IMG/VR virus record: IMGVR_UViG_3300009537_000095
Location: 1 to 31,932 of that record
Source: a virus
DNA: 31,932 nucleotides
Strand: one strand, 5' to 3'
Both the position numbers and the translations under genes were made by a program. Below are positions 1 to 31,932 of the stretch, piece by piece (position 1 is the first letter of the stretch; each line of letters starts with the position of its first letter). The notes beneath the pieces were generated by a model that was given only the letters and a program-made list of their open reading frames with translations, had not been told where the DNA came from and did no database searches.

Positions 1-1089
1 GGCCTGGGTGATACCACTCGAAAGGTCGGCAGGTTTGCCGTTCTGTTAACCTCCAGCGTTAGCGGAGCTGCCACCCTTACCCAGACCCTGATCAGCGCGG
101 CCGACTGGTCAAAGTACGATATCGAAGAGGGCGACACGATCGTCTTCTCGATCTACGTCAAGACTTCGGATACTCAGGTAACGGCGCAGGTTCAGGACGG
201 TGACGATACTACCTCGGCAACCGCGGACGACACCGATCCGAACTTCCAACTGTTAACAGTGTCTCACACGATTAGTGCTTCGGCCACCAAGCTCGACCTT
301 GTGCTCAGTGTTCTTGGTGCGTCCGATTCGGCCCATTGGTCCGGCGCCGTGGCCGCCTTCACCGACACGGCACCGTCGAGGTACATCCACTCAATCGAAG
401 CTCCCGGCTTGCAATATCAAGGGGCGCATCAGGGGTTCGTTCGTCGCGCAACGCACAGGCGTATGGTGCTGGAAGACGATTTCGTTGGCGGCTTTGACGG
501 CACCGGACGTGTAGGAACCTTGAACTGGTTACAGTCCAACACTGGCGCGGGCACCGTAACCAACACCGGAGCTAACAACGTGCCGGGCGCGGTGCTGATG
601 ACCACGGGCGCCAATGCCAACGACAGGGAGTTTCTATATCTGTCCGCGTTCAACGTGGCCAATGTGAGCCGGATGGTTTTCTGTTTCACTGAGCCGGCTT
701 CCTCTGCTTCTATACGGGTGACCATGGGCCTTATCCGCCTGACGGATGTTGGAGAGGTTTCCGTGGCTGCCATCAGGGGCATTGTCGCGTACTACGACAG
801 CGGAGTAGATGGAACCTGGCATGCGCTGATTCAGAACTCGTCAGCGGCAGAGACGGAAGCAGGAAAGGCAATCGCCACGTCAAGCCGGGCCATGGTGGAA
901 TTTATCAAAGACGCAGCCGGTCTCTGGTCCGTCTATCTCAACGGGGACCTAGTCATGACCAGTACTATTACCATTGATAGCGAGAACATGATTTTCTTTT
1001 TCGGCGTGGAAACGCTGACCACGGCCGCCAAGACCATGGTGATGGACTACGCGGCGATCGAGGGCGACGTTTCCAGGCAGTTGACGTAA
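1..1089 (+). CDS. Partial phage structural protein with carbohydrate-binding/LamG-like domains
   Basis: The frame is open from the first base, so the 5' end is cut off; the internal GTG at 259 is not needed as a start. At least 362 residues are visible. The first ~130 residues are beta-rich (for example FSIYVKTSDTQ), resembling CBM4/9-type jelly-roll modules. From about residue 156 a second segment begins with LEDDFVGG, contains LNWLQSNTGAGT and GAVLMTTGANAN, and ends with WSVYLNGDLV and AIEGDVSRQLT. That pattern is typical of concanavalin/LamG-like phage surface proteins. It sits immediately upstream of head-tail genes, so a capsid decoration or tail-associated binding role is an inference. 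No catalytic residues are evident. Confidence 0.7.
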   Translation, partial: GLGDTTRKVGRFAVLLTSSVSGAATLTQTLISAADWSKYDIEEGDTIVFSIYVKTSDTQVTAQVQDGDDTTSATADDTDPNFQLLTVSHTISASATKLDLVLSVLGASDSAHWSGAVAAFTDTAPSRYIHSIEAPGLQYQGAHQGFVRRATHRRMVLEDDFVGGFDGTGRVGTLNWLQSNTGAGTVTNTGANNVPGAVLMTTGANANDREFLYLSAFNVANVSRMVFCFTEPASSASIRVTMGLIRLTDVGEVSVAAIRGIVAYYDSGVDGTWHALIQNSSAAETEAGKAIATSSRAMVEFIKDAAGLWSVYLNGDLVMTSTITIDSENMIFFFGVETLTTAAKTMVMDYAAIEGDVSRQLT

Positions 1090-1091
1090 AG

Positions 1092-1307
1092 ATGGCCCAG
1101 CTATCAGGCAACATGCGAGCCCGGTCCACCGCAAGGGTCGGCGCCGCGCGCGTTGGCAACTTCCGCGTGGGCGGCGTTATTCGTGATGATGACGTGGTGA
1201 CCGACGACTCTACGAACCATGGTACCTGGGCGCACGAGCGCGGGCCCCTTCCTGTCGATGCGGATCTGGGCCCACTCAACACCGATTGGACTACCGAGCG
1301 ACACTAG
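1092..1307 (+). CDS. Small hypothetical protein (71 aa)
   Basis: It starts with ATG two bases after the stop of the upstream structural gene, so translational coupling is likely. The N-terminal half is basic and repetitive (RARSTARVGAARVGNFRVGG) and the C-terminal half is acidic (IRDDDVVTDDSTNHG). No family is recognised. Position between a structural gene and the head-tail adaptor suggests a minor virion or assembly component. It could be spurious, but the tight junction and the lack of any alternative frame favour a real gene. Confidence 0.55.
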   Translation: MAQLSGNMRARSTARVGAARVGNFRVGGVIRDDDVVTDDSTNHGTWAHERGPLPVDADLGPLNTDWTTERH

Positions 1308-1313
1308 GATATT

Positions 1314-1321
1314 GTTTAAAC
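1314..1321. repeat. GTTTAAAC palindrome abutting the adaptor start codon
   Basis: Perfect 8-bp palindrome ending at the base before the ATG at 1322. It is one of ten copies in the window (others at 6692, 7472, 10274, 10956, 12246, 13960, 17490, 29862 and 31514). Function unknown. Confidence 0.85.
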
Positions 1322-1978
1322 ATGGCCACCCGGGCGCAGATGCGAACTCACCTCCAGGCACGTCTCCAGGACGTGGACAACGCCCAGTGGTCTGACGCCA
1401 GGCTGAACGGATATCTCAACTCCGGCCTGCAATTTATACAGTCCCAGGTCATGGCCATTGACCCCATGGCCTTTGTTTACTCGGACACTGCCAACATCCA
1501 GGCGGATGTAGCCTACTACCCCATTCCTCCAACCTGCATGTTCGAGATCGGTGTTTATACAAGGGCGTCTTCTACGGGCGACTGGGCATGGCTCGACTAT
1601 ATTGACCTGCCCTGGATCCAGTTTGGTGGGGCGGCCAATCACGATCCCAACCCATATGCCGCCGGCTACTCAAGATGGGGCAGGTATCTTCTGCTTCACC
1701 CAAAGCCGTCCAGGGCCGTCACCTCGGGTCTCCGCATCGAATACGTTCCGTGGCTCGTCATGGGCGCGGATAACGATGTGCCGGACGTGGATATTGGGCT
1801 GCACGATGGCATCGTGTTTCGCGCGGAGCAAATCGCACTGGGGGATACGGCGCAGGAATCCACGAAGGCGGACGCCGACCTGGAAACGATCCTTAAAAAC
1901 CTGCCCAGGTTCTACCGGAGACGCGGGGCGCCCGGCAAGCTGGCTCCGATGCACACCCTAAACGAGTTCCAGGACTAG
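1322..1978 (+). CDS. Head-tail adaptor protein (SU10 adaptor-like)
   Basis: 218 residues from the ATG at 1322; a longer in-frame ATG at 1286 adds 12 residues that do not look like the family. The N-terminus has the adaptor pattern: a helix (MRTHLQARLQDVDNAQWSD) followed by ARLNGYLNSGLQFI, i.e. 'L..RL.D....WSD..L..YLN.G'. The remainder is the mixed middle domain and a helical C-terminus rich in Lys and Asp (TKADADLETILKNLPRFY). Family knowledge: such proteins form the ring between portal and tail in podoviruses. The beta-propeller nozzle-like gene downstream and the portal at the far end of the window fit this. The palindrome GTTTAAAC directly precedes the ATG. Confidence 0.75.
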   Translation: MATRAQMRTHLQARLQDVDNAQWSDARLNGYLNSGLQFIQSQVMAIDPMAFVYSDTANIQADVAYYPIPPTCMFEIGVYTRASSTGDWAWLDYIDLPWIQFGGAANHDPNPYAAGYSRWGRYLLLHPKPSRAVTSGLRIEYVPWLVMGADNDVPDVDIGLHDGIVFRAEQIALGDTAQESTKADADLETILKNLPRFYRRRGAPGKLAPMHTLNEFQD

Positions 1979-2157
1979 CGATGAAATCTGTTGACCTGTC
2001 GCCGCAAAGCCTGCTGGTCACGAGACGTTCCGGCGAGTGCATTCATCTGATCGATGAACTGGCTTTTGACTTCGCCTACGACCACAGCACCCGCGTAAAA
2101 GGTGATCAAGTGGGCCACAAGGGAGCAGATAACCATGATTTTCCATATTTTGTTCAC
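1975..2157 (-). CDS. Small reverse-strand membrane protein (60 aa)
   Basis: Lone reverse gene inside a forward structural module. I chose the GTG at 2157 because AAAGGAG lies 7 bases upstream on the same strand (plus-strand 2165-2171); a longer frame reaches an ATG at 2187 that would bury this ribosome-binding site. The protein has one clear membrane segment at about residues 5-27 (IMVICSLVAHLITFYAG) and a helical, charged C-terminus (EVKSQFIDQMNALAG). Its stop overlaps the adaptor stop by 4 bp (convergent). The 48-bp spacer 2158-2205 to the next forward gene must hold promoters for either strand. Function unknown; holin, antiholin or superinfection-exclusion protein are possibilities only. 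Confidence 0.6.
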   Translation of the reverse strand: MNKIWKIMVICSLVAHLITFYAGAVVVGEVKSQFIDQMNALAGTSRDQQALRRQVNRFHR

Positions 2158-2205
2158 TGCTACACTCCTTTGACCCAACGTTAACACATTTACTGTAAGC
2201 TTGCA

Positions 2206-2670
2206 ATGGCCCTAAACGACGCAATCGGAAAAATAGCTGACCTAACAGAGGTACTGGCTCTGGGTAGTCGGACCAAGGACCTTCAGGACGAGTCCAAGAG
2301 CTTGGCCGGGCAAGGCGTCGTTGATGACCTTCCGAGCTTTGGTGGGGACAAAGCCCTGCATGCTATGGCCACCGAGAGGCTGGCCAAAAACATTGGACTG
2401 GTTCCCGCGCTGTCTATAGGCGGCATAAAGGAATTGTTAACCGGGGCTGGAAACGTGTTAGGTGGGGGGAAGTTTTTTGATCCTTCGGGATTTGACGTTC
2501 GTGACATTGAAGCAAATTTGCGCGGCGCCGGCAGAGCCGTTCAACCCTCCACCGCACAGCCGCAAACGCCAGGAGCTGGCGCGGGCGTACAAGACATACT
2601 CAGCGCCTTGGCCGGAGGGGGCGGGAACGCCCAGGAGCTCTCTCTCTTGGATGCGCTGCGGGGGCGCTGA
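2206..2670 (+). CDS. Small virion-associated protein with DILSAL motif
   Basis: 154 residues, ATG at 2206 with only a weak ribosome-binding site. The middle is glycine-rich and hydrophobic (IGGIKELLTGAGNVLGGG, about 71-88). The C-terminus carries GVQDILSALAGGGGN (about 127-141) and ends LLDALRGR. A related short motif (DI[LI]xAL) recurs in the small proteins at 6154-6648 and 8347-8922. The last base of the TGA stop is the first base of the next ATG (TGATG), so translation is coupled to the nozzle-like gene. I do not recognise a named family; a minor structural or internal virion protein is the inference from context. Confidence 0.65.
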   Translation: MALNDAIGKIADLTEVLALGSRTKDLQDESKSLAGQGVVDDLPSFGGDKALHAMATERLAKNIGLVPALSIGGIKELLTGAGNVLGGGKFFDPSGFDVRDIEANLRGAGRAVQPSTAQPQTPGAGAGVQDILSALAGGGGNAQELSLLDALRGR

Positions 2671-4460
2671 TGCCCGCGGTAGTCCAGCCTTACGTTCTCC
2701 GTCACCTGCGCGGGCGTAACGGCTCCACGCCCGAGAATATCGACGACGGCCAGTTCCAGGAGCTCCAAAACTGGTACGCCAAAGACCGGATCATCAAGCG
2801 GCGCAAGGGCGTTGTTCCCATAAGCGGCCTGGCCTACAGTGCTGCTCTCACCGGGGCCGCGGTGTATCTCCCTGGCGGCGTCGGCTACAAACTTCTACTT
2901 GGAACGGCTGACGGGCTGGCACAGTACGTCACCGCCTCTGGGTCGAGTTCCATCGTCGCCCTTTCTACCTCGCTAACCATCGCCACCGACGCGGTGGAGC
3001 GCTGGGTCATGCAGCAGTACAAAAACACCATGTACGCCCTACGCCAGGACATCGGGCTGCTCTACCGGTCTGATGGGCTCTCGGTTATGGGCACCGGCAT
3101 TGCTGCTCCGGCCACGGCAATGACCGCGGCGGAGGGCGCGGCCGGTCTTCTTGATGCCGCGGACTACGAGGCCATTGTCACGTTTTACAACGCGGCGTCT
3201 GGCGCGGAGTCCAACCCGTCCCCAGAGGTGACCGTAACCATCGGCGCTAGCAAATCCATCAACTATTCCGCCATCCCGACCAGCACCGATCCGCAGGTCA
3301 CGGCGCGTAAGATCTATCGGTCCCTCCCGGACGCGCAGGGCGAATGGTTTCACGTCCTGACAATTCTGGACAACGTCACCACATCGTTCAGTGGAGAGGA
3401 CGCGGAGCTGGCAGACATGGGTCTGCCCGCCGAGTCGGTCAACGGCATCCCGCCGGACGACCTTACGTGCTTCACCGTTCACCAGGAGCGCATGTGGGTG
3501 TCGGACGGCCTACTGCTGTATTTCTCCGAGCTCGGGCTGCCGGAATCGTTCGCCGGAACCAGCTCTCTAAACGTTCAGTCCGATGACGGATATCTCATCA
3601 AGGCGGTCGTTGACTTTGGCGAGATCCTTCTGGTAATGAAACAGAGCGGGGTCTACTTTGTCGCCGGGTCGGACGAGCAGAGCTTTTCCGTCCGCGTCCT
3701 GCACAACCGGCACGGCTGTGTGGCCAGGGACACGGTGGCCGTTGCTGAAGGGTTCGCCATGTGGTTCGGAGGTGATAACTTCTACCTCACGGATGGCAAT
3801 AGGGTAAGCGCGATCGGCAATCCCGAGGTGGTCGATCTGGTCGAGTCTATTTCCTCAGACGACTACGATCTCATGGCTGCCGAGGTAAACGTCGCGGAAG
3901 GCTGGTACATGTGCAGCATTCCCGAGAGCGGCGCGATCACAAAATGGGTGGCCTACAACTACCGCTCGGGTGACTGGCATACGATGACCTTTGATGCCGC
4001 GGTGGGAACGCCAACGTGGATGAAGCAGATTCCAGACTCTAACGGTAAGCCCGTGGTCTATGGTCCCATGCCAGCTCGCACTGGCCATATCCACCAGTTT
4101 TTCTCTGGCGCGAACGACGTTGGGTCGCCTATTGCCTGCTCGTTACGGTCCAAAAACTTTGGCTTCGCCAAAGAAGATACGATGAAGTTCATGAAGGACA
4201 TCCAGATGTTGATCTCCTCCACGGGCGTGGCCGAAGACATCGTGTTTACGCTCTATCGAGACGACGACGCCGTGGCCGAGGCGACCAAAACCTGGAACAC
4301 GTTCGGCGGGAAGATGTGGAAGCGCATACCGCTAGCCAACAACGGAACCCCGGGCTTGTTTATGTCCGTGGCCGTGAGCTATTCTGGTGACGCAGACTTC
4401 GACATCGCAGGTCTTGGCTTCAAAATCGTAGACCTTGGGCGTCAGGCGCCCGTTATTTAG
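2670..4460 (+). CDS. Tail nozzle/stabilisation-like beta-propeller protein
   Basis: 596 residues. The N-terminus (NGSTPENIDDGQFQELQNWY) is typical of phage tail proteins that open with '.G.n..n..dg.l..l.N.'. The body consists of repeated beta-strand modules, for example FTVHQERMWVSDGLLLYFS, IKAVVDFGEILLVMKQSGVYFV, VAVAEGFAMWFGGDNFYLTDG and WVAYNYRSGDW. These look like propeller blades of podoviral nozzle or P22 gp10-like stabilisation proteins that plug the tail end. It follows the adaptor gene, as expected for a short tail. Start overlaps the upstream stop (TGATG). No enzymatic motif seen. Exact family needs a profile search; tail-tube identity is moderately secure. Confidence 0.65.
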   Translation: MPAVVQPYVLRHLRGRNGSTPENIDDGQFQELQNWYAKDRIIKRRKGVVPISGLAYSAALTGAAVYLPGGVGYKLLLGTADGLAQYVTASGSSSIVALSTSLTIATDAVERWVMQQYKNTMYALRQDIGLLYRSDGLSVMGTGIAAPATAMTAAEGAAGLLDAADYEAIVTFYNAASGAESNPSPEVTVTIGASKSINYSAIPTSTDPQVTARKIYRSLPDAQGEWFHVLTILDNVTTSFSGEDAELADMGLPAESVNGIPPDDLTCFTVHQERMWVSDGLLLYFSELGLPESFAGTSSLNVQSDDGYLIKAVVDFGEILLVMKQSGVYFVAGSDEQSFSVRVLHNRHGCVARDTVAVAEGFAMWFGGDNFYLTDGNRVSAIGNPEVVDLVESISSDDYDLMAAEVNVAEGWYMCSIPESGAITKWVAYNYRSGDWHTMTFDAAVGTPTWMKQIPDSNGKPVVYGPMPARTGHIHQFFSGANDVGSPIACSLRSKNFGFAKEDTMKFMKDIQMLISSTGVAEDIVFTLYRDDDAVAEATKTWNTFGGKMWKRIPLANNGTPGLFMSVAVSYSGDADFDIAGLGFKIVDLGRQAPVI

Positions 4461-4468
4461 GAGATGCA

Positions 4469-5686
4469 ATGAAAGCAATTCACGTACAGGGCGACCAGTT
4501 TATCGTGGGTGGAACAGTTCGCCCGATCGTTACCCGGAGCAGCTTCTGCCTGCTGGGCCACTACCAGAGCGGCAACCGAGACAAGGCCAAGCAGTGGCTC
4601 GACAGAATCCAGGCGCAGGGATTCGATGGCCCGCGCGTCTTTGGCGAGAATCAGGACTGGTTTCCTGGGGACAAATTCTACGGAACGGGTCACACGCCGA
4701 GGATCGACGCATTTCTCAACCACTCCGGCCCGTCCTCCAAGCTCAAGCTTCGCCCCGGATACGCGGCGCTGGTAAAGGAGTTCATCGAAGATCTGATCGA
4801 GCGCGACATGGTCGCCGAGTTCTGCTGCGTTGCCACGATCAAGGGCCGCGACCCTGGATGGACGGCTCACGGACTGAACAAGTTCGCCCAGATGTTTGCC
4901 GATCTTCTGGATCCCGACGACAGCCCGCTCTTATTCGAGGCGGTCAACGAGGTGTTTGCTCACTCCGTATTTCACGACGACCCGGCAGAGGTGGCGCGCT
5001 TTGGACCGCGGTGGCGCAGGTCGAGCAACGAGCCATCGCATCACAATTTTCCCGGATCCACTATCGGCTGCTCCGGGCGCGGGTCCAAAAATCACTGGCG
5101 TCCAGGATTTGATGACGTGGGGTACACCCATCGCAACATTCATCCTCCAAGGGGCGACGGATGGGCGCTCGGAGAAAACGACCTTCCGATTGCGGATGGG
5201 CTGGCTCTCTCCAGGGCGGCCACGCGCGGGAAGCCTCTCTTCTTGAACGAGACGATACACCACATGACCCAGGTTCAGTGGGACTTTTGGGTGGAAGGCG
5301 CTGGCGGCATTGCCAAATGGCGCGGGCTGTCCACCACCAACACCAAGGCCCTGGTTCAGTACGCCGCGGACGTGATCGGGGCCGGCGTGTCTTTCTGTGC
5401 TCACGACTGGGTGGGTCAGACCACGGATCCTGGCCAGCCGATCACCGAGTACGAGGCGCGTATGATCGAGCTTCTCGGCGGCATCACGCCTCCGCCTCCG
5501 CCTCCGCCCGCGGATGAGCTGATTCCGCCCATCGTGGACGCGGTGATTCGCGGCTACGATGAAATCCTGTTCCGTGCTCCAGACCCGGGCGGAATGCAGC
5601 ACTACCACGACGAGATCAAAAACGGCATGTCGGAAGCGCGGTTTCGCGAAGTGCTGTTGCGCGACTACCTGAAGGGCGCAAGATAA
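4469..5686 (+). CDS. Glycoside hydrolase (clan GH-A-like) with C-terminal DUF4214: tail spike/depolymerase candidate
   Basis: 405 residues; ATG 8 bases after the nozzle stop with AGGAG 5 bases upstream. A TIM-barrel-like region covers about 20-335. LLFEAVNE places a candidate acid/base Glu at 161 and PLFLNE a candidate nucleophile Glu at 261, about 100 residues apart as in retaining clan GH-A enzymes. A run of seven prolines (341-347) links to residues ~356-403, which match DUF4214 (RGYDEILFRAPDPGGMQHY ... MSEARFREVLLRDYL), a module often attached to secreted surface-layer or adhesion proteins. Inference: a virion-bound enzyme cutting host surface polysaccharide. No signal peptide, consistent with a virion component. 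Substrate unknown. Confidence 0.7.
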   Translation: MKAIHVQGDQFIVGGTVRPIVTRSSFCLLGHYQSGNRDKAKQWLDRIQAQGFDGPRVFGENQDWFPGDKFYGTGHTPRIDAFLNHSGPSSKLKLRPGYAALVKEFIEDLIERDMVAEFCCVATIKGRDPGWTAHGLNKFAQMFADLLDPDDSPLLFEAVNEVFAHSVFHDDPAEVARFGPRWRRSSNEPSHHNFPGSTIGCSGRGSKNHWRPGFDDVGYTHRNIHPPRGDGWALGENDLPIADGLALSRAATRGKPLFLNETIHHMTQVQWDFWVEGAGGIAKWRGLSTTNTKALVQYAADVIGAGVSFCAHDWVGQTTDPGQPITEYEARMIELLGGITPPPPPPPADELIPPIVDAVIRGYDEILFRAPDPGGMQHYHDEIKNGMSEARFREVLLRDYLKGAR

Positions 5687-5690
5687 CACC

Positions 5691-6101
5691 ATGGCTCAGT
5701 ACTCGATTAAGGATGTGGAGCACGACGGGATCATAGCCCCGCCTGCTCCCATCCGGCTGACCGAAGACGGCAACGTGTCTCCGGCTACCGTGCTGGCCAT
5801 CAACCAGACCCTGGCCGCCATCGTCAAGCACATCAATGGTGGCCTCAGTGTTGGGACGGGCCAGGCGAGATCGCGCGTGGGCAACTTTCAAAACCAATGG
5901 CTCGTGTTCACGTCACCCTCGGCGGCCGATACGGAGTTCGAGCTGCCCCATGGCCTCGGGCGGACTCCTATCGGGTTTACCACGTGGTTCGTCAACAAGG
6001 CGGGTGTGCTGTACATTGATAACTATGGATCGTGGAATCGCGATCGGATCCTGCTAAAGTGTTCAACAGGCACAACCGCTTGCGTGATCGAGCTGGCGTA
6101 G
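5691..6101 (+). CDS. Small phage structural protein, unknown function
   Basis: 136 residues, ATG four bases after the upstream stop region. N-terminus contains IKDVEHDGIIAPPAPIRLTEDG and a helix (SPATVLAINQTLAAIVKHING). The C-terminal half is beta-rich: FELPHGLGRTPIGFTTWFV, then a strand with DNYGSWNRDRILLKCS. This arrangement, a coiled N-terminal helix followed by a short beta domain, is common in small phage fibre or spike-associated proteins, and it lies directly after the spike-like hydrolase. It may be a trimerising or adaptor component. No family name can be assigned by eye. Confidence 0.6.
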   Translation: MAQYSIKDVEHDGIIAPPAPIRLTEDGNVSPATVLAINQTLAAIVKHINGGLSVGTGQARSRVGNFQNQWLVFTSPSAADTEFELPHGLGRTPIGFTTWFVNKAGVLYIDNYGSWNRDRILLKCSTGTTACVIELA

Positions 6102-6153
6102 ATTAAACTGAAAAGGTCACATCAGATTCCGAAGCGGATATTTGGAGCGTAAG

Positions 6154-6648
6154 ATGCCAGGAAAACGCGGAGAACGCGAACCAATAGACAGGGGCCCCAG
6201 AGGCCCGGGGCCAGCGGGACCAGGACCAGCCCCTACGCCGACCCCTGTTGTCGGCCCTCAACCGGTGGACCCTACACCCGTATCACCTACTCCGGTCGGT
6301 CCCGGGCCGGCGCCTGCCCCCACTCCGCCGCCGCCTCAACCCGTTGCACCTCCGCCCATTCCGGCGGGAGGGCAGCCGGCGGCCTCCGCGGTCACTCCGA
6401 GCATTCGACCCGGTACGGCCGCCTCAGAGAACCTGCGCGCGGCCCGAGGGGCCCGCATCGGTGGCTTCAATCCGCACAACCTCGCCGAAGGCGCAGGTGG
6501 TGGAGGTTTGGCCGACATTCTCCGAGCTCTCAGCGGGGCGCAAAGTTCGCTATTCGCGCCGGCTGGCGCCGTCGGTCAGAGCGTGCAGCCCAGGTTCGAA
6601 GAGGACCAGCGCATCCTCGGCATTATCAGCGCTCTTGGGGGGAGATAA
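6154..6648 (+). CDS. Proline-rich small virion protein with DILRAL motif
   Basis: I chose the ATG at 6154, which has GGAG six bases upstream; a TTG at 6142 in frame is less likely. 164 residues. Residues ~10-75 are an extreme proline-rich stretch (PTPTPVVGPQPVDPTPVSP). After a linker, residues 115-127 read GGGGLADILRALS and the protein ends IISALGGR. The DI[LI]xAL motif and the small basic end resemble the 2206-2670 protein. The proline stretch should be extended and flexible. Upstream 6102-6153 is a 52-bp gap with ATTCCGAAGCGGA at 6126-6138. Virion linker or assembly role is an inference. Confidence 0.65.
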   Translation: MPGKRGEREPIDRGPRGPGPAGPGPAPTPTPVVGPQPVDPTPVSPTPVGPGPAPAPTPPPPQPVAPPPIPAGGQPAASAVTPSIRPGTAASENLRAARGARIGGFNPHNLAEGAGGGGLADILRALSGAQSSLFAPAGAVGQSVQPRFEEDQRILGIISALGGR

Positions 6649-6659
6649 GGTTTTGACGA

Positions 6660-7541
6660 GTGCCCGCTCTCAAAAAAGATGGAACGGATCGGTTTAAACA
6701 AAAGCTCGATCCGGTAGGTCTCCCCAGCAAAAGCCTGGCCACACCAAGGGCGCCACAGGCCAGGCAGCCCGTTCAGCCTACCCCCACCAGCAAAACCAAA
6801 ACGGCCGCCATCCAGGCGTTGCCGGCCAAGAGACCCCTGCCTCCCGCACCCGGGCAGAAGGGAATCATCCCGCGCACGCGACAAGATGCTGTCGAACGAC
6901 CCATCACGTCGCCGTCCACGACTGACGCCATTCCTCCGCCGGGTGAAGTCCAGGCGGACACGGGCGAGCCGGCTGTTGACGATCAAGCCCTTCAGCAACA
7001 GGCTGCCGTCCCTATCCCTGGGGCCGAGGAAGAAGGATCTGGCGCGGCGCAGGGCGAGCCCGGTCTAGGCGTCCCACTCAACGAGACGGGACTGCCGATG
7101 ACACGGCAGGAGCAGCAGGGGTTGACGTCAGAGGAGATCCAGGCGGCCCGAGGTGACACGAGCTCGTTCTTGTCGGATCAAGAGGCCAACGAAGCCATCG
7201 AAGACAAGAGGATGCGTCAACCGTCCCCAGTGGAGGGCATACCCCAAGGGACTTACGAGAAGGTCGTCAAAGAGCCGTCGTTCAGCGGCAACGTGAGAAT
7301 GAGCGCCGAGAAGATGCAGGAATGGAAGGACGACGCACGGGAGCAGCTTTCCAGCTTCGGAGACTTCCCAGGAAAAAACGATCCACACGCTCCACCTCCT
7401 CCTATCCGTCCGTTCGGTCGCTCGTTCAACCCGTTCACCGGACAGTTCACGGGGGAAAAAGCCCCCAGCGCGTTTAAACTCATGGGGATAGACTTCGAGG
7501 CTCTGAAAAAGGAGTTCTATCGTACTGGGGGCAGGTCGTAA
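6660..7541 (+). CDS. Disordered proline-rich protein, probable internal virion component
   Basis: 293 residues from a GTG at 6660 shortly after the upstream stop. The first ~100 residues are basic, Pro- and Lys-rich and probably disordered (KRPLPPAPGQKGIIPRTR). The middle is acidic and Gln/Glu-rich (TRQEQQGLTSEEIQAARGD). The C-terminus has a more ordered segment (PFGRSFNPFTGQFTGEK, FKLMGIDFEALKKEFY). Two GTTTAAAC copies occur inside, at 6692-6699 and 7472-7479, both read as ttt-aaa (Phe-Lys). TAATG overlap couples it to the next gene. No recognised domain. Confidence 0.6.
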   Translation: MPALKKDGTDRFKQKLDPVGLPSKSLATPRAPQARQPVQPTPTSKTKTAAIQALPAKRPLPPAPGQKGIIPRTRQDAVERPITSPSTTDAIPPPGEVQADTGEPAVDDQALQQQAAVPIPGAEEEGSGAAQGEPGLGVPLNETGLPMTRQEQQGLTSEEIQAARGDTSSFLSDQEANEAIEDKRMRQPSPVEGIPQGTYEKVVKEPSFSGNVRMSAEKMQEWKDDAREQLSSFGDFPGKNDPHAPPPPIRPFGRSFNPFTGQFTGEKAPSAFKLMGIDFEALKKEFYRTGGRS

Positions 7542-8344
7542 TGGCCGCCAAGAAACCGGACCCGAGCAGCATCGGAGTCGTGGGCCCCAAGAAGCCGCTG
7601 CCCCCAGCCCCGTCCACTGGCGGCGGAGCTGCCGCCGCCGACGCGGGTGGTGGAGGAGGGGGAGGCGGGGCCGAGATCGGAGAGGGCGGGTACAAAGCTA
7701 TCTCCGAAAAAGAGACCCTCAACGTAGGCGGGGTGGATAAGCTCATTCAGAAGAACCTCTCGGATCGCCTGTCCGGAAAAGGCAGTGGTCTTTCGGACAA
7801 GATCATGGCGATGCAGAAAGAGAAGCTCTTTCGGGACACCCAGGGCGCCACTCGGCGCGGGCGTATGGCCCTCATGGCCGACGCGGCTCGGCGTGGTGTC
7901 TTCCGCTCCGAGGCGACAGGAACGCTCATCCGTGACGTGGAAGTCGCGGGCATGCAGCAGTTCTCCAGCGGGGTCAAGGATCTGATGATCCAAAAGGCCA
8001 AGATGGACCATGACGACATGATCAAAGCGCTCGACCAGGCGCAGTCATGGGTCACGTCCACGCGCCAGTATCAGCTTGGCCTAGAGCAGAATGCGATCTC
8101 TAGAGAACAGATCAAGGCCACACTAGCCGCGGCCGCCATGTCGGCGGCGGCCACTAGGTACGCGGCAGACCAGAGCCTTAAGGGTGCCCGTGCGGCTGCC
8201 GGTGCATCGCGATTCGCCGCCAACTTGGCGTTTCAAAGTAGCACGGCCCTTATCGATGGCGAGCAGGTTTTTTACACGGGATCGGATGGTAATCAGTACC
8301 CCGTCAGCATCAACCAGGCAAATCATGCAGGGTTAGGAGGTTAG
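7541..8344 (+). CDS. Helical, Ala-rich internal virion protein candidate
   Basis: 267 residues; ATG overlaps the upstream stop. The N-terminal ~45 residues are Pro/Gly-rich (poly-Gly run around 36-43), then a long alpha-helical region follows (SDKIMAMQKEKLFRDT, DLMIQKAKMDHDDMIKAL, IKATLAAAAMSAAATRYAAD). The end is a short beta-like segment (GEQVFYTGSDGNQYPVS). This is typical of the small helical internal proteins encoded before the large ejection protein in podoviruses, but I cannot name the family. A ribosome-binding site for the next gene (GGAGG) overlaps its end. Confidence 0.6.
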   Translation: MAAKKPDPSSIGVVGPKKPLPPAPSTGGGAAAADAGGGGGGGGAEIGEGGYKAISEKETLNVGGVDKLIQKNLSDRLSGKGSGLSDKIMAMQKEKLFRDTQGATRRGRMALMADAARRGVFRSEATGTLIRDVEVAGMQQFSSGVKDLMIQKAKMDHDDMIKALDQAQSWVTSTRQYQLGLEQNAISREQIKATLAAAAMSAAATRYAADQSLKGARAAAGASRFAANLAFQSSTALIDGEQVFYTGSDGNQYPVSINQANHAGLGG

Positions 8345-8346
8345 CA

Positions 8347-8922
8347 ATGGCAGAGAATGGAGGAGGGTTCGGCGGTCAGGTACTGGGGGCGCTGGGGGGA
8401 GGTCTGGGGGGCCTGGGCGCTGGGGTGCTGGGCAACATTATCAGCGGACTCTTCAGAGAGAGCGACGAAGAAAAGCGAAATCGCGACGCAGTGGCTAGCT
8501 CCAACGTGAACGCGGCCGGATCCGAGACCAGCTTCGACCAGTTCTTGGCAAAGCTGGCCACCACGGACCCGACCAACGCGCTCGACAATTTTGTCAAAGC
8601 GCAGAACCGCGCGGGTATTTTGAACTTGCCGCGGCGTGATGGCTCGCGCCCGCAGGCGGGCTCCGACATGGGCGACATTATCGCCGCGCTGCGCAATCCC
8701 AACACCTTCGGCCTGTCGCGCAACGAGCAGGGAGGCTTCGACTACACGCCGCCCAATTTCCAGGCAACGACACTGAACGAGGATGGGTCGCGGAACCGCG
8801 GTCAGGGCACTGACCCGCGGTCGTTCATCCCGAATAATGCTCCGCCCGCCCCTCCGCCGCCCGTAGTGCAGCCCGATCGTGATCAGCAGTTGGCGCAATT
8901 TCTCGGCGGGGCAGGGAGTTAA
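8347..8922 (+). CDS. Gly-rich hydrophobic internal protein; possible membrane-active ejection protein
   Basis: 191 residues. The N-terminus (residues 5-36) alternates Gly, Leu and Ala (QVLGALGGGLGGLGAGVLG, then NIISGLF), a pattern that could insert into membranes, as proposed for small ejection proteins of short-tailed phages. A charged switch (RESDEEKRNRD) follows. Later segments include FDQFLAKLATTDPTNAL and GDIIAAL at about 109-115, which resembles the DI[LI]xAL motif of two other small proteins here. It ends with a Pro-rich stretch and QQLAQFLGGAGS. Preceded by GGAGG 5-6 bases before ATG. The DNA for the N-terminus is exceptionally G-rich. Confidence 0.6.
   Translation: MAENGGGFGGQVLGALGGGLGGLGAGVLGNIISGLFRESDEEKRNRDAVASSNVNAAGSETSFDQFLAKLATTDPTNALDNFVKAQNRAGILNLPRRDGSRPQAGSDMGDIIAALRNPNTFGLSRNEQGGFDYTPPNFQATTLNEDGSRNRGQGTDPRSFIPNNAPPAPPPPVVQPDRDQQLAQFLGGAGS
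8385..8432 (+). other. G-run cluster (potential G-quadruplex) inside coding sequence
   Basis: Six G-runs of 3-6 bases separated by 3-6 bases lie on the coding strand (runs near 8385, 8394, 8406, 8415, 8422 and 8430). The pattern satisfies the usual four-run quadruplex rule with room to spare. It encodes the Gly-rich N-terminus, so amino-acid demand may be the whole explanation. Confidence 0.5.
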
Positions 8923-8924
8923 AA

Positions 8925-10256
8925 ATGGGCGCTGGCCAGGACTTCCTCCGATCGCTTCTCGAAGGCTTTGCGGGCGGGCAGGTGCCCGCGATCCAGGCGG
9001 CCAGAGAAGAGGAGCAGCTCGCTCAGTCTATGGGCATCGACGTCGAGGAGCTGCGCAAGCGCCGCAAGGCCGAGTCCGACCGGGCCGCCCAGAAGGAACT
9101 GCTGGAGCTCACCGACAGGCAGATTGCCCAAGCGAAGCAGTTAGGGGACCTGCGCAACGAGAGCGGTCGCCTGGAAGCATTGACCGGTCTAGCCAAGGGC
9201 GAAGGCTTAGACGCCCTGACGCAGTTTCTGCCATCCAAAGAGGGAAACGAGCAGACGTTTCAGGGTACGTTCGACGATCTGGTGTCTAAGCGCCAGACGT
9301 CTGGCAAGGATTTACTGCCTGGCCTATACCGAACCACGCCGGCCAAGACGCGCGAAGATGTGGCTGCGGAGATCGAGCTCGAAAGAGATCTGGGCGACAC
9401 GGCTTTTGAACAATCCCTGCAAGCCGCGACTAGCGAACGCGAGGAAAGAAGGACGGATCTCACCGAGGACCGACTGGACCTGGACCGCGAACGTCTCAAC
9501 CTCTCCAAGGAGATTGAGGCCAGGCACGAGCGCTACACGAACAAGAGCATAGAGTTTCTCGGCGAAAAGATGCTTCGGCTCAAGGAGGAGGGACGGCCTA
9601 GCCTCTCGGATGGTCAGGCCATGCAGATGGCCTTTCAGGTGATGAACGAAATTGGGGACCCAGAGGATCCGGACTTTATGGACGACGTCGCCGCATGGGC
9701 GCGAGATCTGAAGTCGTCCTATCAGTCGCACGCCACCCCTGGCGGCCTCGGGTTTGACGATCACGACAGACTAAGGGGCACGCTGCGCGATACCATGAGA
9801 AAAATGGAGGAGCGACAGGCGGCCAGCGGTCGATCCGTTCAGGACTTTGTCGGCGATGTGGACGACACGTCGTTTGAGGACGACCGTCAATTCGACGACG
9901 GCGTTCCTCAGTCTGAAGCGTTCAGCCAGCCACCCAAGGAAGAGCCCCCCATGCCGTCACTGCCGGCCAGGGACGGAGCAGGGGATCCTCGCTGGGCCGA
10001 TCCGGACATCAGCTTCGTTGACCTTATTGGAGCAAACCCAGAAGTTAACACGGCCATCGAAAAACAGATGCAACAAGAAGATCTGGAGTTTTACCAATCC
10101 CAGATCAGACACCTGATGGCCCTGGGGTACAAAGAAGAAGACCTGCCCGACAACCTGAAGACGTTCATCGAGCTGATCAGGGATCCAAAGAAGGGCCCCG
10201 GGCTTGGCGGTGTTCCCGGCGGCGGCGGACCGCCCCCAGGACTCCAGCGGCAGTAG
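8925..10256 (+). CDS. Coiled-coil internal virion/ejection protein candidate
   Basis: 443 residues, ATG two bases after the preceding stop. Highly helical and charged: EEEQLAQSMGIDVEELRKRR and KAESDRAAQKELLELTDRQ near the N-terminus, then a long Glu/Arg-rich coiled coil around 155-195 (TEDRLDLDRERLNLSKEIE). The C-terminal third is acidic and Pro-rich, with QMQQEDLEFYQSQIRHLMAL before a Gly/Pro tail (GGVPGGGGPPPG). It precedes the 1348-residue protein, matching the podovirus pattern of several internal proteins that form an ejection channel. No conserved enzyme motif found. Function inferred from context. Confidence 0.6.
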   Translation: MGAGQDFLRSLLEGFAGGQVPAIQAAREEEQLAQSMGIDVEELRKRRKAESDRAAQKELLELTDRQIAQAKQLGDLRNESGRLEALTGLAKGEGLDALTQFLPSKEGNEQTFQGTFDDLVSKRQTSGKDLLPGLYRTTPAKTREDVAAEIELERDLGDTAFEQSLQAATSEREERRTDLTEDRLDLDRERLNLSKEIEARHERYTNKSIEFLGEKMLRLKEEGRPSLSDGQAMQMAFQVMNEIGDPEDPDFMDDVAAWARDLKSSYQSHATPGGLGFDDHDRLRGTLRDTMRKMEERQAASGRSVQDFVGDVDDTSFEDDRQFDDGVPQSEAFSQPPKEEPPMPSLPARDGAGDPRWADPDISFVDLIGANPEVNTAIEKQMQQEDLEFYQSQIRHLMALGYKEEDLPDNLKTFIELIRDPKKGPGLGGVPGGGGPPPGLQRQ

Positions 10257-10273
10257 CGCGCCAGGGTCGAAAT

Positions 10274-10281
10274 GTTTAAAC
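10274..10281. repeat. GTTTAAAC palindrome upstream of the large internal protein
   Basis: Perfect copy in the 32-bp gap between genes, ending 7 bases before the ATG at 10289. Function unknown. Confidence 0.85.
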
Positions 10282-10288
10282 TAGTACC

Positions 10289-13200
10289 ATGTCGTTCACG
10301 TATGAGGAGCTCGTAAAGCGAGCAGGAGGCGTTCCCCTTGTCAGACCAAGCCAAGCCCAAAAAGGACAAGCACCCGCAACACCTTCGCCCAACCAAGATC
10401 TCGAAGAAGACGAAGAGAAGCGGCGAAGACTCAGCTACGAAGAATTGGTCCGTGCTAAGGGTGGGATCCCTCTCAGTAGAGATGTCCTCCGCAATGAAAG
10501 AGCGCGTACTCCAGAGGCTGCGCAACGACAAGTCACCGAAGCCAACCAGAGAACCCAAGACAGCAAGCCTGAAGTAGTCGCCGAGAGGTTTCTCACCGGC
10601 CTGAAACGTAGGGCCGAGGAGCTGCGCAAGGAGAGGGCCGCCATCTTCACAGCCAGACAGCCGGATGGAACTCTGCTGTCTGGGCAGGACCAGACCCGAG
10701 CTATCGCCAGGGTAGAAGCCGAACAGAAAAAGGTCCAGGCCATGCTCGGGTCGGTACTTGACCAGGAAATCGCTGCTGGACGAAGACCTACAAAGCTTCA
10801 GGCGGCCGGCGGATTCCTGGCTGAATCCATATCCGAGCTAGGCAGTGTTCCGTCCAAGGTCTTTGACCTACTGGGCGACGATCCCGACCTGGATCAGGCC
10901 AGGAAGATCGCTGAACTGCGCGGAACCCCTGGAGTGCGAGAGCAGGCTGACGAAAGTTTAAACAAAGAGATTGCCAAGCTCACGCCTGAGCCTGTCACCG
11001 AAGGTGAGAAGTTAACCAGGATCGCGGCCAAGCTTCCACCTTACCTTGCTCTTGGACTTGCGTCCGCTCCTGCTTCAGCCGGCGTAGCCGCCGGGCTGGA
11101 GGGCGAAATCGCCAGCCCGCTCATTAGGGAGCTGCTGGGTCAGGTCGCCCAAGAAGCCTTGATTGCCCCGACAACCTTTGGCACCATCGACGACCCTGCG
11201 GCAGCGGCGGCTGTCACGCTGGCCGGGCCCCTGGCCGGTACTGCTATTGGTAGGGTTATCGGCGCGGGCCGAGGGTCTACCAGACCGGCCACCGCAACGG
11301 CGGAAGAAGTGCTCGAAGGTGGGGTCCCGCTGGCCACGACGACAGCCAAGGAGACGGTAGAGGAAACCGTACCTCGTGCTACGCTTCCACATGCGCCCGA
11401 CATGACTGAGCTGCCCGGTGGATTCACCGTTACACAAAGCCCCAAGACCGGAACCATCGGGCTGAAGGGTCCTGCCGGCGAGAAGGTGGGGATCAGGGAA
11501 ACCGCCGACTCACTGGAGCTTGTGTCCGTTGGTAAGGGGCAATCACCCGACAGCCGAACGTCTGTCTCTGCCATGCGCGAGCTCTCGGAAGCGAAGGGTA
11601 AGCCAGTCAAGTTCGTAAGCACTAATCTCAGCCCTTCTGGCGGGAAGTTTCGCCAGCGATTGATCGACCGAGGGGAGCTCGATCCGAAGACGATGGAGCT
11701 GTCACCTCAGGCGTCGGCTCAGGCCCGAACAGAGAGAGGCGCCGCGATCGCACTTCAAGGGGAGCAGGCGACAGTAGACGCCTTTGGCCGACCACGGGTC
11801 GAGCCGATTGGTGGTGGCAAGCAGTTCGAACACGTGGCCAACGCGGGTAAGTTCAGCGACTCAACCAACATGAACCTGGAGAGAATCGACACGCCAGAGG
11901 CGGCACTCCAAGAAATTCACAACATGAGTCGAATCGAGGGTATCAACATCCGCCTGGCCCAAGGTGCTCGTCACACCTGGGAAGAGGTTGACGGAGAGGT
12001 AGTTGATATCGTGACCAACCCAGACAAGCTCCGGGCTCTGCTGGGTAAGCCTCATGGCTCGGCCTACACTGATACCGAGGCTATGGCCATCCGAGAGCTT
12101 CACGCCCGGTCCGCTGTCAGTGTTCAGCAGACCAGGGTTGGCCTCAAGGCTGGCACGCATACCGCCGAACAGCTACGTGACGTGCTGGGTGATTTCTTGG
12201 AGCTGCGCCTGCGAGCCGGCGGGGCCGCTGCCCAGGCCGGAAGAAGTTTAAACATCTTTAAAAAGATGGCCACCGGCAAGATCGAGCTGCCTCCCGGCGC
12301 CATGGACGACATAGCTGGCTACATCGATGGCCTGAGCCCTGAAGAGCTGGGCGGGTTCGCTGAGCGTATAAACCAACACGCCGGCAAAACCAAGCCGCCG
12401 AACTTCTCGGACAAGTTATACGAGTGGTACGTGAACTCTCTTGTCACGGCGTCTCACGGCGTCAACGTGCTTAGCAATGGCGCCGAGTTCACGTACAACG
12501 TAGGCAAGCGCGCTACGGCGGCGGGGCTCGATGTAGGCTTTTCTATCGGCGGTCTCCGCCGACCGCGGGAGGTGTTCTTTAGGGAGGCGTATGAGCTAGC
12601 CAGAATGAGCGGCACCGGCCAAGGGTTGAGACACGCCTGGACCAGATTTCGTACCGGCATGTCAGAAGGGCCCGCGCGGGCCTCAAAGGTCCTCGGGCAG
12701 GAAGCCATAGGAAAAACGCCAGGAGCGGGCATCGTCGAAAGAGGTGCAGGTAAAGTTCTTCGCGGCTTTGGATCGCGAGCCCTTGGGGCTGAGGACGAGT
12801 TCTTCTCGACGCTCTCCTACGTAGGCGAGTACAACGCCATGGCCTATCGCCAGGCTCTTCAGGAGGGACGCAGGGGCGCTGCTCTAAAAGAAAGAGTTGT
12901 TGAATTACTGGCCACAGAAGGAAAGCCGGGAGCTCTAGGCCCAGCCGGTCCTGGGTCTATTCATGCGCGGGCCGTCCAGGCGGCAAGGCGAAACACCTTC
13001 ACGGATGACACGCTCCTGGGACAGCTCGGGAGCAAGGTCAAGAACTTCGACGTGGCGAGGGCCGCAGGGGCCAGGAACGTTTCACTTAGGCCGGGTCGCT
13101 GGTTGGCCCCATTTACCAGCGTCTCCAGCTCAATTATGACCAAGGGAATCGAGAACAGCCCCCTTGGATTCGCTACCGTTCCTCTCCGCCGGGGGCTCGC

Positions 13201-14335
13201 GTCGCGCGGGATAGTTCAGTCCACCGGCCGGCCCCTGGCGGAAGAGTTGGCCGCCCCAACGCTGGGCACCATGATTGGGGTGACCGCCTGGTACATGCGC
13301 GAGCACGGATGGATAACCGGAAATCGCCGAGACGATTCGAACGAGAGGGCCGTGCTCTACGGGGAAGGCTGGCAGCCGAACGCACTGCACGTTGGTGACA
13401 AATATATGCCGGTCGGCCGTATTGAAACCCCCGGAACCATTCTGGTGATGGCCGTCAATGCCATTGAGGCATTTGAGGAAGGCAGAACCGAAGAAGGGTA
13501 CAGGGTCTTAACAGGCATGGCCGGAGTCATTCGAGAGCAGGCTGACGACTCTTGGATGCGCGGTATCTCTGACGTGTTAGAGGTGATCGAAAACGCGGAG
13601 ATGCGTAGCCCCGAGAAGCTGGCGGCTCGGCAGGTGGCTGCGTTCTATCCGAACATACTAAGGCGCGCCGGCAAGGTTATCGATCCAACCATCCGCCAGA
13701 CCGAGGGCTTCTCTGACACGCTACTGCGCGAGATCGACACGTTCGGCGTGGCTGAGCGCTCGGAGCCGCGCCTGGACCCGTTCGGCAGAGAGCAAGGAAC
13801 CGACAAATCTGCATTCGACCGACTCACCGGATTCTTTGGCCTACCAACTTCCACCGCCAAGAACGACCCGGTGTTGAGGGAGCACATGAGACTCGGCGCC
13901 GCACTCGGACAGGTTGGAATCACTGGCAGCCTGACCGACGACGTTGACGAGAAGGAGTTGTTTAAACAGGCGTCCCCTAGAGAGGTCACCAAGTTTCGGA
14001 AGGCTAAGGGCGCCTTCCTGTTAGAGCTGGATCAGGCCCTTATCAACAGCAGCCGCTATGCGCGGGCCGACGACAACGAGAAGATGACCATGCTTAGAAG
14101 GGCCAGGTCTATGGGGGGCAACGCCTGGAACGAGAAATGGCGGAAGGCTGGCCACCCGTTCGACGAGAGGTTAACCATGGTGGACAGCCGCATCCGCGTC
14201 AACACCTTGGCCCGCAAGATCGCACGCATCCACGACGTCAAACAATTGCAGCTCGCGGACCCTGAGAGGTTCGGCCCGGAGTTTCCCGGAGCCACCTTCG
14301 AGGACATCCTGGAGCTCGAAAGGCTCAGACAATGA
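10289..14335 (+). CDS. Large internal virion protein, putative DNA ejection protein (1348 aa)
   Basis: Largest gene in the window. The N-terminus carries a duplicated short motif: TYEELVKRAGGVPL (residues 4-17) and SYEELVRAKGGIPL (about 50-63). A hydrophobic Ala/Gly-rich stretch follows at about 250-350 (YLALGLASAPASAGVAAGL, VTLAGPLAGTAIGRVIGAG), and then a small alpha/beta segment near 385-470. The middle contains LYEWYVNSLVTASHGVNVLS and NGAEFTYNVGKRA, like the 'w.n.Ll....hgvNv.sN' segment I associate with large phage internal and polyvalent proteins. The rest is mostly helical. Size and position after three smaller internal proteins suggest the main ejection protein. No lytic transglycosylase Glu motif is obvious. 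It contains three GTTTAAAC copies. Confidence 0.65.
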   Translation: MSFTYEELVKRAGGVPLVRPSQAQKGQAPATPSPNQDLEEDEEKRRRLSYEELVRAKGGIPLSRDVLRNERARTPEAAQRQVTEANQRTQDSKPEVVAERFLTGLKRRAEELRKERAAIFTARQPDGTLLSGQDQTRAIARVEAEQKKVQAMLGSVLDQEIAAGRRPTKLQAAGGFLAESISELGSVPSKVFDLLGDDPDLDQARKIAELRGTPGVREQADESLNKEIAKLTPEPVTEGEKLTRIAAKLPPYLALGLASAPASAGVAAGLEGEIASPLIRELLGQVAQEALIAPTTFGTIDDPAAAAAVTLAGPLAGTAIGRVIGAGRGSTRPATATAEEVLEGGVPLATTTAKETVEETVPRATLPHAPDMTELPGGFTVTQSPKTGTIGLKGPAGEKVGIRETADSLELVSVGKGQSPDSRTSVSAMRELSEAKGKPVKFVSTNLSPSGGKFRQRLIDRGELDPKTMELSPQASAQARTERGAAIALQGEQATVDAFGRPRVEPIGGGKQFEHVANAGKFSDSTNMNLERIDTPEAALQEIHNMSRIEGINIRLAQGARHTWEEVDGEVVDIVTNPDKLRALLGKPHGSAYTDTEAMAIRELHARSAVSVQQTRVGLKAGTHTAEQLRDVLGDFLELRLRAGGAAAQAGRSLNIFKKMATGKIELPPGAMDDIAGYIDGLSPEELGGFAERINQHAGKTKPPNFSDKLYEWYVNSLVTASHGVNVLSNGAEFTYNVGKRATAAGLDVGFSIGGLRRPREVFFREAYELARMSGTGQGLRHAWTRFRTGMSEGPARASKVLGQEAIGKTPGAGIVERGAGKVLRGFGSRALGAEDEFFSTLSYVGEYNAMAYRQALQEGRRGAALKERVVELLATEGKPGALGPAGPGSIHARAVQAARRNTFTDDTLLGQLGSKVKNFDVARAAGARNVSLRPGRWLAPFTSVSSSIMTKGIENSPLGFATVPLRRGLASRGIVQSTGRPLAEELAAPTLGTMIGVTAWYMREHGWITGNRRDDSNERAVLYGEGWQPNALHVGDKYMPVGRIETPGTILVMAVNAIEAFEEGRTEEGYRVLTGMAGVIREQADDSWMRGISDVLEVIENAEMRSPEKLAARQVAAFYPNILRRAGKVIDPTIRQTEGFSDTLLREIDTFGVAERSEPRLDPFGREQGTDKSAFDRLTGFFGLPTSTAKNDPVLREHMRLGAALGQVGITGSLTDDVDEKELFKQASPREVTKFRKAKGAFLLELDQALINSSRYARADDNEKMTMLRRARSMGGNAWNEKWRKAGHPFDERLTMVDSRIRVNTLARKIARIHDVKQLQLADPERFGPEFPGATFEDILELERLRQ

Positions 14336-14568
14336 AAACTAACTGGCAGCAGGTTGCCCTTGTTCTGCTCGGGCTGATTGTGGGCGGTGGGGCGGCTGGC
14401 GCGGTAGGTCAGCTCCAATACTCTCGACTCCAGGCGGAGGTTAGGGCCGAGGATGACGCGCAGGAAAAAATGCTCACCGCTATCCTCGTTCAGGTAGGCA
14501 GGCTCGACTCACGTGTTGACAGCTTGACGGTAGAGGTGAGCCGTCTCCGAGATCGCCTGAACGAGTAG
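14332..14568 (+). CDS. Small membrane-anchored coiled-coil protein (78 aa)
   Basis: Starts by an ATGA overlap with the large internal protein. One N-terminal membrane segment at about residues 7-27 (VALVLLGLIVGGGAAGAVG) is followed by a heptad-like helix (LQYSRLQAEVRAEDDAQEK, VGRLDSRVDSLTVEVSRL). This N-in, coiled-coil-out layout resembles i-spanins, DUF1640-like proteins and holin accessory proteins. No lipoprotein partner overlaps it, so a spanin assignment is not supported. It is the last forward gene before a convergent junction. Confidence 0.65.
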   Translation: MKTNWQQVALVLLGLIVGGGAAGAVGQLQYSRLQAEVRAEDDAQEKMLTAILVQVGRLDSRVDSLTVEVSRLRDRLNE

Positions 14569-14570
14569 TC

Positions 14571-14597
14571 CGCCCATTGCGGGGAATGGCGATCTTT
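14571..14597 (+). terminator. Possible rho-independent terminator at convergent junction
   Basis: CGCCCATT (14571-14578) can pair with AATGGCG (about 14585-14591) with one bulged C and a short G-rich loop, followed by ATCTTTT. It lies just after the stop of the forward gene and before the convergent reverse cassette, where a terminator is expected. The T-run is short, so this is tentative. Confidence 0.4.
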
Positions 14598-14649
14598 TCG
14601 GTGTTGAGTACGTCTATTCCGGGAGCGTTGTGATCTCTTCTCCCTCTCG

Positions 14650-14922
14650 TTAGGGCCGTGCCTTCGCTAGCTGGTGTCCGTTCCAGGCGGCCCCTCCGCA
14701 GCGCGCGGCCGCGTAGAGCCATGTGATCTTCTCGATCTGTTCCGGCTTACGCTTGGCCCCCCACCACAGGGCGATCGGAACCGACACGCTGAAAGTCACA
14801 CGCGCGGAGCGCTGTCGCATCAAGGGGTTGCGTTCCGTTCCCCCGCGAGCCAGCGCAATCTCGGTTGTGCTCAGGTCGGCCGTACTACAGGCCAGCATGA
14901 CAGCCAGTGCCCATCCGCTCAT
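14650..14922 (-). CDS. Small DUF5658-like membrane protein (90 aa)
   Basis: I chose the ATG at 14922 because AGGAGG precedes it by 5 bases on the reverse strand; a longer frame to 15012 would overlap the resolvase gene deeply. The start overlaps the resolvase stop (ATGA). The N-terminus is hydrophobic (WALAVMLACSTADLSTT) and leads into TTEIALARGGTERNPLM, the 'D..TT..aL..G..E.NPl' signature of small DUF5658-type membrane proteins. A second hydrophobic segment is VTFSVSVPIALWWG. A third possible segment contains WLYAAARCGGAAWNG. Role unknown; it occurs in many phages and bacteria as a small integral membrane protein. Confidence 0.65.
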   Translation of the reverse strand: MSGWALAVMLACSTADLSTTEIALARGGTERNPLMRQRSARVTFSVSVPIALWWGAKRKPEQIEKITWLYAAARCGGAAWNGHQLAKARP

Positions 14923-15386
14923 TTTTGCCTCCTGGATCTCTCTCCTCTGTCGCCGTAGTCGACAACGCAAAACTTCTCGGCCTCGTCCGGGGTCCAGTAG
15001 AAGGTGTGCCACGAAGTCGTGACCGAAGTGTCGAACCGTGCCGGCCTGTGTGCGTGGTAGACGACCCTACATCGACACCCGAACTCTTCCAGCCAGCGCA
15101 TGAAATCCAGGTCAGCCGACCGCAGCTTCGGCGTGTCGCCTCCGTGCTTGCACTGGAACAAGTACGCACGCGCCATCTGGCCTTCCTTCATCAGGGCCAC
15201 CACGTCGAAGGGCCCATGGCTCCCAGCGGAGCGCATCGCCAACAGGCAATTCGGTTTTGTGCTCAGGTACTTGACCAGCTTGCGCTCGAAGTTGGCACCG
15301 CGGTTGTAATTGCCCTTGGCGGACAGCGGCCGACGCTTGGACGTTTTCGATTTCGGATTTTTTGTTTTTCGTTTTTTGGATTTCAA
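14919..15386 (-). CDS. Hjc-type Holliday junction resolvase
   Basis: Cleaves four-way DNA junctions during recombination or before packaging. Numbering from the TTG at 15386 (155 residues): a Lys-rich tail (1-24), then NYNRGANFERKLVKYL with Glu34, AMRSAGSHGPFDVV with Asp61, and YLFQCK with Gln78 and Lys80. The RG..FER, RSAGSHG..DVV and QCK series is the archaeal-type Hjc/PD-(D/E)XK signature. The start is uncertain. The frame stays open to an ATG at 15527, but that would overlap the neighbouring gene and add non-family sequence, while the TTG has AGGGA upstream. The tail lies in an AT-rich island. ATGA overlap with the next reverse gene. Confidence 0.8.
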   Translation of the reverse strand: MKSKKRKTKNPKSKTSKRRPLSAKGNYNRGANFERKLVKYLSTKPNCLLAMRSAGSHGPFDVVALMKEGQMARAYLFQCKHGGDTPKLRSADLDFMRWLEEFGCRCRVVYHAHRPARFDTSVTTSWHTFYWTPDEAEKFCVVDYGDRGERSRRQK

Positions 15387-15415
15387 AATTTTTATTTCCC
15401 TATTTTGAAACCTGC
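15345..15415. other. AT-rich low-complexity island
   Basis: About 70 bases of T-rich plus-strand sequence (A-rich on the reverse strand) with several T5-T6 runs, in strong contrast to the GC-rich surroundings. It partly encodes the Lys-rich tail of the resolvase and partly precedes its likely start. Candidates are a DNA-unwinding element, a promoter region, or simply codon-driven A-richness. Confidence 0.6.
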
Positions 15416-15504
15416 TGTTAACACCACCCGCTAGCCACTCTTTAGAGCTGTACAACGCAGAGGGATGATAGCACCCTAGAGCCGACAAAGCAAAACTGCG
15501 AGGG

Positions 15505-15723
15505 CTACGACAGTGGATCAAGAACATTCGGATTGTCTGGCCAGGGCCACGTCACTTTCTGTGGCTCACCATGGTCGTCGATCTCGATGATTTCCATTAC
15601 GACGATCGCTTCTCGCTCTGGCGCGGCTGATTCCCAGTGCACGTCTTTGGGGTATGTGGTCTCGGATCTTCCCGCGTGCCAGGTCTGATCTCTTGGGCAG
15701 TAGCCAAATACGCCCCATGACAT
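15505..15723 (-). CDS. Small hypothetical protein (72 aa), first gene of the reverse cassette
   Basis: ATG at 15723 with AGGAGG eight bases upstream on the reverse strand, so the start is well supported; a longer frame to 15816 lacks such a site. The protein begins MSWGVFGYCPRDQTWHAG, then EREAIVVMEIIEIDDHGEPQ, and ends WPWPDNPNVLDPLS. It looks like a compact beta protein with an acidic strand. No family recognised. A 118-bp spacer separates it from the likely resolvase start, so the two may be one transcript with a leader for the resolvase. Confidence 0.6.
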   Translation of the reverse strand: MSWGVFGYCPRDQTWHAGRSETTYPKDVHWESAAPEREAIVVMEIIEIDDHGEPQKVTWPWPDNPNVLDPLS

Positions 15724-16045
15724 CAAGTTGTCCTCCTGATCTTGATCTCTTAAGATCTCTTGACTGGGAGTGACTAGCTGGAGCTTTGAGCCCCGAAGAC
15801 GAACCGGCCCCCCCACCCCCCAGGGTTTTTGAAGACCCAGGGAGGACAGAGGAAGCCGGCCACGTCTTCGAGGCTCATGGAGACGTCTAGCCGTCGCCCG
15901 TCACCCGTCAGACCCGTTTGGCCCCGCGGTCCATGGCCTTGCCCCCGCAACCTTTGGAACGGGGACTGGCGGCCTACCGCGGATCTAAAGTAGCACATCA
16001 GGATCGCCCTTGACAACTGGGTTCGCGTATGGAGAAAATGGGGCC
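15724..16045. other. Divergent intergenic region, 322 bp
   Basis: Separates the reverse cassette from the forward exported-protein cassette, so promoters in both directions are expected. Visible items: a direct repeat of GATCTCTT near 15744-15760; a C-rich tract (C7-A-C6) near 15807-15821, i.e. G6-T-G7 on the reverse strand; and TTGACA at 16010-16015, with GAAAAT 18 bases later at 16034-16039. That spacing would start transcription almost at the ATG at 16046. No convincing gene: an 80-residue reverse frame here has no ribosome-binding site. Confidence 0.45.
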
Positions 16046-17443
16046 ATGCGAAAAGCCGTTACCGCTGCCTTCCTGGCGTTGGCCGCAACTCTCGCCTACG
16101 CACAAATTTTCTACGTCGAGAACGTCGTGGCCGGCGCAGCCGGCGCGGCTGTTCCAACGCTCTCGAATTTCGCCGCCGCCCGCGCGGTTACGATCAACAC
16201 GGCAGACGCCACAAACACCGTGTACGTCCGCTTTGATCGCGACTACCTCCTCGATGGTGAGTTCGAAGACTCCGTACAAGACATCCAAGCCGCAGACGAC
16301 CCGCGCTCCGCGGGTGAGGATCCAGTCCTCGGCGCGGGCCACACGGACGCATGGGACGAAGACGGCGAGCTCCTCACTTGGGGGTACACCGAAGTCGCCG
16401 CGGACGCCGATATCGAAGTCGAGACGACCAACGTTCTCTACGGATATTCGTCGCTCCGGTTCGACGCCGAGGACATGGTTCAGCTCGTTGCCAACGAGGA
16501 CTTCGAGGCCGCGACGGGCGACGATTTCACGTCTTGGACCGAGAACGTCAATGCTGGCTCGGGCACGATCGAGAGCGACGAGGTTGGTCCCTACGAGGGC
16601 ACTATCGATGCGCTCCTGACCGGCGGCTCTGCTCACGTGGATCTCACGTCCGCCACGATTACAGTCACCGCGTCCACGGAATACGTGCTCAGCATCTGGG
16701 GGCACAACGCCGCTGCGGATGACGTGTGCGTTGCCCGAGTTCAAGAGGCTACGGGCGGGACCGACTACCTTCAGGCCGACGGCTCCTGGGCTGCTGGCGA
16801 AGTCGATCTCGGAGAGGCCACGTTCGACGACTCGACCACGGTCTATCAGCAATACGTTAACACGTTCACGACCGATACCGGAATCACCGGAATCACGGTG
16901 TCCCTACACGCGGACGTGACGGGCGATATTTGCAGCTTCGACGCGGTCTCTCTCCACATCCAGCCCACTACCGAGATCACGGCGATATCCAAGGTGAAGC
17001 TGTACGACACGGTGGCCAACAGCTACGTGCTCTCGCTCGCCACAGATGCCGGCGCTACTGGCTCGGCAAGGCTTGAAATTCAGATCTCCGACCCGGGCAC
17101 CGCGGCTCCGTTGGTCCCGCAGTATTACACGGGCTCTGCCTGGTCGGCGACCGAGACGTGGATCTCGGTTCCCTACACGGCCACGTTGGCCCGCACGCAC
17201 GTTGCCTTCGAGGCGCGCACCGCGACCGGACATTTCGTCGTGGTTCGCATCCGTCCCGAGGTTCTCGGGGAGGACGAGGACATATACCTGGACGCGGTCA
17301 TGCTCACAGGGGCGGCTCTGTCCACTAACGCATTTCTTTTGTCATCTACCCCGTTGAGGGTGGAGATCGCCCCAGGTGGTGGGCGGTTCTCCGTATCGGA
17401 CGACGGAAGCGGCACAATCGTTTCTTTCGCGGCCGAGCAATAA
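16046..17443 (+). CDS. Exported carbohydrate-binding-like protein with signal peptide
   Basis: 465 residues from the ATG at 16046; a TTG at 16010 in frame would bury the signal sequence. Residues 1-20 are a textbook Sec signal: basic start (MRK), hydrophobic core (AVTAAFLALAATL) and cleavage after AYA before Gln. The mature part has CBM4/9-like jelly-roll features: NEDFEAATGDDFTSWTENV, YVLSIWGHNAAADDVC, GITVSLHADVTGDICSFDAV. A second beta-rich half includes TGHFVVVRIRPEV and LRVEIAPGGGRFSVSDDG. Phage fibres normally lack signal peptides, so export by the host is a striking prediction. No catalytic residues recognised. Confidence 0.65.
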   Translation: MRKAVTAAFLALAATLAYAQIFYVENVVAGAAGAAVPTLSNFAAARAVTINTADATNTVYVRFDRDYLLDGEFEDSVQDIQAADDPRSAGEDPVLGAGHTDAWDEDGELLTWGYTEVAADADIEVETTNVLYGYSSLRFDAEDMVQLVANEDFEAATGDDFTSWTENVNAGSGTIESDEVGPYEGTIDALLTGGSAHVDLTSATITVTASTEYVLSIWGHNAAADDVCVARVQEATGGTDYLQADGSWAAGEVDLGEATFDDSTTVYQQYVNTFTTDTGITGITVSLHADVTGDICSFDAVSLHIQPTTEITAISKVKLYDTVANSYVLSLATDAGATGSARLEIQISDPGTAAPLVPQYYTGSAWSATETWISVPYTATLARTHVAFEARTATGHFVVVRIRPEVLGEDEDIYLDAVMLTGAALSTNAFLLSSTPLRVEIAPGGGRFSVSDDGSGTIVSFAAEQ

Positions 17444-17489
17444 CCGCCATTCCGAAGCGGACACGCAAATTGTGGAATCCTGTTAGTTG

Positions 17490-17497
17490 GTTTAAAC
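17490..17497. repeat. GTTTAAAC palindrome upstream of the holin-like gene
   Basis: Perfect copy in the 113-bp gap 17444-17556, about 60 bases before the ATG at 17557. The same gap holds ATTCCGAAGCGGA at 17449-17461. Confidence 0.8.
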
Positions 17498-17556
17498 AAA
17501 AAATCAAGGGCCGAGCCATCATGGTGATGGTTCGAAAGCTCTTGGAGGGAGACAAC

Positions 17557-17754
17557 ATGGCGTTTCTCAAGGGTCTCATTACTTCGAAAAAGCTCGGCGC
17601 GGTGATCGCCGGCATATTGACGGTTCTCCTCAAGAACCTTCTCGATCTGGATGACGCGACGGTTGCCAAGATCGTCGAGCTCATCATGGCCTACATCCTC
17701 GGCCAGTCCACCGTGGACTTCGCCCTGGCCTTCAAGGGCAACAAGAGAGCGTAG
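17557..17754 (+). CDS. Holin-like small membrane protein (65 aa)
   Basis: I chose the ATG at 17557, preceded by GGAGGGAG with a 5-base gap; in-frame upstream starts at 17521 (ATG) or 17470 (TTG) are possible but weaker. Sequence reads FLKGLITSKKLGAVIAGIL, a hydrophobic helix, then LDLDDATVAKIVELIMAYIL and GQSTVDFALAF. The order 'tSKK...a.i.gil..ll...l.l......i...i.aYilGQ..vDf' is common in small phage membrane proteins annotated near holins. It may permeabilise the membrane at lysis, but no endolysin lies next to it, so the role is tentative. Confidence 0.6.
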   Translation: MAFLKGLITSKKLGAVIAGILTVLLKNLLDLDDATVAKIVELIMAYILGQSTVDFALAFKGNKRA

Positions 17755-17758
17755 AACC

Positions 17759-18754
17759 ATGTCGAAGATATTCCACGGTGCGCTTGGTTGGATCGGCCTG
17801 GCGATCCTGGTGGCGGGAGCAGGATATAGTCAGATCTCCGGTCTCCCCGCGGACACGACGGTCAGGGTGGTGAACACCGCCCCGGCCAGCGGCAGCTATC
17901 CCGGCCAGATGATCGTGGTGTTGGGCACTACGGCCCGGGACGATCCGTCGGTTCAGGTGTGGAACGTTAACGATGGCGTCTGGGAGACCATTGGCGGAGA
18001 TGCCGCAGACCTGACCCCGGCAACGCTCACTACTACGGGTGACGTTACGGTTGGCGATCAACTCGTGTTGGACGATGGTACGGTTGACGCTCCGTCGTTC
18101 TACTTCGCCTCCAACGACAGAACCGGCCTCTATCGCGTCGCTGCCAACCAGGTGGGTATGGCCGTCAACGGCAGCCTGGTTCATCGATTCACGAACGCTC
18201 AGTTCTACTCCGCGCCTGGTACATTTGCGTTGCCCAGCCTCGCGCCAAACGATGATGGTAATACCGGCCTGTATTTCAACGGCGGCGCCATCTGTTCATC
18301 CACGGACAGCTTGGAAGGCTTGTGTTTCCGTGTCGAGAAAACCGTCCTCACGGCTGCCGAGGTTCAGGCTCTTCAGACGACGCCTATCAGCGTGACACAT
18401 ACACCGGCCGCCACCGAGGTAATTATTTTTCTCGGCGCCAAGATCATGCTGAACGCGGATGGCGCTGACGATTTTGCCGGAGTTGGCGCGGGCGAAGACC
18501 TGGTCATCCAGTACGAGACTAGCGGACTTGTGGTGAGCGCCGTCTGTGACACGGCCACGTGCATAGATCTTGACGCGGCCACGGCTGACAGCGGGTGGAT
18601 ACCGGCCCTCACTTCGGCTGGGTATTCCACGACCGCCAATCTCCAGAAGGCATTGCAAATCTCGGAAGACGGAGGCGGTGACGGGTTCACTGGTGGGGCG
18701 GACACCGATTTCGAGATCGTCGTCTACTACCTGGAGCAGACGCAAAACAACTAA
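17759..18754 (+). CDS. Fibre-like protein with N-terminal signal/anchor
   Basis: 331 residues from the ATG at 17759. Residues 5-25 are hydrophobic (HGALGWIGLAILVAGAGYS), a signal peptide or anchor. After this comes a low-complexity beta segment with VQVWNVNDGVWETIGG and LTTTGDVTVGDQLVLDDG. The fibre signature APSFYFASNDRTGLYR, NQVGMAVNGSLVHRF and GNTGLYFNGG follows; this 'd..TGly' repeat is typical of phage tail-fibre or chaperone-independent spike proteins. The C-terminus is a separate beta domain with EVIIFLGAKIMLNADG and DFEIVVYYLEQTQNN. An exported fibre is unusual. Confidence 0.65.
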   Translation: MSKIFHGALGWIGLAILVAGAGYSQISGLPADTTVRVVNTAPASGSYPGQMIVVLGTTARDDPSVQVWNVNDGVWETIGGDAADLTPATLTTTGDVTVGDQLVLDDGTVDAPSFYFASNDRTGLYRVAANQVGMAVNGSLVHRFTNAQFYSAPGTFALPSLAPNDDGNTGLYFNGGAICSSTDSLEGLCFRVEKTVLTAAEVQALQTTPISVTHTPAATEVIIFLGAKIMLNADGADDFAGVGAGEDLVIQYETSGLVVSAVCDTATCIDLDAATADSGWIPALTSAGYSTTANLQKALQISEDGGGDGFTGGADTDFEIVVYYLEQTQNN

Positions 18755-18772
18755 AGAGAAAGGCGGTTTCCG

Positions 18773-19384
18773 GTGAGGGTCTACGCTGCCGTTTTCGTCA
18801 TGGCCATATCGGCCTGCTCGGCGTGTTCTGGTCGTGCCACTTCCACAGAGCCCGACCCGGTTCCGCCGCCTCGGTTCGAGTCTATACACATGATCGGCCG
18901 GTTCGGCATGGCTCACGCCTGCCCCGTGAGCGGCATGATTCTCACCGCGGCCCATGTGGCGGAGAGTCACACGTACACTGGCGTAGTGCAAAAGTCGTAC
19001 GCCTATACCATAGGCGGGAGGGGCGGGTACATTTCCCCGATCTCGTCGTCCGCGTTCAGGGACCTGGCCGGCATGAGAGTTCAGAGCGGGGACATTCCAC
19101 CCATGAACACTCTGGCAGAGACTGCCGCTGCCCAGGGCGACACTGTTTACTGGCGCGAGTGGGATCTACAAAACAGAGTGGGCCGGCTTGAGCTTCGCAA
19201 GGGTGAGGTATCAGAACCTCCGGAAGCCGGTCACTTCGCCTTTCTTCCGTCGCCAACTCCCGGGGCCAGCGGCGGCTGCGTCTTTAACGAGGCCGGCGAC
19301 GTTGTTGGTATCTTGGTTTGGTCTGTGGGTATTACAAAACATGTCGGCTTTGCAGTTGACATCACTGGAGACTGGTCGCCTTGA
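18773..19384 (+). CDS. Trypsin-like serine protease, predicted lipoprotein
   Basis: 203 residues from a GTG at 18773. The N-terminus MRVYAAVFVMAISAC matches a lipoprotein signal, with lipobox I-S-A-C giving Cys15 (a second Cys at 18). The S1-family triad is visible: GMILTAAH with His61, FRDLAG with Asp97, and TPGASGGCV with Ser166. The family is usually over 200 residues, and here it is compact. It would act outside the cytoplasm, on the membrane side. Possible roles are processing virion or surface proteins, aiding lysis, or superinfection exclusion; none is shown. Its TGA overlaps the TTG start of the next gene. Confidence 0.75.
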   Translation: MRVYAAVFVMAISACSACSGRATSTEPDPVPPPRFESIHMIGRFGMAHACPVSGMILTAAHVAESHTYTGVVQKSYAYTIGGRGGYISPISSSAFRDLAGMRVQSGDIPPMNTLAETAAAQGDTVYWREWDLQNRVGRLELRKGEVSEPPEAGHFAFLPSPTPGASGGCVFNEAGDVVGILVWSVGITKHVGFAVDITGDWSP

Positions 19385-20022
19385 CGTTGCCATCCGATCC
19401 AAAGAAAAGAAAAAACATACCAATCACCACAGGGGTTCTGGACTATTTTCCTGATGCCATTGCAGCCGTAGCGGAAGTGAGTATGGTCGGCAACGAGCAG
19501 CATAACCCTGGAGAGACGCTGCACTGGTCAAGGGGAAAAAGCACCGACCACGCCGACTGTGTGGCGAGGCATCTTGTCGACAGGGGGTCACTGGACGATG
19601 ACGGGATGCGCCATTCGGCCAAGATGGCCTGGCGATCGCTGGCGCTACTACAACTGGAGATAGAGCAAGATGGGCGCACTGAAATACGGAACGGAGATTC
19701 GGGAGGCGGCGGGCAAGCTGCGTGCGAACGGGTTTACGTACCGGGAGATAGCGGACAAGTTGTCTGTTCCGGCGTCAACGATCCGCGAGTGGCCGAATAT
19801 GGCAGACCGGCCTCAGCAGGCGATTTCCGCTATATCTCCGGAGGACGCAAAGCAGATGTTGCGTCACCAGGAGGAGCTGGCGCGGGCCCGGGAAGAAACC
19901 TTCCGATGGAAGAGGCTATACGCCACCGTGGATCAGGAGTTCAGGGAACTAAGGGCTTACTCTGGCTTATCGGAGAGGGCGAGGACGCCGGAGATCATCA
20001 CGATCAGCAAGAGGGCCCCTAG
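19381..20022 (+). CDS. DUF5664 protein (dATP/dGTP diphosphohydrolase-type), with long overlap into next gene
   Basis: TTG start overlapping the protease stop (TTGA). Residues ~13-97 match DUF5664: PITTGVLDYFPDAIAAVAEV, VGNEQHNPGETLHWSRGKS, DHADCVARHL, HSAKMAWRSLALLQLEIEQ. From memory, this family is annotated as the N-terminal domain of a phage dATP/dGTP diphosphohydrolase and is related to MazG-like enzymes that shape nucleotide pools. The domain ends where the next gene begins (19670), but this frame runs on for 353 bases without a stop. The overprinted Gly-rich tail of ~117 residues looks non-conserved. A lost stop, a sequence error or true overlap are the options. Confidence 0.7.
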   Translation: MTLPSDPKKRKNIPITTGVLDYFPDAIAAVAEVSMVGNEQHNPGETLHWSRGKSTDHADCVARHLVDRGSLDDDGMRHSAKMAWRSLALLQLEIEQDGRTEIRNGDSGGGGQAACERVYVPGDSGQVVCSGVNDPRVAEYGRPASAGDFRYISGGRKADVASPGGAGAGPGRNLPMEEAIRHRGSGVQGTKGLLWLIGEGEDAGDHHDQQEGP

Positions 20023-20848
20023 CGAGGACACCGAGGCGATTGCCACCATGATCGCCTCCGACTGGCACGTTGAGGAAATTGTCAGGAGCGAGACGGTCAA
20101 TGGCCTCAACGAGTACAATCCAGAGATCGCCGAGAAGAGAGCCCAGGCGTTCTTTCGTAACGGTCTACGGCTTCTGGATATCTGTCGGCGGGACGTGGAC
20201 GTTACGACACTCGTCTTGCCGCTTCTGGGCGACTTTATCACCAACGAGCTCCACGAGGACAGCGTTGAAAGCAATGCAATGGCCCCGATCGACGCAATGG
20301 TTTTCGCCCAGGAGCTCATCGCCAGCGGCATTACTTTTCTGCTGAAGAACTTTGACGGGCCGATAGTTGTGCCGTGTCACTCTGGCAACCACGGGCGCGT
20401 CACGAAGCGGGTTCACGGGGCCATGGAGCACGGGCACTCGTTGGAGTACTTTATGTACCGCAACCTGGCGAGCTTCTTCAAGGGCGAAAATCGGGTCACC
20501 TTTCACGTGCATCAGTCGTACCACTCCTACATCGACTATTTCGATCTGACCGTACGCATGCACCATGGGCACGCCACCAGATACCATGGCGGAGTTGGAG
20601 GTTTATACATTCCGGTCAATAAGGCGATCGCGCAATGGAACAAGGCCAACCCCGCCGATCTCGACCTGTTCGGCCACTTCCATCAGGCCAAGGACGGGGG
20701 CAACTTCCTGTCCAATGGGTCGCTGATTGGCTACTCCGATTTCGGCATTCGTATCAAGGCGGACTATGAGGTTCCGAGGCAGCAGTTTTTCTTGGTGGAT
20801 TCGAAGCGCGGTCGCACCATCACGGCGCCCATTCTGGTGGAGGAATGA
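19670..20848 (+). CDS. HTH-metallophosphoesterase fusion protein
   Basis: 392 residues. Residues 8-41 form a helix-turn-helix of the homeodomain/transposase type (LRANGFTYREIADKLSVPA then STIREW). Residues ~60-95 are a charged helix. From 128 a calcineurin-like phosphoesterase fold shows all metal ligands: SDWH (Asp131, His133), LGD (Asp188), SGNHGR (Asn240, His241), MHHGH (about 298-301) and LFGHFH near the end. Such enzymes cleave phosphodiesters, often DNA; the HTH suggests DNA targeting. Fusion of the two is the notable point. The start lies at the end of the upstream DUF5664 domain; the ATGA end overlaps the next gene. Confidence 0.75.
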   Translation: MGALKYGTEIREAAGKLRANGFTYREIADKLSVPASTIREWPNMADRPQQAISAISPEDAKQMLRHQEELARAREETFRWKRLYATVDQEFRELRAYSGLSERARTPEIITISKRAPSEDTEAIATMIASDWHVEEIVRSETVNGLNEYNPEIAEKRAQAFFRNGLRLLDICRRDVDVTTLVLPLLGDFITNELHEDSVESNAMAPIDAMVFAQELIASGITFLLKNFDGPIVVPCHSGNHGRVTKRVHGAMEHGHSLEYFMYRNLASFFKGENRVTFHVHQSYHSYIDYFDLTVRMHHGHATRYHGGVGGLYIPVNKAIAQWNKANPADLDLFGHFHQAKDGGNFLSNGSLIGYSDFGIRIKADYEVPRQQFFLVDSKRGRTITAPILVEE

Positions 20849-21075
20849 AGCTCTTCGAGGCGGTGTTTTACGCTGCTATCATTGTCTGCGGTTACTTCGC
20901 CGCCCAGACCGACAAGCGCACCCCGTACCCGGTGGATATGTGTCTCGTCAAGAGCAATCCCGCGACCGGTGAGGATATGACGACCAGCGTCTGGTCGGAC
21001 CAGGTCGAGAAATTCAAGAAAAAATACCCGGGATCCTATTGCGGTAAGTGCGGGAAAGAACGAAAGTGCCCTTGA
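20845..21075 (+). CDS. Small Cys-rich protein with hydrophobic N-terminus (76 aa)
   Basis: ATGA overlap with the phosphoesterase. An N-terminal hydrophobic segment (VFYAAIIVCGYFAA) may be a signal or membrane anchor. The C-terminus has SYCGKCGKERKC, a CxxC-containing, zinc-ribbon-like or disulfide cluster. No family recognised. The stop codon overlaps the -35 box of the promoter at 21072. Confidence 0.55.
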   Translation: MKLFEAVFYAAIIVCGYFAAQTDKRTPYPVDMCLVKSNPATGEDMTTSVWSDQVEKFKKKYPGSYCGKCGKERKCP

Positions 21076-21100
21076 CTTTTCGTTAACTGGCGGCTATCAT
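21072..21100 (+). promoter_or_regulatory. Sigma70-type promoter for the small early-type operon
   Basis: TTGACT at 21072-21077, a 17-base spacer, and TATCAT at 21095-21100: five of six bases at -35 and four of six at -10, at ideal spacing. It lies in the only non-coding gap of this part (52 bp) and 28 bases ahead of the ATG at 21128, which has AGGAGG at 21116-21121. GTTAAC occurs inside the spacer. A regulator site is not evident. Confidence 0.7.
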
Positions 21101-21127
21101 CATTTTAGATTTCCCAGGAGGAAAAAT

Positions 21128-21388
21128 ATGGACCGACCTGCCAACCTTCAGCCCACCGAGCATCACGTCAGATCGAGCCGCGCTACAATCGTGGACATCG
21201 CGGAGTTCGTTCTGTCGCGCGATCAGGCCGACATGGTCGGCAACGCGGGCCTATGGAAAGGGCTTGTCGACCGACTGGCGCAGTACACTCTGCAAGCGGA
21301 GTATGCTCGGAATGCGATGACCATGAGAGATACGAGGATGCGCCTAGATCAAGGCGAGGACGCACCTATAGAGAGAGAGGCACAATGA
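21128..21388 (+). CDS. Hypothetical protein, first gene after the promoter (86 aa)
   Basis: ATG with a strong ribosome-binding site (AGGAGG, six bases upstream), placed right after the sigma70-type promoter, so probably well expressed early after infection. The middle is helical (TIVDIAEFVLSRDQADMVG, WKGLVDRLAQYTLQAEYA) and the C-terminus acidic (LDQGEDAPIEREAQ). No family recognised. ATGA overlap with the next gene. Confidence 0.6.
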   Translation: MDRPANLQPTEHHVRSSRATIVDIAEFVLSRDQADMVGNAGLWKGLVDRLAQYTLQAEYARNAMTMRDTRMRLDQGEDAPIEREAQ

Positions 21389-21546
21389 AACCAAAGAGAC
21401 ATCTGATCGGGGTAAGGGTGGCGGTGAGTCTCCACCGGAGAGCGCTAGCGCTGTCGAAGAGGGAGACCGAAGCGGGTCGTAGGCTGACCGTAGCCGAGAT
21501 CTACGAAGCGGCTCTCAGGGCATTTCTGGCCAGCGCGGGCCAGTAG
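21385..21546 (+). CDS. RHH-like small DNA-binding protein (53 aa)
   Basis: ATG at 21385 overlaps the upstream stop (ATGA); a longer frame from 21253 only duplicates the overlapping gene. The protein reads IGVRVAVSLHRRALALSK, then RRLTVAEIYEAALRAFLA. The beta strand (GVRVAVSL), helix and helix order fits a ribbon-helix-helix repressor. Such small proteins often autoregulate early phage promoters, and this one lies in the operon of the promoter at 21072. Size and pattern support this moderately. Confidence 0.55.
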   Translation: MKPKRHLIGVRVAVSLHRRALALSKRETEAGRRLTVAEIYEAALRAFLASAGQ

Positions 21547-21557
21547 GGGGTACAGCA

Positions 21558-21899
21558 GTGGCAGAAAAAGCAACGTTCATTGACATCGGTGCGCTCTGGC
21601 GCAGGGACTCGGGGAAGTCGCGGGCCAGTGGGTTACTTGACCTGGCCGAGGTGGAGAAGCTCCTGAGGGCCCTGCCCGATGAGAACAAGGCTCGCATCTT
21701 CTTGTCCGACAACAAGAGCAGCCACGAGCGCGCTCCTGACTTCCGCATTACGGCGGTCTACGGTGGCGAGGACTACCGGCAAAAGAAAGAGGGGTCTCGC
21801 GGCGGGCGTGATAGCTCGCGCAGGGAGAGGCGCGACCGGGACGAGCAGACGAGGTTATTCCAGGGTGCGCGAGACGACGACGAGGAGGTTCCCTTTTAG
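21558..21899 (+). CDS. DUF736-like protein with SSB-like acidic C-terminal tip
   Basis: 113 residues from a GTG at 21558. Residues 5-66 fit the DUF736-like pattern: FIDIGALWRRDSGKS, SGLLDL, KARIFLSDNKSS and PDFRITAV. The linker is Arg/Asp-rich and probably disordered, and the protein ends DDDEEVPF. That closely resembles the acidic tip with terminal Pro-Phe of bacterial SSB proteins, which recruits repair and replication enzymes. Inference: a small replication accessory that uses host or phage SSB partners. No clear OB-fold signature, so ssDNA binding is not established. Confidence 0.6.
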   Translation: MAEKATFIDIGALWRRDSGKSRASGLLDLAEVEKLLRALPDENKARIFLSDNKSSHERAPDFRITAVYGGEDYRQKKEGSRGGRDSSRRERRDRDEQTRLFQGARDDDEEVPF

Positions 21900-21925
21900 G
21901 AGGGTGCCCCTACCAGTGTTCAAGC

Positions 21926-22150
21926 ATGGACATCAAGCTCGGTCAGACCATGGTAGGTGGATGGGTCGCTACGATGGACGGTCAGGCGGTAGTAGGAGAT
22001 TCATCGGCGGGGGCCATGAGGGCCCTCTACCGCCGGACTGACCACAAGGATCTCGTGGCCCAGGCAGGTAAGGACGTTCTTTTCTTCTTGGAGTGGATCG
22101 ATGGCATCCAGGAGTCTACGGCAGAGAGACAAGGTCGGAAACCTTGGTAA
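21926..22150 (+). CDS. Hypothetical protein (74 aa)
   Basis: ATG at 21926 after a 26-base gap that holds AGGAGGG (near 21898-21904) too far away to be a good ribosome-binding site. Sequence begins MDIKLGQTMVGGWVATMDGQ and continues with a helical segment containing LFFLEWIDGIQES. No family recognised. Its end overlaps the next frame by 50 bases, so one of the two starts may be wrong. Confidence 0.5.
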   Translation: MDIKLGQTMVGGWVATMDGQAVVGDSSAGAMRALYRRTDHKDLVAQAGKDVLFFLEWIDGIQESTAERQGRKPW

Positions 22151-22319
22151 ATGGACATGGTATTGCACCTCCTGCTGGGAGCACATGACCGGCTTCGCCG
22201 AGGCTGAAGACGCCCGCAGTGACGGGCGCAGCCACAAGACCAAGAAGCCCGGCCACGTCGTCAGCGTCACTCGCAAGCTCAGGAACCAAAACGAGCAGCC
22301 GTACTTAGAGAAGCTGTAA
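22101..22319 (+). CDS. Small CxxC protein (72 aa)
   Basis: The only in-frame start is the ATG at 22101, which overlaps the previous gene by 50 bases. WTWYCTSCWEHMTGFAEAED contains one CxxC pair, and SHKTKKPGHVVSVTRKL follows. The layout 'CxxC ... H ... GH.v' resembles small zinc-binding phage and actinobacterial proteins, but I cannot name the family. Possible nucleic-acid or protein-binding adaptor. Confidence 0.5.
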   Translation: MASRSLRQRDKVGNLGKWTWYCTSCWEHMTGFAEAEDARSDGRSHKTKKPGHVVSVTRKLRNQNEQPYLEKL

Positions 22320-22330
22320 AGGGGGAGTAC

Positions 22331-23023
22331 ATGAGCGGTCGGCTAACAACAAGGCCCAAACCCATCCTAGCGTGGCACTTTCTTTCCGATCGCGGGAAAT
22401 TGCGCTATGGCACTCGCAGAAAAGTCAAGGTAGGGAAGACCTATCAAGCTAAAGGCCCATTGGTAATATGCAGAAATGGGATGCATGCCAGCGAGCGAGT
22501 AATTGATGCACTCGCTTATGCCCCCGGTGCCATTGTTTGTCGGGTGGAGCTGTCTGGCGAAATCCTACGTGGCCCTGACAAATTGTGCGCTCGCAGGCGG
22601 AAAGTGACAGCCATGGCAGATGCCACGCGCGAATTGCACTTGTTCGCAATTTGGTGTGCGCGACGGGCTCTCAAGGCGGCCAGGGTTACAGATGAGCGAT
22701 CTTGGAATGCCCTGAAGGTAAAGCGGCGGTGGCTAGATGGCAAGGCCACAGGTGCCGAGTTGGTTGCTGCCTGGTATGCCGCCAAGGCTGCCGCCAGGGA
22801 TGCCGCCAGGGATGCCGCCAGGGATGCCTCCAGGGCTGCCGCATGGTCTGCCGCCAAGGCTGCCGCCAGGGATGCCGCCTGGGATGCCGCCTGGGATGCC
22901 TCCAGGACTGCTAGGGCTGGTACCAAGAAGGTTGCTGCCTTGATGGCTATCCAGGCTGCCCAGAACAAGGAACTAGAACGAAGACTCAATCGACTACTCA
23001 ACCAAACCGAAGCCAAGAGATGA
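22331..23023 (+). CDS. DUF7666-like protein with Ala-rich tandem-repeat helix
   Basis: 230 residues; ATG preceded by GGGGGAG. The N-terminal ~100 residues ([53 protein letters not shown]) match the phage/bacterial family whose core reads '...G.f.l..GlHa...'. Residues ~149-192 consist of 11 four-residue units ([12 protein letters not shown]) encoded by a 12-bp tandem repeat. These should form a long, alternating charged/Ala helix. The C-terminus is a further helix ([16 protein letters not shown]). Function of the family is unknown to me. The stop overlaps the start of a small gene at 23020. Confidence 0.65.
22775..22906 (+). repeat. 12-bp tandem repeat, 11 units, coding
   Basis: Imperfect units of type GATGCCGCCAGG (variants with AAG or TGG ends, and GCT/TAT/TCT first codons) run head to tail for 132 bp. 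The unit length keeps the reading frame and gives Ala-rich tetrapeptides. Copy number could vary by slippage. Confidence 0.85.
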
Positions 23024-23175
23024 CCATTCCTAAGGACGTGTATCGTATGGTACAAAGTATGGTACAAAGGGTCAGGAGATTTTTGTTTCCTCGTGGCTGC
23101 TATATCTCGTACGGCTTCCAAGTGCGGTGGGTAAACCCGTGTCCGTTTTGCTGTCGTGGCAGGGGCGATAAGTGA
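23020..23175 (+). CDS. Small Cys-rich protein (51 aa), threaded between two genes
   Basis: A short frame that exactly bridges two genes: ATG at 23020 overlaps the upstream stop (ATGA) and its TGA overlaps the downstream GTG start (GTGA at 23172-23175). It reads [30 protein letters not shown] and ends NPCPFCCRGRGDK, with a C-terminal CxxC-C cluster that could bind zinc. A 12-base direct repeat (TATGGTACAAAG, 23046-23069) encodes MVQS/MVQR. No family recognised, but both junctions strongly support coding. Confidence 0.6.
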   Translation: MTIPKDVYRMVQSMVQRVRRFLFPRGCYISYGFQVRWVNPCPFCCRGRGDK

Positions 23176-24074
23176 GCCTCTCTTACATTGTGGGCCCAGT
23201 CCTCCGATATCTGGAGTCCCCAGAAAAGCATCTCAACTCCGAGGCCATGCTAGCATCAGTGGAGCGCATGAAGTACGTCTTGTCTGGTCAGTTCTCCGGA
23301 GGGCGCAAGGGTAGAGACACGTCCGAGATCAAAATGTACCCTTCCGAGGCCGGCAAATGTGAGCGCATGATCCAGTACAAGGTTCTCGGTATCCCCGGAG
23401 AGCCCTTTCAGGGTGACACCACCTTCAAGATGGCCATGGGCGACCTGCTGGAGCTCACCATCCTGTACGTTGCGGCCCACGCCCCAGGCGTAGAGATCGT
23501 GGATAACAACGTGATTCGCCCAATCACCATCGCTGGCCGGCCATGGCGCGGTGCAACGGACGGGATCCATGTCGGCGACAAGCGGCGCAACGTAGAGATC
23601 AAGTCCACCTCTAAGTACGGGCTTGAGATAACACAGCGCAAGGGCGTCAATGATGACTTCGGATACCTCAGCCAGGCCGCGGTTTATATGCGTCAGCTCC
23701 TGGTTGACAAGGCGATCGACCCGCCCGGTGAAACCATCTTCGTCTACGTCTGCCGAGACACCATGAAAATGTGGGAGACGATTGTTAAATACGAGGATAT
23801 AAAGGACTTGGCGGTAGCCGCTGACGAGAAGTTTCAGCGCGTCATTGACGCGGTGGAGGCCAAAAAGCTGCTGCCCAGACCCCACGTTCTTGAAGCAGGC
23901 GCCCTTGGCCTCAATTGCTCCTACTGCGCCCTGAAGCACACCTGTTGGACCGAGCCGAAGCAGGTTGTGACGTTTGATCAGAGCATGAGGCCGGTGTACC
24001 GAGAGAAGCCGACCACTATCGTGCGCATGGAGATGGTAAAGCGTCGGCCTAAGTGGTTTGTTGTTGATGTGTGA
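23172..24074 (+). CDS. Cas4-like RecB-family nuclease (PD-(D/E)XK, four cysteines)
   Basis: 300 residues from a GTG at 23172 with AGGGGCG upstream. Nuclease motifs: GRPWRGATDG (Asp130), NVEIKST (Glu142, Lys144) and FGYLSQAAVYM (Gln168), i.e. the D...ExK...Q series of the RecB/Cas4 class. Cys63 (SEAGKCER) and Cys249, Cys252 and Cys258 (LNCSYCALKHTCW) could hold a 4Fe-4S cluster as in Cas4 and AddB. Phage homologues act in recombination or DNA-end processing. No CRISPR array or other cas gene is present, so an adaptation role is not indicated. Confidence 0.75.
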   Translation: MSLSYIVGPVLRYLESPEKHLNSEAMLASVERMKYVLSGQFSGGRKGRDTSEIKMYPSEAGKCERMIQYKVLGIPGEPFQGDTTFKMAMGDLLELTILYVAAHAPGVEIVDNNVIRPITIAGRPWRGATDGIHVGDKRRNVEIKSTSKYGLEITQRKGVNDDFGYLSQAAVYMRQLLVDKAIDPPGETIFVYVCRDTMKMWETIVKYEDIKDLAVAADEKFQRVIDAVEAKKLLPRPHVLEAGALGLNCSYCALKHTCWTEPKQVVTFDQSMRPVYREKPTTIVRMEMVKRRPKWFVVDV

Positions 24075-24231
24075 AATTTACGTGTTGGGGGTTATTTCGG
24101 GTAGCTACTGGAAGCGGAAAATGCAGGGTTACGCTGGTGAGAGTCCAAAGGGCTGTGATACGGCCAGCCACGAGCCAGCGAATCACGTACCTGTTAACCT
24201 GAAGCCATCGCGGTCGGCCCAACTCAAATGA
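24067..24231 (+). CDS. Possible small ORF (54 aa) in a region that may instead be structured RNA
   Basis: ATG at 24067 overlaps the end of the Cas4-like gene by 8 bases; the frame ends at 24231. It would read MCEIYVLGVISGSYWKRK, then KGCDTASHEPANHVPVN and KPSRSAQLK. No ribosome-binding site is evident and no family is recognised. The same DNA shows nested complementary segments (see the RNA candidate), which may explain it better. Confidence 0.3.
   Translation: MCEIYVLGVISGSYWKRKMQGYAGESPKGCDTASHEPANHVPVNLKPSRSAQLK
24079..24189 (+). ncRNA. Candidate structured RNA upstream of the primase-helicase
   Basis: Nested pairings: TACGTG (24079-24084) with CACGTA (24184-24189); CGCTGG (24132-24137) with CCAGCG (24175-24180); and GGCTG (24151-24155) with CAGCC (24165-24169). 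The unpaired GGTGAGAGTCC (24136-24146) resembles one box of cobalamin riboswitches, but other required boxes are missing. It lies 60 bases ahead of the primase-helicase TTG start. A cis-regulatory leader or ribozyme is a possibility only. Confidence 0.35.
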
Positions 24232-24249
24232 AAGATCAAGAGAAAGAAA

Positions 24250-25704
24250 TTGATAGCAGAGAGACATCTCGGAGCGATGAAAGAGAGCGGTATCTGTCCT
24301 GGTTGCGTAGACCGCCTGACCCAGGCCGGCGTTATAGGTTCCACAGACGAGGGCCTAAGGATCAACTATCCTGGGATCAAGGGGTTCTATCGGATCCGCT
24401 TGGATAATCCGGCCCCCGGCAAGGGTAAGTACACTCAGCCCAAAGACACTGGCAGCCGGCTGTTTCGGGCTCCGCTGTATAAACAGTGGTCTACTGGCTC
24501 CCATCCAATCTTCATCACCGAGGGCGAGAAGAAAGCCTTGGCTCTGGATTGCCGTTTCGAGGGACGGTTTGGCGTTCTCGGAATAGGCGGCGTGTGGAAC
24601 TGGACTGGCGGCAAGGACGAGGGTCGACGGATTCTAATTGAGGACTTTCACGACATCGATCTGTCCGGGCGCAGCGTCTATATCGTCTTCGACTCTGACG
24701 CAGAGGACAATCAGCAGGTCCTACAAGCCGAGCGCGGCCTCGCGCGGGCCCTGCAAGACAAAAAGGCCAAGGTCAAGATCATAGCTCTACCTCCAGAGCA
24801 TAAGGGTATAGACGATTGGCTGGTGGCTTGGGGCGACAGATGGCGGGAAGAGCTTCGTGAGCTAGCCAGGGAAGCGATGCACACCCGGAGCGGGGATCGC
24901 TATCGCGCCATTTACGATCAGGTGTATTCGTTCGAGGACATGGTGGGAACCAAGTTTCCAATGCCCGAGTTCTACTGCGGGACCGACGTGTTCGGCCTCG
25001 TGGGGCAGGGCATGGTGACTATCATTCATGGCCCAACCAACGTTGGCAAAACCTATCTCGCTACCCAGATGGCCGTCAGTATTGCCACTGGAAATGATTG
25101 GCTGGATCACCCATGCAGAAAGGCTAAGGTGCTTGTCCTTCAGGGTGAACTCCCTCCGGGGCTGTACGCCCGCGGCCGGCTCATGCCGTGGATGGAGCGC
25201 GTTGGCTGTCCGGAGAATCTCAAGTTCTACAACTGGTCGTTCAACTTCGCCGAGTCATCCCGGTTTCGGGAGGCGTTCGAGGACGGTCAGTGGCAGGGGT
25301 TAAACAATTTCGAGACCATGCTGGACGAGCATCGTCCGGATGTGGTTCTCATCGATCCGCTTCAAAGCTATCACAACCTCGTGGAAGCATCTAATGATCA
25401 GCTCCGCGAGTTGCTGAAGCGGCTGAAGCGGATCGCTATTTCTCGCAACCTGGCGCTCGTCTGCGTGGATCACGATCGCAAATCTGGCGGGGATGGAACC
25501 AACGCCCTTCGCGGCGCGTCCGCCAAGAGCGATCTGGCTGATGCCGTGATAGGTCTCGTCAAGGACGAGGGTGCGGTCATGCTCAAATACAGCAAGGTCA
25601 GGTACATCAACCGGGCCATTCCTGACCCGTTCGAGATCCATATGGCAGACTCGACTTTCTATGTCGGGCCGAGGCCGGACATTGGAGGTTTTACCGGAGA
25701 ATGA
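24250..25704 (+). CDS. Primase-helicase (DUF3854/TOPRIM-like plus RecA-fold helicase)
   Basis: Bifunctional replication protein, 484 residues. I use the TTG at 24250 since HLGAMKESGI fits the usual opening of the family; an ATG at 24277 is the alternative. Primase/TOPRIM-like part: IFITEGEKKALAL (Glu91), VYIVFDSDAEDN (Asp148/Asp150), KGIDDW. Helicase part: HGPTNVGKTYLA (Walker A, 261-268), VLIDPLQSY (Walker B, Asp369), then CVDHDRKSGGDG. It unwinds DNA and primes synthesis. The C-terminus overlaps the next gene by ATGA. The 5' leader holds the RNA candidate described above. Confidence 0.8.
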   Translation: MIAERHLGAMKESGICPGCVDRLTQAGVIGSTDEGLRINYPGIKGFYRIRLDNPAPGKGKYTQPKDTGSRLFRAPLYKQWSTGSHPIFITEGEKKALALDCRFEGRFGVLGIGGVWNWTGGKDEGRRILIEDFHDIDLSGRSVYIVFDSDAEDNQQVLQAERGLARALQDKKAKVKIIALPPEHKGIDDWLVAWGDRWREELRELAREAMHTRSGDRYRAIYDQVYSFEDMVGTKFPMPEFYCGTDVFGLVGQGMVTIIHGPTNVGKTYLATQMAVSIATGNDWLDHPCRKAKVLVLQGELPPGLYARGRLMPWMERVGCPENLKFYNWSFNFAESSRFREAFEDGQWQGLNNFETMLDEHRPDVVLIDPLQSYHNLVEASNDQLRELLKRLKRIAISRNLALVCVDHDRKSGGDGTNALRGASAKSDLADAVIGLVKDEGAVMLKYSKVRYINRAIPDPFEIHMADSTFYVGPRPDIGGFTGE

Positions 25705-26066
25705 GACCGAGGAAGACCCAGCTTAGAACCAAGCTCCGCGGCCTCGCGCGGGCCTATCGTAATCTCCCATGGATGATAGGAGACGCCATCAACGAGGGGG
25801 ATCGTACCAATGGTGAGGATGTTTATACGCTCGCTGGGGAGCTGCGACTCTCTGAGGCCCAACTCTACGACTTTGCCCGTGTGGCCAGGGTGTGGCCCAG
25901 GTCGAAGCGCGTCTTTGACCTTCCGTGGTCCTATTATCGAGACGCTGGCACCGATCTGGGCGTAGCTGGTGCAGTGCTGTCTTCAACATGTAAGATGGGC
26001 TGGTCCAGAGATCAGATGCGCCAGTGCTTGCAGAGAATTAGAAAGCTGTCCGATGAACATCAATGA
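25701..26066 (+). CDS. Helical protein after primase-helicase (121 aa)
   Basis: ATGA overlap with the primase-helicase. It reads LRGLARAYRNLPWMIGDAIN, then ELRLSEAQLYDFARVARVW and KMGWSRDQMRQCLQRI. The 'W.iGD.in.G ... l.ls...l...a.Va..w' pattern occurs in phage and plasmid proteins carrying a helix-turn-helix-like core. DNA binding is an inference. Position suggests a replication or packaging accessory. Confidence 0.55.
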   Translation: MRPRKTQLRTKLRGLARAYRNLPWMIGDAINEGDRTNGEDVYTLAGELRLSEAQLYDFARVARVWPRSKRVFDLPWSYYRDAGTDLGVAGAVLSSTCKMGWSRDQMRQCLQRIRKLSDEHQ

Positions 26067-26319
26067 AGCCCTGAAAAGGATCGAGCAGTGGACCGCACAG
26101 CCGGATCTGATGTTCGATTGGCGGTCGGACACGCTCAAGCTGGCGTGCCTGGTCCTCGAAGACATACTGAAGAATCCCCAGGGCGCCGGCCGAGCCAAGG
26201 ACCTATCTCGCATCCGCGCCGTGGCGCAGCTCCAGTCCCTTATGGTGGCCATGGAGTCTATGCGTATCAACGTGCCGATCGTCTGCCCTAACTGCGAGCA
26301 CGAGCACACGTTGAAATGA
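26053..26319 (+). CDS. Small protein before terminase, C-terminal CxxC (88 aa)
   Basis: ATG at 26053 (a longer frame to 25969 overlaps the previous gene). Sequence: MNINEALKRIEQWTA, WRSDTLKLACLVLEDIL, AVAQLQSLMVAMESM and CPNCEHEHTLK at the end, a short zinc-knuckle-like motif. It is all-helical and sits where a terminase small subunit usually lies, immediately before the ATPase gene (ATGA overlap). Sequence does not show a recognisable TerS fold, so that identity is only positional. Confidence 0.5.
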   Translation: MNINEALKRIEQWTAQPDLMFDWRSDTLKLACLVLEDILKNPQGAGRAKDLSRIRAVAQLQSLMVAMESMRINVPIVCPNCEHEHTLK

Positions 26320-27044
26320 CGGCCTCCAAGGACCGCATCGTCGGCGGGGCCATATTCGGCTCTCGCGTCTCCACGGGCGAGCTCCATCCGTCGAGACAGC
26401 TACTACTGAGCCGCATTGCCCGCGACCCATGGGCATTTATGACCGGTGTGGACCCTATCACAGAGATTCCGCTGGTCTGGACGCGTAACGAGAAGTCGAG
26501 CACCGGGAAAGACCCATTCCCACACAAGGATTATTTACGTTTATACACGCAAGCTCTTCAGACCGAGCCTGTGCTGTTCGTCCCAAAGTCTCGCCAGATG
26601 ATTATCTCGACGTGTACGCTGACTTTGGCGCTGTGGGAAATCCTCTTCAACCCGTCGTGGCGAACCATTCTCTCGAAGGTCACGGAAGACGAAGCTGAGG
26701 AGCTCCTAGAGAACAAGGTTCGCTATACCTATCGGCACCTGCCGGAGTGGATCCGTACTCGTCGGCGCATTGACGACAAGCCTAAAGGTAAGGCCGAGTG
26801 CAAGGACACGGCCAGCTATATCCTGGCCGCGGCGCAAAACGCGGCCGACAGAGAGTGTCGCGGCGGCACGGCCAACCGGGTTATAGTTGACGAGGCGTGT
26901 TATCAGGACTATACCCGGTCGATCGTTGAGGCAGGGGGACCCATGACCCAGCGCCTGGTTCTCATCTCGTCCCCAAACATCAGCTATCCCGGCGGGCGGT
27001 TCATGCGCGCTGCGATCTACGACGAGGATATGGACAATGTCTAA
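26316..27044 (+). CDS. terL: Terminase large subunit, ATPase half only
   Basis: Motor domain that powers DNA packaging. 242 residues: LFVPKSRQMIISTC is the Walker A-type loop (K91-T99, with Ile where a Gly is commonest), NRVIVDEACY the Walker B (Asp192, Glu193), and LVLISSPN the coupling motif (216-221). It stops at residue 242 shortly after GGRFMRAAIYDEDMDN, exactly where an intact terminase would enter its linker to the nuclease domain. The missing nuclease half is at 28810-29862, 1765 bases downstream. The next gene starts 8 bases before this stop. Intact TerLs of this kind run about 450-600 residues. Confidence 0.8.
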   Translation: MTASKDRIVGGAIFGSRVSTGELHPSRQLLLSRIARDPWAFMTGVDPITEIPLVWTRNEKSSTGKDPFPHKDYLRLYTQALQTEPVLFVPKSRQMIISTCTLTLALWEILFNPSWRTILSKVTEDEAEELLENKVRYTYRHLPEWIRTRRRIDDKPKGKAECKDTASYILAAAQNAADRECRGGTANRVIVDEACYQDYTRSIVEAGGPMTQRLVLISSPNISYPGGRFMRAAIYDEDMDNV

Positions 27045-27447
27045 ACGTGCTTGCTACATCGCCGGGCCCATGCGTGGCATACCGGGCTACAACGAAGCGG
27101 AGTTCGCGCGGGCCGCAAAGTTGCTCAGGTCTCAGGGGTGGATCGTCCATAACCCTGTTGAGATGGACAAACAAGACGGCGATTTTGAGCCCGGCCTGAC
27201 CGTGCAAGAGCAGGAGCGGCGCTCCACACCCGAGACGTGCCGCAAATTTGCCGGGCGTGATATCGATGTGATAGTCAACATCCTCCGGGCGGAAGACGGC
27301 GATGCGATCGTGCTTCTACCCGGGTGGAGATCCAGCGTGGGAGCGACTGCCGAGTTTCAAGTGGCTCGATGGGTAGGGCTGAGGTGGATCCTTTTGGGGG
27401 ACCCCGACACGGACGGGCTACTCGTTCAGGCAGGAAGCGATGAGTGA
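27037..27447 (+). CDS. DUF4406 (nucleoside deoxyribosyltransferase-like) protein
   Basis: 136 residues; ATG overlaps the terminase ATPase gene by 8 bases. CYIAGPMRGIPGYNEAEF and GWIVHNPVEM at the N-terminus, and IVLLPGWRSSVGATAEFQVA at the C-terminus, form the DUF4406 signature (Rossmann-like fold of nucleoside 2-deoxyribosyltransferases). Such proteins are common accessory genes in phages and may act on nucleosides or nucleotide signals; no activity is shown here. It is the first of four genes between the two terminase halves. Confidence 0.75.
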   Translation: MSKRACYIAGPMRGIPGYNEAEFARAAKLLRSQGWIVHNPVEMDKQDGDFEPGLTVQEQERRSTPETCRKFAGRDIDVIVNILRAEDGDAIVLLPGWRSSVGATAEFQVARWVGLRWILLGDPDTDGLLVQAGSDE

Positions 27448-28369
27448 AGGGGAAGCGGTGACAAAACTCCACAGTTATTCGAGCCCGTTTTTGGTGGGGC
27501 ATCAGGCGCTGCAACGTTACGAGGATCGCCCCGGTATCTTCGAAGTGGGTGTCTTCGTCGAGGAGAAGATCGATGGGAGTCAATTCTCGTTCTCGCGTGA
27601 TGGGTCAGGACTCCGCTTTCGCTCAAGAAACGCTGAGGTGTTCAAAGACGGCGCGGGGATGTTCCAACGAGGCGTGGATGCTATCGCCGAGATAGCCGAC
27701 CAGCTCCGCGATGGATGGACCTACCGTGGCGAGTACCTCATGAAGCCCAAGCACAACACGCTCTGCTATGACCGTGTGCCGGTGCGCCACGTCATTCTGT
27801 TCGATATCGAGACCCAGCCCAATGTGTTTCTCGATCCGCAGGAGCGGGCAGAAGAAGCGCACAGGCTTGGACTCGAATCGGTGCCGGTGCTGTTCTGCGG
27901 GAAGCTCACGCCGGTTGATCTAAAGGAGATGCTCGCAGGCGGAAGCGTTCTAGGCGGAAAAAGAGAGGGGCTTGTGGTAAAGCCAATCGGCCACGCGCTA
28001 TGGGGGCGCGACAAGAAAGTCCTTATGGCCAAGCTCGTAGCCGAAGACTTCAAGGAGAAGCACGAGACGGAGTGGCGCAAGTCCAATCCAACAAAAAGGG
28101 ACATCATTCAGGAAATCATAGAGACCTACAGGACGGAGCAACGGTGGCAGAAAGCTACCCAACACCTACGGGAAGCCGGAGCGCTAAAGGGTGAGCCGTC
28201 CGATATCGGGCTGCTCATGAAAGAGGTGCCGAACGACATACTTGGAGATTCGGCGTACGAGATTCGCGAGCGCCTGTTCAATCACTTCTGGAAGGAGATA
28301 TCGCGCTCTGTCACAAAAGGGCTCCCCGAATGGTACAAGGCGCGGCTGTTCAAGGAGGCGAGAGGATGA
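27440..28369 (+). CDS. RNA ligase (Rnl2-like)
   Basis: Nucleotidyltransferase that seals RNA nicks through a Lys-AMP intermediate. From the ATG at 27440 (309 residues): EEKIDGS holds the nucleophile Lys43; RGEY (96-99), FDIE (121-124), EGLVVKP (176-182) and MAKLV (196-200) match motifs III, IIIa, IV and V. A helical C-terminal domain follows, as in Rnl2. A GTG at 27458 with AAGGGGA just upstream is an alternative start. Phages use such ligases to repair tRNA cut by host defence systems. Its place inside the split terminase is unusual. ATGA overlap with the next gene. Confidence 0.8.
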   Translation: MSEGEAVTKLHSYSSPFLVGHQALQRYEDRPGIFEVGVFVEEKIDGSQFSFSRDGSGLRFRSRNAEVFKDGAGMFQRGVDAIAEIADQLRDGWTYRGEYLMKPKHNTLCYDRVPVRHVILFDIETQPNVFLDPQERAEEAHRLGLESVPVLFCGKLTPVDLKEMLAGGSVLGGKREGLVVKPIGHALWGRDKKVLMAKLVAEDFKEKHETEWRKSNPTKRDIIQEIIETYRTEQRWQKATQHLREAGALKGEPSDIGLLMKEVPNDILGDSAYEIRERLFNHFWKEISRSVTKGLPEWYKARLFKEARG

Positions 28370-28614
28370 GGAAGAAAAAAGCAGTAAAGAAGAAACAAGT
28401 AGTACAAGTACGGGTTGGTTGTTGTAGGCTCGTAGCGATTCGCAGTTCTCGTTCAACCCGATGGCGGATCATGCTCCAAGGTGCGGCTGGCAATACTGTG
28501 ACAAACGACATCTTAGATAAGGCGCTAGAGCGCCATTTCCCTATTCCTCTTTGGCAATGGCGCGAACTGGCCAAGCTAATATCACTTATGGACAAGAACA
28601 CTCCCCTTGTTTGA
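28366..28614 (+). CDS. Small basic protein (82 aa)
   Basis: ATG overlaps the RNA ligase stop (ATGA) and has AAGGAGG 7 bases upstream, so this start is preferred over an earlier in-frame ATG at 28330. The first ten residues are mostly Lys (MRKKKAVKKK). The rest has a Cys pair (VGCCRLVAI) and a helical end containing ILDKALERHFPIPLWQW. No family recognised; nucleic-acid binding is plausible from charge. Confidence 0.6.
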   Translation: MRKKKAVKKKQVVQVRVGCCRLVAIRSSRSTRWRIMLQGAAGNTVTNDILDKALERHFPIPLWQWRELAKLISLMDKNTPLV

Positions 28615-28633
28615 GCCAAAAGAAAGAAAAAAA

Positions 28634-28828
28634 ATGACCACAGAAGAGACCGAGCTGCGCGCCGAGGCGCTGAATCGATTCTCGGAAGATCCTGAGTTCG
28701 AGGCAGGCATGGTGGAGTTTCTCTATCGGATCTACAAGCACAAAGACGCGCCTCGAATACTTGATCGCCAGGCAATCCGCACCCCTTTTGGAACCTTAAA
28801 TCTGGTGGGATGGATAAGAAACGATTGA
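28634..28828 (+). CDS. Small hypothetical protein (64 aa)
   Basis: ATG at 28634; the TTG at 28607 is a weaker alternative. Reads EETELRAEALNRFSED, then GMVEFLYRIYKHKDAPRIL and ends NLVGWIRND. Helical N-terminus, no family recognised. Its end overlaps the terminase nuclease start by 19 bases. Confidence 0.5.
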   Translation: MTTEETELRAEALNRFSEDPEFEAGMVEFLYRIYKHKDAPRILDRQAIRTPFGTLNLVGWIRND

Positions 28829-29862
28829 CGGGAACCAAAGATAAGCCGCTCCGACCGTGCGAAGGCGTGCGCCAGTGGACCACCTCGAAGGGCTGGTCCG
28901 TCTTTGAGATACATTACACCGCGGATCCCGACAAGAGATCCGAGGAGTGGAAACAATCGGCGCTCGACTCTATGCCCGATCTCCAGTCATACAACCGAGA
29001 GTTCGAGATCGATTGGACCAGCACCACTGGCCTGGCGTTCTATCAGGCGTTCTACAAGAAGAACATCGAGGAGCCTGGCTACTATGTTCGCGTACAAAAC
29101 GTTCCGGCCCCACCTGCCGTTATTTATCGAGGGTTCGACTTCGGCTTTCGGAGGCCGGCCTGTGTTTGGGCCTACCAGGATCGAGACGGGCGCCTGCGGG
29201 TGCTTCGGGAGTTCTCGCCTCAAAACATGGATGTCTACGAGTTCCGTGACACGGTTCGAGCCATCTCTGGCGAGATCGGTCTTGACGACAAAAGTTTAGA
29301 CAACAAGCCCAAAGCACAAGAAACCTTGAATACCCTTCATCCAGGCGTGCCATGGTTTTCGAAAGATCACCAGTTCGTGGACTTCTGTGGCGTCGAGGCT
29401 CGCAAGGTGAACACCCTAACCGGAGACCATGGCGAGATCAACGACTACGAGGTGATGCGCAGTGGCGGCATAGACCTGCATATTGTTAACCAGCGCGTCT
29501 CGGCCGGCACCTATATTATCCGCCAGCTCATGAAAGATTACGGCGGGTCGCCGAACTTGTTGATCGATCCAACGTGCGCGGTGATCATCCGCGGCCTAGC
29601 CGGAGGCTTAACCTTTGGCTCTGGCACAAAGTCAACGCCTTTGGACGATGCGATTGCGCCGCACCCAGAGCTGTCTCATCTTCACGACGGACTGCGGTAT
29701 CTAGTCTGCGGCGTCTTCAACGTTGCCGACATGCAGAAGGTCATCAACCAGGGTGTGGCGCGGGCCCAGAAGAGATCGGTCCACCCAAGCAAAAAGGAGC
29801 CCCCCAGGTATGGCCCCACGGACGACCTGGAAGACTTGCCTTTTTGGGCTTCCCTGGAGTAG
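28810..29862 (+). CDS. terL: Terminase large subunit, nuclease half only
   Basis: 350 residues. The start (ATG at 28810) precedes the family linker: GWSVFEIHYTADPDKR, EEWKQSALDSM and YNREFEIDWTSTTGLAFY. The RNase H-like nuclease follows: IYRGFDFGF (Asp110), FVDFCGVEAR (Asp191) and LHDGLRYLV (Asp293), the three acidic positions that bind metals. No ATPase motifs. Upstream in frame there is a stop at 28762 and no better start, so it cannot simply be read through from the ATPase gene. Together with the 242-residue ATPase half it makes about 592 residues, a normal TerL length. Confidence 0.8.
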   Translation: MDKKRLTGTKDKPLRPCEGVRQWTTSKGWSVFEIHYTADPDKRSEEWKQSALDSMPDLQSYNREFEIDWTSTTGLAFYQAFYKKNIEEPGYYVRVQNVPAPPAVIYRGFDFGFRRPACVWAYQDRDGRLRVLREFSPQNMDVYEFRDTVRAISGEIGLDDKSLDNKPKAQETLNTLHPGVPWFSKDHQFVDFCGVEARKVNTLTGDHGEINDYEVMRSGGIDLHIVNQRVSAGTYIIRQLMKDYGGSPNLLIDPTCAVIIRGLAGGLTFGSGTKSTPLDDAIAPHPELSHLHDGLRYLVCGVFNVADMQKVINQGVARAQKRSVHPSKKEPPRYGPTDDLEDLPFWASLE

Positions 29863-29869
29863 TTTAAAC
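29862..29869. repeat. GTTTAAAC palindrome between terminase and portal genes
   Basis: Perfect copy starting on the last base of the terminase stop codon and ending two bases before the portal ATG at 29872. Confidence 0.85.
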
Positions 29870-29871
29870 AT

Positions 29872-31854
29872 ATGGCTTCCCTTATAGAGCGCTCCGTCAC
29901 CCAGGAGATCGCCATGCCGGGCAACGAGGGGGTCGATTTCGACGCCAAAAACGACCCACGCGGCATGGCCGGCGAAGATACGCTCAAGAGGTTTGAGTAC
30001 TATGCTGACTCCCTCAAGAACCACTTCGAGGACGCGGAGAAGTGGTGGAAAATGTATCTGCTCATACGCAAGCAGAGCTTCAAGCCGTGGGAGTATTGGC
30101 GCAACAAGATCACGACCGCGCATCCAAACACCGTGATAGAGGTGTCCACGGCCCATCTGGTCTCTCAGGTGTTCTCGCACAGTCCGCCCATTGCCCCCGA
30201 GAGCACGATGGCTATCGGCTCCGAGGCTCTAGAGGCTCGCATGACCAAGTGGTTCGCCTACCAGCTTCGCATGAACAAGTTTAGACGCGAGCTCGAGCTA
30301 TTTGTTCGCGAGATGCTCGTGCAGTCCATTGCCGTCAGGAAAAATGCGCTGATCGAGCGGTCCAGGGAGATTATCTTCTTTCCTGGGGAGGCTCTGGCCG
30401 AGGAGTTCGACGAAAAACTACGCACCGTGGTCATGGAAATGGGCGCCAAGCCACCGCAGCCTGAGGAGTTCGAGGATAAGCAGTCCTTTATGCAGGCATT
30501 TGAGGAATTTCGCAAGGCCGTTAACGGAGCGTCGGACATTGGCCTCCCAGAGATGCCGGTTGCCGGGCCCAGGAAGATTACTCAGTTCAAGGGCGCGGGC
30601 TGGAAGCGAATCTCAATGTTCAACTTCTTTTACGACCCCGCCGTCTCGCACGACGAAGCCGAAGACTACATCCTGGCGTCCAGTGCTGATGAAAAGTGGG
30701 TGCGCAAAAACGCCATGGGAGAGAGCTCCCCGTTCGACCCTGACATGGTGGAGCGAGCCCTGGCCAACGGAACAAAAGAGCGTGGTGACATGTTCAACGC
30801 GCAGACCGGAGGCAACCAGTTCGAGGAGCGTCTGGCGCGGGCCCTATCGTCATCCAGCGTAGACTCAGGTAGAGAACATCCAGGCAAAAAGAAGCCGATC
30901 ATTCTCCTGGAGCACTACTACCCAGCGAGCAAAGTCCCATACCGAGTGGTGCTGAACGGCCTCTGTATAAACAGACGGAAGACCAACCCGTTCAACCACG
31001 GTGACTTTCCGTTCACGATCGCCACCAATGCCAACGTGCCGTTCATCTCCAGCGGTATTTCGGAGCTGATGCCCGGGGAGTCGCTCTTCAGGGAGACCAA
31101 CAATCTGCGCAGTCTGACTTCGGACGGTGTACTCCTCTCCGTCCTACCAATTTTCTCGCGTATACGTGAGTCCGGCTTGACGGACCTGGCCAAGTTCGTC
31201 GTACCTGGTGCCATCCTGGATTCCGCCCGGGGAAGTAGGGCCATCGAGCAGGTGTCGAAAGTGACCCCGCCGGACACCCTGCGCCACCTCGCGGAGCTGC
31301 GCACCGAAATAGAAGACGCCACCGGCACGTACCCCCAGGCCCGCGGAGCCATAGGCCCAACCAGCGTGACGGCCACGCAGACCGAGCGCAGCTTTCAGGG
31401 CTTGGCCGTCAGGAACCAGCTAAAGCTGCACCGACTGGAGTCGGACCTGTCTACGCTACCGCCTCAATGGCTGTCTATCGCGTACCAGTTTCTTGACGAC
31501 AAGGATATTTCGAGTTTAAACAAATTGCTCGTCAAGGAGCTGACGTCTCAGTACTCCTTGGAAGACTTTTCCCAGGCGATCGGCATGGACTGGGCGTTTC
31601 GGGCGAGCAACATCGTGGCCAACAAAGAGCTTCAGATCTCGAACCTGAAGGACCTGTTAACCATCGGGGTCAACGCCTTCGCGGCCCAGCCAACGAAACC
31701 GGTCTCGTTCGATCGTCTGTACCTGGCCATCGTGGAGAAGACCGATCCAGACCTGGCCGAGCTCATCAAGACCACGCCGGAGGAGGCCCAGCAGCAGCAG
31801 TTGGAGGCCCAGGCGGCCGCCGAGGCCGGCGCGGGCCCCGAGGCATCCGTTTGA
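29872..31854 (+). CDS. Portal protein
   Basis: 660 residues, within the range for podoviral portals. The N-terminus (LKRFEYYADSLKNHFEDAEK then WWKMYLLIRKQSFKPWEYW) is typical of head-tail connecting proteins. So are KNALIERSREIIFFPGEALA and the region NNLRSLTSDGVLLSVLPIF ahead of the long C-terminal helices (ELRTEIEDATGTYPQ, SVTATQTERSFQGL). A Gln/Ala-rich C-terminal tail (EEAQQQQLEAQAAAEAGA) is probably flexible. It forms the dodecameric DNA gate to which the terminase docks, consistent with its position right after the terminase nuclease gene. Confidence 0.75.
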   Translation: MASLIERSVTQEIAMPGNEGVDFDAKNDPRGMAGEDTLKRFEYYADSLKNHFEDAEKWWKMYLLIRKQSFKPWEYWRNKITTAHPNTVIEVSTAHLVSQVFSHSPPIAPESTMAIGSEALEARMTKWFAYQLRMNKFRRELELFVREMLVQSIAVRKNALIERSREIIFFPGEALAEEFDEKLRTVVMEMGAKPPQPEEFEDKQSFMQAFEEFRKAVNGASDIGLPEMPVAGPRKITQFKGAGWKRISMFNFFYDPAVSHDEAEDYILASSADEKWVRKNAMGESSPFDPDMVERALANGTKERGDMFNAQTGGNQFEERLARALSSSSVDSGREHPGKKKPIILLEHYYPASKVPYRVVLNGLCINRRKTNPFNHGDFPFTIATNANVPFISSGISELMPGESLFRETNNLRSLTSDGVLLSVLPIFSRIRESGLTDLAKFVVPGAILDSARGSRAIEQVSKVTPPDTLRHLAELRTEIEDATGTYPQARGAIGPTSVTATQTERSFQGLAVRNQLKLHRLESDLSTLPPQWLSIAYQFLDDKDISSLNKLLVKELTSQYSLEDFSQAIGMDWAFRASNIVANKELQISNLKDLLTIGVNAFAAQPTKPVSFDRLYLAIVEKTDPDLAELIKTTPEEAQQQQLEAQAAAEAGAGPEASV

Positions 31855-31932
31855 TTCCTGTCTGTGTGGGGGTGATTCCTCGGCCTCGGCAGGAGTGTTG
31901 CCGCCACGAGCCGCAGTATCCTGGCTCGCGGA
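31851..31932 (+). CDS. Possible 5' end of the next gene (truncated by window)
   Basis: A TTG overlapping the portal stop (TTGA) opens a frame to the window end, reading MIPVCVGVIPRPRQ and CCRHEPQYPGSR. Only 27 codons are visible, there is no other support, and it may be non-coding. Confidence 0.25.
   Translation, partial: MIPVCVGVIPRPRQECCRHEPQYPGSR

What the first reader, a model, noticed from the sequence alone, without database searches (positions are those of the whole stretch)
26316..29862. Terminase large subunit split into two genes with four genes in between
The ATPase motifs (Walker A-like KSRQMIIST, Walker B VIVDE, coupling motif SSPN) end at 27044. The linker and nuclease motifs (Asp110, Asp191, Asp293) begin at 28810. 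The break falls exactly at the domain boundary, and both halves keep their own starts. An intact TerL is the rule, so two proteins acting in trans in one packaging motor would be unusual.
Basis: partly seen in the sequence, partly recalled or inferred. Interest (0 to 1): 0.72.

Follow-up and report, generated by a model that had tools for sequence, protein, structure and literature searches.

The report
Two-gene DNA-packaging motor in uncultured phages
The protein that pumps DNA into a virus head, normally one chain, is made here as two separate proteins whose genes lie apart, and the same cut recurs across a large, old group of uncultured phages, even though a lab-made cut of the T4 phage motor (at a nearby place) stopped it working.

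Summary
TerL is encoded as an ATPase gene (26316-27044) and a nuclease gene (28810-29862), with a DUF4406 gene, an RNA ligase gene and two small ORFs between. It is not an assembly join or a decayed gene. Among viral contigs carrying both halves I found 66 clusters (C domain at most 90% identical): 50 split in the same order, 7 with the two genes in reversed order, 9 fused. In 21 of 21 whole contigs checked there is exactly one ATPase and one nuclease match and no second TerL over the Pfam cut-off. Both halves keep their catalytic residues and are under purifying selection. One ancient split followed by several re-fusions is the most economical reading; it is not proven. It lies inside the ATPase domain, after the coupling motif, so the last ATPase strand, lid and linker belong to the nuclease protein. 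Two-gene TerLs are already reported for Arthrobacter cluster AY phages, but there the cut is at the linker, in an unrelated TerL, with adjacent genes. That the two chains form one motor is inferred, not shown.

The parts
26316..27044 (+). TerL ATPase half (242 aa): Walker A-like KSRQ, Walker B DE, coupling motif SSPN; ends ~21 residues after the coupling motif
26586..26612 (+). Walker A-like KSRQMIIST (K91, R93 invariant in 46 family members)
26889..26894 (+). Walker B / catalytic D192-E193
   Evidence: D 45/46, E 46/46
26967..26978 (+). Coupling motif SSPN
27037..27447 (+). Intervening gene: DUF4406 / nucleoside 2-deoxyribosyltransferase-like; start overlaps the ATPase-half stop (ATGTCTAA)
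   Evidence: PF14359 5e-17; phrog_355 9.5e-20
27440..28369 (+). Intervening gene: RNA ligase (PF09414)
   Evidence: 3e-15; phrog_548 4e-25
28366..28614 (+). Intervening small ORF, basic N-terminus, no clear homologue; ATGA overlap with the RNA ligase stop
28634..28828 (+). Intervening small ORF, no homologue; overlaps the start of the nuclease half
28810..29862 (+). TerL nuclease half (350 aa): last ATPase strands + lid + linker + RNase H nuclease
28867..29004 (+). N-terminal part of the nuclease half that belongs to the ATPase domain: strands at residues 20-24 and 30-34, HYTADP motif, lid helices 45-54 and 58-65
29137..29139 (+). Nuclease Asp110 (motif RGFDFG)
   Evidence: 51/51
29380..29382 (+). 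Nuclease Asp191
   Evidence: 50/51
29686..29688 (+). Nuclease Asp293
   Evidence: 43/51
29872..31854 (+). Portal-like protein directly downstream of the nuclease half (20% identity to the protein behind TerL in L002)

Best explanation
This is a true two-gene large terminase, a stable trait of a broad uncultivated phage lineage. Protein A (26316-27044) is the ATP-binding core up to the coupling motif. Protein B (28810-29862) brings the last strand(s) of the ATPase sheet, the lid ('transmission'), the linker and the nuclease/DNA-translocation domain. Shown: both halves exist, are conserved, selected, single-copy and separate in most of the lineage, with the gene order free and varied cargo genes in between. 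Inferred: B docks onto A by completing its ATPase sheet and closing the lid over the ATP site, so the pair replaces one TerL subunit in the ring at the portal, translocates DNA and cuts it. Because lid and nuclease stay on one chain, the power stroke still passes from lid to nuclease covalently, which may be why this cut is tolerated while the T4 linker cut is not.
For: Same split in 57 of 66 clusters, 18 of them with at least 500 nt between the halves (maximum 3978) and 7 with reversed order in two separate clades. Exactly one of each half in 21/21 contigs up to 50.9 kb, and no second TerL over the PF03237 cut-off. Catalytic residues kept; dN/dS 0.02-0.32 in both halves where synonymous change is unsaturated; N and C distances co-vary, r 0.76, 0/2000 permutations (expected for any linked pair). 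The ATPase tail after DE (median 48 aa) plus the nuclease head (median 27 aa) equals the spacing in fused relatives (58-84), so nothing is missing. Break position from profiles against T4 gp17 and D6E and the AF2 model of P0002, which starts with two strands and two lid-like helices.
Against: No protein or activity data, no complex prediction and no isolate. Trees are quick (SH-aLRT only) with weak deep nodes; the root depends on a distant T4-like outgroup. The contig set was seeded with split members, so the split:fused ratio is not a population estimate. 17 of 50 same-order splits have halves under 150 nt apart or overlapping, where a sequencing indel or frameshifting could fuse or split them. 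The P0002 fold search is dominated by nuclease matches; the strand/lid assignment rests on profile alignment and the AF2 model.
Confidence: 0.8

Rival explanations
1. The halves are rejoined by splicing (group I intron, split intein or trans-splicing), so one TerL chain is made.
For: Jug phages have terL cut into 2-3 pieces by group I introns with RNA-level splicing evidence (PMC12363816). An RNA ligase gene lies between the halves here.
Against: No Rfam group I/II intron in the window even at E 10 for the region. Halves have their own starts and stops, and the ATPase tail and nuclease head leave no room for intein halves. Reversed gene order in two clades excludes cis-splicing there. The intervening genes differ between lineages.
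Confidence: 0.05
2. Assembly chimera or decayed (pseudogenised) terminase in this one contig.
For: The window is a single linear virus record without read data.
Against: The same split recurs in many contigs from separate metagenomes, including near-identical pairs in several samples; both halves are conserved and under purifying selection.
Confidence: 0.03
3. The two products work apart: the ATPase half (with some other lid) drives packaging alone, as in phi29-like motors, and the nuclease half only matures DNA ends.
For: Isolated T4 domains keep ATPase and nuclease activity separately (PMC3012670, PMC9958956); the genes can lie far apart and in either order.
Against: The ATPase half lacks the last strand(s) and the lid, which are conserved at the head of the nuclease half (HY[ST]ADP, W47, E64 nearly invariant), so the ATPase core looks incomplete without it.
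Confidence: 0.1
4. On history only: many independent splits at one weak point instead of one ancient split with re-fusions.
For: Split and fused tips are mixed; at least 6 changes are forced by well supported branches; overlapping gene pairs could toggle by a single indel.
Against: On the tree rooted with intact T4-like TerLs the first branch (window clade) is all split and fused ones are nested tips; the break falls in the same place throughout.
Confidence: 0.25

Closest known systems
Arthrobacter cluster AY phages (BillyTP gp2/gp3; PMC11920828, PMC12820723)
   Same: ATPase and nuclease of the large terminase on two genes in cultured phages
   Different: Unrelated TerL (no profile match; nuclease hits PF20441). 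The cut is at the linker just before nuclease motif I (gp3 starts LPNPPDGTAICLGFDGS), so the lid stays with the ATPase. The genes are consecutive and overlap by 17 nt.
T4 gp17 (single-chain TerL; 3CPE, 2O0H)
   Same: ATPase half is homologous (E 6.5e-25) and has the same fold
   Different: One chain; an artificial split at its linker keeps both activities but loses translocation (PMC3012670). The natural cut here is about 60 residues earlier, before the lid.
D6E TerL (5OE8) and RuvC/RNase H-type TerL nucleases
   Same: Nuclease half plus lid aligns with D6E residues 194-418
   Different: D6E is a single chain; its linker is at 230-241 (PMC5727402).
Intron-split terL of Jug phages (PMC12363816)
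   Same: terL in pieces
   Different: Pieces are joined by group I intron splicing; none is found here and the pieces can be in reversed order.

Membership tests
Large terminase (TerL) | Walker A, Walker B with catalytic Glu, coupling motif | tested here: met
   K91, R93, E193 invariant, S218 42/46; profile match to gp17
Large terminase (TerL) | RNase H-fold nuclease with Asp/Glu triad | tested here: met
   D110, D191, D293; D6E profile match, TerL nuclease fold hits
Large terminase (TerL) | Encoded with portal neighbour, one copy per genome | tested here: met
   portal-like gene downstream; one match of each half in 21/21 contigs
Large terminase (TerL) | Both domains on one polypeptide | tested here: not met
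Large terminase (TerL) | ATP-driven DNA translocation and cleavage | not testable with these tools
   needs purified proteins
Two-gene terminase of Arthrobacter cluster AY | Cut at the linker, lid on the ATPase chain | tested here: not met
Two-gene terminase of Arthrobacter cluster AY | Homology to AY gp2/gp3 | tested here: not met
   no significant HMM or hhalign match
Intron-split terL | Group I/II intron between the exons | tested here: not met
   reversed order
Split-intein gene | Intein halves at the inner ends | tested here: not met
   tails sum to the fused spacing; no extra sequence at the ends

The most novel reading that the evidence does not exclude
An ancient, diverse phage lineage runs an obligate two-subunit packaging motor in which the ATP-binding core is one protein and the lid, linker and nuclease are another, so the ATPase is completed in trans by the translocating subunit. 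The split predates the radiation of the lineage and has been undone by fusion several times. Because the halves fall below Pfam TerL cut-offs, such phages are scored as lacking a terminase.
Probability: 0.55. Interest if true: 0.85.

Novelty: new variant of a known kind. Interest (0 to 1): 0.72.

Why it matters
The T4 literature holds that the ATPase and nuclease must be on one chain for DNA translocation: splitting gp17 at the linker abolished it. A natural, widespread split at a different point makes it testable which covalent link matters (core-lid or lid-nuclease) and gives a packaging motor whose two parts can be mixed, mutated and titrated separately. TerL is also a hallmark gene for finding and classifying phages: in the window no TerL Pfam family is hit, and none of 21 contigs of this lineage passes the PF03237 cut-off, so the lineage may be under-counted or mis-filed.

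Tried and rejected
Single-protein scans with P0001/P0002 in viral contigs and with P0002 in genome contigs found nothing, and the tail gene scan was empty. A first N-half alignment pulled only T4-like TerLs, nearly all intact, used as outgroup and control. Intron, intein, chimera and pseudogene were rejected (see rivals). I looked for an isolate with this split: the hits in deposited phages that I opened were all intact TerLs. A prokaryote-genome scan with a tight family alignment gave no relative, so no host was found. First literature searches missed the AY precedent; a later one found it. dN/dS is unusable for pairs with saturated synonymous sites (printed as 0.0).

Full report
WHAT IS THERE. 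The window is a linear IMG/VR virus record of 31,932 bases. P0001 hits a terminase PHROG (3.6e-8) and P0002 weakly another (0.004); neither hits any TerL Pfam model. Between them lie a DUF4406/nucleoside deoxyribosyltransferase-like gene, an RNA ligase gene and two small ORFs, all in one tightly overlapping operon. A portal-like gene follows.

IT IS NOT LOCAL. Close relatives were not found with single proteins, but a degenerate DNA pattern for nuclease motif I (RG[FW]DFG[FY]RxPA) returned 23 loci. Fourteen of these carry the same two-gene arrangement; ORFs, profile scores and layouts are. A scan with the nuclease-half alignment gave 251 relatives, 80 kept, and a scan with the window-clade alignment gave more. 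Classified with HMMs built from the two halves and collapsed at 90% identity of the C domain, there are 50 clusters split in the usual order, 7 reversed, 9 fused and 6 with only the nuclease half on the fragment. The distance between ATPase stop and nuclease-half domain is under 150 nt in 17, 150-500 in 15 and at least 500 in 18 clusters (maximum 3978; window 1796). As a control, 45 loci of other TerL families run through the same pipeline appear as intact ORFs with the nuclease domain after an ATPase of another type.

ONE COPY EACH, EITHER ORDER. In 21 contigs of 7.7-50.9 kb each profile matches exactly once, and the only PF03237 signals, all below cut-off, lie on the ATPase halves themselves. 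In the window's sister contigs L118 and L119 the nuclease gene lies 3.4-3.7 kb before the ATPase gene, with a portal-like gene in between. A second, separate clade (L215, L227, L229, L234, L251) also has reversed order. Intervening genes differ between lineages: short ORFs, a DNA methyltransferase-like gene, glycosyltransferase-like genes, a phosphoesterase-like gene (read from sequence, not tested by family search). This excludes a chimera and makes cis-splicing untenable for the family.

FUNCTIONAL CONSTRAINT. Across 46 ATPase halves K91, R93 and E193 (P0001 numbering) are invariant; across 51 nuclease halves D110 is invariant and D191 is 50/51. For closely related pairs dN/dS is 0.02-0.06 in both halves (L096 vs L106 and L112), and 0.19-0.32 for more distant unsaturated pairs. 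Distances of the two halves co-vary (r 0.76), as expected for a linked pair.

WHERE THE CUT LIES. The ATPase-half profile aligns with gp17 residues 103-301 (3ezk numbering, E 6.5e-25). The gp17 ATPase domain runs to about residue 360 (own knowledge; the crystallised domain in 2o0h/2o0j is 357-360 residues long). The nuclease-half profile starts to align at D6E residue 194, while the D6E lid leads into a linker at 230-241 (PMC5727402). The AF2 model of P0002 begins with strands 20-24 and 30-34 and helices 45-54 and 58-65 before the first nuclease strand at 104. P0001 alone forms a confident core (pLDDT 90) matching T4 gp17. Hence the break is after the coupling motif but before the last ATPase strand(s) and the lid. 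Tail plus head lengths equal the spacing in fused relatives, so no sequence is missing.

HISTORY. In the ATPase-half tree rooted on 13 T4-like TerLs the family is one clade (96*), the window clade (W, L117, L118, L119; 97*) branches first and is all split, and the fused proteins are scattered tips. Concatenated trees force at least 6 changes between split and fused and two changes for gene order. One old split with about seven re-fusions is the most economical reading; repeated splitting at one point is not excluded, since support values are from a quick method and deep nodes are weak.

HOW IT PROBABLY WORKS. T4 gp17 cut at its linker keeps ATPase and nuclease but loses translocation (PMC3012670; PMC9958956). 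The natural cut leaves lid, linker and nuclease together, i.e. the transmission stays joined to the wheel. I infer that the second protein completes the ATPase sheet and lid of the first and that A+B pairs form the ring at the portal. This is not shown.

WHAT IS KNOWN. Cluster AY Arthrobacter phages encode the two terminase domains on consecutive genes (PMC11920828, PMC12820723). I checked BillyTP: the cut is at the linker directly before nuclease motif I, the genes overlap by 17 nt and the proteins do not match this family. Jug phages have intron-split terL (PMC12363816). I found no description of the present lineage in the papers searched, no isolate among 50,697 phage records at the sensitivity used and no host genome. 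Subscription literature was not searchable.

VERDICT. Observation confirmed; interpretation right in essence, wrong on the break position, and far wider than one contig. A new variant of a known kind (two-gene TerL).

Noticed in passing
L124:2402-3979 (also L195): The ATPase half carries what looks like an intein inserted just before the Walker B DE (...SSSVL|C...HN|CDEMAF...), so an already split terminase gene hosts a mobile element as well.
   Followed up: no
window 27440-28369: RNA ligase (PF09414) between the terminase halves; nearest deposited phage homologues are about 24-30% identical, best in Bacillus/Brevibacillus phages. Its role here is unknown.
   Followed up: partly
window 22331-23023: ORF with a long alanine-rich repetitive C-terminal region ([40 protein letters not shown]); its antisense strand is also open for 201 codons.
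   Followed up: no
L249:3757-6129, L250:1999-4371, L209:196-2751, L210:290-2782, L247:6237-8705: Unusually long TerL ORFs (790-851 aa) containing the nuclease domain; could hold inteins or extra domains.
   Followed up: no
L034:183-1674, L053:3692-5267, L066:772-2366: In the T4-like TerL control set a few contigs also have TerL in two consecutive or overlapping ORFs; frameshift, intron or real split not determined.
   Followed up: no
L191:3106-3612: Between the halves lies a gene that by eye resembles a recombination endonuclease VII / HNH-type protein (CxxC pairs, HNH-like motif), a possible homing endonuclease next to a split terminase.
   Followed up: no
window 2670-4460, 10289-14335: Matches to PHROG 'internal virion protein' families suggest a podovirus-like virion; no capsid gene was identified, so the contig is probably incomplete.
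   Followed up: partly
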